Below the pieces are notes generated by a model, which saw only the letters and a program-made list of their open reading frames with translations, had not been told where the DNA came from and ran no database searches. A DNA stretch of 55,983 bases, from the NCBI GenBank assembly GCA_013332095.1, contig JABENI010000012.1, positions 1 through 55,983 on the forward strand, read 5' to 3'. A program made the translations under genes and the position numbers. Positions 1 through 55,983 of the stretch are shown in pieces. Origin of the DNA: Candidatus Bathyoplasma sp. NZ. GTDB taxonomy: Bacteria; Bacillota_I; Bacilli_A; MAG-NZ. Position 1 is the stretch's first letter, and each line of letters starts with the position of its first letter.

Positions 1-3000
1 CTGCTTCATCACTTATATTATATTTTACTACTACACTGTTTCCTGCTCTTAATTCTGTTCTTGCCATTGCTAGATTTGCTAATAAAGTCGTTTGATCTGC
101 TTTAAAGTACGTTATTACTATGTTGGCACTTATATCTCCATCTTTATTGTCATTTGCTGGTGTATATGGTGCTCTCCAAATATCTGCATCTTCTGTATAT
201 ACTGTTGCTCCATCTACTGAGTTTATTACTGGTACTGTTTTATCTACTATCACTTCACTTTCATCTGTTGTTTCTGTTATTGTCGCAGTGTTCCCTACCT
301 TATCAGCATATGTTATGTTAATTCCTGCTTTTCTTTCTGAAGTTCCTTCTACTACTGTATAGGTTGCAGTATATATATTTCCACTTTTTGTTGCAGTTAC
401 TGTTTCTCCCGCTATTATTACTGTTAGTGTTTCTATCTCCTCACTAAATGTTATTGTTAATGTAATTATATCTCCTACTTTTGCTAATTCTTCACCATTT
501 TGATTGTTACTTTCAATTGTTACTGTTGGTAATGGTGGAGGTGTTTTATCTACTATCACTCCACTTTCATCTGTTGGTGCAGTTACTGCCAAACCAGCGT
601 TCCCTGCCTCATCAGCATATGTTATGTTGAATAATACTGCTCCTTCTGAAGTTCCTTCTACTACTGTATAAGTTGCTTTATAAGTTCCAGGATATCTATC
701 TCCTACTACTGCTACTGTTTCTCCTGCTATTGTTACTGTTATTGTGTCTAGATTTTCTTGACCTTTTGTCATTAATGTTAATGAAATTTCATCTCCTACT
801 TTTGCTAATGTATCATTTTCATTATTACTATTTATCCTAACATATAATATAACTGGTACGCTGGTATCTATTGTAACTGTGCTGTCATCTGTTGTTGATG
901 TTTGTTGAGCACCTTCGTTCCCTACCATATCAACGTATGTTATGTTAATTTTTGCTAATTCTTCTGAAGTTTCTGTTGTTACTTCGTAAGTCGCATAATA
1001 TATAAGTCCACCTTCTGTTCCTGTTACTATTGCATCTTCTCCTGCTATTGTTACTATTGGTGTTTGGATGTTCTCACTAGCTGTTATATCTACTGTGATT
1101 ATATCTCTTACTTTTGCAAATTTTGTACCACTACTACTTTTAATCGTTACTGTTGGTAATGTTGGTAATGTATTATCCATTGTAAATATTGCACTTACTT
1201 CTACTGCATGATTTCCTGCAACATCAGTTGCGTTATATTTTACTACTACATCATTTCCTGCTTCTAATTCTATTATTGCTGCTGCTAAACTTATTTCTGT
1301 GTCTAAGTCATCTGCTTTAAAGTACGTTGCTGTTGCTGTGAAATCTGTATCTATATTATCTGTTACTGTTGCATCTGGTGCTGTCCATTCTGAAACATCA
1401 CCTAAGCTCATCACTCTATCTGCAATTGCCTCTATTTCTGGTGAAGTATTATCATCTATTGTAAATGTTGCACTTACTTCTGCTGTATTTCTTGCATTAT
1501 CAGTTATCTTGTATTTTACTACTACATCTCTTCCTGCTGTTAATTCTGTTTTTGCTTCATCTAATTTTATCCCAGTTCTTCCATTTGCCTTATAGTAACT
1601 TACCCATATCTTATAAGTTATATCTCCATCTATATCATCACTTGCTATTGTTGGTGGTGCTGTCCAAGTTGTAGTAGCTTCTGTATTCATTGTTGCTCCA
1701 TTTACTGCATCTATTACTGGTGCTATATTATCTGCTGGTACTGCCGTAAATGTTGCACTTACTTCTGCTGCAACATTACCTGCTTTATCACTTATATTAT
1801 ATTTTACTACTACATCTCTTGCTGCTCCTAATTCTGTTCTGGCATCTGTTAGATTTATTAAAGTAATTCCATCTTCTTTGTAATATGTTACTTCTATATC
1901 ATCACTTATATCACCATCTATATTATCAATTGCTGTTGCATCTGGTGCTGTCCATTCTGAAACATTTCTTGCATATATTGAATCTCCTACTACTGGCATT
2001 ATTTCTGGTGGGATAATATCATCAGTTGTTGTAAATGTAGCAAATATTTCTACTTTATTTCCCGCCAAAATAACATAATAACCTGCTACTACATCTCTTC
2101 CTGCTGCTAATTCTGTTCTTGCTGCATTTACATATGTTTCTTCTGTTACATATCGATCTCTTGTATGTGGTACTAAAGTTGTTCCATCTGCATTATAATA
2201 ATCTACATATATCCTATCAGTTACATCTCCCACCAAATTATCATATGCTGTTGTTGGTGGTGCTTTCCACTCTGCAACATCTGCTGGGTCTATTACTGCT
2301 CCTTCTACTGGTTCTATTACTACTGGTGCTATAGTCTCTGTCTTAACATATATTTTTTTCCATGTCATAGGGATCCATCCTCCATCACTTCCATCATGTG
2401 CAGTATATTCTATAAGTATTAATTTTCCTGCTGCTAATTCTCTTCTTACTGTAGCTAGATTGCTAATGGGGTAAACAAAATCCTTAACATAATAATACCT
2501 TATGCTCGCAGTTATTCCTTCCTCTACATTATCTGTTACTGTTACTATTGTTGGTGCTGTCCAACTTGAAACATCCTCTATTTCTAAATTTATTTCAAGT
2601 CCCTCCCACCAATTCCGTGACCAATCATATTCTTCATATCCATATCCTTCTACTTCTATTACTGGTCTTGTATTATCTACTGCTGTAAATGTTGCTACTT
2701 CTGTTGCTACATTTCCTGCTGCATCACTTACGTTATATTTTACTACTACACTTCTTCCTCCATATAATTCTGTTCTTGCTACTGTCAGATCTATTGAAGT
2801 TGCACCATCTGCTTTAAAGTATGTTACTACTATGTCATCACTTATATCTCCATCTATATTATCATTTGCTTTTGTTGGTGGTGCAGTCCATCCTGAAACA
2901 CTTGCTGTACTCCATCCGTAAGGTTCTGATGTAAACACTGAACTTCCTGCTACTTGTTCTATTATTGGTGCTGTATTATCTCCTGGTGCTGCATTTAGTG

Positions 3001-5044
3001 TAAATGTTGCACTTACTTCTTCTGCCTTGTTTTCTGCTTTATCGATTGCATTATATTTTACTACTACATCTCTTCCTGCTTCTAATTCTGTTCTGGCTTC
3101 TGTTAGATCTATTTCTGTTTCTAAATCATCTGCTTTAAAGTATGTTACTTCTATGTCATCACTTATATCTCCATATATATTATCATTTGCATTTGTTGTT
3201 GGTGCTTTCCAATCTGAAACAACAGCTATACTTACCTCCTCATCTGTTACTGCCTCTATTTCTGGTGGGGTATTATCAGCTGTTGTAAATGTTGCAGTTG
3301 TTTCTGCATAACTTGATGATTCCCCATATACTGAATATTTTACTACTACCTCTCTTCCTGCTGCTAATTCTGTTCTGGCATCTGTTAGATTTATTAAAGT
3401 AATTCCATTTTCTTTATAATAACTTACCCATATCTTATCAGTTACGTCTCCCATCATATTATCCTGTGCTGTTGTTGGTGGTGCTTCCCATCCTGAAAGA
3501 TCTTCTATTACTGCTCCTTCTACTGGTTCTATTACTAGTGTTGTAATCTCTAACCTAACCCAAAATGTATATTCACGGGCTTTATTTCCTGCTGCATCAC
3601 TTACATTATATCTTAATAATACCTCTTCTCCTTCTGTTATTGCTCTTTTTGCTACCTCTAGATCTCCCAAAGACGAACCAAGTTTTGAATAGTATGTTAT
3701 ATCCACAGTTAATCCTTCATCTACATTATCTGTTGCTGTTGCTGTTAGTGGTATCCAACTTGAAACATCATCTATTTCTAAATATGAAGTATAACTGTAA
3801 TAACTGGGATTGATAAATACTTCTCCTAATACAATTCTTGGTGCTGTATTATCTATTGCTATAAATGTTGCATTTACTTCATCTGCCGCATTTCCTGCTT
3901 CATCACTTACATTATATTTTGTTACTACACTTCTTCCTCCATATAATTCTGTTCTTGCTGTTGATAAATTTATCCATGTTCCATCTGCTTTAAAGTATGT
4001 TACTACTATATCATCACTTATATCACCATCTATATCATCATTTGCTTTTGTATTTGGTGCTTTCCATTTTGAAACAATATCTATACTTATCTCTCCACCT
4101 GTTATTTCCTCTATTTCTGGTAGAGTATTATCATCTGTTGTAAATATTGCACTTACTGCTGCTGCATTTCCTGCTCTATCAATTACACTATATTTTACTA
4201 CCACATCTCTTTCCTCTTTTAATTCTTTTCTTGCTGCACCTAAATCTGCTAATTCGATTGTTCTGTCTGCGTTGAAGTATTTTACTACTATATCATCACT
4301 TATATCTCCATCTATATTATCACTTGCTGTTGCTATTGGTGCTGTCCAATTTGAAATATCTTCTGTATATAATAAACCTCCTGCTACTGGCATTATTTTG
4401 GGTAAGATATTATCATCTGTTGCAAATGTTGCAGTTACTACTGTTGCATAATTACCTGCATAATCTCTTGCATCATATTTTACTACGACATCTCTTCCTT
4501 CTCTTAATTCTGTCCTTGCTTCTGTTAAATTTATCGATGGTGTTCTACCATAATATCCAATTGAAGCAAATGCCTCATCTGCTTTATAGTATTTTCCATT
4601 AACTGTAAAATCTGGCTTTATATTATCTGTTGCAGTTGCTAATGGTGCTGTCCAATTTGAAATATCTTCTGCATTTACTAATTCATCAGATACTGCTTCT
4701 ATTATTGGTTCTATTTCATCCCATACTACAATTTTAATACTTGTTTCTCCAGAATCACTCAATACTCTTACTATATTATTCCCCTTTATTTGTAAAGATA
4801 AATACGGGGTTAATATCATTGGTTTTGATGTCTTATATACACTGATTTCATTGATAAAAACTTCTTTTATTTTCCCGCTATCTATTCTTACCTGATAACC
4901 TTGAGTATGACTATATCCACTACTAGTAATTGCTGCATTTACCTCTGTTTCTATAAATCTTGGTGATACGAGCGCTACTATTGTTAATGTTACTATCATT
5001 AATAAATAGCATGTTTTTTTTAAAACTTTTGTTATTTCTTCCAT
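1..5044 (-). CDS. Giant secreted Ig-like repeat surface protein (C-terminus beyond window)
   Basis: One reading frame stays open from the ATG at 5044 to the window edge, about 1,681 codons, so the C-terminus is missing. The start follows a strong ribosome site (AAGGAGGAAG). Residues 1-38 form a signal peptide: charged start, hydrophobic core, and a VNA-A cleavage motif. After a short N-terminal domain the protein is a chain of about 13 modules of 90-110 residues. Each has a W-x-AP motif, a DNIDGDIS-like motif, YFKADG, ARTEL, and VVKYNVSDxAGN, resembling DUF5011/HYR-type bacterial Ig-like domains. Near positions 240-1180 three modules of another Ig-like type (TLTITFSEEI, YTATYTVVEGTSE, ITYADKxGN) are inserted. 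I infer a cell-surface adhesin or stalk protein. No anchor is visible because the end is cut off. Function beyond this is unknown. Confidence 0.85.
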   Translation of the reverse strand, partial: MEEITKVLKKTCYLLMIVTLTIVALVSPRFIETEVNAAITSSGYSHTQGYQVRIDSGKIKEVFINEISVYKTSKPMILTPYLSLQIKGNNIVRVLSDSGETSIKIVVWDEIEPIIEAVSDELVNAEDISNWTAPLATATDNIKPDFTVNGKYYKADEAFASIGYYGRTPSINLTEARTELREGRDVVVKYDARDYAGNYATVVTATFATDDNILPKIMPVAGGLLYTEDISNWTAPIATASDNIDGDISDDIVVKYFNADRTIELADLGAARKELKEERDVVVKYSVIDRAGNAAAVSAIFTTDDNTLPEIEEITGGEISIDIVSKWKAPNTKANDDIDGDISDDIVVTYFKADGTWINLSTARTELYGGRSVVTKYNVSDEAGNAADEVNATFIAIDNTAPRIVLGEVFINPSYYSYTSYLEIDDVSSWIPLTATATDNVDEGLTVDITYYSKLGSSLGDLEVAKRAITEGEEVLLRYNVSDAAGNKAREYTFWVRLEITTLVIEPVEGAVIEDLSGWEAPPTTAQDNMMGDVTDKIWVSYYKENGITLINLTDARTELAAGREVVVKYSVYGESSSYAETTATFTTADNTPPEIEAVTDEEVSIAVVSDWKAPTTNANDNIYGDISDDIEVTYFKADDLETEIDLTEARTELEAGRDVVVKYNAIDKAENKAEEVSATFTLNAAPGDNTAPIIEQVAGSSVFTSEPYGWSTASVSGWTAPPTKANDNIDGDISDDIVVTYFKADGATSIDLTVARTELYGGRSVVVKYNVSDAAGNVATEVATFTAVDNTRPVIEVEGYGYEEYDWSRNWWEGLEINLEIEDVSSWTAPTIVTVTDNVEEGITASIRYYYVKDFVYPISNLATVRRELAAGKLILIEYTAHDGSDGGWIPMTWKKIYVKTETIAPVVIEPVEGAVIDPADVAEWKAPPTTAYDNLVGDVTDRIYVDYYNADGTTLVPHTRDRYVTEETYVNAARTELAAGRDVVAGYYVILAGNKVEIFATFTTTDDIIPPEIMPVVGDSIYARNVSEWTAPDATAIDNIDGDISDDIEVTYYKEDGITLINLTDARTELGAARDVVVKYNISDKAGNVAAEVSATFTAVPADNIAPVIDAVNGATMNTEATTTWTAPPTIASDDIDGDITYKIWVSYYKANGRTGIKLDEAKTELTAGRDVVVKYKITDNARNTAEVSATFTIDDNTSPEIEAIADRVMSLGDVSEWTAPDATVTDNIDTDFTATATYFKADDLDTEISLAAAIIELEAGNDVVVKYNATDVAGNHAVEVSAIFTMDNTLPTLPTVTIKSSSGTKFAKVRDIITVDITASENIQTPIVTIAGEDAIVTGTEGGLIYYATYEVTTETSEELAKINITYVDMVGNEGAQQTSTTDDSTVTIDTSVPVILYVRINSNNENDTLAKVGDEISLTLMTKGQENLDTITVTIAGETVAVVGDRYPGTYKATYTVVEGTSEGAVLFNITYADEAGNAGLAVTAPTDESGVIVDKTPPPLPTVTIESNNQNGEELAKVGDIITLTITFSEEIETLTVIIAGETVTATKSGNIYTATYTVVEGTSERKAGINITYADKVGNTATITETTDESEVIVDKTVPVINSVDGATVYTEDADIWRAPYTPANDNKDGDISANIVITYFKADQTTLLANLAMARTELRAGNSVVVKYNISDEA
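130..4690 (-). repeat. Coding tandem modules of about 270-330 bp
   Basis: The WxAP codons recur near 4660, 4349, 4050, 3752, 3482, 3210, 2885, 2555, 2262, 1952, 1655, 1380 and 170. That is a period of about 100 codons, with similar but not identical DNA. The gap from 1180 to 240 holds the second Ig-like module type. Such repeats recombine easily and break assemblies, which may explain why the contig ends here. Confidence 0.8.
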
Positions 5045-5059
5045 TCTACTTCCTCCTTA

Positions 5060-5100
5060 TTGTTTGTTTCACTTAATGATATCATAATATGGAAAATTTT
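5060..5100 (-). promoter_or_regulatory. Possible promoter of the giant surface protein
   Basis: Reading the minus strand, a TATGATATCAT stretch lies about 35 bases upstream of the start codon and could serve as a -10 box. The region 17 bases further up (TGGCAA) is only a weak -35. The call rests on position and the -10 alone. Confidence 0.3.
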
Positions 5101-5411
5101 GCCATTTTTTATTTTTTTTAGTTAATTAGTTAATATTTTAAATTCTAATATTATTAGTTAGTTGTTTTCTACTACCATTGTACAACTACTACTTTTTACT
5201 TTCATCTATTCCAATTTTTAATGTTTTTTTTCTCCCTAAACTAATTCTTTTAATTTCAATATATCAATTACAATTAGACTTGCCTATTTTAATTTTAACT
5301 ATTTTTTAACATATTTCTATTTTTTATTAGTTCTATTCGCAAATTCTACTAGTCTTTTTAAACAGTTTTACTTCTCCTTATAATATGTCCGAATGTTATC
5401 TGTTATTGTCT

Positions 5412-5585
5412 TTAGTAATACATAATCATTTTATTGGCTCTATCTGTAATTTTTGTCTCATCTCTATCAATAATTTTTTTATCTGAATTGAATTTGTTAA
5501 TTTTGGAAAATTTTTTTAGAATGTAAGACCCCAAATAAATTATCAGTTTTCTTGTATTATTGAAGGATTCAGGAGATACCTCCAT
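5412..5585 (-). CDS. Short orphan reading frame, 57 codons, possible gene remnant
   Basis: An ATG at 5585 opens a 57-codon frame rich in Lys, Ile and Asp that ends at 5412 with TAA. I do not recognise the product. Beyond the stop, another frame stays protein-like for about 30 codons (ITDNIRTYYKEK, then a stop, then CLKRLVEFANRTNKK). This suggests a decayed larger gene rather than a true small protein. There is no convincing ribosome site. Confidence 0.2.
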   Translation of the reverse strand: MEVSPESFNNTRKLIIYLGSYILKKFSKINKFNSDKKIIDRDETKITDRANKMIMYY

Positions 5586-5765
5586 AATATCTTTTAATCC
5601 AAGGATATAATATCAAGTGTGCTATGCTCTCCCTTAACAATTGTTTTTTAGATTCTTCAAAATTTATATACTATTACAATTTTTAATTTTTTTTGCTTCA
5701 AGATTTATTTTTACCATCCTTGCCCCTACAGATAAAATAATTTTTTTGAATATATTATATAAGCA

Positions 5766-5805
5766 TAAAAAAAGTTAACGGATTTTTTTTATGTCCGTTA
5801 ACTTT
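5766..5805 (-). terminator. Intrinsic terminator of the fdh operon
   Basis: An 11-bp perfect stem (AAGTTAACGGA with TCCGTTAACTT) closes an A-rich loop and is followed on the minus strand by seven T. It sits 17 bases past the mobA-fdhD stop codon. Confidence 0.9.
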
Positions 5806-5822
5806 ATCCCAATTCGTCTTAT

Positions 5823-7154
5823 TCAGCTTCTTTTTATTCTAAACTGATTTGCATAGATATTCATTTTATTTTTTCTAGCAAATCCTATTAAAGTTACTCC
5901 ATATTTTTCTGCTAATTTAATCGCTAGTGATGTCGGTGCACTTTTAGAGACAATAATTTTAATTTTCGTAAAAATGCATTTTAAAATCATTTCACTCGAT
6001 ATTCGTCCACTTATCAACAACACTCCATCAACACTAAAATTATTGTTTAAAATATTTCCGATAATTTTATCAACAGCGTTGTGTCTACCGATGTCTTCTT
6101 TAAAAATTTCAATATCTCCGACTTGATAAACGGCACCATGCACTCCACCAGTTGCCTTAAACAAATCACTTTCATCAATTAATTTTTTCGTTAATTTTAA
6201 AATAATCTCTTTTGTTGTTATCACAGAATCATCTAACATCTCAATACTCAGTTGATCCAATTTTTCATGGAATTCAGTCCCCGTACCACATCCTGAAAAC
6301 AATATTTTTTCTTTTGATGCTCCGACAAAATTACTATCACTTTTAACGTATACTAGATTATCTTTAAATTCAATATTTTTTATTTCATCGATATTGTTAA
6401 TAATGCCCATACTTTTTAAGTAACCAACTACTAAATCTGCTAAATCAGTAGGAATAGTTAAAATAGTCAATAATTTTTGGTCGTTTAAATAAATAGTTAG
6501 GGGATATTTTTCTACCACTAAATCACTAGTTTTAACTTCTACTTCACCGACTAATTTAGTAATTTCAACTTTTTGATAATTTTTCACATCGATTAAATCA
6601 GTTATTTGATTGATGTTATAAAATAAATCAGCATTTTTAATTTTTGGTAAAAGATCTAAATCAATCAGATAACTTTTCCCTAAATTAATCAATCGATACA
6701 GACTAGTTATTCTATCTAGATAATCTGAATGAAAATACTTTAAACAATCTTTATGATAAACGCCATGAAAAGGCTCGATATAACCGTTGTTTATACTAGC
6801 ATAAATTTGATATTTTTCACTTAAATTATTGATATATTTAAAATATTCTACACTGAAATTAGGCATGTCAGCAGCCAGTAAATATAAATAATCACTTTGA
6901 CAATTTTCTAAGGCTACTCTTAATCCTTCAGTCGGACCTTTAAATTTATGTTGATCTGTTAAAGTTAGACAATTTAAGTTTTTATAAAATTTTGGGTTAT
7001 TAGTCACAACTATTACTTCTTCAAAATATTTATTCAATTCCTTAATTTTTTTATGGATTAAAAATTGATCATCCTCTTTCAAAAATTCTTTATTAAAAGG
7101 CATTCTTTTACTTTCTCCACCTGCTAAAATCGCCACACTTTTAATATTAAGCAT
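5823..7154 (-). CDS. MobA-FdhD fusion: molybdenum cofactor guanylyltransferase and formate dehydrogenase sulfurtransferase
   Basis: The 443-residue protein joins two enzymes that are usually separate. Residues 1 to about 190 match MobA, with the nucleotide-binding loop LAGGESKRM followed by a Lys. MobA attaches GMP to molybdopterin. Residues from about 200 match FdhD, which moves sulfur from a cysteine desulfurase to the molybdenum cofactor of formate dehydrogenase. The FdhD part keeps GGVHGA, EDIGRHNAVDKIIG and GRISSEM. The cysteine loop reads SGCGTGTE, with one Cys where E. coli has CGVC, so only the first Cys is kept. The start overlaps the fdhA stop by 8 bases with no clear ribosome site, which points to translational coupling. 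Both domains serve the fdhA product just upstream. Confidence 0.9.
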   Translation of the reverse strand: MLNIKSVAILAGGESKRMPFNKEFLKEDDQFLIHKKIKELNKYFEEVIVVTNNPKFYKNLNCLTLTDQHKFKGPTEGLRVALENCQSDYLYLLAADMPNFSVEYFKYINNLSEKYQIYASINNGYIEPFHGVYHKDCLKYFHSDYLDRITSLYRLINLGKSYLIDLDLLPKIKNADLFYNINQITDLIDVKNYQKVEITKLVGEVEVKTSDLVVEKYPLTIYLNDQKLLTILTIPTDLADLVVGYLKSMGIINNIDEIKNIEFKDNLVYVKSDSNFVGASKEKILFSGCGTGTEFHEKLDQLSIEMLDDSVITTKEIILKLTKKLIDESDLFKATGGVHGAVYQVGDIEIFKEDIGRHNAVDKIIGNILNNNFSVDGVLLISGRISSEMILKCIFTKIKIIVSKSAPTSLAIKLAEKYGVTLIGFARKNKMNIYANQFRIKRS

Positions 7155-9804
7155 TAAATTTTATCGCACAAACTTTTAATTCTGGTATCCCGCAGTATTG
7201 ATCAGCCGCTGTATTGGTTAGTACGTTAGCTCCTTCAGCAAAATGGAAAGGCATAAAACAAACATCATCTTGTAAAATTTCTTTTACTTTTACTCTAACT
7301 TTAATCGACCCTCTTCTTGAAGTTACGGTAGTCATTTCTCCATCAGTTAAATTATATTTAGTAGCAGTAAAACTGTTAATTTCGATATAATTTTCTTTTA
7401 CTAAAGTATTAATTCCTTTAGTTTTATCAGTCATTGTTCTTGTATGATATTGATATAGTGTTCTTCCGGTGGTCATCGTAACAGGATATTCTTTATTCGC
7501 TACTTCTGCTGATTCTAAATATTCTACTTTACTGAACAATGCTTTTTTTCTCGTGAATTTTTCTTCGTATAAATACTTAGTTCCTGGATGATTTTTGTCC
7601 GTACACGGCCACTGTAATCCTTTTATTTTAAGTCTATCGTAATTAATTCCACTATAAATTGGGGTTAAACTAGCAATCTCATCCATAATTTCACTTGGTG
7701 TTTTATTCTCTTGATAACCAAATACCGTCATTAATTCTTGTAAAATCATATAATCTGGTTTTGAGTTTCCGACCGGTTCAATCGCCTTATTTACCATTTG
7801 AACTCTTCTTTCAGTATTAGTGAAAGTACCTTCTTTTTCAGCAAATGAAGATGCTGGTAAAACAACATCGGCATATTCTGCTGTTTCTGTTAAAAACATA
7901 TCTTGGACAACTAAGAAGTTTACTTTTTCAAACGCCGCTTTAACATGATTAGTATCAGGGTCTGATACTATTGGATTTTCTCCCATCACATAAGCAAATT
8001 TAACAGATCCATCAGCCATTCCTTCAATCATCTCGGGAATTCTTATTCCTGGAGTGCTATCAATTTTAACATCCCATGCTTTCTCAAATTTAGCTCTAGC
8101 TTCATCATTAAATACTTTTTGATATCCAGTAAGGTTATTTGGTAACCCTCCCATATCACATGCTCCTTGAACGTTGTTTTGTCCACGAAGGGGATTTATC
8201 CCAGCATTCTTTTTACCAATATTTCCCGTAATAAGTCCTAAATTACACAGTGATTTAACTCCGTTAGTACCGTTAGAATGTTGGGTAACACCCATTGCAT
8301 AGTATATTCCAGCACTTTTAGCACTGGCAAATATTTTTGCTGCTTCAATAATATCTTCTTCTTTACAACCACAAATTTTTGCTGCTTTTTTAGGAGTAAA
8401 GTCAATTATTCCTGTTAAAAATTCGGCATATCCTTCTGTCCGACTCTCAATATATTTTTGATCTGCTAATCCATTGTGGTAGATATAATTTGCCATTCCG
8501 TTATACAGAGCAATATTTGTTCCTGGCTTAATTTGAACAAAAACATCACTGTGTTTAACCAGATCAATTTTACGAGGCTCGGCAACAATAATTTTTGCCC
8601 CTTTTCTTTTAGCTTGTTTGATAAAGTAACTTAACACTGGATGGGTATCTGTGGTATTTGAGCCTGTAATAAACAAGCAATCATTATTTTCAATTTCGCT
8701 AATACTGTTTGTCATTGCACCTCTACCTAAAGTAGCTGCCAACCCGGCAACTGTCGCAGAGTGTCACAATCTAGCGCAGTGATCGATATTATTCGTTTTA
8801 AAGACTTGGCGAAACATTTTTTGAAACAAATAATTTTCTTCGTTAGTACATCTAGCAGATGAAAATCCAACAAAACTATTGCTTTCACCTTTAAATTCTA
8901 AATATTTTTGATTGATTTTAGCGTAGGCTTCTTCCCAAGTAGCCTCGACTAACTTACCATTTTTTCTAACTAACGGTGTCGTTAATCGATCTCGGTGGTT
9001 AATGAAATTAAATGCATATTTTCCTTTTACACACAACAATCCTCTGTTTGACCCCTCTTCATTGGCATCAACTCTCACAATTTTCCCTTTGTGAACAACT
9101 AACTCCATCTGACAACCTACACCACAATAGCTACAAGTTGTTCTAACTTTATCAACATCCCAATTACGGTACTTATCCGCTGTTTTGTTCAACAGTGCTC
9201 CTGTTGGACAAACACTAACGCAACTACCACAACTTACACAACCTGCATCTTCAAAATTGTCATTTCCGAATGAAACGTATGTTTCTTGACCACGGTTTTT
9301 AAAGCCTAGAGCTCCAACACCTACTTGTTCTGAACAAATTCTTACGCACTTTCCACACAAAATACATTTATCAGGATCAATTTCAAAAAAATGATTTGTC
9401 GCATTTTTTGCTATTGCTTCTTTTCTCACTGAGTAAATAGGTTCAGCATCAACATCGTATTCAAAACTGTAGTCTTGCAGTTTACATTCACCACTTTTAC
9501 CACATTTCATACAATCATTAGGATGACCTGCCCATATTAACGATAAATTAATTTTAAGAGCGATGCGTACTTTTTCGCTTTCTGTATTAACTACCATGCC
9601 CTCTTTTACTTCTAAATTACAAGAAGTTAAAAGTTTATCTGTTCCTTCTACTTCTACTATACACAATCTACAACTAGTCTGTTTGCTCAATCTGTCATCA
9701 TCACAAAACGTCGGAATTTCAATCCCTAACTCCCGAGCTGCTTTTAAAACTGTAGTGTTCTCTTCAACTTCAATCTGATTTCCGTTTATTATCAATTTAA
9801 TCAT
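7147..9804 (-). CDS. fdhA: Formate dehydrogenase catalytic subunit, selenocysteine-containing
   Basis: The 885-residue protein is interrupted by an in-frame TGA (8764-8766) that I read as selenocysteine 347. The context HCARL-U-HSATVAGL matches the active site of E. coli FdhF (CCARV-U-HGPSVAGL). Domains in order: NuoG-like [2Fe-2S] ferredoxin (Cys34, 45, 48, 62), a His/Cys cluster motif (HPNDCMKCGKSGEC), two 4Fe-4S motifs (CILCGKCVRIC and CVSCGSCVSVC), the molybdopterin Fe4S4 domain (CSYCGVGC), then the catalytic and dinucleotide-binding domains. It oxidises formate or reduces CO2. The start at 9804 is chosen because ferredoxin homology begins there and AAGGTAGGT lies just before it; an in-frame codon at 9855 falls inside nuoF. 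It forms a complex with the two upstream subunits. Confidence 0.95.
8728..8766 (-). promoter_or_regulatory. SECIS hairpin of fdhA
   Basis: Directly after the UGA, GTTGCC (8751-8746) pairs with GGCAGC (8740-8735) around the loop GGGTT. The loop begins 18 bases after the UGA, the same spacing as in E. coli fdhF, whose loop is GGTCT. This is the expected recognition site for SelB. Confidence 0.8.
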
Positions 9805-9812
9805 CTTCTTAC

Positions 9813-11669
9813 CTACCTTGTAATAATTGCCCCAACTGGGCATCTCGTAAAGCAATCTTTACATAAAATACATTTATCTTTTTCAATTACATGAAGTTCT
9901 TTTCTTTCTCCGGCGATACAACTGACTGGACAGTTTTTAGCACATAGAGTACAACCAATACACTTATCAGTGATAAATAATTCACTTATTAAACCATCAC
10001 AAACTCCTGCTGCACATCTTTTTTCTTCGATATGCTCAAGATACTCATCTTTAAAATATCTTAAAGTTGATAAAACTGGATTAGGTGCAGTCTGACCTAA
10101 GCCACAAAGCGAAGTACTTTTAACCATCTTACATAATTTTTCTAACTCAACTAAATCAGCGATAGTTGCCTTGCCATCAGTAATATCTGCTAACATTTTG
10201 TGAATAGCAGCTGTCCCTTCCCGACAAGGTGTACATTTCCCACACGATTCATCAACGATAAAGTCCATATAAAACTTGGCGATATCCACCATACAGTTGA
10301 AATCATCTAAAACAATCATTCCTCCTGAACCCATCATACTACCTAGTTCAGTTAATCGATCAAAATCAACGATTTCATCCAAATGGTCTTTTGTTAAACA
10401 GCCCCCAGATGGACCACCTGTTAAGACTGCTTTAAATTCACGTCCCTTAGTTACTCCACCACCGATTTCTTCGATAATTTTTCTCAGCGTAATTCCCATG
10501 GGAACTTCGATTAATCCCGTATTTTTAACTTTTCCACCTAAGGCAAACACTTTGGTCCCCGATGATTTTTCGGTACCTATTTTTTTAAACCACTCCGCAC
10601 CGTTTAAAATAATTTGGGGAATCACCGCGTAAGTTTCAACATTATTTATAATCGTTGGCGCATCCCACAATCCTTTATTTGCTGGAAATGGCGGTTTAGT
10701 TTTAGGCATTCCACGGTCTCCTTCAATCGAGGCTATCAAAGCCGTTTCTTCACCACATACAAATGCCCCTGCTCCTAATCTAATTTCCATATCATAGGAA
10801 AATTCTGTCCCAAAAATATTTTCTCCTAACAACCCTTCGGCTCTCGCTTGCTCAATCGCAATATTTAATCTCTCTACTGCATGAGGATATTCAGCGCGGA
10901 CGTACACATAACCATAATTTGCCCCAATGGCATAACCACCAATTGCCATCGCTTCGATAATCGCATGGGGGTCTCCTTCTAAAATACTTCTATCCATAAA
11001 TGCTCCGGGGTCTCCCTCATCGGCATTGCATAATATATATTTTTGTCCGGTATTGTTTTTAGCAAAACTCCATTTCAGACCGGTGGGGAATCCACCTCCT
11101 CCACGTCCTCTTAACCCAGAAGCTTTGACAACTTCAATAACTTCATCTGGACTTTTAGTCAAAGATAACTCTAATGCTTGATACCCTTTTGTTCCGATGT
11201 ATTCATCAATCGACTCAGCGTTGATAAAACCACAATTTCTCAGGGCAATTCTCACCTGATTATCATAAAAAGGGATATCTTTAGTTTTTTCAACTTTTTG
11301 TTTGGTCAAAGGATTGACATACAACTTTTTAGTATAAATTCTATTGTTTAACAGATGTTCAGTTACTATCTCTTTGGCCTCCGATACTTTAACTTGCGAA
11401 TAAAAAGTATCATCGGGCATAATCTTTACGATTGGACCTTTTTCACAAAATCCTAAACATCCTGTTCCGTGTACTTCAACATCTAAATTTAATTCAGCGA
11501 TTGCTTCTTCTAAATTTGCGACAATTTTTTTTGATTTACTAGACATACAGCCAGTACCAGTACAGACTAAAACTTCACGTTTTTTAAGATCAATCTTCCC
11601 TTTTCTATTTTCAATTTTGTCTTTGGTTTGCTGATACTTTTTCATTAACTCCGCTTTTGATTTTATCAT
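9813..11669 (-). CDS. nuoF: NAD(P)H-oxidising flavoprotein subunit, NuoF/HydB/HylB-like
   Basis: The 618-residue protein has a thioredoxin-like [2Fe-2S] domain first (CTGTGCMSS and GCLGFCEKGP). The NuoF core follows, with the nucleotide and FMN motifs GLRGRGGGGFPTGLKW and ADEGDPGAFMDR, then the 4Fe-4S motif ESCGKCTPCREG. The C-terminus carries two ferredoxin motifs (CIGCTLCAKNC and CILCKDCFTRC). This layout is that of HydB-type subunits of NAD-dependent, often electron-bifurcating, hydrogenases and formate dehydrogenases. With fdhA beside it, the partner is formate dehydrogenase. It passes electrons between NAD(H), iron-sulfur clusters and FdhA. Whether ferredoxin is a second partner cannot be seen. 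The start directly follows the nuoE stop and has AAGGAGTG before it; stop to fdhA start is 8 bases. Confidence 0.92.
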   Translation of the reverse strand: MIKSKAELMKKYQQTKDKIENRKGKIDLKKREVLVCTGTGCMSSKSKKIVANLEEAIAELNLDVEVHGTGCLGFCEKGPIVKIMPDDTFYSQVKVSEAKEIVTEHLLNNRIYTKKLYVNPLTKQKVEKTKDIPFYDNQVRIALRNCGFINAESIDEYIGTKGYQALELSLTKSPDEVIEVVKASGLRGRGGGGFPTGLKWSFAKNNTGQKYILCNADEGDPGAFMDRSILEGDPHAIIEAMAIGGYAIGANYGYVYVRAEYPHAVERLNIAIEQARAEGLLGENIFGTEFSYDMEIRLGAGAFVCGEETALIASIEGDRGMPKTKPPFPANKGLWDAPTIINNVETYAVIPQIILNGAEWFKKIGTEKSSGTKVFALGGKVKNTGLIEVPMGITLRKIIEEIGGGVTKGREFKAVLTGGPSGGCLTKDHLDEIVDFDRLTELGSMMGSGGMIVLDDFNCMVDIAKFYMDFIVDESCGKCTPCREGTAAIHKMLADITDGKATIADLVELEKLCKMVKSTSLCGLGQTAPNPVLSTLRYFKDEYLEHIEEKRCAAGVCDGLISELFITDKCIGCTLCAKNCPVSCIAGERKELHVIEKDKCILCKDCFTRCPVGAIITR

Positions 11670-12155
11670 TTAGTTTTCACTCCTTGCGTTATCTAAAATA
11701 TCTTTTGCTGTTGAGGTAACTAATTTTCCGTGAACTTCTTCGTTAATACTCATTACAGGAGCTAATCCACAAGCACCAATACAACGAGTTGCTTCTAAAG
11801 TAAACTGATGGTCATCCGTTGTTTCTCCTGTTTTAATCCCTAACTCTTTAACCATTAAATCTAAAATTTTTTGTGAGCCTTTCACATAACACGCTGTTCC
11901 AATACAGACTCCGATAACTTTCTTTCCTTTGGGAATTTCAGAAAATTGAGCGTAAAAAGAAATAATTCCGTTTATTTTTGCTACCGGCTCATTTAACTCT
12001 TCTGAAATAAGCATTTGAATCTCTTTTGGCACGCATCCCATAATATTTTGGGCATCCTGTAAAGTGGGCATTAGCGGTCCCGGTTTCCCTTTATGCTGTT
12101 GAGCCTTCAATTTTAATTCTTCTATCTGCTTACAAGTTATTTTAATTTCTTCCAT
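11670..12155 (-). CDS. nuoE: NuoE/HydC-like [2Fe-2S] thioredoxin-fold subunit
   Basis: This 161-residue protein matches the 24-kDa subunit family (NuoE, HydC, HylC). The four cluster cysteines are visible: CIGTACYVKGS in the middle and CIGACGLAP near the C-terminus. The N-terminal helical part has the usual MPTLQDAQ and the GIISFYAQF motif. It relays electrons for the NuoF-like subunit. It is the first gene of the fdh operon, with a clear GGAGGATAAGTA ribosome site. A cre-like operator lies between promoter and start. Confidence 0.93.
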   Translation of the reverse strand: MEEIKITCKQIEELKLKAQQHKGKPGPLMPTLQDAQNIMGCVPKEIQMLISEELNEPVAKINGIISFYAQFSEIPKGKKVIGVCIGTACYVKGSQKILDLMVKELGIKTGETTDDHQFTLEATRCIGACGLAPVMSINEEVHGKLVTSTAKDILDNARSEN

Positions 12156-12167
12156 TACTTATCCTCC

Positions 12168-12182
12168 GTGAAAACGTTTTTA
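12168..12182. promoter_or_regulatory. cre-like operator upstream of the fdh operon
   Basis: The palindrome TGAAAACGTTTTTA fits the CcpA catabolite-response consensus (WTGNAANCGNWNNCW) at all but two positions. It sits 13 bases upstream of the nuoE start codon, in the leader. That position would suit roadblock repression by CcpA when sugars are present. The regulator itself is not in the window. Confidence 0.5.
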
Positions 12183-12254
12183 TAGTTAAAATTACATATT
12201 ATTTTACGATGATACTGTTAAAAATAAAAATTTTTTGAGTAATTTTTACTTTTC

Positions 12255-12287
12255 TTTAAACAACTTAACTTTATTTTTAACAACTTA
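12255..12287. repeat. Two direct repeats 20 bp apart upstream of the fdh operon
   Basis: TTTAAACAACTTA (12255-12267) and TTTTAACAACTTA (12275-12287) are spaced by two helical turns, between the end of the B3/B4 gene and nuoE. Such spacing suits a regulator dimer, but no family is recognisable. Confidence 0.3.
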
Positions 12288-12300
12288 TTTATTTTATTTT

Positions 12301-12954
12301 TTATTCAACTGTATAACTTTTAAAATTTTTCGCTAAACAATAGTCAGCAAATAAATTTTTTGCTAATTTAATATCTTCTTCTAGTTGTGCTACTCCGTTA
12401 AAAGAAACAATAAAGACTAAGCAATTTTTGGTATTTTTAGTTATCATCGTTCTTTCAGTATCACTAGTTGTAGAACCGAATGGTCCTTTTAAGTCTTCGT
12501 ATAGCGGAATTTTTTCCACGTTCAATTTGCCTCTACCTATTCCATAATATTCATCATAATCGTTACCAAGACGAATAAAAACATCACCGATTATTTTATC
12601 ACGGTCTAAAACTGCTACTGATTTTTGAACTTTAATCGATAACACATTTCCGACATCTACTAAATTGTTGACTCGGTAAAGATCGTTTCCTTTTACCAAT
12701 CTACGATACAGCGATTCCACTGCTAGACGATACCTACTAGGATCTTTTCCATAACTTTTATAAGCGTTTCTACCACTTAAAATATTAGGAATTTGAAGAC
12801 AATCAGCAAGATCGTATTTTTCTGCTATTTCTTTTTCGGTACTAGTTATCAAATCATCTATTTTGGGGTTAGCAAATACTTCTGCTGCAAATTCAATTAC
12901 TGCTACCGCAAAATTTTTTGATTTTAATTTTATTTCTTGATCTATTATTACCAT
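12301..12954 (-). CDS. Free-standing B3/B4 tRNA-binding domain protein
   Basis: The 217-residue product matches the B3/B4 domain of the phenylalanyl-tRNA synthetase beta chain, found alone in many bacteria. Recognisable parts are the middle SRYRLAVESLYRRLVKGN and the VNNLVDVGNVLSIK motif, followed by GPFGSTTSDTERTMI. In the synthetase this domain edits mischarged tyrosine; free-standing members are thought to act on tRNA or amino-acyl groups, but roles are mostly unproven. The start at 12954 has AGAGGGATAAG before it; an upstream in-frame codon at 13038 lacks one. It is divergent from a MocR regulator, which may control it. Confidence 0.75.
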   Translation of the reverse strand: MVIIDQEIKLKSKNFAVAVIEFAAEVFANPKIDDLITSTEKEIAEKYDLADCLQIPNILSGRNAYKSYGKDPSRYRLAVESLYRRLVKGNDLYRVNNLVDVGNVLSIKVQKSVAVLDRDKIIGDVFIRLGNDYDEYYGIGRGKLNVEKIPLYEDLKGPFGSTTSDTERTMITKNTKNCLVFIVSFNGVAQLEEDIKLAKNLFADYCLAKNFKSYTVE

Positions 12955-13097
12955 CTTATCCCTCTTATAAATTAACCTTACTGTAATACTACCATATTTA
13001 TTATTAAAAATAAATTGCTTTTTTTTGTCTGAAACCACAGCATTTTAAATCTGTTTGTGTTAAAATTAACTAATCGTTATATCTTAAGGAGTACAAA

Positions 13098-14375
13098 ATG
13101 TACACAACTACTGCTAAAAAAAAATATTTAAATTTATATCGGCAAATTAAAAAACAAATTTTAAATCAACAGTTGAAAGAAAACGAAAAACTTCCTTCTA
13201 TTAGGAAACTTTCCCATGATTTGAGCGTTTCAACTACAACGGTAATCAATGCTTATGAACAATTACTATCTGAGGGCTACATCAAAAGCATCTCCAAAAG
13301 TGGTTTTTACGTTGAGAAAATCTCTACCGGAATTATTAAAAATTTTAAAGTTGAAGAAGTAGAGATAACTGAACAAAATTTTTTAAACGAAAATATTACG
13401 AGCGATTTATTCAATTTTAATCTCTGGGGAAAATATTTAAATAAGTCGATTAAAGACAACGATCAACTGTATTCTACTTCTAAAAAAAATGGTGAAGATC
13501 TGTTAAAACAAGAAATTATTAAATTTTCTTTTAAACATCGCGGCGTAAACGCTACTAAAAATCAAGTTATTATCGGCAGTAGTACAAATCACTTACTAAA
13601 AGTACTATTTAATTTATTGCCAGATCAAAAAATTGCTTTTGAGCCCAAAGGAAATTTAAAGATTTTAGCCAATATTAAAAGCAGTTGTAACTACCTTGAA
13701 CTGCCTTTTAAAAACAACCTTCAAAAAATTATCGATAACAATGTCAGTTTAATTTACACTACTCCTAGTCATCAATATCCTAATGGTAACATTTTAGATA
13801 TCAACAGTAGATTAGTCTTAGTCAATTGGGCCAATCACCAAAACAGTTATATTATTGAAGATGACTACAATAGTATTTTAAGATACAGTGGTAGCCCTAT
13901 TCCTAGTTTACAAAGTTTAAGCAGTCAATCTGTTATTTACATTTCTTCTTTTTCCAACCTGTTATTTCCCTCTTTAAAAATTAGTTATATGATTTTACCG
14001 ATTGAACTTTTAAAAAGTTTTGAAGAAAAAAAACAAAAATATCAAGTTACTGTTTCGAAGTTAGAACAGTTAACTTTGGCTAATTTTATGAAAGATGGTT
14101 ATTTAGAAAAACATTTAAATAAAATAAAAAAAATATATCTTAAAAGAAGCAATATTTTAAAGCAACTCCTCCAACAATTAAATTTAACAGTAATTAATCC
14201 GCTATCAGGAACCAATATCATTGTTAAAAATTCTTCTATCGATTTGTTTATTGAAGCTGCAAAAAAAATTCAGATTAATTTAATTAAAATATCGAACGAC
14301 GAACTTTTGTTTAATTTCAGAGGAATTAAAAACAGCGACTTATTAGCCACTGTTAATGATATTTTTAAAATTTAA
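13098..14375 (+). CDS. MocR/GntR-type regulator with aminotransferase-like domain lacking the PLP lysine
   Basis: The 425-residue protein starts with a GntR winged helix (residues 1-75; LPSIRKLSHDLSVSTTTVINAYEQL), a linker, then a fold-type I aminotransferase-like domain. The substrate and cofactor pocket is largely kept: TPSHQYPNG and EDDYNSILRY. In the Schiff-base motif, however, SFSK of MocR proteins reads SFSN: residue 287 is Asn (codon AAC). PLP cannot bind covalently, so the domain either senses another ligand or binds PLP weakly. AAGGAG precedes the start. It is divergent from the B3/B4 gene, a common arrangement of regulator and target. The 3' end overlaps the opposing HEPN gene by 11 bases. 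Confidence 0.88.
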   Translation: MYTTTAKKKYLNLYRQIKKQILNQQLKENEKLPSIRKLSHDLSVSTTTVINAYEQLLSEGYIKSISKSGFYVEKISTGIIKNFKVEEVEITEQNFLNENITSDLFNFNLWGKYLNKSIKDNDQLYSTSKKNGEDLLKQEIIKFSFKHRGVNATKNQVIIGSSTNHLLKVLFNLLPDQKIAFEPKGNLKILANIKSSCNYLELPFKNNLQKIIDNNVSLIYTTPSHQYPNGNILDINSRLVLVNWANHQNSYIIEDDYNSILRYSGSPIPSLQSLSSQSVIYISSFSNLLFPSLKISYMILPIELLKSFEEKKQKYQVTVSKLEQLTLANFMKDGYLEKHLNKIKKIYLKRSNILKQLLQQLNLTVINPLSGTNIIVKNSSIDLFIEAAKKIQINLIKISNDELLFNFRGIKNSDLLATVNDIFKI

Positions 14376-15015
14376 TAATTAGTGATTTGGGAATTAGCAG
14401 TTGACTGCTAGTTCTGTTTATTCTTTTGATAAAAGTTTCGCTTAAAGAATAAGGTAATAATTTGATTAAGTTAGCTAAAACACCTACTAAATCGTCAGTA
14501 GTTAAATCATCAATTTCAAATCTGTCATAACTTTTAAAATCTAAAATAAAATTGTGGTGAAAAACGGCATTTCTAAACTTTTTGATCGCTGTTACTCTTC
14601 TCAAAAACTCTTTTTTAGAAAGCGAAAATGAAAAAATTTCATCAATCGTTTTTTCATCTATTTTTTTATACAGTTCAATCAATCTATGAAAGGTACTGTG
14701 CTCTAAATAATAAAATAAATTTTCATTTTGGCGAAGTTTTAAATCTTTTGCTTGAAAATTATTACTCAATTGAGCTCTTAAATAAACTTCATACATCGTT
14801 AAATAATAATAAATATCTCTTCTTAATCTCAAATCGTATTTATAAAGATCGCGAATATCTTCACTCGTAACCTGCTGTTTGTGAGCAGCTATAACATAGT
14901 AGACATTTCTTATTCTTTTAACACCCTTTAAATTTAAATAAAGGATAAATTGTTCTTCATCGGTAATGGTTATTCTTTTTTTAAACCACGCTAACTCTGC
15001 TATTTTATCAAACAT
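14365..15015 (-). CDS. Abi-like HEPN-domain protein
   Basis: The 216-residue helical protein resembles the Abi-like (Abi_2/AbiD/F) family. It has the early RIRNVYYVI and the DLYKYDLRLRRDIYYYLTMYEVYLRAQLSN region. Near residue 150 is the motif RNAVFHH, which fits the HEPN R-x4-H ribonuclease signature. Family members act in phage abortive infection or as toxins. No antitoxin is next to it. Instead it overlaps the end of coaX by 16 bases and has a poor ribosome site, so it is likely co-translated. The C-terminal 11 bases overlap the convergent MocR gene. Role in this operon is unknown. Confidence 0.7.
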   Translation of the reverse strand: MFDKIAELAWFKKRITITDEEQFILYLNLKGVKRIRNVYYVIAAHKQQVTSEDIRDLYKYDLRLRRDIYYYLTMYEVYLRAQLSNNFQAKDLKLRQNENLFYYLEHSTFHRLIELYKKIDEKTIDEIFSFSLSKKEFLRRVTAIKKFRNAVFHHNFILDFKSYDRFEIDDLTTDDLVGVLANLIKLLPYSLSETFIKRINRTSSQLLIPKSLIIKF

Positions 15016-15734
15016 TTGTTTTTATGATAAATTATTGCTAATCCATCGAGAAGTAAATTTTTTTCAAACTTGCAATTTTTGAATAGTGATTTAAAAATTT
15101 CAGCATAGCCACCGGTTATTATTACCTCATAACTGGAATATTTTTGTAAAAAGCCTTCTACCATATAGTATTGCCCTAAAACAACTCCTGCTTGGATTGA
15201 TTCAGCCGTATTCGTTCCAAAATCTTTTTTAGGAAGTTTTAAATCAATGTTGTGCAACAAAGAAGCATTTTCTACTAACGATTTTAAACTGACCATCATT
15301 CCCGGAGAGATTACAACTCCTTTTAAAACCTTATCCTCTACTTGTAATATTTTAGTAGCAGTCCCAAAATCTACTATTAAACATTTAGAAAAATGCCCAC
15401 TTGAGCCAACCGCATCACAAATTAAATCTGCTCCTACTTCTTTTGGTTGGTCCGTTTTGATATTTAAACCTGATTTTAAGCCTGCCCCGACAATTAACAC
15501 TTTGTCACTGATATATTTTTCAATACATTTAACTATTTCTTGGGTTATTTCTGGCACTACGCTGGAAATAATTGCCCCTTCATAATGATATTTTTTTAAT
15601 AATTCGCTGAATAAAAACAAATATTCATCTGCTGTGTAATTTTTTTTAGTATTGACTCTTACTGACTCGACAACTTTTTCTTGATAACTAGCTAATTCAA
15701 TTGTTGAATTTCCGATATCGACTACTAAAAACAT
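15000..15734 (-). CDS. coaX: Type III pantothenate kinase
   Basis: The 244-residue protein phosphorylates pantothenate, the first step of coenzyme A synthesis. It has the ASKHA-fold motifs VVDIGNST (Asp6 region), KEVGADLICDA and IVDFGTATK (Asp122). Type III enzymes usually read GADR-x2-N; here Arg is Leu104 and Asn is Asp, which is unusual. The start at 15734 follows AGAGGTGAATAAG and lies one base after the stop of the transporter gene; a GTG three codons earlier lacks spacing. Genome context with an ECF S component supports a pantothenate salvage unit. Confidence 0.92.
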   Translation of the reverse strand: MFLVVDIGNSTIELASYQEKVVESVRVNTKKNYTADEYLFLFSELLKKYHYEGAIISSVVPEITQEIVKCIEKYISDKVLIVGAGLKSGLNIKTDQPKEVGADLICDAVGSSGHFSKCLIVDFGTATKILQVEDKVLKGVVISPGMMVSLKSLVENASLLHNIDLKLPKKDFGTNTAESIQAGVVLGQYYMVEGFLQKYSSYEVIITGGYAEIFKSLFKNCKFEKNLLLDGLAIIYHKNKCLIK

Positions 15735-15735
15735 C

Positions 15736-16341
15736 TTATTCACCTCTTATTTTTTCAATCACCATACTTATCGGTGTTCCTACTAACCCACTGAAAACTG
15801 CTTCCGCTAAAATTTGTACTCCTAAACCTACAAATAAAAAATTAATAATATTTTGCTGTTGATTTAAAAAGGTAGAAACATTTTCTTTATATCCTAAAAC
15901 ATCTGGATAAAAACCTAATTTAGCTACGAAGTACATCGGTATTATTACTAATAAACTGTGGATAATACTTCCTAAAATATAATAAGTCAACAAGGTAATC
16001 TGTCTATTTTTAAAACCTAATTTTTCTACCATTTTATAAATATCCACTAGAATAAATCCTAAAAGTACTCTTGGTAAAACTGAAACTAAGGGATTGATAA
16101 ATACCGGATCAAACAATCCCGCTGGTTTAGTAATCGCCATTAGTAAAGATACTAATCCGAATACGGTCCCTAAAATAAAACTTATTTTTTTATTTATCGT
16201 GCCCCCAATTAAAACGGGAATGTGAAGTATCGTTATACTCACCACACCAAAAAAACTAATAAATCCTAAATTGGGTGTCAATGCCAATAACAAAATAATC
16301 GCTACTAGCATACTAGTTAACGTTAAGTCTTTTGTCTTCAT
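15736..16341 (-). CDS. ECF transporter substrate-binding S component, probably for pantothenate
   Basis: The 201-residue integral membrane protein has about six hydrophobic segments, as S components do. An N-terminal hydrophobic helix is followed by the LGTVFGLVSLLMA region. It binds a vitamin and pairs with a shared energising module (EcfA/A'/T) encoded elsewhere. The substrate call comes from context: the stop is one base before coaX, the pantothenate kinase. Sequence alone does not name the vitamin. It is 12 bases downstream of the exonuclease gene. Confidence 0.72.
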   Translation of the reverse strand: MKTKDLTLTSMLVAIILLLALTPNLGFISFFGVVSITILHIPVLIGGTINKKISFILGTVFGLVSLLMAITKPAGLFDPVFINPLVSVLPRVLLGFILVDIYKMVEKLGFKNRQITLLTYYILGSIIHSLLVIIPMYFVAKLGFYPDVLGYKENVSTFLNQQQNIINFLFVGLGVQILAEAVFSGLVGTPISMVIEKIRGE

Positions 16342-16353
16342 TTTTTTCCTCTT

Positions 16354-17013
16354 TTATTTTATTTTTTCAATCAATTTTTCTCCATAAGATAATGGAAAAT
16401 ATTTAAGATGGCTTAATTTTTCTCCAGAAAGCCCATATTTTGCATTATAACCAATGTAATTCACATAATTAAATCCGTTATTTAATTCTTTTAACATTTC
16501 TTTAAACACCAAAAATGTAGCTTTGACATCATCGATAGCTCGGTGTGAATTTACCCCTTTTACATTATATGTCTCAATAGCATTAAATAGTTTATGCGGA
16601 TAATTTCTTCTATCTTTATAAATTGCTAAAATGTCTAACAAATAATTGAAATTAATTTCTAAATTATAATTATTAAATAAAGTTATTAGAAAACTAATGT
16701 CAAATTGAATATTGTAGGCCAATATCAAGGTATTATCCGTTATTAAGTTTTGAATTTTATGGGCAAGTTGCGCCTCACTTATTCCAACTAATAACATTTC
16801 ATCAGTAATGTTAGTTAACTCAACTATTTTTGGAGGTATTTTAAAACCAATATTAACAAAATCATCAATTTCCAATTTCTCTTCAAACTTTTTCTCATTC
16901 GCATTATAATCTAAGACTAAAGCCCCAAATTCAATTATTTTATCAGTTTTGTAATTTAATCCAGTAGTTTCTAAATCAAATACAATTATTCGCTCATATT
17001 TTTCTAAATACAT
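16354..17013 (-). CDS. DEDDh 3'-5' exonuclease, DnaQ/PolC-proofreading family
   Basis: The 219-residue protein shows the exonuclease motifs: VFDLETTGL (residues 11-19, two acidic metal ligands), AYNIQFDISFL in the middle, and NSHRAIDDVKATF with the DEDDh His and Asp. It is similar to the epsilon-like domain of PolC and to stand-alone repair exonucleases. It likely trims DNA or RNA 3' ends. The ATG follows AGGGGAAATAAT. It heads the apparent operon with the S component, coaX and the HEPN gene. Confidence 0.85.
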   Translation of the reverse strand: MYLEKYERIIVFDLETTGLNYKTDKIIEFGALVLDYNANEKKFEEKLEIDDFVNIGFKIPPKIVELTNITDEMLLVGISEAQLAHKIQNLITDNTLILAYNIQFDISFLITLFNNYNLEINFNYLLDILAIYKDRRNYPHKLFNAIETYNVKGVNSHRAIDDVKATFLVFKEMLKELNNGFNYVNYIGYNAKYGLSGEKLSHLKYFPLSYGEKLIEKIK

Positions 17014-17464
17014 ATTATTTCCCCTATTATTTCCTTATCAATTATTATCGATAACTTTTCTTACCTTAAAAAAAACATCTGTTTTTTACTTGTTTATAAA
17101 AACTTTGAATGTTCAAATCTCATCAGGTTATTTACTACAAATTGTTCCTCGCTATCTTTAGCAAAAATTACCAACTTGCTGGCAGTAACGACAACATAAG
17201 TTACCGCTCGTATTTAAAATTACCAAATAACTAGAAAATACTTCTTCTACTCTACTTTAGATTATTAAAAAATTACGATAAATTTTACTTTGATCAAATA
17301 AATCTCTTTTTCAGTTTTAATATAATCAAGTTTAACGGTGTTATAAACACTGATAATTTTTCTTTTTATATTAATTTTAATTCTTAGAGGTTTACAACCT
17401 CAGTCAACTAGTAGTAGTAGTTATTTCTTCATTTTATTTTTTTTAAAAACAGATATTAATTTTA
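17014..17464. other. Intergenic stretch with two small hairpins, no gene recognised
   Basis: About 450 bases hold no convincing frame. Two short perfect inverted repeats are visible: GTGTT-ATA-AACAC (17338-17350) and GAGGTT-TAC-AACCTC (17387-17401). A GTTCAAATC motif near 17109 looks like a tRNA T-loop, but the flanks do not pair. Confidence 0.4.
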
Positions 17465-17500
17465 AAACAAAAAGTTACATTTTATTAAATGTAACTTTTT
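17465..17500 (-). terminator. Intrinsic terminator of the cold-shock gene
   Basis: AAGTTACATTT pairs with AAATGTAACTT around a short loop, with T/A runs on both sides. On the minus strand it follows the csp stop by a few bases. The T run on either strand suggests it works in both directions. Confidence 0.85.
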
Positions 17501-17507
17501 TTTTTAA

Positions 17508-17708
17508 TTATCCAACCAGAGTTACGTTCTCTGCTTGAGGACCTCTGTTACCGTCAACTAATTCATAACTTACAGCTTGTCCTTCTTCTAAAGTTTTATA
17601 ACCTTCAGCTTGGATTTGAGAAAAATGTACGAATACATCATTTCCTTCGCTATCAGTGATAAAACCAAACCCTTTTTCAGAGTTAAACCATTTTACAGTT
17701 CCTTGCAT
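17508..17708 (-). CDS. cspA: Cold-shock protein
   Basis: The 66-residue protein is a typical cold-shock domain that binds single-stranded RNA and DNA as a chaperone. Both RNA-binding motifs are intact: KGFGFI and VFVHF. Length and the opening [14 protein letters not shown] are standard. A leader of about 130 bases runs from a TATAAT box (near 17840) to the start, as expected for genes regulated through the 5' leader. Confidence 0.97.
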
Positions 17709-17850
17709 TTAGTGCACTTCCTTTTTTTAAATTTTTACGCCCCATTAACACAAAACTATTTAAAACTCGAAAACACACTAAATTAAGAGGTATCGATTCA
17801 AAACATGTTGATGTTACTTGGTAATAACGCACTGTCATTATATCATACTT
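17709..17850 (-). promoter_or_regulatory. Promoter and long 5' leader of the cold-shock gene
   Basis: On the minus strand a TGATATAAT element near 17840 is a strong -10 box, with no clear -35. About 120 bases of untranslated leader follow. A frame inside it (17683-17868) overlaps csp and looks like chance. Confidence 0.5.
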
Positions 17851-17880
17851 TTTCCAAATGAAAAGCATTTATTCGAATTT

Positions 17881-18135
17881 TTAATTTTTTTTTGTCTTTT
17901 CAACTTCCAAAAACAACCGTTTTTGTACTAACTCATAGGCTTCCTCCCCGTTGTGAACAATCGTACAATTTTCACAACTTTTGATATTTTCTTCTAAATA
18001 TTGGTATTTTCCACCACATTTTTCTTTTAAATAATAGAGTGGACAATAACAAAACAAACAGTTAAAATTGTCTTCTTTTAATTGATGACAAGGAAAATAT
18101 TCGCATTTTTTATTTTGAAAAAATTTATAATTCAT
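17881..18135 (-). CDS. Cysteine-rich small domain protein
   Basis: The 84-residue protein fits the cysteine-rich small domain family (PF04071-like). Cysteines recur in CEYFPCH, CLFCYCPLYYL, CGG and SCENCTIVH, giving at least nine in the first 65 residues. The pattern suggests a metal or iron-sulfur site. Members are found near cobalamin genes in some genomes; a btu cluster lies 1 kb away, but no direct link is seen. The ATG at 18135 follows AGGTGATTGAG; an in-frame codon at 18144 lies inside the ribosome site. It is divergent from lrgA. Function unknown. Confidence 0.72.
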   Translation of the reverse strand: MNYKFFQNKKCEYFPCHQLKEDNFNCLFCYCPLYYLKEKCGGKYQYLEENIKSCENCTIVHNGEEAYELVQKRLFLEVEKTKKN

Positions 18136-18190
18136 CTCAATCACCTAGCGAATTGTAACATAAATAATAGAAATTTGCTTCAATATAAGT

Positions 18191-18196
18191 TATAAT
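18191..18196 (+). promoter_or_regulatory. -10 box for lrgAB
   Basis: TATAAT lies 18 bases before the lrgA start codon, so the leader is very short, beginning near the ribosome site. No good -35 is present at 17 bases, so the promoter may need an activator. Confidence 0.45.
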
Positions 18197-18213
18197 TTTT
18201 GTGGAGGAAAAAT

Positions 18214-18576
18214 ATGAAATATATAAAACAGATGGTAATTATTTTACTAATATTATCTTTAGGTAACTTTATCAGTAGTTTAACCAAAAATATAATAATT
18301 ATACCTGGCTCAATAATAGCGATGATATTATTATTCACCTTGCTATGTTTTAAAATAGTGAAATTAGATGATGTTGAAGATACAGCAAATTTCTTTTTGA
18401 AAATTTTAGCCCTTTTCTTTATTCCTAGTGGGATTAAAATAATTACGATGTTCGATATTATCGCCCCTAATATTTTAGAAATTTTATTTATCGGTATAAT
18501 TGTAACTATTCTGACGATGGCAGCGACGATGAAATTTGTCGATGTTTTGGCTTTAGGAGGTAAAAAAGATGAATGA
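18214..18576 (+). CDS. lrgA: LrgA/CidA-family holin-like membrane protein
   Basis: The 120-residue protein has four hydrophobic segments and the family opening: a short charged N-terminus, then ILLILSLGNFISSLT and the PGSIIAMILLF motif. LrgA/CidA proteins are holin-like and influence murein hydrolase activity, cell lysis and metabolite export. The ATG at 18214 has GGAGGAAAAAT; an upstream in-frame codon at 18199 has none. It overlaps lrgB by 8 bases. Here the pair has no lytSR nearby. Confidence 0.88.
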   Translation: MKYIKQMVIILLILSLGNFISSLTKNIIIIPGSIIAMILLFTLLCFKIVKLDDVEDTANFFLKILALFFIPSGIKIITMFDIIAPNILEILFIGIIVTILTMAATMKFVDVLALGGKKDE

Positions 18577-19258
18577 TGCCTTATTTGGAGTAGTTTTAAC
18601 CTTAAGTGTATTTTATTTAGGAGACGTTTTATCTAAACTGCACAAAAGTCCCTTATTAAATGGCTTTTTGATAAGTGTAGTTTTAGGAATATCTTTTTTA
18701 TTAGTCTTTAACATTCCCTTTGAAAAGTATCAGCCTGGGGGAGATTTTATCAATTTCTTTTTAAGTCCCGCCGTTGTTCTGCTCGCGATACCGCTTTATA
18801 AACAGTTAGATAATATTAAAAAAAATTTAAAAATATTTATTTTGGGAATATTGTTTGCTGTAACTATCAATTTTATTTTAATCACTTTAAGTTTAATGAT
18901 CTTTGATTTAGATAAAACGATTGGCATCTCATTTTTTCCTAAATCAATAACAACAGCGATGGCGATAGAATTGAGTAAAATTATTGGTGGTAACCCCTCA
19001 ATCAGCGTCATAATGGTCTTCTTTGCTGGTACTACTGGAGCAGTATTTGGTAAAACTATTATTAAATTACTTAAAATTAAAACCAGTATTGCAAAAGGCA
19101 TTGGTTTTGGTGCTTCCTCACACGCTACCGGAACGAGTGTCGCCTTAGAAATAGGTGAAGATGTTGGCGCAATTTCTGCTGCTAGTATTGGAGTAACGGG
19201 AATCGTTACAGTATTAGTTATGCCACAGTTAATAAATTTAGTACTTCATTTAATATAA
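18569..19258 (+). CDS. lrgB: LrgB-family membrane protein
   Basis: The 229-residue membrane protein matches LrgB/CidB/YohK. It has the signature PKSITTAMAIELSKIIGG followed by GTTGAVFGKTI, and SHATGTSVALEIGE with a conserved Glu near the end. It works with LrgA, perhaps in export of small acids or control of autolysis. The overlap with lrgA shows co-translation. A terminator follows at once. Confidence 0.92.
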   Translation: MNDALFGVVLTLSVFYLGDVLSKLHKSPLLNGFLISVVLGISFLLVFNIPFEKYQPGGDFINFFLSPAVVLLAIPLYKQLDNIKKNLKIFILGILFAVTINFILITLSLMIFDLDKTIGISFFPKSITTAMAIELSKIIGGNPSISVIMVFFAGTTGAVFGKTIIKLLKIKTSIAKGIGFGASSHATGTSVALEIGEDVGAISAASIGVTGIVTVLVMPQLINLVLHLI

Positions 19259-19282
19259 AAAGCCAGTTAATGGCTTTTTTTT
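19257..19282. terminator. Bidirectional terminator between lrgB and btuD
   Basis: AAAAGCCA-GTTAA-TGGCTTTT is flanked by T runs on both strands and lies between the two convergent genes. It can end both transcripts. Confidence 0.88.
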
Positions 19283-19283
19283 A

Positions 19284-20036
19284 TTATTTCCACAATTCCA
19301 AACAGTTCAACATCCATTCTTTAACACTCATGCCGAATGCTTCAACGAGATTTTGATCTGATAAAATATCTTTCGATTCCCCAAAATAATATTTACCTTT
19401 GTCTAACAAAATCACTTTATCAGCATATTTTTGGACCAAATTTAAGTCGTGTAAAACAATCACGGAAATTATTTTTTCAGACACAGTCCAATTTTTTACG
19501 TAATCCAATATTTCAATTTGATATTTTAAATCTAAATGGTTTGTCGGTTCATCTAATAGAGTTAATTTCGGCTGTTGAACGATCAACCTAGCTAAATAAA
19601 TTCTTTGAAGTTCTCCCCCACTTAACTGATCGATTGTTTTATCTTTAAATTGATACATATTTACCATTTTAAGAGCGTCGATTACTTTTTCGTGATCATC
19701 TTTACTATATCTTCCTAAAAAGTTACTGATAAAAGAATATCTGCCTATCAGGACACAGTCGTATACGGTGTAAGCAAAATAACTGTTGTTATTTTGGCTT
19801 AAAAAAGAAATATTTTTGCCGATTATTTTTCTTTTTAAACGATTAATTTCACTCTCGTTTAATTTAATTGATCCTTGATACTCAGTAAAATTAGAAATCG
19901 CTCTGAGTAAAGTTGTTTTTCCGCAACCATTGGCTCCGATAATACAGAGTACTTCTCCTGGTAATACTTCTAAGCTAACATCATTTATAATTTCTTTTTT
20001 TCCATATTTAACGAAAACATTTGCTAACTTTAACAT
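19284..20036 (-). CDS. btuD: Cobalamin ABC importer ATPase
   Basis: The 250-residue ATPase has Walker A GANGCGKTT (near residue 38), signature LSGGELQR, Walker B LTLLDEPTNHLD and a VLHDLN switch His. It belongs to the FecE/BtuD group that powers import of cobalamin, haem or ferric siderophores. The cobalamin riboswitch upstream of the operon selects B12 as the most likely substrate. Its start touches the btuC stop, so the two are translated together. Gene order is btuF, btuC, btuD. Confidence 0.88.
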   Translation of the reverse strand: MLKLANVFVKYGKKEIINDVSLEVLPGEVLCIIGANGCGKTTLLRAISNFTEYQGSIKLNESEINRLKRKIIGKNISFLSQNNNSYFAYTVYDCVLIGRYSFISNFLGRYSKDDHEKVIDALKMVNMYQFKDKTIDQLSGGELQRIYLARLIVQQPKLTLLDEPTNHLDLKYQIEILDYVKNWTVSEKIISVIVLHDLNLVQKYADKVILLDKGKYYFGESKDILSDQNLVEAFGMSVKEWMLNCLELWK

Positions 20037-21052
20037 TATTTCCTCCTGCTATAAAAAAATATAAGCGCAAAAAACGGTGCTCCGATCAAAGCAGTAATTG
20101 CTCCTACCGGCAATTCTATCGGTGCCATAACTGTCCGTGCTATCAAATCGGTAATTATTAAAAATCCTCCTCCAAAAACAATCGCCATCGGTATTACTAC
20201 GGCGTGTCTTGGACCAAAAATTTTTCTAACAATATGCGGAATAACTAAACCGACAAAGCCGATTGGTCCACTAACTGCTACTGCACTACCGGCTAAAATT
20301 GCTGAAAATAAAATTAATCTTCTTTTAACTTTATTTACTTCAATTCCTAAACTAAGTGCCTGTTCTTCCCCAAAGGCTAATGAATCTAATTCTCTTGAAT
20401 AAAAAATTGTTCCTAACACACCAACTATAAAAAACGGTAGTATTGCTAGTACATGTTGCCAACTCCTCGAAGAAAAACTTCCTAATTGCCAGAGAATTAT
20501 TCTTTTTAAATCATCTTGTGCTAATGCCGTAATAGTAGTTAAAGCTGCACTGACAAATAATCCTAAAATAACTCCTGCTAAAATAATTGTCTGATTAGAA
20601 AAATTTTTATCTACGGCTCGAGAAAATGCTAAAACTGCCACTACTGTTATTAAACCGCTTAAAAAGCCGATAGTTGTTAAAGTAAAATAGCCTAAAAAAG
20701 GAATCGATAAATTGAAAATTATTACCACTGCCACTCCTAGGGAAGCTCCGGCAGACACTCCTAAAGTATAAGGACTTGCTAGCGGATTTTTAAGTATCGA
20801 CTGCATTGCTGAGCCACTTACTGCTAACGATGCTCCTACTAACAAGGCAAGTACAGCACGTGGTAAGCGCAAATTCCAAACAATTACCACGTATTTTTGG
20901 TCGATATTTTCTAAATTATTAGGATTAAAAATTTTGTTATAAATAATGAAGACAATATCCTTGATAGGGATATTGCTACTTCCTATTGAAATTGTTACTG
21001 CTATTAGCATAAATAAAAAGAGCGTTGAAAGTAAAATTAGTTTTTTATTCAT
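20036..21052 (-). CDS. btuC: Cobalamin ABC importer permease
   Basis: The 338-residue permease of the FecCD/BtuC family has about ten membrane helices. Characteristic motifs: WNLRLPRAVLALLVGASLAVSG, NPLASPYTLGVSAGA, GPIGFVGLVIPHIVR and a C-terminal ELPVGAITALIGAPFF. It forms the channel of the importer. The ATG at 21052 overlaps the btuF stop by 8 bases. The B12 riboswitch on this transcript identifies the probable substrate. Confidence 0.88.
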   Translation of the reverse strand: MNKKLILLSTLFLFMLIAVTISIGSSNIPIKDIVFIIYNKIFNPNNLENIDQKYVVIVWNLRLPRAVLALLVGASLAVSGSAMQSILKNPLASPYTLGVSAGASLGVAVVIIFNLSIPFLGYFTLTTIGFLSGLITVVAVLAFSRAVDKNFSNQTIILAGVILGLFVSAALTTITALAQDDLKRIILWQLGSFSSRSWQHVLAILPFFIVGVLGTIFYSRELDSLAFGEEQALSLGIEVNKVKRRLILFSAILAGSAVAVSGPIGFVGLVIPHIVRKIFGPRHAVVIPMAIVFGGGFLIITDLIARTVMAPIELPVGAITALIGAPFFALIFFYSRRK

Positions 21053-21911
21053 AATATTCCGGATAAATAGCAACGGCTATCTCTTTGAGGGCTTTTATGA
21101 TATTTTGCGATGGTCGACTGGAAAAATTAGAATTTATTAAATAAACTTTATGGTTTTTAATTGCCTCAATCGAACTCCAATTACTTCTACTTTTAATTTC
21201 TTCAATAGGATCTTCTGTAAAATCAACGTTCGTTAAAATAATATCTGGGTTTTTATCAATAATTGCTTCTTCATTTGGAGAAAACCAACCACTCTCAGTA
21301 GAAAAAATATTTTTCGCTCCTACTGTTTCGATTAATTCATTTTGAAAAGTGTTTCTTCCAGTCGTATAAATGTAAGGAGCTGGCGAAATTTCTAAATAGA
21401 CCTCTTTTTTAGTCGTGATAGTTTCAGCAATTTTTTTTATTTCCACTATTTCAGTTTTCATTTTTTGAATAATATCTTTTGCTTCATCTGCCTTATCTAC
21501 TGCCTCTCCAATAATTTCAATCGACTGATAAATATCGTTTATACTAGTTGCGGTGGGAACATAAACAACTTCAACTCCAGCTTCTTTAATCGATAAAAAT
21601 GGATCAGTTCCCCCAATTTTATTGTCAACTGAAGCAATAATAATATCTGGCTCAGCCATAATAAGCGCCTCTAAATCCAAATTAAAAAAATCTAAAATTA
21701 ACACTTCTTGATCTAATTGTTCAGTTAAAGAATATTGATCAACAGCGATAATTTGATTCGCTACTCCTAATTCAATTAATATTTCGGTATTTGAAGGAAT
21801 AGTAGAAATAATTTTCGGAGCAGATAGATTAACTGCCCTATTATCTAACTTTGCACATCCTACTATTAACATCAAGATAGGTAACAACAAAAATGTAAAC
21901 TTTTTAATCAT
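21045..21911 (-). CDS. btuF: Cobalamin-binding lipoprotein of the ABC importer
   Basis: The 288-residue protein opens with a lipoprotein signal peptide ending in the lipobox LIVGC. It then has the helical-backbone binding fold of BtuF/FepB: a IISTIPSNTEILIELG opening and a LEALIMAEPDIIIAS motif. It captures the ligand outside the cell and delivers it to BtuC. The ATG at 21911 follows AGAGAGGAT; a 5' extension to 21959 has no ribosome site. It is the first gene after the riboswitch. Confidence 0.88.
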   Translation of the reverse strand: MIKKFTFLLLPILMLIVGCAKLDNRAVNLSAPKIISTIPSNTEILIELGVANQIIAVDQYSLTEQLDQEVLILDFFNLDLEALIMAEPDIIIASVDNKIGGTDPFLSIKEAGVEVVYVPTATSINDIYQSIEIIGEAVDKADEAKDIIQKMKTEIVEIKKIAETITTKKEVYLEISPAPYIYTTGRNTFQNELIETVGAKNIFSTESGWFSPNEEAIIDKNPDIILTNVDFTEDPIEEIKSRSNWSSIEAIKNHKVYLINSNFSSRPSQNIIKALKEIAVAIYPEYYE

Positions 21912-21964
21912 ATTTTTATCCTCTCTTATTAAGCAATCTACTCCAAAGAAAAACTCCAATCTAA

Positions 21965-22140
21965 TGAAAATCGAGTAAAGGTAATTAAATTATCGTTAAA
22001 TGATTCTCGGTCCCAAAATGTAGGAGATATATCGACTTAGTTTAATCGATCTAATTACCGTTTCTAGGATATAATTCAGTAGGGGGAAATTTTAATTCTA
22101 TCTCCCTGTTAAGTCGGATAACACTTACACTAATATTAAA
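21965..22140 (-). other. Structured leader segment after the B12 riboswitch
   Basis: Between the riboswitch terminator and btuF about 175 bases can fold. GGTAATTAGATCG (near 22055) can pair with the distal CGATAATTTAATTACC (near 21985), and GGGAGATAGAATT with AATTTCCC (near 22085-22105). I cannot assign a known RNA class. It may be a second control element or a processed leader. Confidence 0.35.
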
Positions 22141-22149
22141 TCTTCTTAA

Positions 22150-22176
22150 CAAAAAAAAACACCTAATCAGGTGTTA
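22150..22176 (-). terminator. Intrinsic terminator of the cobalamin riboswitch
   Basis: On the minus strand AACACCT-GATT-AGGTGTT is followed by nine T. It sits directly downstream of the aptamer and upstream of btuF, so it is the expression platform: B12 binding should favour this hairpin and shut off import. Confidence 0.9.
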
Positions 22177-22189
22177 TAATTTTATCCAA

Positions 22190-22372
22190 AAATTTAAAAT
22201 CGCCCACCAGTGATTTTTAGTTTAAATTTTTGGTAGGTATACCGGCTAAATTTCATCCTTCACATATCCTTCCCGAGAATTAACTCAGTGGTTTATTTAT
22301 GTGTCGTCCATTTTTACGGTTGCTGGGGCAGCTCAGGTTCTCTGATTCCCTTTATCTCAAATTGAGACCAAA
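22190..22372 (-). promoter_or_regulatory. Cobalamin riboswitch controlling btuFCD
   Basis: On the minus strand the conserved elements occur in order. First AAAGGGAATC, then CTGAGCTGCCCCAGCAACCG (the C-rich core), CCACTGAG, CGGGAAGG, GATGAA, and the B12 box AGCCGGTATACCTACC (22232-22248). After the box, TGGTGGGC may supply the kissing-loop partner. Order and spacing match the Rfam cobalamin class. It lies between the ZIP gene and btuF, with a terminator next to it, and therefore most likely regulates btuFCD by attenuation. Confidence 0.9.
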
Positions 22373-22437
22373 AATTCATTATTAAGTTAAGTAAATACTA
22401 TCCTAATTTATCTAATATGTCAAGTTGTTATATTTTT

Positions 22438-23232
22438 TTATCCTAAAGCCACATCTAAAACCATCATCATCGCAAAACCAACCATAAACCCGATTGTTGC
22501 TAATTTTTTAGTATTTTCTTTTTGTGATTCTGGGATTAATTCTTCTATTACTACATAGATCATTGCTCCGGCAGCGAACGCTAAAGAGTAAGGTAATATT
22601 TCTCTCATTGTAAATACTAAATATGCTCCTACAACTCCTGCTACTGGCTCAACTAACGCACTAGCCTGTCCATAAAAAAAACTTTTCCTCCTCGAACAGC
22701 CTTCTCTTCTAAGCGGAATTGCTACCGCCATCCCTTCAGGGAAATTTTGCAGCCCTATTCCAATCGCTAAGGCTACTGCTACTCCGATCGTTGCTCCACC
22801 TATTCCTGCCGCTGCTGCTCCAAAAGCAACACCGATTGCTAAACCTTCAGGAATATTGTGTAACGTTATTGCTAACGCCAACATCATACTTCGATGTTTT
22901 CCATCTTCCTCAGAATATTTACTCATTCTTTTTTTTAGAAAAATATCCAACAACATTAAAATTATAAATCCACTAGTAAACCCTAACAAAGGGGGGATCC
23001 ACACCGTAATTCCTAGTTGCTCAGAAATATCTATACTAGGAGCTAACAACGACCAATAACTAGCTGCAATCATTACTCCTGCACCGAAACCTAACATTCC
23101 ATCTAGAAAAGTTTTGTTTGTCTTTTTGAAAAAAAATACAAATGCTGCTCCTACAGCAGTAACTCCCCAAGTAAATAACGTCGCTAACAATGCTTGGATA
23201 ATTGCCGATAATTCAATAAACCATTCCAACAT
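22438..23232 (-). CDS. ZIP-family divalent metal transporter
   Basis: The 264-residue, eight-helix protein is of the ZIP/GufA/ZupT type that imports zinc or other divalent metals. The metal-binding helices are clear: HNIPEGLAIGVAFG (near residue 125) and NFPEGMAVAIPLR. The loop between helices III and IV has a FLKKRMSKYSEEDGKH stretch with a histidine. The start follows AGGTGAAAGA. A pair of histidine/glutamate sites and the EELIPES motif support the family. Metal preference is unknown. It has its own weak promoter (TATAAA near 23245). Confidence 0.9.
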   Translation of the reverse strand: MLEWFIELSAIIQALLATLFTWGVTAVGAAFVFFFKKTNKTFLDGMLGFGAGVMIAASYWSLLAPSIDISEQLGITVWIPPLLGFTSGFIILMLLDIFLKKRMSKYSEEDGKHRSMMLALAITLHNIPEGLAIGVAFGAAAAGIGGATIGVAVALAIGIGLQNFPEGMAVAIPLRREGCSRRKSFFYGQASALVEPVAGVVGAYLVFTMREILPYSLAFAAGAMIYVVIEELIPESQKENTKKLATIGFMVGFAMMMVLDVALG

Positions 23233-23300
23233 TCTTTCACCTCATTTTTATACTATGTCTAGTTACTTTCGCTGATTAGACTTTTACCTATTTTTCTAAT

Positions 23301-23342
23301 AAAAAAAAATATTGCCGGGGATTACCAGACAATATTTTTTTT
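23301..23342 (-). terminator. Intrinsic terminator of the pyr operon
   Basis: On the minus strand AATATTGTCTGG pairs with CCGGCAATATT, followed by nine T, starting nine bases past the pyrE stop. Confidence 0.92.
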
Positions 23343-23350
23343 ATTTTAAA

Positions 23351-23980
23351 CTAATCTATCCAAGATTGATCGCTTGGATTAATAATAAATTTATGTAATT
23401 TAACTACATCTTTTTCCTCGATGTAATTTTGCTTATTAGCAACATCAATCAACGCTTTAAAATTACTTAAAGAAACATTTTTTACCTTGGCTTTCTCAAA
23501 TCTATCCAGCCCCTTTTGTAATCCATAAGTAAAGATACTAACAATACCTAAGACCTCAGCGCCGGCTGCTCTTAAAATCTCTACAACTTCTATAACACTT
23601 CCACCAGTAGAAATTAAATCTTCGACTACTACTACTTTTTGCCCTTTTTCTAACTTACCTTCAATTTGGTTAGTTCGACCGTGTGCTTTTTGACTTCCGC
23701 GAACGTAGCCCATAGGCAAATTCATCAAATGTCCAACAATTGCCGCATGAGAAATTCCAGCAGTCGATGTCCCCATCAACAGTTCTACTTCCGGATAGTG
23801 TTTTAAAATTAAAGTTTTTAAGTCTTCTTCAATTTCCGTTCTAACTTCGGGATAAGATAAAATTAAACGGTTGTCACAATAAATTGGCGATTTAATTCCA
23901 CTCGCCCAAGTAAACGGCTCACTCGGTGATAAAAATACTGCTTTGATTTCTAATAATTTTTTCGCTACTCTATTTTCCAT
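23351..23980 (-). CDS. pyrE: Orotate phosphoribosyltransferase
   Basis: The 209-residue enzyme converts orotate and PRPP to orotidine 5'-phosphate. The PRPP-binding motif VVVVEDLISTGGSVIEV is intact, and SPIYCDNR and GTSTAGISHA match the family. It overlaps pyrF by 11 bases and is last in the operon. Length is normal. Confidence 0.96.
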   Translation of the reverse strand: MENRVAKKLLEIKAVFLSPSEPFTWASGIKSPIYCDNRLILSYPEVRTEIEEDLKTLILKHYPEVELLMGTSTAGISHAAIVGHLMNLPMGYVRGSQKAHGRTNQIEGKLEKGQKVVVVEDLISTGGSVIEVVEILRAAGAEVLGIVSIFTYGLQKGLDRFEKAKVKNVSLSNFKALIDVANKQNYIEEKDVVKLHKFIINPSDQSWID

Positions 23981-24671
23981 TGGTAAATGCCTCCGTAATT
24001 TTTAAATAAGATTCTCTAGGATTTTCACTAGCTGTTATACTTCTACCTACTACAATAAAATCACTGCCTAATTCATTTGCTAACCCCGGAGTAGTAACTC
24101 TCACTTGATCATCTTTAGAGTTCGATGCTAATCTGATACCAGGAGTAATAGTTAAAAAATCAGCTCCACAATTTTGATGAATACTTCTAGCTTCTAACGG
24201 GCTGCATACCACTCCATCTAAACCAGCCAATTTAGCATTTTTAGCGTAGTGTATCGCCGTATTTTTAACATTTTCTTTAATTAATAATTCCTCGTTAACT
24301 ACTTCATCAGATAATGACGTTAACATCGTTACGGCAATTAATAATGTTTTATTACCGGGTACAGTATTTAATCCCTCTTTTGCTGCTTTCATCATTTCAA
24401 TACCCCCAGCAGCGTGTAAATTAACCATGTCTACACCTAGTTTTGCACAGTTAGTCATTGCTTTCCTAACTGTATTAGGAATATCGTGTAATTTTAAATC
24501 TAAGAAAATTCTAAACCCACTATTTTTTAGTTCTTTAACGATAGTTGGTCCTTCACCATAAAATAATTCCATCCCAATTTTAATATACGGATTAGTACCG
24601 GCAAAATCTTTTAAAAACGCTAGGGTCTTTTGGCGATTAGCGAAATCGCAAGCGATAATTACTTTACTCAT
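23970..24671 (-). CDS. pyrF: Orotidine 5'-phosphate decarboxylase
   Basis: The 233-residue TIM-barrel enzyme makes UMP from OMP. The active-site motif [13 protein letters not shown] has the catalytic Asp-Lys-Asp set, and [12 protein letters not shown] binds phosphate. It overlaps pyrD by 8 bases and pyrE by 11, so translation is coupled. Confidence 0.97.
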
Positions 24672-25578
24672 GTGCTCCTCCTATAATATCTTTTAAATTT
24701 TTTATTTTTAACTCATCCATTACTTTTGGCAAATCTTCAATAATCTTTTTACAAGCGTAAGGATCGACTAAATTCGCACTTCCTACAGCAACTGCACTAG
24801 CTCCGGCATACATCATTTCAATGCAGTCGTAAGCAGTCATCACCCCACCCATTCCGATAATCGGAATATTTACTGCTTGATAAACTTGATAGATCATTCT
24901 AATAGCAACTGGTAAAATTGCCGGTCCACTAAATCCCCCCATTTTATTTGCTAAAATAGGTTTTTTAGTTTTTAAATTTAAGCGCATTCCTAGCAAAGTA
25001 TTGATCATAGTAATAGCATCAGCACCACCTTTTTCAGCAGCTTTTGCCATTTCAACAATGTTGGTAACGTTGGGACTTAATTTAATATAAACTGGTTTCT
25101 TCGCAATTTTTTTTACTTCTTTTGTTACTAATTCGATATTGTTAGCATTGACGCCAAACGCCATTCCGCCATTTTTAACGTTAGGGCAACTTACGTTTAT
25201 TTCTAGAGCGCCGACTATTTTAGAATGATTGAATATTTCAACTGTTTTTAAATAATCTTCTAACGTACTACCACTGATGTTGGCAATTATTTTTTTATTA
25301 AAAACTTTGCTTAATTTTTTAAACTCCACGTCTTTCACTTGAATTGCTCCAGGATTTTGCAAGCCCACTGCATTTAACATCCCTGAAGATGTTTCAGCTA
25401 TTCTCGGTGTTGGATTGCCAAATCTAGCTTCGATTGTCGTTCCTTTTGTCATAATTGAGCCTAAAATATTAATGTCATAAAACTGGGCAAATTCATATCC
25501 AAAACCAAATGTTCCACTCGCTGGAATTATCGGATTATCTAAACTTAAACCAGGCAACTCTACCGCTAATCTATTCAT
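24664..25578 (-). CDS. pyrD: Dihydroorotate dehydrogenase, NAD-dependent (class 1B)
   Basis: The 304-residue flavoprotein oxidises dihydroorotate to orotate. It has the class 1B layout: [17 protein letters not shown] near the start, [14 protein letters not shown] with the catalytic Cys, and KLSPNVTNI. It needs PyrK, encoded just upstream (8-base overlap), to pass electrons to NAD. Suits an anaerobe because no quinone is required. Confidence 0.96.
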
Positions 25579-26293
25579 GAATTATTTCCTCAACTTTCAT
25601 CACCGGTCCTTCAACACAAATTCTTTTATATCCGGTTAAAGTTTTACAACTACACCCCATACACGCTCCGAATCCACAACCCATTCTCTCTTCAAAAGAA
25701 AGTTGACCATCTTTGGGATACTTTGTTGCTAACGCCTTTAACATTAATTCCGGCCCACACGTATAGTAGTAATCAAAGGTCAAATTCTCTAAAATATTCA
25801 ACACTGTTCCGCTAGTACCATAACTACCATCAACCGTGCTGATATGAACATCGCCGTACTGTTTAAACTCTTCTGCTAAAAAGATTTCCTCTTTACTATT
25901 AAACCCTAAAACAACAGTAACTTTTCTACCTTCTTCTTTTAATTTTTTCGCTAAATAATACAGCGGTGGTACTCCTACCCCTCCACCGATTAAGACTATA
26001 TTTTGTCGATTGACAATTTCAAATCCATTACCTAAGTTCAACAGACAATCTAACTGTTGACCAGTCGTTTTTTTACTTAGTAACTCCGTTCCTTTTCCGA
26101 ACACTTTATAAATAATAGTTAATCGTTCACCGTTCACATCACAGACGCTTATCGGTCTTCTTAAAAATAATTCGTTTGAGTTGTTAATTTTAATGTTAAT
26201 AAATTGCCCAGGATTTAAATTGAATTTACCTTTCAACTCCATTTGATAAGTTTTATAAGCAATTTTTTTATTACTGATAATCGACAGTTTCAT
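25571..26293 (-). CDS. pyrK: Dihydroorotate dehydrogenase electron-transfer subunit
   Basis: The 240-residue protein has a ferredoxin-reductase-like FAD domain ([10 protein letters not shown]), an NAD-binding loop ([11 protein letters not shown]) and a C-terminal [2Fe-2S] site with four cysteines in [21 protein letters not shown] order. It links PyrD to NAD. The start at 26293 is chosen for homology and lies inside the pyrC end; the ribosome site is poor, so it depends on coupling. A longer frame to 26314 is possible. Confidence 0.92.
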
Positions 26294-27548
26294 CTTTATA
26301 AACGATACTCCCATTTACGAGGGTCATCACAGGCCAGCCATAACATTCCCAGTTGTTAAATGGGGTATTTTTTCCTTTCGAATAAAATTGTTCAGCGTTA
26401 ATTTTCATTCTTTTATTTAAGTCAATAATCGTTATATCTGCTACTCTACCAACTCTTATTCTCCCTAAATCTAAATTCAAAATTTTAGCTGGATTTAAAC
26501 TAAACCACTTTTCTGCATCTTTTAAAGAAGCCATATTTGTTTTAATTAAATAAGTATAAATTAGGGGAAAAGCTATTTCTAATCCTACTATCCCAAACGG
26601 CGCTTTATCTAATGATGAACCTTTTTCATCAGTGGTATGCGGCGCATGATCAGTGGCGATACAATCGATAATTCCATCAATTAAGGCTTTGATTAATGAA
26701 TATTTATCATCAACTCCTCTGAGTGGTGGATTCATTTTAAAATTTGTATCTCTAACATCATTATCCACTAACAACAGATGATGCGGCGTTACTTCACACG
26801 TTACTTTTTGTCCGCGCTCTTTGGCTTCTTTGATAATCCGAACACCCTCTTTAGTGGAAATATGACAAACGTGATATTTAGAATTAGTTTCCTCGGCAAT
26901 TAATACATCACGGGAAATTTGTAAACTTTCACTTAAAGAGGTAATTCCTTTCCAACCTTCTAGTTGGCTTTTCAGACCTCGATGAACATATCCACCGTAA
27001 AGTAACGATTCATCTTCACAATGAGCAGCAATTAAAGTTTCATACTTATTTGCTTCTAACATTGCTTCATACATCAGTTTAGAACTTTGAATCCCCACAC
27101 CATCGTTACTAAATCCGCAAACTTTCATTTTAAGTTCACCCATATTTACTACCTCACCGTGCTCTTTAGCATCAGTAGTAATCGAGGCGTACGGTAAGAC
27201 ATTCACAAGGGCATCTTTTTCAATCATACTCAAAAATTTATCTATTTTTGCTAAACTATCAGGTACCGGTTTAGTATTAGGCATCGGACAAATTGTTGTA
27301 TAACCTCCCCTTGCTGCTGCTGCTGTTCCCGTTTTGATAGTCTCTTTATGCTCATAACCTGGTTCCCTTAAATGGACGTGCATATCAACAAACCCTGGTG
27401 AAACGTATTTATTTTTTAAGTCGTACACTTGGTCGCATTCTTCATCAATTTCTGATTCTATCTTTATGATAGTTCCATCTTCTATCAAGATGTCCTTTTG
27501 AACATATTCTCTCTCGTGCAGATAACCATTTTTAAGTAATATTTTCAT
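26271..27548 (-). CDS. pyrC: Dihydroorotase
   Basis: The 425-residue class I dihydroorotase ring-closes carbamoyl-aspartate. Metal-binding residues occur in FVDMHVHLREPG, and the substrate loops CPMPNTKPVP, CEVTPHHLLL and DCIATDHAPHT are present. A Lys carboxylation motif is replaced by the usual DAALGGA-type region of class I. It overlaps pyrK and sits 5 bases after pyrR. Confidence 0.95.
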   Translation of the reverse strand: MKILLKNGYLHEREYVQKDILIEDGTIIKIESEIDEECDQVYDLKNKYVSPGFVDMHVHLREPGYEHKETIKTGTAAAARGGYTTICPMPNTKPVPDSLAKIDKFLSMIEKDALVNVLPYASITTDAKEHGEVVNMGELKMKVCGFSNDGVGIQSSKLMYEAMLEANKYETLIAAHCEDESLLYGGYVHRGLKSQLEGWKGITSLSESLQISRDVLIAEETNSKYHVCHISTKEGVRIIKEAKERGQKVTCEVTPHHLLLVDNDVRDTNFKMNPPLRGVDDKYSLIKALIDGIIDCIATDHAPHTTDEKGSSLDKAPFGIVGLEIAFPLIYTYLIKTNMASLKDAEKWFSLNPAKILNLDLGRIRVGRVADITIIDLNKRMKINAEQFYSKGKNTPFNNWECYGWPVMTLVNGSIVYKDETVDYQ

Positions 27549-27553
27549 AATTT

Positions 27554-28060
27554 TTAATCTAACTCGACTAAATCACAACCGTCGACTTCACTAAATCTAA
27601 CAAATACATTTTCCTGCTCAGAAGTGGGAATATTTTTACCAACATAATTTGCTGTTACCGGTAATTCCCGGTGTCCACGGTCGACTAACACAGCTAGTTG
27701 AATTTTTTTTGCTCTACCTAAATCCATCACGGCATCCATCGCTGCTCTTACTGTTCTTCCAGTAAACAATACATCATCGACTAAAATTACCGTTTTACCT
27801 TCTACATCAACATCCAACAACTGCTGAGGCTCGGCATTAACTACATCATCACGGTAGTGAGTAATATCTAGTTCTCCTTCTACCAATTCAACTCCTTCAA
27901 TATTGAAAATATTATTTTTTATTCTTTTGCTCAAATAAATTCCTTTTCTCTTAATTCCTAAAATAACACAATTCTCCAAATCGTTGTTTTTCTCTATTAT
28001 CTCGTACGATAATCTTTTAATTGTTCTTTTAAACGTATCTTTATCAATAATTACTTTCAT
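27554..28060 (-). CDS. pyrR: PyrR: pyr attenuation regulator and uracil phosphoribosyltransferase
   Basis: The 168-residue protein binds the pyr leader RNA with UMP and stops transcription. It keeps the PRPP motif VILVDDVLFTGRTVRAAMD and VDRGHRELP. Weak uracil phosphoribosyltransferase activity is also known for the family. It is second in the operon, between pyrB and pyrC, unlike B. subtilis where it is first. Its binding site is in the leader at 29037-29050. Confidence 0.96.
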   Translation of the reverse strand: MKVIIDKDTFKRTIKRLSYEIIEKNNDLENCVILGIKRKGIYLSKRIKNNIFNIEGVELVEGELDITHYRDDVVNAEPQQLLDVDVEGKTVILVDDVLFTGRTVRAAMDAVMDLGRAKKIQLAVLVDRGHRELPVTANYVGKNIPTSEQENVFVRFSEVDGCDLVELD

Positions 28061-28061
28061 C

Positions 28062-28937
28062 TTATTCTCCTTCCGTAAAACTTCTTTTTAAACAAGCCAT
28101 TCTCACAAAAACACCGTTGGTCATCTGTTGTAAAATTCTTGATTTTTTACATTCAACTACCTCATCCGTAAGTTCAGTTCCCCGATTAAAAGGTCCCGGA
28201 TGCATGATAATGGCGTTTTTTTTCATTAACTTTAACTTTTCACTATTCAATCCGTACTTGTCATTGTATTCTTTTTGGTCAAATACCATCGAGTAACCAT
28301 GACGCTCATACTGTACTCTCAGCAACATAATAATGTCCATTTCTCTAACAACTCTTTCAAACTCAATGTATTCACTAGAATTATCATCAAAATCTTTAGG
28401 ACCAGAAATATAAACTTCCATTCCCAATTTTTTCATCACCTTAATATTAGTATGGGCAACTCTTGAATGTCTTATATCTCCAACAATCGCAATTTTTAAA
28501 CCAGTAAACTCCCCAAACTCTTCTCTAATAGTATATAAATCTAATAAACTTTGAGTTGGATGACTCCCCGTTCCATCTCCTCCTGATAATATTGGAATTT
28601 TAACTCCCGCTAATATTTTAAAATAATTTTTTGCTGGATGTCTTAGGACGGCTGCATCAAAACCGATCATTTCAAAAGTTTTCAAGGTGTCGTATAAACT
28701 TTCCCCTTTTTTAATACTAGAGGATTCAACATTAAAATTTGTTACTTCCATCTGTAAGTTTTGTTCGGCAGTAATGAAACTGTAATGGGTTCTAGTAGAT
28801 GGTTCAAAAAAGATATTAATTATTTTTTTTCCTTTTAGTAAATCGCATTTTTTCCCTAACTTAAATTTTTTAGCTTGATCTAAAATTTCCATAATTTCTC
28901 GATTGGTAAGAGAATTCAATTCGTATAAATTTTTCAT
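28062..28937 (-). CDS. pyrB: Aspartate carbamoyltransferase catalytic chain
   Basis: The 291-residue enzyme forms carbamoyl-aspartate. Carbamoyl phosphate binds at FEPSTRTHYSF, and HPTQSLLDLYTI and GDIRHSRVAHTN complete the site. The ATG at 28937 has AGGAGGAAA; an upstream in-frame codon at 29006 lies in the leader hairpins. It opens the pyr operon. carA and carB are missing from this cluster. Confidence 0.96.
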   Translation of the reverse strand: MKNLYELNSLTNREIMEILDQAKKFKLGKKCDLLKGKKIINIFFEPSTRTHYSFITAEQNLQMEVTNFNVESSSIKKGESLYDTLKTFEMIGFDAAVLRHPAKNYFKILAGVKIPILSGGDGTGSHPTQSLLDLYTIREEFGEFTGLKIAIVGDIRHSRVAHTNIKVMKKLGMEVYISGPKDFDDNSSEYIEFERVVREMDIIMLLRVQYERHGYSMVFDQKEYNDKYGLNSEKLKLMKKNAIIMHPGPFNRGTELTDEVVECKKSRILQQMTNGVFVRMACLKRSFTEGE

Positions 28938-28949
28938 TATTTTCCTCCA

Positions 28950-28988
28950 AAATAAAAATACCTTTTTAGGTCTTACTAAAAAGGTATA
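28950..28988 (-). terminator. Attenuator terminator in the pyr leader
   Basis: ATACCTTTTTAG pairs with CTAAAAAGGTAT, followed by TTTTTATTTT on the minus strand. It stands just before the pyrB ribosome site and is controlled by PyrR binding upstream. Confidence 0.9.
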
Positions 28989-29029
28989 ATTAACTAGAGT
29001 ACGCAAAATTATATAGTTGTATAGTTATC

Positions 29030-29056
29030 CCTTTTTAGCCTCTCTGGACTAAGTTA
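29030..29056 (-). promoter_or_regulatory. PyrR-binding loop in the pyr leader
   Basis: The minus strand reads TTAGTCCAGAGAGGCTAA (core 29037-29050), an exact match to the PyrR anti-antiterminator loop ARUCCNGNGAGGYU. UMP-bound PyrR should hold this fold and let the attenuator form. Confidence 0.9.
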
Positions 29057-29072
29057 AAGCTTATCCGTTTAT

Positions 29073-29101
29073 ATTCTTTCATATTTATCACAATTTGTCA
29101 A
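29073..29101 (-). promoter_or_regulatory. Promoter of the pyr operon
   Basis: TTGACA (29096-29101) and AAGAAT (29073-29078) are 17 bases apart. The start of transcription would be near 29066, giving a leader of about 130 bases before pyrB. Confidence 0.75.
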
Positions 29102-29106
29102 GACGT

Positions 29107-30651
29107 TTAGACAAGTGTCGAAAACATATTGAAAATTGACTCAAAAAACTTTCTGATGATACTTCTTTTTTTCCATTCCTCTAAATCTAATTCTGTGGAA
29201 ATTAATTTATCATCTTCAAAATAGGCAATTAGTTTTTCCACTTCTTTCCCAGTAAATAGTACAGTAGCTTCAAAATTAATCACAAAACTTCTAAAATCCA
29301 AATTTGCTGTTCCCACAGAAGCTATTTTATTATCTATTATTAAAATTTTCGAATGGACAAAACGATTGTCATATTTATAAATTTTACAGCCCGATTGCAT
29401 TAAAGTTTGAATATACGATTCAGTTGCCTTATAGATACTCATTTTATCTGGTTTACCTGGAATGATAATCTCCACATCTATTTCTTGTGCCGCTTGCATT
29501 TTCAGAGCAGCTAAAATTACATCATCTGGTACTAAGTAAGGTGTCACAATTTTAATTGATTTTTTCGCTTGTGTCAGCATTTTCAAATAAGTATCTCTAA
29601 TAATCGGAAGTTCAGAATCTGGTCCACTTTGAATTATCTGGGTAAGTCCATCACTTTCAACTGCTTCGGCTTGGTAATATTTTGAATCGTTGATAAATTC
29701 ATTAGTTATATAATACCAGTCTTTTAAGAAAATATTGGTCATAGTGTTATTGGCTTTTCCCTCTAACAATAGATGAGTATCGCGCCAAAAACCATATTTT
29801 TTACTTCGGTGAAGATATTCATCACCTAAATTAATACCACCTATAAAACCATACTTAGAATCAATAATTGTCATTTTGCGATGTAAACGATAATTTAGTT
29901 TGGTATTTCCTAACGGCACAACAAATTTATCAAAAACTTTTATTTGAACACCAGCACTTATTAATTTTTTAAAGTAACCGTTACTAATTTCCAGACCACC
30001 AAAGAAATCGTAAAGAAGTTTTACTTCTACACCGGCTTCGGCTTTCTCTAATAAAATATCTAATACTTCTTTTCCGATTCGGTCAGTTTTTATTATGTAA
30101 TATTCCATGAAGATAAATTTTTCTGCTTTTTTCAACTTTTCAATTAGACAAGGAAATTTTTCATCACCGTTATTTAAAATTGTAACTTTGGTGTTTTTAA
30201 CACAAATTTCATGTTTGCTAATACTATGACTAACTTTGAAGACATCTCGCATATCTGAATCATTGTACTCTTCACTTTCAAAATCTACTTCTTCTATCTG
30301 ATTAATGTATTTTGTACCGTGCATTTTCGGTCTATTTCGATATCTTCTAGAGTTGGTAAATTTTCTACCGAGAGTTAAATATAAAATAACCGCAAATACG
30401 GCATTTAAGGTCATAAATACAATCAGTGACATTTTTCTGCCTAACGATTCATTTTTAAATAAAATTGCTAACCAAACAGCAATTTCCACCAAGATTAATA
30501 CTATTCTCATCCATTTTTTGCTCTGTTCTTGATCCATTATACCAAGAGTATCGAGTATATTATAGAAAAATTCCAGCAAACCATAAAAAATAAGTACGGC
30601 AATTAAAATTGTTATTAATATTAATATTTTACTTCTGAATATTCTGTTCAT
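29107..30651 (-). CDS. cls: Cardiolipin synthase
   Basis: The 514-residue phospholipase D superfamily enzyme joins two phosphatidylglycerols to make cardiolipin. Two membrane helices open the protein. Two HKD sites follow: HRKMTIIDSKYGFIGG (around residue 260) and HSKILIIDNKIASVG (around residue 430). A CXY-like ENIK linker is not special. It lies just upstream of the pyr leader, on the same strand, with only a few bases between. Confidence 0.93.
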   Translation of the reverse strand: MNRIFRSKILILITILIAVLIFYGLLEFFYNILDTLGIMDQEQSKKWMRIVLILVEIAVWLAILFKNESLGRKMSLIVFMTLNAVFAVILYLTLGRKFTNSRRYRNRPKMHGTKYINQIEEVDFESEEYNDSDMRDVFKVSHSISKHEICVKNTKVTILNNGDEKFPCLIEKLKKAEKFIFMEYYIIKTDRIGKEVLDILLEKAEAGVEVKLLYDFFGGLEISNGYFKKLISAGVQIKVFDKFVVPLGNTKLNYRLHRKMTIIDSKYGFIGGINLGDEYLHRSKKYGFWRDTHLLLEGKANNTMTNIFLKDWYYITNEFINDSKYYQAEAVESDGLTQIIQSGPDSELPIIRDTYLKMLTQAKKSIKIVTPYLVPDDVILAALKMQAAQEIDVEIIIPGKPDKMSIYKATESYIQTLMQSGCKIYKYDNRFVHSKILIIDNKIASVGTANLDFRSFVINFEATVLFTGKEVEKLIAYFEDDKLISTELDLEEWKKRSIIRKFFESIFNMFSTLV

Positions 30652-30688
30652 TATATGTTCCTACCTTATCTAGATGTATTATTTTTTT

Positions 30689-31627
30689 TTAAAAATATAA
30701 TTTTTTCTTTCTTTTTCTTTCATCAAAACACCAACCAACGTACTGACTAACGACTATTTCATTAACTATCAAAAATGAAGCACTAAAATAGTACGTTTCT
30801 TTTTTTCGGTACTTTAAACTATAGAAAATAATTTCGGTCATATCTTCTCTGCTATTTATTGTGGAAAAGTTAATTTTTGACTGTTTTAAAAATAATTCGT
30901 ACGCACTGTTTTCTTTTAAAATCTGATGCCAAATTGGATCGATTTTGCTTTTTTTAAGATAGTGTAGCTTAGTTGGTTTATTTTTAATTAAATTAAAAGT
31001 TAGATAACTATCTTCATTTTCCAAAATTACATACCATTTAAAGGGATTGATAGTAGGAAAAACACAATCTAGCAATCTGTTGGGGTACATTTCAGTTATT
31101 TTTTTTACGATGTATCTTTTATGCATTCTTTTGTACATTAAATAGAATAAATAAAATATTGATACTATTAAAAAAATTCCCTTAACATAAAACTTTAAGG
31201 CGATTGCTGTTAAAAATAACAAGATAACTGCGGGGTCTACACTATGAGTTAAATTCCAACTGTACCATTTTTCTTTATAGACTTGGGTTCCGTAGGAATT
31301 CCCCACATCTAAAAATACATGAACTGCTATACAGACTAAACTTATCATAAAAATACTGACAAAAGAAATACTGATAATATTAAACAGCAAGCCAGCTAAG
31401 ATAAAAGATTCGATAAACCAAAAATAAATTTTATGGGAGAGCCCCCGGTGTATCCGCAAATAATATTCATCACTTATCATTTTAACTACGACATCCAAAT
31501 CAGGAAGGTTAGAAGCAGCTATTGCTACTATCCCAACTTCGATAATTTTTCCCTCTAAACTAGGAAATAGTCCTATCGCTGTTCCGGCAATTCCTATCCC
31601 AACTATCGTATGAGTAATCGAATCCAT
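30689..31627 (-). CDS. YdjM-like membrane-bound metal-dependent hydrolase
   Basis: The 312-residue protein belongs to the YdjM/DUF457 family. Diagnostic features are the start MDSITHTIVGIG, NLPDLDVVVK, HRGLSHKIYFW and a C-proximal VHVFLDVGNSYGTQV region with histidine and aspartate metal ligands. Several membrane helices lie in the N-terminal two thirds; the C-terminal third is soluble. The ATG at 31627 matches the family start, though GTG at 31636 sits closer to the AGAGGA ribosome site. Substrate unknown; SOS links known in some relatives are not seen here. Confidence 0.82.
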   Translation of the reverse strand: MDSITHTIVGIGIAGTAIGLFPSLEGKIIEVGIVAIAASNLPDLDVVVKMISDEYYLRIHRGLSHKIYFWFIESFILAGLLFNIISISFVSIFMISLVCIAVHVFLDVGNSYGTQVYKEKWYSWNLTHSVDPAVILLFLTAIALKFYVKGIFLIVSIFYLFYLMYKRMHKRYIVKKITEMYPNRLLDCVFPTINPFKWYVILENEDSYLTFNLIKNKPTKLHYLKKSKIDPIWHQILKENSAYELFLKQSKINFSTINSREDMTEIIFYSLKYRKKETYYFSASFLIVNEIVVSQYVGWCFDERKRKKKLYF

Positions 31628-31724
31628 ATTTATCACGCTTCCTCTTAACAGTTACAGTATACTACAAAACAAAAATAACTCCTATTAAATAATTTTTAAT
31701 TGAAGTTATTTTATAATAATTATT

Positions 31725-32057
31725 TTATTTAGTCAATGATTTTATTAATACAACTCCTAAAATAATTAATACTAACGAAGAAATAGTTATTATATTAGGA
31801 AGAGATAATACTAAAAAAGTCATTATTATCAGTAAACATACCAAATTACCACTTCTTTTTTTCTTATAAATTACTCCATGAAACACGAAGTAACCATAAA
31901 AAATAATATTTAAAAATGTTTTTATAAGTCTGGTTAGACCGTTGTCACCAAAAGTTTCAAAGACTTGTCCGATAGTTGTTAAATTTTCTATAATATAAAA
32001 GCCTCCGATACAAACTAAGAGTAACCTAGTAATAATTTCTAATTTTTTTCTGCTCAT
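31725..32057 (-). CDS. Small membrane protein of unknown function
   Basis: The 110-residue protein has about four hydrophobic segments separated by short basic loops (RKKLEI, YKKKRSGN). I do not recognise a family. The ATG at 32057 follows AAAAAGGTGAAAATA. A promoter with an overlapping inverted repeat lies just upstream, so it is regulated on its own. Confidence 0.6.
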   Translation of the reverse strand: MSRKKLEIITRLLLVCIGGFYIIENLTTIGQVFETFGDNGLTRLIKTFLNIIFYGYFVFHGVIYKKKRSGNLVCLLIIMTFLVLSLPNIITISSLVLIILGVVLIKSLTK

Positions 32058-32086
32058 TATTTTCACCTTTTTAAATTAATTTTATC

Positions 32087-32110
32087 ATTATAATACTATG
32101 ACAATAGTAT
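32087..32110 (-). promoter_or_regulatory. Promoter with an operator-like inverted repeat for the 110-residue membrane protein
   Basis: A perfect repeat ATACTAT-TGTC-ATAGTAT (32093-32110) abuts the -10 box TATAAT (32087-32092). An operator placed like this would block RNA polymerase. The repressor is unknown. Confidence 0.5.
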
Positions 32111-32174
32111 CATGTCTATGATTCAAAAACAATTAATGACAAAATTCATCTTAAAAAAATAATTTATTTTATTG

Positions 32175-32768
32175 CTATAATTTATTAGATTTTTTAGTAA
32201 ATTCATCTCCAGATTTCCAGCCACAAGGAACTAAATTACCTTCTGAACCTTTAACTATTGCGTGTAAATTCCTTAAAACTTCTTGAACGTTTCTTCCACT
32301 TTCACTAGGATTAACTGAAATATGTTTAACGATTCCTTTAGGATCAATTATAAACGTCCCTCTCATTGAAAATCCTAATTCTTCATCTAAAACTCCATAC
32401 ATGTCAGAAACTAATAAATTTTTATCAGCAGCATGTGGATGATTTAATTTTCCTAACGTTCCTTGTTGCCACGCTAAATGTGTAAATATGCTGTCAGTTG
32501 ATACCGCAATCACTTCCGCTCCTAATTTTTTAAACCCTGGGTAAAGTTCACCGAACTTTTGCATTTCAGTAGGTCAGATAAAAGTAAAGTCCAACGGATA
32601 AAAGTACAGTACAGTCCATAACCCCTTGTCGATATTTTGCTGTAAAGATACTTTCCCAAACCTTGCTAACCCTTCACCTTCAGGTAAAACTGCTTCCATT
32701 TCAAATAGCGGTGCTTTTTTTCCAATTTTTACTTCTTCGAAGTAAGTTAAATCATCATAATTTTCCAT
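32175..32768 (-). CDS. prxU: Selenocysteine peroxiredoxin (PrxU-type)
   Basis: The 197-residue peroxiredoxin is split by an in-frame TGA (32574-32576) at residue 65. The local context is YPLDFTFI-U-PTEM, which matches the peroxidatic site YPLDFTFVCPTE with selenocysteine for cysteine. It reduces hydrogen peroxide and organic peroxides. Arg at the usual position after the strand (RGTFIIDP) and the C-terminal Cys182 (VPCGWKSGDE) for resolving are present. Selenocysteine forms are known in a few anaerobes such as Eubacterium acidaminophilum. AAAGGAGG precedes the start. No selenium genes are in the window. Confidence 0.92.
32538..32576 (-). promoter_or_regulatory. SECIS hairpin of prxU
   Basis: After the UGA, AAAGTTC pairs with GAACTTT around the loop GGT (32552-32550). 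The loop starts 21 bases after the UGA, close to the E. coli spacing, and begins with GGU as SelB requires. Confidence 0.78.
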
Positions 32769-32857
32769 CTTAATGCCTCCTTTTTATTATTTGATAGTTA
32801 GATGATACCAAAAATAAAATTTTTTAACAATTCATTTGCTTTTTTTTTTTTTATAAA

Positions 32858-32884
32858 TAAAAAAAAATGACCAAATTGATCACT
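32858..32884 (-). terminator. Intrinsic terminator of rplS
   Basis: TGATCA pairs with TGGTCA (one G-U pair) around ATT, followed by a run of T on the minus strand. It lies a few bases past the rplS stop. Confidence 0.75.
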
Positions 32885-32891
32885 TTTATAA

Positions 32892-33239
32892 TTATCTACG
32901 CTCTTTAATACGAGCAGCTTTAGCTGACAATCCACGAATGTAATGTAACTTAGCTCTGCGAACTTTACCACGACGAATAATTTTAATTGATTCGATACTC
33001 GGTGTATGTACTGGAAAAGTTTTTTCAACGCCAATACCATAAGAAATCTTTCTTACAGTAAAGGTAGCACTAACACCAGCATTTTGACGTTTAATTACTA
33101 AACCTTCAAATATTTGGATACGCTCACGGCTACCCTCTTTAATTTTTATACTTACTTTTAATGTATCTCCAGCTCTAAAATCTGGTACATCAGTTTTCAA
33201 GTACTCTTGAGTAATTTCTCTAATTAGTTCTTGACTCAT
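32892..33239 (-). CDS. rplS: 50S ribosomal protein L19
   Basis: The 115-residue protein is standard L19: [32 protein letters not shown], and YYIRGL-type ending KAARIKERR. It bridges the subunits near the 30S interface. The ATG at 33239 follows GAGGAGTGAGACT. It is downstream of trmD but separated by about 90 bases, ending in its own terminator. Confidence 0.97.
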
Positions 33240-33329
33240 AGTCTCACTCCTCTTCACCAGTATTCATAATAATCTTATATTAGCGGAATACTTTATTAAC
33301 CTCAGTCATAATAACATAAAACTAATTTT

Positions 33330-34049
33330 TTAGCAATCTTTTTTTATATTTTCTAGTATTATTTTTGCCTCTTCATCTAAATTTTTTAATAACTCTGGTC
33401 TTCTTTCATAAGTTCTTTTCAAAGATTGATATTTTCTATATTTTCTGATATTTTGATGATTTCCACTCAACAGGACATCAGGAACTTTTAGCTCCATAAA
33501 TTCAGCTGGTCTAGTATACTGTGGTCCTTCTAACAATCCTGTACTAAATGAATCATCTTGATGGGAACTGTTTTTGTTTAAAACACCATCGATTAATCTT
33601 GAAACACTATCCACAACAACCATACTAGCAATTTCTCCACCTGTTAAAACGTAATCTCCGATACTCAATTCTAAATCAACTAGACTTCTTATTCTTTCAT
33701 CATAACCTTCGTAATGTCCACAAATAATTATTAAATGGTTAAATCCAGATAATTTTTCTGCCCTTTTTTGGTTGTACTGTTCCCCCTGTGGACACAGTAA
33801 TATTTTCACGGCATCTTCACTACCTTTGATTTTTTTTAAACAAGCGTAAATCGGTTCTACTTGTAAAACCATCCCTGGTCCTCCACCGTACGGATAATCA
33901 TCAACTTTTTTATGTTTGTTTTTGGTAAACTTTCTAAAATCATGTAAATTAACTGCAATTATCTGCTTATCAATTGCTTTTTTAAGTAACGATTCTGATA
34001 AGAAACCGGAAAACATCTCTGGAAATAAAGTTAAAATATCTATTATCAT
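33330..34049 (-). CDS. trmD: tRNA (guanine-N1)-methyltransferase
   Basis: The 239-residue knotted methyltransferase modifies G37 of tRNA and prevents frameshifting. SAM-binding knot motifs CGHYEGYDERIR and SIGDYVLTGGE, and the KKVDDYPYGGGPGMV loop, are intact. It overlaps rimM by 4 bases (ATGA). Confidence 0.97.
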   Translation of the reverse strand: MIIDILTLFPEMFSGFLSESLLKKAIDKQIIAVNLHDFRKFTKNKHKKVDDYPYGGGPGMVLQVEPIYACLKKIKGSEDAVKILLCPQGEQYNQKRAEKLSGFNHLIIICGHYEGYDERIRSLVDLELSIGDYVLTGGEIASMVVVDSVSRLIDGVLNKNSSHQDDSFSTGLLEGPQYTRPAEFMELKVPDVLLSGNHQNIRKYRKYQSLKRTYERRPELLKNLDEEAKIILENIKKDC

Positions 34050-34534
34050 AATAACCCTTCAATTGGATCGATTATTATTTTTCCTGTTTCTAAATCGACA
34101 TCTTTGATAAATTCATCTACAAAAGGTACTTTTACTTTTTTATCCTTCATTTTTATAACCATCAATACATTACCGGTTATTTCCAACATTTCCTCAACTT
34201 CACCGATTTTTTCTTCACCAACATAAACTGCTAGTCCTTCTAGTTGGTGAAAATAGTAATCATCTTCTGCTAAATCTAATAAATCTTCTTTATCGACAAA
34301 AATTGTTTTTCCCTTATATTTTTCTACTAAATTAATATCATTTAATTTTTCGAATACTAACAAATCAAATTTTTTGTGTTTACGATGTGAACTAACGATT
34401 ACTTTTTCGTTTTCAATGTATAACTGTGAACCTTTTTTAAATCTTTCCTCTTTAAAATGAGAATCTGAAAGTACTCTTACTTCTCCTTTTAAACCGTGTG
34501 TATTGACGATTTTTCCAATATTTATATATTCCAT
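34046..34534 (-). CDS. rimM: 16S rRNA processing protein
   Basis: The 162-residue protein binds ribosomal protein S19 and helps assemble the 30S head. Opening IGKIVNTHGLKGEVRV and the PRC-barrel half with PFVDEFIKDVD fit RimM. The ATG at 34534 follows the tpiA stop by 2 bases. The usual neighbours rpsP and the KH-domain gene are absent. Confidence 0.95.
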   Translation of the reverse strand: MEYINIGKIVNTHGLKGEVRVLSDSHFKEERFKKGSQLYIENEKVIVSSHRKHKKFDLLVFEKLNDINLVEKYKGKTIFVDKEDLLDLAEDDYYFHQLEGLAVYVGEEKIGEVEEMLEITGNVLMVIKMKDKKVKVPFVDEFIKDVDLETGKIIIDPIEGLL

Positions 34535-34536
34535 AA

Positions 34537-35289
34537 TCAATTTTGATAGTAGATTAATTGTAAAAAATCTTCGCTATTTAAACTAGCTCCACCTACTAAT
34601 ACTCCATCTATCTGCTCTTCGGCCATCAATTGTTTTATGTTGCTCGGTTTTACACTTCCACCGTACTGAATTCTTACTTTATTTGCTACTTCTAAAGAAT
34701 AAAGTTTTTCGATAACGCTTCTAATTACCCCACACGTATCGTTAGCAATACTAGTAGTAGCAGTTTTACCAGTTCCAATAGCCCATATTGGCTCGTACGC
34801 TAGCACAACATTTTCTACTTGTTTAGCAGTTATTCCTTTTAAAGCGCTTTCGACTTGTTTAGTAATTACCGCTGTCGTTTTGTTTCCTTCTCTATCTTTT
34901 AAACTTTCGCCAACACAAACAATCGCTTTTAAACTGTTTCTAAACGCTGCCTGTAATTTTAAATTTACCGTTTCATCAGTTTCGTTATAGTAAATTTTTC
35001 TTTCACTGTGGCCAATTAAGATATAAGTTACTCCTAAAGATTTTACCACTACCGGCGAAATTTCACCCGTATAAGCGCCATTATCTTCGTAATGCATATT
35101 TTGTGCTCCAATTTGTAAATAGTCCCCTTGTCTTTTTACTAACGTTTTCAAATAGGGACTCTGTGCAAAAATTACTGTTTCCACTTTTGCGCTATTAGGT
35201 ACTTCTCTGTTTATTCGATAAATAAAATCTACTGCTTCATCTTTCGTTTTATTCATTTTCCAATTTCCTGCTATTATCGGAATTCTCAT
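34537..35289 (-). CDS. tpiA: Triosephosphate isomerase
   Basis: The 250-residue enzyme interconverts dihydroxyacetone phosphate and glyceraldehyde 3-phosphate. Key parts: AGNWKMNKT, GHSERK (catalytic His), VLAYEPIWAIGTG (catalytic Glu) and YGGSVKPSN. The start at 35289 has AAAGGAGGGG and lies 41 bases inside the pgk frame. Confidence 0.97.
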   Translation of the reverse strand: MRIPIIAGNWKMNKTKDEAVDFIYRINREVPNSAKVETVIFAQSPYLKTLVKRQGDYLQIGAQNMHYEDNGAYTGEISPVVVKSLGVTYILIGHSERKIYYNETDETVNLKLQAAFRNSLKAIVCVGESLKDREGNKTTAVITKQVESALKGITAKQVENVVLAYEPIWAIGTGKTATTSIANDTCGVIRSVIEKLYSLEVANKVRIQYGGSVKPSNIKQLMAEEQIDGVLVGGASLNSEDFLQLIYYQN

Positions 35290-36487
35290 ATAATTCCCCT
35301 CCTTTATCATCTAAAGCTTGAATACCTGGTAACTCTCTTCCTCCTAAATATACTAAACTAGCTCCGCCACCAGTAGAAATGTGGCTTATCTTATTTTCAA
35401 AGCCAAATTTAATTGCCGCGGCGGCTGAATCCCCACCACCAATAATCGTAATAGCGTCGCTCTTTGCTAATTCTTCGCAAATTGCAATCGTTCCTTTGGA
35501 AAAATTAGGCCATTCACTAACCCCCATTGGTCCATTCAAAATAATTGTTTTAGCACCCTTTAAAGTTTCTTTAAAAAGCTCAATTGACTGTGGTCCAATG
35601 TCCAGTCCAAATTCGCTTTCATCAACATCAGTAAAATTTCCTATCCGGTATTTAGCATTAACTTCAAATCTTTCGGCAAACACGGAATCTACTGGTAAAA
35701 CTAATTTATCTCTATCTTTTTTCAAAATTTCTTTTGCGTAGTTTAATTTCTCTTTATCACATAGAGATGCGCCAATCTCTTTACCTTCTGCTTTTAAAAA
35801 AGTATAACTCATTCCTCCACTGATAATTATTTTATCAGCGACTGCTAATAAATTTTCAATTGTGCCAATTTTACCGGAAATTTTTGCGCCCCCCAAAATC
35901 GCTACCAAAGGTCTTTGAGGATTAATTAACGTTTTATCTAAATACTTCATTTCCTTTTCAATTAATAACCCCATCACTGCTTCTTTAATGTTTTCACTTA
36001 TTCCAACATTTGAGGCGTGTGCACGGTGAGACGTACCATAAGCATCGTTAATAAAAACATCTCCTAAACTAGCCCAGTATTCACCCAATTGCTGATTGTT
36101 TTTACTTTCAGCTCTCTCGTTTATATCTTCAAATCTAGTATTTTCAAACATGAGAATTTCTCCAGCTTGTAAATTTTTAATTGCTGTTTCTAATTCTTCT
36201 CCTCTTGTTTGATTTATAAAGATAACATTTTGATCAATTAATTGCGATAATCTTTTCGCGACTGGCTTTAAAGATTTTCCCTTTTTATCTGCTATTTTTT
36301 TAATTCTACCTAAATGGGAAAATAAAACTACTTTAGCCTTTTTCTTCAATGCATATTTTATTGTCGGGAGCGCTTGTTTAATTCTGTTTTCATCGGCTAT
36401 TTTCCCGTTTTCTATTGGAACATTAAAATCTACTCGTATTAAGGCTATCTTGTTTTCTATCTTAATATCTTTAATAGTCTTTTTCAT
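35249..36487 (-). CDS. pgk: Phosphoglycerate kinase
   Basis: The 412-residue enzyme makes ATP from 1,3-bisphosphoglycerate. Motifs: RVDFNVPIENG, LFSHLGRI, FENTRFE, NDAYGTSHRAHAS, LGGAKISGKIG and GGGDSAAA. The family normally ends near LPGIEAL; here 17 extra residues (from KGGELYENS) run into tpiA, a sign of a lost stop. The ATG at 36487 has GTGGAGGAAAAT. It overlaps comK-like by 17 bases. gapA is not adjacent. Confidence 0.96.
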   Translation of the reverse strand: MKKTIKDIKIENKIALIRVDFNVPIENGKIADENRIKQALPTIKYALKKKAKVVLFSHLGRIKKIADKKGKSLKPVAKRLSQLIDQNVIFINQTRGEELETAIKNLQAGEILMFENTRFEDINERAESKNNQQLGEYWASLGDVFINDAYGTSHRAHASNVGISENIKEAVMGLLIEKEMKYLDKTLINPQRPLVAILGGAKISGKIGTIENLLAVADKIIISGGMSYTFLKAEGKEIGASLCDKEKLNYAKEILKKDRDKLVLPVDSVFAERFEVNAKYRIGNFTDVDESEFGLDIGPQSIELFKETLKGAKTIILNGPMGVSEWPNFSKGTIAICEELAKSDAITIIGGGDSAAAAIKFGFENKISHISTGGGASLVYLGGRELPGIQALDDKGGELYENSDNSRKLENE

Positions 36488-36914
36488 ATTTTCCTCCACT
36501 TTTTAATAGTATATCAAATTGTTGGTTAATACTCAATTTATGAAACAATACTTTTTCACATTTAGCAATTTGTTTTTTTATTATTTTATCACTTATTTTC
36601 AATTCGAGTAAATTATGAAAAATAATTTTAGTTTTAAGCACTTTTTTAATTTTGTAATAATTTATCCAGATGCAGTCATAATCTCTAATGCTTTTTGTAG
36701 GAAATAACAAATTTTTATCATCAACGAATATTGGAACTAATGATTTTATTTCCAATTTCTTTTTCGTTGAAAAATATCTTCCTGCAAATGTTGATAAATT
36801 TTCAATACATAAATTATCAATAAATCTTTTAGGTATTTCATTAATTACTAATTTTTTTTCAGTTGTTTTTACTATTGTTTTGTCAAATTCTCTCTTAATG
36901 TACAGTACAATCAT
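36471..36914 (-). CDS. ComK-like regulatory protein
   Basis: The 147-residue protein matches ComK, the master competence regulator of Bacillus. Shared parts: CIENLSTFAGRYFSTK (ComK: SCRFFGSSYAGRKAGT), IKSLVPIFVDD, LLFPTKSIRDYDCIWIN (ComK: FLFPTLSSTRPQCGWIS). It is shorter than ComK (192) and lacks its acidic C-terminus. ComK binds DNA as a dimer pair and activates DNA uptake genes. Here it overlaps the start of pgk by 17 bases, with AAAGGAGATACA ahead, so it should be co-expressed with glycolysis genes. No com genes are in the window. Confidence 0.75.
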   Translation of the reverse strand: MIVLYIKREFDKTIVKTTEKKLVINEIPKRFIDNLCIENLSTFAGRYFSTKKKLEIKSLVPIFVDDKNLLFPTKSIRDYDCIWINYYKIKKVLKTKIIFHNLLELKISDKIIKKQIAKCEKVLFHKLSINQQFDILLKSGGKYEKDY

Positions 36915-36931
36915 TGTATCTCCTTTATAAA

Positions 36932-36974
36932 ATAAAAAATTACAGCAATATTATAAAATAATACTGTTGTAATC
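36932..36974 (-). terminator. Intrinsic terminator of ileS
   Basis: A long hairpin pairs ATTACAACAGTATT with AATATTGCTGTAAT (one bulge), then TTTTTTATTTT on the minus strand. It ends about 6 bases past the ileS stop. Confidence 0.82.
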
Positions 36975-36979
36975 TCTTT

Positions 36980-39697
36980 TTATTTATTCACTACCTTACT
37001 ACATCTTTCGCAAATCCCATCACTGTCGACAGCACTGACAATTTGCCAACAACGTGCACAAGTTTCACCACTGGCTAATTCAACATCTACACCTAAATTG
37101 TCGAAAGTATATTTTCCAGTTCCTGCTTTAATTTCTAAATCTGAAACAATTAAAATTTGTCTGATGTTTGTATTTAATTTATTTAGTAAATTTTTAAGTT
37201 TTTCGTTCGGATAAAGAGTTAATTTTGCTTCAAAACTCTTACCGATAATTTTTTCATTTCTAGCTTCTTCTAACGCTTTCAAAACATCATTTCTAACTTT
37301 CATAAAACGATCGAATTCAGCAGTCAATTCAAAGTCTAATTTTAATATTTTCGGCATATCTAACAGTTGAGCATTACTAACTTTTTTATTTTCTAAAAAT
37401 GAATATGCTTCATCTGCTGTATGAGGAATAATCGGAGTCATTAATTTAATAATTCCCGTTAAAGCATCGTAAAATACTGTTTGAACACTTCTCCTTCTCA
37501 GTGAATTGGCGTCCTCAATATATAAAATATCTTTCGTAAAGTCCATGTAAAACCCTGAGAAAAAAGTGACGAAGTTAGTAACTTTACGATAAACTTCAGC
37601 AAACTCAAAATTATCATAATTGTCTAGAACCTCGGCAACCAAATTGTTTAGTTTAACTAGAGTGTATTTATCTACATTATCCAATTTATCAAAACTAACA
37701 CGATTAACGCTGTCATTGTAGTCGGGTAAATTACCTAGCAAAAATTTAAAAGTATTTCTTATTTTACGGTAACCTTCCGAAACTTGTTTAATCATCTCGT
37801 TACTGATGCGCACATCTTGACGGTAGTCAACACTTGAAACCCACAATCTTAAAATATCAGCACCCGATTGTTTCATTATTTTGTTGGGATCTACTCCGTT
37901 ACCTAATGATTTACTCATTTTTTTTCCTTTTGCATCAGTTACAAAACCATGTGTTAAAACTGTTCTGTAAGGTGCTTTTCCGTACATTGCCACACTAGTT
38001 GACAAACTTGAGTTAAACCAACCACGGTACTGGTCACTACCTTCTAAATATAAATCGATATCTTCACGTTTAAGACCAAAGGGCTCAACTCCTCCTAGAT
38101 AAGAAGTTCCTGAATCAAACCAAACATCCATAATATCAGTCTCTTTAGTAAAAATCCCATTTGGACTACCTGGATGTTGATATCCACTTGGTAATAAATC
38201 TTTTGCTTCACTAGTAAACCAAATATTTGAACCACTTTTACCGAATAATTTAGCAACGTGACGAATAACTTCAGGGTCTAAAATGCTCGTTCCATCTTCT
38301 GCATAAAAAGCTGGAATAGGTACTCCCCAAACTCTTTGACGACTGATACACCATTCTTCACGGTCTTTAATCATATTGTTCATTCTCAGTTCACCCCAAG
38401 TAGGAACCCACTCTGTTTTTTTAACAGCAGTTAACAATTCTTCTTTCATTGAACTTATTGAGGCAAACCACTGTTCGGTAGCTCTAAAAATAATTGGTTT
38501 TCCTGTTCTCCAATCATGTGGATAACTATGTTTAATAAACTTAAGAGCAAGTAAACTGCCATTTTTTTCTAACGCTTGCCCAATTTCTTTATTTGCATCT
38601 TCGATAAATAAACCACCGAAACCAGTTGATTCATCTAAAATACCTCTAGCATCTACTGGGCAGTAAATATCTAAGCCATGCTTTTTAGCAACGATAAAAT
38701 CGTCTTGCCCGTGTCCAGGAGCGGTATGAACTAGACCAGTTCCGCCTTCAGTCGTTACATGATCGCCTGAAATCACTGGTGAAATTCTATCGTATAACGG
38801 GTGTTTATAAGTCATTCCTACTAAATCTTTTCCTAAAAATCGTTCAATTATTGAAACCTTTTCCCATCCTAAAGTTTCGGTTAAAGTAGCGAGTAATTTT
38901 TCTGCTACTACTAATCTTCGACCATCAGCCTCAACTAGAGCATAAGTAAATTTTTCTCCAACGCAAATTGCTAAGTTTGCTGGTATGGTCCAAGGTGTTG
39001 TTGTCCAAATAATAAACTCGGCATCAGTTAATTTATTTAAGCCATCAATAACGGTCATCGCCACATAAATGCTCGGTGATCGATGGTCGTGGTATTCAAT
39101 TTCTGCTTCGGCTAATGCTGTTTCACTTGAAGGCGACCAGTACACTGGTTTTAGTCCTTTAAAAATATAATTTTTTTCGGCCATTTTAGCAAAAACATTT
39201 AATTGCAATTCTTCAAATTTGGGTTGGAAAGTAGCATAAGAATTATCCCAATCAGCGATTACTCCTAAACGTTTAAATTGCTCTTTTTGCTTTTCGATTT
39301 GTTCTTTGGCGTACGCTAGACATAAATCTCTAAACTCTCCAACTGGTAAAGATTTTCTATCTATTTTTTTAACTTTAGTTAAAGCATTTTCAATCGGCAA
39401 TCCATGGGTATCCCACCCAGGCACATACGGACAATTAAATCCAGCCATATTTTTATATCGAACAACAAAATCTTTTAAAGTTTTATTCAAAGCATGTCCC
39501 ATGTGAATATCACCGTTAGCATAAGGAGGACCATCGTGTAAAAAATAACTTTTTTTATCTTTATTTTTTTCTAAAATTTTATCGTATAAATTATCTTTTT
39601 TCCAATTCTCTTGCATCTCTACTTCTCTTTTACCTAAATTTCCTCGCATTTGAAAATCTGTTTTAGGCATTAGTAGTGTCTCTTTGTATTCTTTCAT
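36980..39697 (-). CDS. ileS: Isoleucyl-tRNA synthetase
   Basis: The 905-residue class I enzyme charges tRNA-Ile. It has PPYANGDIHMGHAL (HIGH motif), WTTTPWTIPANLA and the CP1 editing region THGLPIENAL and GTGLVHTAPGHGQDDF, KMSKSLGNGVDP, and a zinc-binding C-terminus CARCW..CERC. The ATG at 39697 is placed where homology begins, with AAGGTGC before it. No T-box leader motif is seen in the 220 bases upstream, unusual for this gene in Bacillota. Confidence 0.97.
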   Translation of the reverse strand: MKEYKETLLMPKTDFQMRGNLGKREVEMQENWKKDNLYDKILEKNKDKKSYFLHDGPPYANGDIHMGHALNKTLKDFVVRYKNMAGFNCPYVPGWDTHGLPIENALTKVKKIDRKSLPVGEFRDLCLAYAKEQIEKQKEQFKRLGVIADWDNSYATFQPKFEELQLNVFAKMAEKNYIFKGLKPVYWSPSSETALAEAEIEYHDHRSPSIYVAMTVIDGLNKLTDAEFIIWTTTPWTIPANLAICVGEKFTYALVEADGRRLVVAEKLLATLTETLGWEKVSIIERFLGKDLVGMTYKHPLYDRISPVISGDHVTTEGGTGLVHTAPGHGQDDFIVAKKHGLDIYCPVDARGILDESTGFGGLFIEDANKEIGQALEKNGSLLALKFIKHSYPHDWRTGKPIIFRATEQWFASISSMKEELLTAVKKTEWVPTWGELRMNNMIKDREEWCISRQRVWGVPIPAFYAEDGTSILDPEVIRHVAKLFGKSGSNIWFTSEAKDLLPSGYQHPGSPNGIFTKETDIMDVWFDSGTSYLGGVEPFGLKREDIDLYLEGSDQYRGWFNSSLSTSVAMYGKAPYRTVLTHGFVTDAKGKKMSKSLGNGVDPNKIMKQSGADILRLWVSSVDYRQDVRISNEMIKQVSEGYRKIRNTFKFLLGNLPDYNDSVNRVSFDKLDNVDKYTLVKLNNLVAEVLDNYDNFEFAEVYRKVTNFVTFFSGFYMDFTKDILYIEDANSLRRRSVQTVFYDALTGIIKLMTPIIPHTADEAYSFLENKKVSNAQLLDMPKILKLDFELTAEFDRFMKVRNDVLKALEEARNEKIIGKSFEAKLTLYPNEKLKNLLNKLNTNIRQILIVSDLEIKAGTGKYTFDNLGVDVELASGETCARCWQIVSAVDSDGICERCSKVVNK

Positions 39698-39841
39698 TTT
39701 TAGCACCTTTTTTATTATTTTATCCCCCAAATAACGAAACAAACTTCATTACTTTAAACAGTTTGCTGCACAACCATTACTAACTTCTTCAATGAGTGTA
39801 CATCTTTCTCTTCATTACATTTCCTGTTTTTTATTCCATAA

Positions 39842-39884
39842 TAAAAAAACCTTTCATAAATATAATATATTTATTTAGGTCTTA
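39842..39884 (-). terminator. Terminator of the KTSC gene
   Basis: CCTAAATAAATATA pairs with TATTTATGAAAGG with a few mismatches; TTTTTTT follows on the minus strand. It lies between the KTSC stop and the ileS leader. Confidence 0.65.
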
Positions 39885-39920
39885 TTACAACTAATTTATT
39901 CATTAATTATTAATTTACAA

Positions 39921-40136
39921 TTAATTAATTCGCTCATGTAAATATTTATCTTCAATATTTTGATGTAAATAATCTCCTTTTGAAGGTGCATTTACTAATC
40001 TCTTATACTGTAATTCTGGCACACCATAGTAAGCGTATTTACTTTCTTCATCAAACAAAACATACAATGTGTTATTTCTATCATCATATTTAACTTTATC
40101 TATATTTGATGATTTAATATCCACCCAATCCATCAT
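39921..40136 (-). CDS. KTSC domain protein
   Basis: The 71-residue protein fits the KTSC domain family, named for a Lys-Thr-Ser-Cys-type motif seen in some lysyl-tRNA synthetase fusions. Typical elements: SSNIDKVKYDDRNNTLYVLF, KYAYYGVPELQYKRLVNAPSKGDYLHQNI and KYLHERIN. Function is unknown, perhaps nucleic-acid binding. AGGTAATAA precedes the start. It stands alone between ileS and the symporter, with its own terminator. Confidence 0.8.
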   Translation of the reverse strand: MMDWVDIKSSNIDKVKYDDRNNTLYVLFDEESKYAYYGVPELQYKRLVNAPSKGDYLHQNIEDKYLHERIN

Positions 40137-40224
40137 TTATTACCTCACTTTTTAAAATAAATTTTCTATCTCTTACTAGTATTTCTATTAATTATTAAAA
40201 AATGTATATTTTATCTATTAAAAT

Positions 40225-40262
40225 AAAAAAACATAAATACATTTGGCATTTATGTTTTTTTA
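40225..40262 (-). terminator. Terminator of the symporter gene
   Basis: AAACATAAATGC pairs with GTATTTATGTTT around a short loop, followed by TTTTTTT on the minus strand, just past the stop at 40269. Confidence 0.9.
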
Positions 40263-40268
40263 AAATTG

Positions 40269-41714
40269 TTATTCATCTAATAAATCTGTAGTTTGTCTTT
40301 CAGGTGGATTCGGAAATAATTTAGACAATCCAAAGAATGTAATTGCACTTACAAGTAATCCCCAGTATATTGGTTCTTTAAGAAAGGGTACTTCTATCCA
40401 TTCATTCTCGACTACTACTACCGCAATACTACCAAAAATAACTGAACTTAAAGCTCCAACATAACTTGCTTTTTTCCAGTAATGACCTACAATATACGGT
40501 AAGAACGATCCCCCAGCTCTTAACGTAAAGGCAAACATTAACACTGTAATAATACTCTTAGTATTAGTTAAGGCAATTCCCATTCCTAATACTCCTACAA
40601 CTGCCATCGCAATTCTGGTAACTTTCATTACTTGCTTAGGTGTAGCATTTTTATTGATATAAATTTTATAAATATCATTGGAGAATATTGACCCTGCACC
40701 TAATAAATCTGAATCTGCACTTGACATAGTTGCTGAAATTAAACCTGCAAATAATAACCCTACTAATACTGGTGGCATTACTTGAGTTGCTAATGTTGGT
40801 AAGGCATATCTTGCCCCGTTTTCAATTATATTAGTTGCATCAATAGTTCCTTGTTGAACCATCGTATAAGTAATCAAACCAATAATTACCGGAATAAATG
40901 CAAATATAACATAAACTCCTGATGCAATTAACGACCCTTTAATTGCCGCTTTTTCATCTTTAGCTGCATAAAAACGCTGTACTGCTTCTTGACCAACAGT
41001 AAACGAGGCCAAGTACATGACAATCAAAGCGATAATGGTTCCAATACTAATTCCACCGGTCAGTGACATTTTAGCCGCGGGAACTGTTGCACGTACATTT
41101 TCCCACCCACCTACTGCGTTTAAAGCAAATGGTACCACAACTATCATTCCACCAACAATTAAAAACATTTGAACGAAGTCGGTTAATGTAATACTCCATA
41201 AACCTCCTAGAATTGAATAAATCGTTACTACTACAGTTACAATAACAACTGCAATCCAATACTGAATTCCCATCATTACGGATAAAATTACCGCTGATGC
41301 AATAAACTGAATTGCCGTTAAACCTATTAAAGGTAAAATCATTATAACGGCTGTAATCCACCCTGGTGCTTCTCCATATCTTCTTCTGAAGTACTCGGGA
41401 ACTGTCTTAACTAACGCATTTCGAAGTTTGGAGGCATATAAGGATAAGATAACAAATACAATTGCCATTGTAAGTATATACCAAGCTGCACTCATTCCCC
41501 AATCTCCATACGCTTTTTCAACAACTCCTAAAGAACTTCCTCCTCCAATTTCTGTAGCAGCTAATGTCCCTGCCATCATTACTGGACCTAATCTTCTTCC
41601 GGCCAACATAAAATCTTCATTAGATTTTATTTTCTTAGAAGAATACCAACCAATAAACAACATAATTCCTAAATAAATTATAACTATTGTAAAAACAATC
41701 CAATTTCCATTCAT
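40269..41714 (-). CDS. Sodium:solute symporter, SSS family
   Basis: The 481-residue protein has about 13 membrane helices and is of the SSS (PutP/PanF) family. Motifs: WYSSKKIKSNEDFMLAGRRLG near the start, ATEIGGGSSLGV, and TMSSADSDLLGAGSIFSNDIY for the sodium site. Substrate cannot be read from the sequence. The start has no strong ribosome site but a long leader and a good promoter. A TAA directly precedes the ATG, so it is the first possible start. Confidence 0.9.
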   Translation of the reverse strand: MNGNWIVFTIVIIYLGIMLFIGWYSSKKIKSNEDFMLAGRRLGPVMMAGTLAATEIGGGSSLGVVEKAYGDWGMSAAWYILTMAIVFVILSLYASKLRNALVKTVPEYFRRRYGEAPGWITAVIMILPLIGLTAIQFIASAVILSVMMGIQYWIAVVIVTVVVTIYSILGGLWSITLTDFVQMFLIVGGMIVVVPFALNAVGGWENVRATVPAAKMSLTGGISIGTIIALIVMYLASFTVGQEAVQRFYAAKDEKAAIKGSLIASGVYVIFAFIPVIIGLITYTMVQQGTIDATNIIENGARYALPTLATQVMPPVLVGLLFAGLISATMSSADSDLLGAGSIFSNDIYKIYINKNATPKQVMKVTRIAMAVVGVLGMGIALTNTKSIITVLMFAFTLRAGGSFLPYIVGHYWKKASYVGALSSVIFGSIAVVVVENEWIEVPFLKEPIYWGLLVSAITFFGLSKLFPNPPERQTTDLLDE

Positions 41715-41798
41715 TTAGAATATCTATCTCACGTATTGAACTCGCGCTAAACACGCGAAACTTTTCCTTTCTCCTGTTTTGTAAAACCGCCAAATACA

Positions 41799-41862
41799 GA
41801 CAAAATCAAAACAATTAAGCTCCTTTCAAGTCTATTAGAATTGTTATGGCTAACCTCTTGTC
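41799..41862 (-). other. Hairpin in the 5' leader of the symporter
   Basis: GACAA/TTGTC (41862-41858 with 41803-41799) enclose a second stem ACAATT/AATTGT (41844-41839 with 41816-41811). The nested stems enclose CTAATAGACTTGAAAGGAGC, which looks like a loop with a ribosome-site core. No known riboswitch class matches. Confidence 0.35.
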
Positions 41863-41865
41863 TAA

Positions 41866-41900
41866 AAGATATCACTTATCAAAAATTATGTCAAGAATTA
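41866..41900 (-). promoter_or_regulatory. Promoter of the symporter
   Basis: TTGACA (41889-41894) and TATCTT (41866-41871) are 17 bases apart. A second TTGACA 13 bases upstream (41902-41907) may be part of an operator or alternative -35. The leader of about 140 bases lies between promoter and ATG. Confidence 0.75.
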
Positions 41901-42057
41901 TGTCAAGATTTTTTTTAAAAACTAAAATTTCTAGTCTTTAATATTTAGTATTACAATAAATTACATCGTATTAATTCGATTTTATAACTTTAGTAAATTT
42001 AAATTGTTCTTTTTAATAGAATATGGTCTCAATAACTCTTTCCCAAATTTATTTAAT

Positions 42058-42503
42058 AAACTTAATTATTTGAATTCACTGTGGTTTGAAGCATCTCTTC
42101 TACCAGATAATTTTTAAGTATTATATTAGGATTATTTTTTTCATTAATTTGACAATTTAATCTCTTGTTTTATTTTCTCTTTCTAATCTAGCATTCCATA
42201 AAGCATACCAATTTCTAAAATCTTGATATTTAACTAGTTCTATTCAGCTAATGATAAACTCTAAAAGTTTCGTAAAATCTGCTTGATAATTATCCATGAT
42301 ATCTAACAGCGTACCAATCAATTCTTATCATTATTCTCTTCATTGAGTAACCCTAATTTCTTGCGAAATGTTGAAAACCAGTTTTTAATAAAAAGTTTGT
42401 AATAATTGTTAATAGTTTCATTGGCTAACTTAACTTCTTCATCAGCTAATACAACAGTTAAACTTCTTTTCAATATGTCAATTTTAGCAAGGGGAACTAT
42501 CAC
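42058..42503 (-). pseudogene. SelO (YdiU/UPF0061) C-terminal remnant
   Basis: The minus-strand fragments read in order like the C-terminus of protein adenylyltransferase SelO. First LADEEVKLANETINNYYKLF then IKNWFSTFRKKLGLLNEE; then IGTLLDIMDNYQADFTKLLE; after a stop, FRNWYALWNARLEREN; after a frameshift, NNPNIILKNYLVEEM. There are two stops and at least two frame changes, and the kinase domain is gone. SelO transfers AMP to proteins in redox stress. It is clearly dead. Confidence 0.75.
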
Positions 42504-42654
42504 TAAGTTGATTGAATTAAAACATTAAAGAATAATCGCCGAAGAATATTTGCCAAAAAAGCAGCAATTTTTATTGAAAGAAAACACCAATATGTAGTGA
42601 TGTTTTTACAACGAATATTTTGATTAGGGCATGATTTCTTCAAACTCAATTTAT

Positions 42655-42873
42655 TATCTTTCTTGTTTTAGGTGTTCTTGTGTTTTAACTTCTTCTCCTA
42701 AATTAAAACTTGCTTCTTCTTTAATTAATCTTTCTACATCTTTCGTTTCTTTACTGTTTCTATTGGTAGTTCATTTGTTTTTGCTATTTGTTCTAAACTC
42801 AATCCGATTTCTAGTAAATTTGTTATTGTTTTATAGTATTTTTGGCTTTTCCTTCTGCTCTATATGCTAACAT
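42655..42873 (-). pseudogene. Rpn/PD-(D/E)XK transposase-like remnant
   Basis: Minus-strand frames read AYRAEGKAKN, then TITNLLEIGLSLEQIAKTNELPIETVKK, then KDVERLIKEEASF, with two frame changes. The middle matches the helical C-terminus of Rpn-family transposase-like nucleases (IEKGIEKG then LLEIGLSLEQIA). The nuclease domain is missing. It marks a mobile element that decayed next to the selO remnant. Confidence 0.6.
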
Positions 42874-43051
42874 TTTGATCACTACTTTTTATTGCAAAAC
42901 AAAAACGCCCCTATATTTTCTAAGGACGAAAAATTTCGCGATACTACCTTAATTTTAGTAAACTAGCACTCATTATTTTTAACGCAAGTTAAACGTTCTT
43001 ATTTTTATAAGAAAATTCCTAGGTAATATTAATTAATTTATCCAATCTTCA

Positions 43052-43762
43052 TCAATATATGCCTACTAAAATAATATACTTTTCTTTTCGACTTTTTCCT
43101 ATTTCTTTTAGAAATTTGAATCTACCTTTTGTTCTTACTGAAACTAAATCATTTTCTTTAATGATTTTACTATGGTTTAATACTACTTTGTGATTAATTT
43201 GTAAAAATCCTCTTTCAATTAATTCCTTAACTTGAGATCTTGAGATTTTGTAAACATTGCAAACTAAATTATCAAGCCTTAACGAATTAGAAATCACTCT
43301 TTTTTCAGTCAAGTTTTCCTTTTTTTCAAATTTGCTACTATCGGCTCTAGTTAGTTTAATTTTACTTTTACCGATACAGTTAAAATTAAGTTCAAAATAG
43401 TTTTTCACTTCACTAGCAATCAATACGTGAATATCATCTAGTATTAAAATGTCGCCAAAGTTATCTTTTTCTAATCCTAAATTCATTAAACTCCCCAAAA
43501 CATCTCGGTGTCCTATTTTTGCAAACTTGTTAATAACACTGACTTGATAACAAATAATATTAAACTGTTCAATATATCGGCTTTTAGCGCGTTTCAATTC
43601 TGCATTTTCAGTTCCACCGTACAACTCGCAATTAGGAATTACTATCTTGATAATTTTTTGTTCATTTAAATTTAAAAATCTAGTAATAAACTCTTTATTT
43701 TTTAAATTTTTTATTTTTTTATAAAATATTAATTCTTCTTTACTTAAATCATTTAATTTCAT
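43052..43762 (-). CDS. ylmH: YlmH, S4-domain RNA-binding protein
   Basis: The 236-residue protein has the YlmH layout with an S4 RNA-binding domain (RLDNLVCNVYKISRSQVKELIERGFLQ). YlmH helps ribosome quality control and rescues stalled ribosomes. It overlaps yggT by 4 bases, as in other division clusters. The usual divIVA and ileS are not directly next: divIVA is absent and ileS is 3.4 kb away. Confidence 0.93.
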   Translation of the reverse strand: MKLNDLSKEELIFYKKIKNLKNKEFITRFLNLNEQKIIKIVIPNCELYGGTENAELKRAKSRYIEQFNIICYQVSVINKFAKIGHRDVLGSLMNLGLEKDNFGDILILDDIHVLIASEVKNYFELNFNCIGKSKIKLTRADSSKFEKKENLTEKRVISNSLRLDNLVCNVYKISRSQVKELIERGFLQINHKVVLNHSKIIKENDLVSVRTKGRFKFLKEIGKSRKEKYIILVGIY

Positions 43763-44004
43763 TTTTGTAGAAAGGTAATCCCAATTTCTATCAAAATAAA
43801 TGCGATTAGTGGAGAAAAATCTATCCCAAATATCGGTGGTATAATTCTTCTAAATTTATCTAGAAAACTTCCACAAATATAGTTTAATAATCGATAGATT
43901 GCTGAATTTCTAAAATTTGGAAACCATGATAATATGATATAAAAAAATAAAGTCCATTTAAAAGCAATCAAAAAATATAAAAGATATTTTGAAATTTCTT
44001 CCAT
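43759..44004 (-). CDS. yggT: YggT-family membrane protein
   Basis: The 81-residue protein has two hydrophobic segments and the family motif YIILSWFPNFRNSAIYRLL plus FLDKFRRIIPPIFGIDFSPL. It lies between sepF and ylmH in the division cluster. A role in envelope or division is suggested but not shown. One base separates it from sepF. Confidence 0.9.
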   Translation of the reverse strand: MEEISKYLLYFLIAFKWTLFFYIILSWFPNFRNSAIYRLLNYICGSFLDKFRRIIPPIFGIDFSPLIAFILIEIGITFLQK

Positions 44005-44005
44005 T

Positions 44006-44371
44006 CTATTTTCCTTCTTTATTTCTAAATTCGTTATAAAAACTGTCTAGAGTTCCATCTTCAAAATTTCCTACTGCTGAAAATAAAAATACGTATTTAC
44101 TTATTTTTTTTACCTCTGCATTAATTCCAAATACCACCCCTGAAAAAAAAGCTAATATCCGATTTGCTTCTTCGTTTTCCATACCTTCTAGGGTGATTAC
44201 TACTGGTATTCCTTCTTTTATTTTTTCAGCTGCCGCATTTGGGTCTACTTCCGAACCCATTTTGAAAAATTTTATCCTGTCTACTGATTTGACTTTCGAT
44301 TCAATTTTCTTACCAAAATCTTCAAAAGTTTCTTCTTCTGGATATCCTAATAATTTTTTAAAAAATTTCAT
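44006..44371 (-). CDS. sepF: SepF cell-division protein
   Basis: The 121-residue protein anchors FtsZ to the membrane. It has the N-terminal amphipathic helix (MKFFKKLLG) and the core VDPNAAAEKIKEGIPVVITLEG with FFSGVVFGI. It is shorter than B. subtilis SepF (151), with a short linker. AAAGAGGTAAAT precedes the start. Confidence 0.93.
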   Translation of the reverse strand: MKFFKKLLGYPEEETFEDFGKKIESKVKSVDRIKFFKMGSEVDPNAAAEKIKEGIPVVITLEGMENEEANRILAFFSGVVFGINAEVKKISKYVFLFSAVGNFEDGTLDSFYNEFRNKEGK

Positions 44372-44373
44372 AT

Positions 44374-44988
44374 TTACCTCTTTTCATATAATAGTGTTCC
44401 TAATCTTACTATAGTTGCTCCATGTTCTATGGCTAATTCATAATCGCTACTCATCCCCATCGACAGTTGCTCTAAATTATATCTGTCTTTTAAATTTTTC
44501 AAAGTAGTGAAACATTCTTTTTTAATTTTTAGGTCATCTCCTAATGGCGCCATAGTCATTAGACCTACTATCTTAATTTTATCATACTCTTTTAAGATAT
44601 TCAAAAACTTTTCTAATTCTTTGACCTCTACTCCCTGTTTACTTTCTTCAAAAGATGTTTTTACTTGAACAAAACAATTTACTTTTTTAGTTGCCTGTTT
44701 TTGGATTTCATCAGCTAAACTTATTCTATCTAGCGAGTGTAAATAATCAATCTTATCAATAATTTTTTTTACTTTTTTGGTTTGTAATGTACCGATAAAA
44801 TGCCATTTTATACCTTCAAATTTTTCATATTTTTCCAAAAAAGAGTCTACTCTGTTCTCTCCTAAATCTACAATTTTTGCACTACGAAAATCCTCAACTA
44901 TTTCAGGACCAGCATATTTACTAACTCCGACTATTAAAACATCGGAGTATTTTTTTTTAATTTCTTCAATTAATTTATATTTAAGCAT
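44374..44988 (-). CDS. yggS: YggS-family PLP homeostasis protein
   Basis: The 204-residue PLP-binding barrel has the lysine motif VGVSKY (PLP Schiff base), FIGTLQTKK and LSMGMSSDYELAIEHGATIVRLGT. It controls PLP balance. It precedes sepF by 2 bases. Order yggS-sepF-yggT-ylmH is standard for Bacillota. Confidence 0.95.
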   Translation of the reverse strand: MLKYKLIEEIKKKYSDVLIVGVSKYAGPEIVEDFRSAKIVDLGENRVDSFLEKYEKFEGIKWHFIGTLQTKKVKKIIDKIDYLHSLDRISLADEIQKQATKKVNCFVQVKTSFEESKQGVEVKELEKFLNILKEYDKIKIVGLMTMAPLGDDLKIKKECFTTLKNLKDRYNLEQLSMGMSSDYELAIEHGATIVRLGTLLYEKR

Positions 44989-45024
44989 AAATTCTCACCT
45001 CTTAAAATGATTATATCATATTAA

Positions 45025-45297
45025 TTATTCACATATACCACTATACCTTACAATTATTACATCTTCTCCTATTTTCATTATATGCTCATAAGGAATTGTG
45101 TACACTTCATCTTTTTTAAACACTGATAACAGGCCATTACATGAAACATGTATGGATAAAATCCTCCCTGTAGCAATTTCTATTTCTAAATCAGTTATCG
45201 TACCTAATGATTTACCATTTATTACATTAATAACTTCTAATTCTTCCAACTCGGAATATAATTTTTTCCCAGTTAATATCATAATATCATTTATCAC
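45025..45297 (-). CDS. ylmC: YlmC/YmxH-type PRC-barrel sporulation protein
   Basis: The 90-residue protein is a PRC-barrel domain of the YlmC/YmxH family (SLGTITDLEIEIATGRI, YTIPYEHIMKIGEDVIIV). It lies just after sigG as in most spore formers. The GTG at 45297 has AGGATGTGAT; an ATG at 45282 lacks one. A role in sporulation is inferred from location. Confidence 0.85.
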   Translation of the reverse strand: MINDIMILTGKKLYSELEELEVINVINGKSLGTITDLEIEIATGRILSIHVSCNGLLSVFKKDEVYTIPYEHIMKIGEDVIIVRYSGICE

Positions 45298-45348
45298 AAA
45301 TTATCACATCCTGCTACATTTATATTAAAAATATGATATATTTATGAC

Positions 45349-46122
45349 TTATTCTATGTAATTTTTTATATTTTTTAAAGCGGATTTTTCAAGTCTAGAT
45401 ACTTGTGCTTGCGAAATCCCTATTTCTTTAGCAATTTCCATCTGTGTTTTCCCTAAAAAATATCTCTCTTTGATGATTGATCTTTCTCTTGCATCTAATC
45501 TTTGTAAACCTTTTTTAATCATCAATTCCTCAATATTCTTTTCTTCAATATTTTCGTTATCATTTATTTGGTCAATTAAGTGAATAGTATCACCCCCATC
45601 ATTATATATAGGTGTAAACATGCTTATTGGTTCCTGAATCGCTTCAAAAGCCATCACCACATTTATCTCTTCTACTTCTAATTCGGTTGCCAACTCTTTA
45701 ATAGTAGGATCACGATGAAATTCTTGTAAATATCTATCTTTAATCCTAATTGATTTATACGCAATGTCTTTTAGTGATCTGCTTACTCTAATTGAAGAAG
45801 TATCTCTTAGATGTCTTCTAATTTCACCAATTATCATCGGCACTGCATATGTCGAAAATCTCACTCCATGACTTAAATCAAAATTATCGATTGATTTTAT
45901 TAATCCTACACAACCTACTTGAAATAAATCATCCAAATTCTCGTTACGGTTATTAAATTTTTTTAGGACACTCAAAATTAATTTTAAGTTCCCAACAATT
46001 AACTTATCTCTTGCCTCTGCTGAGCCTTCTTTGGCCACGACCAATAGTTTCATTGTCTCAGCATTTTTTAATGGAACTAATTTACTAGTGTCTACACCAG
46101 TTATTTCAACTCTGTTATACAT
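45349..46122 (-). CDS. sigG: Sporulation sigma factor G
   Basis: The 257-residue sigma factor directs late forespore transcription. Region 2 is DDLFQVGCVGLIKSIDNFDL, region 2.4 has RFSTYAVPMIIGEIRRHLRD, and region 4 has FLGKTQMEIAKEIGISQAQVSRLEK. The ATG at 46122 follows GGGGTGGC; a frame to 46143 has no ribosome site. It follows sigE by 85 bases. Confidence 0.97.
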   Translation of the reverse strand: MYNRVEITGVDTSKLVPLKNAETMKLLVVAKEGSAEARDKLIVGNLKLILSVLKKFNNRNENLDDLFQVGCVGLIKSIDNFDLSHGVRFSTYAVPMIIGEIRRHLRDTSSIRVSRSLKDIAYKSIRIKDRYLQEFHRDPTIKELATELEVEEINVVMAFEAIQEPISMFTPIYNDGGDTIHLIDQINDNENIEEKNIEELMIKKGLQRLDARERSIIKERYFLGKTQMEIAKEIGISQAQVSRLEKSALKNIKNYIE

Positions 46123-46207
46123 AAAAGCCACCCCACGTTTCATAATGAGTTTGGCTTTATTTAGAATGTTTTATGCAATTATTTAATTTTTTTATTAAAT
46201 AGTACTT

Positions 46208-46894
46208 TTATTTATATAAAACTACATCTAATCTTTGTCTTATTTTTTCGAATATTCTTTTTTCAAGTCTTGAAATGTATGATTGTGATATCCCAAGTTT
46301 AGATGCGACTTCTTTTTGGGTTAATTCTTTTCTTCCTAACAATCCGAATCTTAATGTTACAATTTCTTTTTCTCTTTTAGGTAGTTCACTAACTACTAAA
46401 TAAATTGCTTTTCTCTCTTCATCTTTTAAAATCGTATCGAAAGCAATATCATCTTCAGTACCTAATATATCAGCTAATATTAATTCGTTACCTTCTGAAT
46501 CAGTATTTAATTTTTCATCTAAAGAAATGTCTAACCTACTTCTAGCGGTTTTCCTCAAATACATTAAAATTTCATTTTCAATACAGCGTGAAGCGTATGT
46601 CGCTAATTTTATATTTTTATCTGCTTTAAAAGTTTTAACTGCTTTTATTAATCCAATTGATCCTATACCTATTAAATCTTCAATATTAATATTAGTACTT
46701 TCAAATTTTTTAGCAATATAAACTACTAATCTTAAATTGTGCTCAATTAGTTTGTCTAGTGCTAGTTTATCTCCTTCTGTTGATAAACTAACTAATTTTT
46801 TTTCTTCCTCAATTTGAAGTGGGGCAGGCAGAACATCACTACTGTTTATGAATAAAACTTTTTTGAAAAAATTAAGAATTTTTCTTAAAAACAT
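46208..46894 (-). CDS. sigE: Sporulation sigma factor E precursor
   Basis: The 228-residue precursor directs early mother-cell transcription. The pro-sequence is about 20 residues (MFLRKILNFFKKVLF) and shorter than in B. subtilis, ending before SSDVLPAPL. Region 2 is IEDLIGIGSIGLIKAVKTF, region 4 SKLGISQSYISRLEKRI. SpoIIGA cuts the pro-sequence. AGGAGGG precedes the start, which overlaps the spoIIGA end by 23 bases. Confidence 0.97.
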   Translation of the reverse strand: MFLRKILNFFKKVLFINSSDVLPAPLQIEEEKKLVSLSTEGDKLALDKLIEHNLRLVVYIAKKFESTNINIEDLIGIGSIGLIKAVKTFKADKNIKLATYASRCIENEILMYLRKTARSRLDISLDEKLNTDSEGNELILADILGTEDDIAFDTILKDEERKAIYLVVSELPKREKEIVTLRFGLLGRKELTQKEVASKLGISQSYISRLEKRIFEKIRQRLDVVLYK

Positions 46895-47582
46895 AATCCC
46901 TCCTGAATTTTACTAAATTATTATTAATTAAAGCATCAGTTAATATATGGTCGTTGAAACTAAAATAAACACATGTTTCAATTCCATTTATTTTTAAATC
47001 ACCTAAAAACAAATCGATATCCTGTTTACCAGTAACCGTTTCTATTTTTATACTTTTAACAAACTCAAATTTATCGCAGTAATATTTAGTTTTTAAAAAA
47101 CATACACTCCTCCCGTCTACTTTCATTAAGTTGCCACTGTCAACAAAGGCATCTAGTTGTTTTCCATTTACATCTATCAGAAGATAATTTTTATGGTTTG
47201 AATCTAAAATATAATAATCAAGATAAACCCAGATGAAACTGATTATTAAAGTAACAACTATCATCTTTAAATATATATTCAATTCAAACGAATTATATAC
47301 CCCACCGTATATTAAAGTTAAAACAATATAAATAAATACTAAATTCAAAAATTGTTTTTTGTTTTTTTTATAGTAGATGATAAACAGTAACAAAAACAAG
47401 GAGACTAAAGTCACAAAGAACGGTATTGAACTAAAAACTTTTAAGGTTGTTAAGAGGGTTAACAAAAAACTAGATACAAAAATTTTGGAATTGCTATAGT
47501 TAAAAGTATAATTGACTATTTCTAGTAAAATAAAATTCATTATAAAATTAACAATAAAAAATAAATCTAAATACAATTCCAT
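46872..47582 (-). CDS. spoIIGA: SpoIIGA, pro-sigma-E protease
   Basis: The 236-residue protein has five or so hydrophobic helices (residues 1-130) and a C-terminal aspartic protease domain. The catalytic motif DSGN occurs at VDSGNLMKV. It activates sigma E. It is shorter than in B. subtilis (309) because the C-terminal domain lacks an extension. AAAGGAGCGGATATT precedes the ATG. Confidence 0.92.
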   Translation of the reverse strand: MELYLDLFFIVNFIMNFILLEIVNYTFNYSNSKIFVSSFLLTLLTTLKVFSSIPFFVTLVSLFLLLFIIYYKKNKKQFLNLVFIYIVLTLIYGGVYNSFELNIYLKMIVVTLIISFIWVYLDYYILDSNHKNYLLIDVNGKQLDAFVDSGNLMKVDGRSVCFLKTKYYCDKFEFVKSIKIETVTGKQDIDLFLGDLKINGIETCVYFSFNDHILTDALINNNLVKFRRDYVFKKNS

Positions 47583-47694
47583 AATATCCGCTCCTTTAAA
47601 TTTATTTTACATAAAAATAATAAAAAAAATGTCGATATCATAGATATGACTTTTTTTTATAAGAACAACTTTAGACAAAATGAATTTATAAAAC

Positions 47695-47722
47695 AAAAAA
47701 AATGCTCAAAATGAGCATTTTA
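47695..47722 (-). terminator. Terminator of the TPR-like gene
   Basis: AAATGCTC-ATTTT-GAGCATTT on the minus strand is followed by TTTTTTT. The stem includes the TPR-like gene's stop codon. It separates this gene from spoIIGA. Confidence 0.9.
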
Positions 47723-48697
47723 TTCACAACTATCTTCACTCGCCTCTAAGTAAAATTTACACATATTTATCATGTAAGGCATCGCATTTTGTTCAGCAAA
47801 ATTCAGTATATTCATCTTTATATAATTATAATTTTCAGGTGAATAATCTTTTCTTATAAGTGAATCAATTACTTTTGTTAAATAAATGTACGTTACAGAT
47901 AAATTTTTTCTATTTAAAAGTTCCTTTATTTCTGAGGTATATTTATGTAAACGTTTAAAACCATAAGTTAAAAATTCACATTGAACTCTGTTAAATAGAA
48001 AAACAATTTTTGCTTCTTCATCTAATTCATTATTATTTATAACTTTCAATAAACGATAAAATTTACTTTTTTGTTTAGTAATAATTTTTATTGTCAGTAA
48101 ACAATTATTAATTTTTGAAACTTCTTCTTCACAAAATTTTCTCGCATAAAACAGTATTCTTTCTGAATTATTATAATCCCCCATTAATTGATAAGTTTCT
48201 GAAATATTTATTGCAATTAAATATAAATTTTTGAAATTTTTATTTTTAGCAAATATTCTTTTAGCTTTAAGGGCGTATTTTAATGATAGTTCATTTTTTC
48301 TTAATACACATAATATCTCAGCGTATTCTTTGAAAATAATTGCATTTAATTCTTTCGGATTTTCCATTTCGTAATATCTGTTTAATTTCCCGATATTTAT
48401 TTGTTTCATACAAAATTCAGCTGCGATATATTCATCTCTTTTTTTGAAAAATAAGGCGTAGTAATAATAATAAAAATATTTTTCATAAACACTTGTTTTT
48501 AAATCTTCAAATTTATTTAACAGCCTAACTAAATTATCTAAATCATTATTGATATAAGCACATTCCATTAAAACAACATAATTTTCAATTTTCTCCGTTT
48601 GTTCAATTTTATTTTTTTCATAATCCGACAAATTTCGCAGAGTGCTTAAATCACCTTTTACAACACAATTCCATAAAACTTCTATTTTTTTTTCCAT
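47720..48697 (-). CDS. TPR-like helical protein, function unknown
   Basis: The 325-residue protein is wholly helical. Repeated helix pairs with Tyr/Ala spacing (EYAEILCVLRKNELSLKYAL, NISETYQLMGDYNNSERIL) fit tetratricopeptide repeats. It has no DNA-binding domain at the N-terminus, unlike Rap or PlcR regulators. AAAGGAGAAAATAAT precedes the start. It lies upstream of spoIIGA but has its own terminator, so it is a separate unit. I cannot name a function; a partner-binding or signalling role is possible. Confidence 0.7.
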   Translation of the reverse strand: MEKKIEVLWNCVVKGDLSTLRNLSDYEKNKIEQTEKIENYVVLMECAYINNDLDNLVRLLNKFEDLKTSVYEKYFYYYYYALFFKKRDEYIAAEFCMKQINIGKLNRYYEMENPKELNAIIFKEYAEILCVLRKNELSLKYALKAKRIFAKNKNFKNLYLIAINISETYQLMGDYNNSERILFYARKFCEEEVSKINNCLLTIKIITKQKSKFYRLLKVINNNELDEEAKIVFLFNRVQCEFLTYGFKRLHKYTSEIKELLNRKNLSVTYIYLTKVIDSLIRKDYSPENYNYIKMNILNFAEQNAMPYMINMCKFYLEASEDSCE

Positions 48698-48752
48698 ATT
48701 ATTTTCTCCTTTTTTTTACAAATATTTATACCATTAAACTACTTATATTTTA

Positions 48753-49481
48753 TCATTGTTTTCCGTAAATCATAAATGCAAATTTTGGATAGTCGGTAAA
48801 CGGATTGCGATTTCCTTGATAAACATAAGTCATTACATTTCTCCTTTTTTCAAATTCATCAGTTGAATCTATTAAATTTCATTCTAACAATAACCTTAAT
48901 TTATCATCTGCTCCTACTTTGATATTCTTATCAAATAAAATTTCATTTAATTCTAAATCTAAAAATTTATTAAATCCTTCATAACATACTGCTATGTAGA
49001 AATAACATTCTAATTAGGTCAACTTTTAACGTCATTCCGAAATTTAAAAGCCCAGTGGTACATGTAGTGTTTCCGTAGCCTTATCTTCTGTACAGTAACC
49101 AAATAAACGATTATTTCTTGTACCATCCATTTTTTAAATATTCTGATAAAGATTTATTGAAACTAAGATATATAATTAATAAAACTTCTTCACTTTCTAA
49201 TTTTTCGGCTAATTCTTGGTAAGTATTTGAACAATCATCATTATAATAAAAAGCAATTTTGTAATGACTTAAATCAGCAGTTGAAGTTCCTATATTGGTA
49301 ATTTCAATCGCTTTATTATTTAAACTTCCTTACAAATTCTGTAAAAATTAATTTTTCTTCTCAATTATTTTTATATTGATTTAACTACTGTCAATCTGGT
49401 TTTTTAAATCATCAAACTCAATATCACAGTCCATTAATATTATTGAAGCTAATCTTATTAAAAATAAAGTAATTTTTTCAT
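48753..49481 (-). pseudogene. Secreted lamin-tail / endonuclease I nuclease, decayed
   Basis: Starting at an ATG (49481) behind GGAGG, a lipoprotein-like signal follows but shifts frame within seven codons. Further on, the lamin-tail domain reads NNKAIEITNIGTSTADLSHY. The nuclease reads NNRLFGYCTEDK, then KVDLIRML, then after a shift FYIAVCYEGFN. It ends DEFEKRRNVMTYVYQ-GNRNPFTDYPKF, which matches endonuclease I. One TGA replaces a conserved Trp (LLEW to LLE-stop). Three or more shifts and stops show it is dead. It once degraded extracellular DNA. Confidence 0.8.
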
Positions 49482-49529
49482 GTAGTTCCTCCAGCTGTTA
49501 AAACGTATTCCCATTTTAATAGTATTTAA

Positions 49530-49815
49530 TTTTCAATACAAATATTATGATTAATTTTTTTTAAAAGTGTCAATATTCGCCTATTAAAGAGTGCGAAAAC
49601 CATTGATTTTCGTTTAAATTATTAATTTTTACCTATTGCTACAATAAATTATAATACAATAGCCATGGATTTTCAATATAAACATTATAATTATTTTTTT
49701 AAAAGTATCAATACTTGCATATTAAAGAGTGCAAAAGCCATCAATTTTCGTTTAAACTATTAATTTTTCCCTATTGCTACAGTAAATTATAATACAATAG
49801 CCATATATTTTCAAT
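49530..49815 (-). repeat. Tandem duplication of a 138-140 bp promoter unit
   Basis: Two near-identical copies (49531-49670 and 49671-49810) occur in tandem. Each carries, on the minus strand, a TTGAAA-17-TATAAT promoter (-10 boxes at 49648-49653 and 49786-49791; -35 at 49671-49676 and 49809-49814). Each also has a second TTGACA- or TTGATA-like promoter and a CGAAAA/TTTTCG hairpin. The copies point to the nuclease pseudogene. The copies differ by about 15 bases. Confidence 0.8.
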
Positions 49816-49889
49816 TACTTTTTAATATATTTTAATCTTTAAAAGAAATTAACATGTTCTATCATTAAAATTATTATTCTATGATTCTA

Positions 49890-50512
49890 TTATAACACAA
49901 CAATAGCAGGTTTTCAATTTTTTACTATTTATTAAAATTTCCATCTTAAAATAACTCCCATATTTTGATTATTAACTATCATTTTATAAGAATTTAGATA
50001 TTCAAGACTACCTTGTAACCTAAATTGAATCAAAATTCATACCTTAAGCATGATAATATTTACTTGCTTCAAAATTTCAGATAAGATAACTTCATCTCCA
50101 TCAAATGCAAACTGTAAAGTCTTTGTATTTATTGTTAAAAACAAATATACCAAACAGTTTTTTGTGTTTATATCCTCTAAGAAACTTTCGCTATAGGTGA
50201 ACAGGTTAATCGATATGGATAATAAATACTTACTGTGGTATTATCAACTTCAATTTCCAACTCATTATTTCTAATTCTTTAACTTCATATACAACATTTT
50301 TACTGTTGCTATTATAAAATATAATAGTGTCAACTATGTCTACTTGAGATTATAAACTTTTCTTTCAGTCACTATCACCAGTCCTTTAACACTAGTATTT
50401 GTATTTGCTTACCGCTAACAATTTGCGTATTTATACCAACACTACAAGCTGTGCATTTTTGACACAACTATTTAAAACATTACTGTCAGGATAATTAAAG
50501 TTTCTTTTTCAT
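49890..50512 (-). pseudogene. Decayed secreted protein, family unknown
   Basis: An ATG at 50512 with AAAAAGGAAAA is followed by MKKKL and then a stop. Other frames read ACSVGINTQIVSGK, KGLVIVTERKVYNL, DIVDTIIFYNS and LQFAFDGDEVILSEIL. The pattern is a signal peptide and a beta-rich domain, broken by at least four stops or shifts. I cannot name the family. It begins 30 bases after the MATE remnant. Confidence 0.5.
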
Positions 50513-50542
50513 ACTTTTTTCCTTTTTCTAAATTGTTTAATA

Positions 50543-51937
50543 TTATTTTAAAACTGTTAAATTTTCCAGTTTTATTTTTCTAATTACTTTTGTAAGAAAA
50601 ATATAAACAATCGGAATGTAAATAATTTCGCTAACCAATATCCCAATCCACAATCCTTGTTTCCCAAATATAATAATTGTAATCGTTACAAAAAACGGTG
50701 CAAAAAATATCGACTTTACACAACTTGTAACTAAAAATAAGATCGATTTTTTTACAGCAGTTAAATATCCACTAGCATAAATCGAATTTATCCCTAATAA
50801 ACTAACTATACCTAAAGAGATATAAATATATTTTATATCTTTTAATATTGTGGGAGATTCTATAAAAATTTTCGCTACAGGATCAATAGCAAAATATGTT
50901 ATAAAATAAACAATAAAAGTTGTTATAAATATTTTTTTATAGGTGTATGTTAATAAACTTAAACCTTTATCAATATTTCTTTGCTCATAAGTTTTAGAAA
51001 TTATAGATCCCTCACCATAAGTTCCACCGTACAATAAGTTAAAGTAAATATCTGCAAAAAAATTGAATGTTGCATAAACTATAAAATATTCTACTCCTAA
51101 ATATTTAACTATAACGTAGTTAATCACAATCATTGAAAATGTAAAAGACCAAGTGACATAAATTCTCTTAGCCCATTGTAAATTATTTTATAAAACTCTT
51201 TAAAATCAACAATTATTTTCCCAAACAAGAATGTTTTATTCATCTTTAAGACAAAATAATTACTGTTATACAACATAAATATTATACTTGTAACTACCGT
51301 TCCTAATCCAAGACCTAACCCCATATCATATCCGATTACAAATATCATGTTGAAGACAACGTTTCCTACTGAAAATAGTAGATGTCCACCCATTGCATAC
51401 TTAGGATTTCCATCAGCGATAATTAATGTTGAACCAGTATGTCCAATTGCCATACTGGGAAAAGATATTGCTATTAAATTTAAATATGTCAAAGATAATT
51501 CCTTAAATTCTTCGTTTACTACGATAAGATTGCTAATAGGATCATTAATATAATGAAAAAAACATTAATAAAAATATATCAAGGTAATTATTAATATAAC
51601 AAAAGTTGATAAACATTGTGCCTTCACTCTTTCTTTTCTTCCGATTAAATAATTAACTTATATCCCAAGACCCGTTATAATCATAACTGCTATTCCTATT
51701 CCAAACATCAAAATAGGAAAAACTAACATTGCAGTTGCTAAGGCTTCTTTTTCAATAAATAAAACAGCTTATTGTTTTATCTGCTAACTGCATAATACCA
51801 ACAAAACATTGTGTTATTAAAGCAGGAATAACAAATTTTTTGTATAATTTTTTATTAGTTAAATCTGTATCAATTCCATCTGAAAGTTCTTCTTTCTCAA
51901 CATTATTCTTCTCATCAAAATTTATAGTATTTGTCAT
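50543..51937 (-). pseudogene. MATE-family efflux transporter, frameshifted
   Basis: The minus strand carries a full-length MATE sequence in at least four frames. It starts at 51937 behind GGAGG (PALITQCFVGIMQLADKTI), then FIEKEALATAMLVFPI in another frame, then YLNLIAISFPSMAIGHTG, then IVINYVIVKYLGVEYF. Stops at 51752 and in the following stretch, plus a frame change at 51130, inactivate it. Intact members export drugs or metabolites using Na+ or H+. Confidence 0.9.
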
Positions 51938-52104
51938 ATTTCATCCTCCAGTAAACATCATAGCATATTGTAAACAATATTAGTCTCGTTCAATTTTTTA
52001 AATTTATTTTCCAAATAAAATTTATTAAAAAATTGACAGAGCATTTATTTTTTATCAACTAATTAAAGTTACAATAATTTTTGTTGTCAAGATTGAGCAA
52101 AAAA

Positions 52105-53388
52105 TCAAACATCAAGAAGATTTTTGCTGGTAATTTTATCTGTATTTTGTTTATTTTTCTCTGCTGGCATTCTAATTTTTCCTGTCATTAATTTTAAAAG
52201 TAAAGCGTCCCGAGTAGCGATTAAAGCAACGTTTTCCTGTTGATTCTTTTTTATCCTAAGCATTAATTTTGAAACAGTGTCATGAAAACTGTTTAATACT
52301 TTTTTAGTTGGCATCAGCATTGGCATTGCTTTAATAATTTTAGAATTAACTGCAGTGGCTATTGATGATGTGCTACCTAAAGTGTCAAAGTTAAAATTTT
52401 TCAAGTAAAAATACAAATATTCATTTATTTTTTTATCTTTTATTTTAAAATGGGCAATCGCCTCATTAGTTGTCATATCTTGATTTGAAATGGCAACTCT
52501 TCCTACCGTTAATTTAAAACTCAACATTACTGTATCAATAGGAACAATTTTGATCTTATGTTTTGTTATCGCTTCTTTAGTTAAACATTCCGCTGTATTG
52601 TTTATATAAGTTCCGTAATTACCTAAATCAGCTATAGAGGCCCATTTTATCCCCTTTTTACTTGTTGTAAACATTGTTAGTTCTTTTCTTGGTGGTGTTT
52701 TTCCTATTGAAACATTGAAAAAATCAGACATTTTTCCCAGTATCCATCCTTTAGGAATTCTCCCAATTTCACTATTTTCAAATCTATCGCCTTTAAAAGG
52801 TTTAAAATGAACAAACCAATTTTTGTATATCATATCAACTGTTTTTTCTAAATTATTACTCATCCTAATATTTAGTTCAATTTTATCATCTAAACAAGAA
52901 AGAATGCTAGTGATAAATTTTTGTTCAATAAGTGGCGGAACAGTAACGACAAAATTTTTAAGATCCATTCCGGTAATTTCCATAAAAATAGTTCCACTCG
53001 CAACTAATTCAATATCTTTTTTCTTATGTTTTAATAAATATAATAAAAACATCGGATCTAAAAGTTCTGCTTTAGGGATAATACTTTTAAATCCTTGGTT
53101 AGTGCATAGTTCATTTCCTGTTAATGCTACATAACCAATGGGTGCTCTAGATGAAAAAAGCACTGAATTTTTAGGCATAAGTTTAGCGCTTGAATTTTTT
53201 AATCCTAATTGTGTGATCATTCTATCGCCTCTGGAAATATATCTTTCTTTGTGAACTGATAAATCTTTAGGAGTTATCCAAGAAATATCACCGCTATAGA
53301 ATGCACTATTTTTGGTGTGCGGAGTCCCTCCACCTACAATTTCACCTAAATCGCCTAATCTTACTTTTTTCCAATTGTTAAATATCAT
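52105..53388 (-). CDS. hsdS: Type I restriction-modification specificity subunit
   Basis: The 427-residue protein has two target-recognition domains with the GEIVGGGTPHTKN opening and the second half starting FENSEIGRIPKGWILGK. Central and C-terminal conserved helices (LEKTVDMIYKNWF and ENVALIATRDALLLKLMTG) connect them. It sets the DNA sequence recognised by HsdM. It overlaps hsdM by 11 bases and is last in the unit. Confidence 0.94.
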   Translation of the reverse strand: MIFNNWKKVRLGDLGEIVGGGTPHTKNSAFYSGDISWITPKDLSVHKERYISRGDRMITQLGLKNSSAKLMPKNSVLFSSRAPIGYVALTGNELCTNQGFKSIIPKAELLDPMFLLYLLKHKKKDIELVASGTIFMEITGMDLKNFVVTVPPLIEQKFITSILSCLDDKIELNIRMSNNLEKTVDMIYKNWFVHFKPFKGDRFENSEIGRIPKGWILGKMSDFFNVSIGKTPPRKELTMFTTSKKGIKWASIADLGNYGTYINNTAECLTKEAITKHKIKIVPIDTVMLSFKLTVGRVAISNQDMTTNEAIAHFKIKDKKINEYLYFYLKNFNFDTLGSTSSIATAVNSKIIKAMPMLMPTKKVLNSFHDTVSKLMLRIKKNQQENVALIATRDALLLKLMTGKIRMPAEKNKQNTDKITSKNLLDV

Positions 53389-54877
53389 AACCGATTTCCC
53401 CCAATCGTTGCTTTATTTCCTCTTCTAATTCATGAGTTTCAACAAACATTTGGGAAAGTTCTTTAGTCAATCTTTCCATCTTCTTTTCAAAAGGCTCACC
53501 ATCACTTTTGACTTTTTTTATACCTACATATCTACTTGGTGTTAAAATAAAATTATGTTTTTCTATTTCTTTAATATTTCCAACTTTACAAAATCCTTTC
53601 GAATTTTTATATTTTCCATTATCTGCTTTCCAGTTAATATATGTTTTACTTATTTTTTCGATATCTCTATCCGTAAGTTCTCTATGTGCTCTGTCAACCA
53701 TAGTCCCTAAATTTCTCGCATCAATAAATAAAACTTCATTTTTATCTGTATCTTTTTTTCTTCTTAAAATCCATAAAGAAACTGATATTCCTGTTGAATA
53801 AAATAATTTATCCGGCATGGAAACAATTGAATCAACTAAATTATCTTTTAATAAATTTTTTCTGATTTCACCACCATTTGAAACTTCTGTACTAAGTGCA
53901 CCGTTTGCTAACACTACGCCTGCTACTCCATTATTTGGGCAAAGGTGATGAACAATGTGCTGTAACCATGCATAGTTTGCATTTCCTGCTGGTATACCGT
54001 ATTGCCATCTTTCATCATTAATTAAATGTTCTCCACCCCAGTCTTTAATATTGAAAGGTGGATTCGCTAAAATATAATTTGCTCTTAGTGAATGGTGTAA
54101 ATCGTTATGGAAAGTGTCATCGTGTTGTTTTCCTAAATTACCTTCTAATCCTCTAATTGCTAAATTCATTTTGCACAACTTCCAAGTAGTTGAATTCAAT
54201 TCTTGTCCATGAATAGAAAGATCAGTCAACTTTCCTTTATGATTTTCTACAAAGTTTTCACTCTGTATAAACATTCCTCCACTTCCACAACACGGGTCAT
54301 AGATTTTACCTTTATATGGTTCAATCATGCTGACCAATGTTTTAACAACAGAAGTTGGCGTATAAAACTCTCCACCACCTTTGCCTTCATCGCTTGCAAA
54401 TTCACCTAAAAAATATTCATAAATTCTTCCAAGTATATCTTTTTCTTTATTACCGGTTAATTTTATAGATGATACTAAATCAATTAATTCTCCTAATCTT
54501 CTTTTATCAATCTCTGGTCTTGCGTACCTTTTTTCTAAAACTCCTTTTAACGAAATGTTTTCTTTTTCTATTGAAATCATAGCATTATCAATAATCTGAC
54601 CTATTGCAGAATATCTCGCACACTCTTCAATGTATTTCCATCTTGCGTTTACGGGTACCCAAAAGATATTTTCAGTTTCATATTCATTTCTATTTTCTTC
54701 TAATTTTTTACCTTTTCTAACAAGTTCAGCATGTTTATTTTCAAATTTATCTGAAATATATTTTAAAAATATAAGCCCCAGTACAATATGCTTATATTCT
54801 CCAGAATCCATGCTACCTCTTAATTTATCTGCTGCTTCCCATAACTTTTCTTCAAATCCAATGTTCCCTGTACCCAT
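53378..54877 (-). CDS. hsdM: Type I restriction-modification DNA methyltransferase subunit
   Basis: The 499-residue N6-adenine methyltransferase has DPCCGSGGMF (SAM motif I) and NPPFNIKDWG (catalytic motif IV). The N-terminal helical domain reads LWEAADKLRGSMDSGEYKHIVLGL. It methylates host DNA with HsdS. The ATG at 54877 is five bases after GGAGG; an ATG at 54880 is too close. hsdR is not found in the window. Confidence 0.95.
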   Translation of the reverse strand: MGTGNIGFEEKLWEAADKLRGSMDSGEYKHIVLGLIFLKYISDKFENKHAELVRKGKKLEENRNEYETENIFWVPVNARWKYIEECARYSAIGQIIDNAMISIEKENISLKGVLEKRYARPEIDKRRLGELIDLVSSIKLTGNKEKDILGRIYEYFLGEFASDEGKGGGEFYTPTSVVKTLVSMIEPYKGKIYDPCCGSGGMFIQSENFVENHKGKLTDLSIHGQELNSTTWKLCKMNLAIRGLEGNLGKQHDDTFHNDLHHSLRANYILANPPFNIKDWGGEHLINDERWQYGIPAGNANYAWLQHIVHHLCPNNGVAGVVLANGALSTEVSNGGEIRKNLLKDNLVDSIVSMPDKLFYSTGISVSLWILRRKKDTDKNEVLFIDARNLGTMVDRAHRELTDRDIEKISKTYINWKADNGKYKNSKGFCKVGNIKEIEKHNFILTPSRYVGIKKVKSDGEPFEKKMERLTKELSQMFVETHELEEEIKQRLGEIGYDI

Positions 54878-55550
54878 CATAACCTCCAACGTATCTTATA
54901 AATTTTCTATTTTACTTTATTTTTTATAATTATATCACATAATAAAGTAGGTAAACAGACTATTATCACATCTTATTATATATTTTTATCTTATTTGCCA
55001 CACAATCCACAACTATTAAGCTATCTATAAAAAAAAATTAATGTTTATATTGATAACGATAGTTTATATAAATTTTCATTTTATTATTTTTTTCTCTAAT
55101 TTAATTTTTTTAAAATATAACTAATTTTAACTTATTTGTTGATAATTTTTATCAGTGTACTCATTGGAGTTATTGTTTTTTCTGCTGTTTTGTTAAAATT
55201 ACCTAATAAAAAAAGCCTTACTTTTTTAATTTTAAAATATCGCTTTTTTATTTTACTATTTTTTTTAAAGTTCATTTGTTGAAACAATTTTTTAGTTTTT
55301 ATTTTTTATTTTGATTTAATATATATTTTTCCCAAACTATATTCTTTATTAAAATCATAAAATTTTCTCTCTCGTTAATATTTTTTCCCAATCATCAGAT
55401 GACCGAGCGTTTTAAAAATTTCTATCCATATTAACTATGAAACGCACTCTGTCTCCATTTATTAAATCATATAATATGGTAACATTCAACAACATATTAC
55501 TTGAAGATAATTTATTTTATAACTATTATTTCAAAACCTTTTTTAAATCT
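54878..55550. other. AT-rich intergenic stretch upstream of hsdM
   Basis: About 670 bases with homopolymer tracts and no ORF of note. A frame with NGDRVRFIVNMDRNF near 55435 is short and broken. The promoter of hsdM is presumably near 54930 but not clear. No hsdR is present. Confidence 0.5.
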
Positions 55551-55596
55551 GAAAAAAGAATAAAATAGAAATTGATTTTCATCAACTTCTATTTTA
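55551..55596 (-). terminator. Terminator of the right-edge surface gene
   Basis: AAAATAGAAGTTGAT pairs with ATCAATTTCTATTTT on the minus strand, then TATTCTTTTTT. It lies just past the stop at 55607. Confidence 0.8.
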
Positions 55597-55606
55597 ATTT
55601 TTCATT

Positions 55607-55983
55607 TTATTCAGTTATTTTTTTCTGCTTTCTCTCTATAACAATAAACAATGCTGCTAACGCTATTACTACTATTATTTCCAATACTAACAATAAATTA
55701 TTTGGTTTATCCACATTAGTATTTATAAGTACCTCATCATTTTCATCTATATTTAAATAATATGTTTGTGATGTCATATCTTTTTCATCTTCTATTTCTA
55801 CTTCTACATAATATTCCAATGTTTGTTTATTATCTAATATTATTCTTAGATTTTCTCCTTTTGTTAATTCTGCTTTTGTTAATTCTGCTGCTTTTATACT
55901 TGGAATAATGGTTAATGCATTTGTATCTCCATCCGCAATGATTCGGTAATACACTATAATAATTTCATGTGGAATTTCTGTTT
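55607..55983 (-). CDS. C-terminal part of a membrane-anchored surface protein (N-terminus beyond window)
   Basis: The frame is open to the window edge and has no start of its own; about 125 residues are visible. They end with an acidic linker (EDEKDMTSQTYYLNIDENDE), a membrane helix (LLLVLEIIVVIALAALFIVI) and a basic tail (ERKQKK). This is a typical C-terminal anchor of an extracellular protein. The visible part has no motif that names a family. It may belong to the same class as the giant repeat protein at the left edge. Confidence 0.7.
   Translation of the reverse strand, partial: TEIPHEIIIVYYRIIADGDTNALTIIPSIKAAELTKAELTKGENLRIILDNKQTLEYYVEVEIEDEKDMTSQTYYLNIDENDEVLINTNVDKPNNLLLVLEIIVVIALAALFIVIERKQKKITE

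Follow-up and report, generated by a model that had tools for sequence, protein, structure and literature searches.

Covalent binding of PLP through a lysine counts as a defining feature of MocR regulators: PMC6677901 gives Asp279 and Lys312 as conserved across all of its MocR clusters, and PMC8739950 reports the lysine in all 278 EnuR proteins inspected. The locus considered here lies in a stretch of 55,983 nucleotides of contig JABENI010000012.1 of Candidatus Bathyoplasma sp. NZ (the window) and encodes a MocR regulator without this lysine. A literature search judged by titles and the opening of abstracts, with many subscription papers outside its scope, returned no natural lysine-less or PLP-independent MocR.

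The gene (Table 1) begins at an ATG preceded by AAGGAG. The best NCBIfam model for its product was PdxR (NF052282; 362.4 bits, cut-off 320), which scored 446.8 bits with the homologue from Mycoplasmatota bacterium zrk6 (hereafter zrk6), and phmmer matched the product over its whole length to Bacillus clausii PdxR (7pq9; 1.1e-67). The AlphaFold model, made from 59 sequences (pLDDT 85.7), superposed on GabR (4tv7) with a Z score of 39.3 and 1.9 Å over 326 residues, and on PdxR (7pq9) with a Z score of 38.4 and 2.1 Å over 332 residues; the phmmer match and these Z scores of 38-39 place a C-terminal fold-type-I aminotransferase domain in the protein. Descent and fold make the protein a MocR, and it is not classed here with the PLP-Schiff-base regulators. 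No second MocR able to take over was found at E<=1e-3 in the window's genome, which is 97% complete in 44 contigs.

Table 1. Coordinates of the regulator gene, its pocket codons and its neighbours in the window
Feature	Position	Strand	Remarks
MocR/PdxR-type transcription factor lacking the PLP lysine, 425 aa	13098..14375	+	Single intact open frame
GntR winged helix-turn-helix, residues 10-72	13125..13313	+	PF00392 49.4 bits, cut-off 27
Asn186 codon, position of GabR Tyr205 (stacks on PLP ring)	13653..13655	+	Alignment
Kept Asp255 and Tyr257, GabR Asp279 and Tyr281	13860..13868	+	Alignment
Codon AAC, Asn287, position of GabR Lys312	13956..13958	+	phmmer and further alignments
Codon AAA, Lys294, position of GabR Arg319 (PLP phosphate contact)	13977..13979	+	Alignment
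Codon AAT, Asn373, position of near-invariant GabR His400	14214..14216	+	Alignment
B3/B4-domain gene, divergent neighbour	12301..12954	-	PF03483 52.6 bits; open frame reaches 13038 from GTG
Divergent gap, 143 bp	12955..13097		Direct-repeat box seen in related loci not matched
Abi_2-like gene, convergent; overlaps the 3' end of the MocR gene	14365..15015	-	PF07751 34.3 bits

The loss of the lysine, first noticed in a sequence-only reading of the locus, was borne out by phmmer and by further alignments, in which Asn287 (AAC) falls on the lysine of GabR (4n0b/4mgr) and of B. clausii PdxR (7pq9); the phmmer stretch reads FSNLLFPSLKISYM in the window protein and FSKSLLPGLRISYM in GabR. The internal-aldimine lysine of position 312 (GabR numbering) is absent from the window protein, and because the usual site thus cannot support an internal aldimine, the proposal of that reading that PLP is bound non-covalently, or that another ligand is sensed, is a fair one. 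Its description of the rest of the pocket as kept was correct for EDDY, TPSHQYPNG, Asp279, Tyr281 and an aromatic residue at 250, and wrong for Tyr205, Arg319 and His400, all of which are changed. Of the nine GabR active-site residues given in Table 2 of PMC6917764, Asp279 and Tyr281 are unchanged in the window protein and Phe250 is Tyr, whereas Tyr205 is replaced by Asn, Arg207 by Lys, Lys312 by Asn, Arg319 by Lys and His114 by Asn, and no window residue aligns with Arg430.

These changes were set against 120 MocR proteins gathered by their similarity to those of the window and zrk6, a choice that makes the share of lysine-less rows uninformative on MocR at large; GabR, the zrk6 duplicate L031 and L150, which repeats L004, were left out. 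Loci L022-L030 yielded no MocR row, and for one match set 29 loci (L147-L175) of 45 matches were examined, of which 8 duplicated rows already present and were removed. As a query against genome contigs, the window protein alone retrieved no relative, while an alignment retrieved relatives among the best 80 of 522 matches. Lysine occupied the position in 101 of the 120 proteins, and the remaining 19 carried Thr (6), Ser (6), Arg (5), Asn (1) or His (1). The sister of the window protein is that of zrk6 (CP074575.1; locus L002, the same as L031; genome G002), a member of the same family as the window's genome, with 46% identity and Thr at the lysine position. Three of the 100 genomes compared belong to this family, and a full-length MocR homologue was found in G002 only, the other two genomes being 55% and 78% complete. 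The Thr of zrk6 in the same column, together with the finding of more lysine-less homologues, argues against a chance loss.

In a careful tree of 30 of 121 rows, made without L150 and, among others, the long rows L011, L015, L016, L017 and L018, the window and zrk6 proteins grouped at 100/99 inside a clade of 19 rows (100/100), 12 of them lysine-less and 7 lysine-bearing, so that the loss is shared with kin. In most members of this clade the Schiff-base lysine is replaced by Thr, Ser or Asn. At least three changes between lysine and non-lysine fell on well supported branches of the clade, which implies either repeated loss of the lysine or a loss followed by a regain. Two other trees were of a quick type, and the larger of them, made with L150 (L004 repeated) in the 121-row set, forced at least six such changes. 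The window protein sat on a long branch in the quick and careful trees alike, and its composition is odd. The lysine-less branch was found in records named Clostridia and in the window's own class.

Whether the pocket was altered as a site or has decayed with the rest of the protein can be judged from 43 columns in which at least 95% of the 101 rows with lysine hold one residue. The zrk6 protein departs from these at three (312, 319 and 400) and the window protein at five (155, 203, 312, 319 and 400), keeping 38/43; rows with lysine average 0.9 departures, and three or more occur in 7/101. So few departures in the two proteins favour a changed site over general decay, and zrk6, with a few site residues changed and the rest kept, looks from its sequence like a case of changed mechanism. 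The other lysine-less rows have between 1 and 16 departures, with the highest counts in long-branched rows (L016, 10; L018, 15; L017, 16), and so these rows are not all neat site changes. At single positions, and with kinship ignored, His400 was lost in 12/19 lysine-less rows against 4/101 with lysine, and Arg319 was changed in 7/19 against 1/101, position 319 being Arg in 100/101 rows with lysine. Position 279 is Asp in 101/101 rows with lysine and 18/19 without it; position 205 is Tyr or Phe in 96/101 (His in 5/101) and in 17/19, respectively, and the window protein, with Asn186, has no aromatic residue there for stacking on PLP. GabR positions 114, 207 and 430 are variable among the compared rows. 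The window and zrk6 proteins agree at 62/89 residues over GabR 240-330, at 35/70 in the winged helix-turn-helix and at 40/116 over 331-470, the best conserved stretch being the one around the pocket. Partial decay of the window protein may nevertheless have occurred, since it has more residues changed and a long branch.

The partners of the relatives suggest what a lysine-less MocR may control. An ECF S-component gene or pdxS/T was counted as a neighbour when divergent and within 400 bp, which leaves L003, with pdxT upstream on the same strand, uncounted. With kinship ignored, a divergent ECF S-component accompanied 10/19 lysine-less rows against 9/101 with lysine (Fisher 4e-5), and divergent pdxS/T accompanied 0/19 against 45/101 (Fisher 6e-5); a tree-aware test of lysine loss against the ECF neighbour, which had 6 independent pairs, was not significant (median sign-test p 1). 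The association is also incomplete, 9 of the 19 lysine-less rows having no such neighbour and 9 rows with lysine having one. All 19 neighbouring S-components passed the PF07155 cut-off, and for the eight S-components tried against NCBIfam no model scored above its cut-off. PdxU and PdxU2/HmpT belong to PF07155 according to PMC9997740, and the abstract of PMC4860826 reports that HmpT prefers pyridoxamine; the family also includes riboflavin carriers by its Pfam name, so B6 is a putative substrate of the neighbouring S-components.

In zrk6 a PF07155 subunit is divergent to the MocR gene. Two Ser rows (L048 and L058) are divergent to a type I 3-dehydroquinase gene that is followed by ABC ATPase genes, identified by Pfam in L048 and by eye in L058. 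The MocR homologue at 1288-2610 of L015, with Arg at the lysine position, has an alanine dehydrogenase gene (AlaDh_PNT) as its divergent neighbour and represents another lysine-less lineage with a different partner. Divergent to the window MocR there is no B6 gene, either pdxST or a PF07155 carrier standing in for pdxU, and the B3/B4 gene is found instead. The ECF subunit at 15736-16341 was considered as a lost partner and rejected; it was not counted because it passes PF12822 only and adjoins a type III pantothenate kinase gene.

In the search for operators, a box like AAGKGNCAGTTT was seen twice, in direct orientation, in the divergent gap of each of four Thr loci (L033, L034, L035 and L080), with 24 bp between the two starts in 4/4. 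A matrix was built from boxes chosen by eye in these loci and in L017, each left out when scored itself, and was run over 13 regions, namely 11 ECF-paired loci (including L040, L059 and L103), the window gap and the zrk6 gap; the ECF-paired loci L008, L054, L092, L148, L154, L159 and L162 were outside the scan. A single good box lies directly ahead of the start codon in zrk6 (0/200 shuffles as good), and the box is also present in L017 (2/200) and in the lysine-bearing L055 (1/200) and marginal in L059 (0.04). No outstanding box was found in the window gap (p 0.835), L040 (0.96), L010 (0.655), L103 (0.24) or L032 (0.18), and the window gap has two weak inverted repeats and no direct repeats. 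The double-box pattern, allowing one mismatch over the whole genome, gave 7 matches against 6 in a reversed control, and thus no sign of a trans operator, and a promoter scan did no better than chance, with 8 found against a shuffle mean of 8.0. The window MocR may use another operator, since its recognition helix reads STTT and differs from the S(K/R)TT of L033, L034, L035 and zrk6; that of L080 reads SRNS and that of L017 SQTS. The C. glutamicum PdxR box, which was not used in the box analysis, resembles AAAGTGG.

The genetic background of the window protein is one of missing B6 functions. PdxS, PdxJ and the PdxK-type kinase family PF08543 had no match in the window's genome; PF08543 was present in 14/14 control genomes, and its matches in three genomes of the same family were all below cut-off. 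The window encodes an Ala_racemase_N (YggS-like) protein and the genome encodes a class I/II aminotransferase elsewhere, so PLP is required by the cell, which must either take it up or rely on an unrecognised route; direct PLP uptake is mentioned for Mycoplasma capricolum in PMC9997740. The sole PF07155 S-component found in the genome, with zrk6 as query, lies at 8385-8888 of L140 on contig C7, unlinked to the MocR gene, where a peptidase-like gene diverges from it and an aminotransferase gene is close by; it is possibly a target in trans, or possibly unrelated.

The reading preferred here, with the case for it about evenly balanced, is that the window protein is an intact uptake regulator of PdxR descent, from a mostly lysine-less clade, that works without a Schiff base. 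In this clade, where most of the lysine-less members have a PF07155 ECF transporter subunit as divergent neighbour, the pocket would still hold a flat ligand, probably a B6 vitamer, non-covalently by stacking and through the conserved Asp, and ligand binding would alter DNA binding and hence expression of the vitamin uptake gene. The window protein would be a further altered case, in which Tyr205 has become Asn in addition to the changes of Arg319 to Lys and His400 to Asn; given these further changes and the lack of an adjoining transporter, its PLP binding would be weak or absent, and it would probably regulate chiefly its own promoter, or else, in trans, uptake genes at other loci of the genome. 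A more tentative proposal is that the internal aldimine was abandoned in a natural branch of MocR, which would sense a B6 vitamer or other vitamin non-covalently and control ECF vitamin uptake, with Lys312 often lost together with His400 and Arg319, with Asp279 and mostly the aromatic cage kept, and with the window protein as a strongly altered member.

The most durable of the alternatives, doubtful in our view though deserving serious attention, is that the window protein is blind to PLP, selection on its pocket having relaxed once B6 synthesis and the transporter partner were gone, and that it is now a constitutive DNA-binding autoregulator or is being lost. Its main argument comes from PMC8739950, in which EnuR Lys302His is a PLP-free constitutive repressor, a precedent that favours lost sensing over non-covalent sensing. 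Blindness to PLP would also fit the joint change of Tyr205, Pro203, Arg319 and Lys312, the long branch and odd composition, a gap with neither ECF partner nor box, and the unmatched PdxS, PdxJ and PF08543. It is less easily reconciled with a frame that is intact over 425 codons, with the 38 near-invariant columns of 43 that are kept, and with a pocket stretch that is the best conserved part of the comparison with zrk6.

Control of the divergent B3/B4 gene, proposed in the sequence-only reading, is unlikely. The divergent layout speaks for it, and the 143-bp gap is correct if the B3/B4 gene starts at ATG 12954 (residue 29 of the open frame), most strong matches beginning at residues 20-36. A B3/B4 homologue, however, stood beside MocR at 1 of 120 loci (flanks of 1.5 to 7 kb), and this was the window itself, as was the case of 1 among L001-L110. 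In the ten genomes with both a MocR match (E<=1e-25) and a B3/B4 match (E<=1e-40), compared by hand (G002, G014, G024, G025, G035, G036, G042, G046, G047 and G074), the two genes are at least 48 kb apart or on different contigs, and a strong B3/B4 match occurs in 30 relatives, 20 of which lack a MocR match at E<=1e-25. The B3/B4 gene was accordingly rejected as a conserved target, its adjacency being absent at the other 119 loci, and its control by MocR in the window is unsupported; random neighbours in other genomes, the outcome that the sequence-only reading had itself named as refuting it, apply to the B3/B4 part of its proposal.

That PLP is held covalently by another lysine, for example Lys294, is very improbable: Lys stands at 319 in 6/19 lysine-less rows, including window and zrk6, against Arg in 100/101 rows with Lys312, but this position contacts the phosphate in GabR (Table 2 of PMC6917764), at the opposite end of the cofactor from the aldehyde, and 13/19 lysine-less rows have no Lys there.

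Several features of the window apart from the regulator were also recorded. A formate dehydrogenase-like catalytic subunit at 7147-9855 (minus strand) is divided into two ORFs by an in-frame TGA at 8764-8766, in the context DHCARL-U-HSATVAG, which we take to be the usual selenocysteine site of formate dehydrogenase-like enzymes; the subunit is probably a selenoprotein, and an FdhD/MobA-like fusion lies at 5823-7154. A peroxiredoxin (AhpC-TSA) at about 32178-32750 (minus strand), whose listed ORF starts late, has an in-frame TGA at the likely peroxidatic position (FTFI-U-PTE) and is a probable second selenoprotein. A cobalamin riboswitch (22215-22387, minus strand; 82.3 bits) precedes a set of transporter genes of the Peripla_BP_2 and FecCD families, and a predicted PyrR binding site (28951-29064, minus strand; 59.9 bits) lies upstream of an apparent pyrimidine operon. 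Two adjoining membrane-protein-like ORFs in different frames at 50543-51492 (minus strand), neither matching Pfam at 1e-3, read as pieces of one transporter and are perhaps a pseudogene. A tandem repeat of 282 bp in 2.3 copies occupies 3883-4539, near the left contig end.

Lysine-less members with a recurrent transporter partner make the need for a Schiff base in MocR signalling directly testable, and their loci offer candidate genes for taking up vitamins, and for regulating that uptake, where an organism has no recognised B6 pathway.

Among known systems, GabR of Bacillus subtilis resembles the window protein in fold (Z 39), Asp279 and Tyr281, and differs in that its Lys312, Tyr205, Arg319, Arg207 and Arg430 are not kept. 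The EnuR Lys302His protein, described in PMC8739950, is likewise a MocR without the PLP lysine, but it was made by mutation and is a PLP-free constitutive repressor, whereas the window protein is a natural variant. PdxR regulons with pdxST, pdxK and pdxU are described in PMC5320631, in whose main text the word 'lysine' does not occur. The likeness to PdxR (7pq9) extends over the whole length, the fold and the best curated model (NF052282); unlike PdxR, the window protein lacks the Schiff-base lysine and the aromatic residue at 205, has Lys for Arg319 and Asn for His400, and adjoins neither pdxST nor a PF07155 gene. The zrk6 protein shares with it the loss of the lysine (Thr in zrk6) and the changes of Arg319 to Lys and His400 to Asn, but, unlike the window protein, keeps Tyr205, a divergent PF07155 subunit and one operator-like box.
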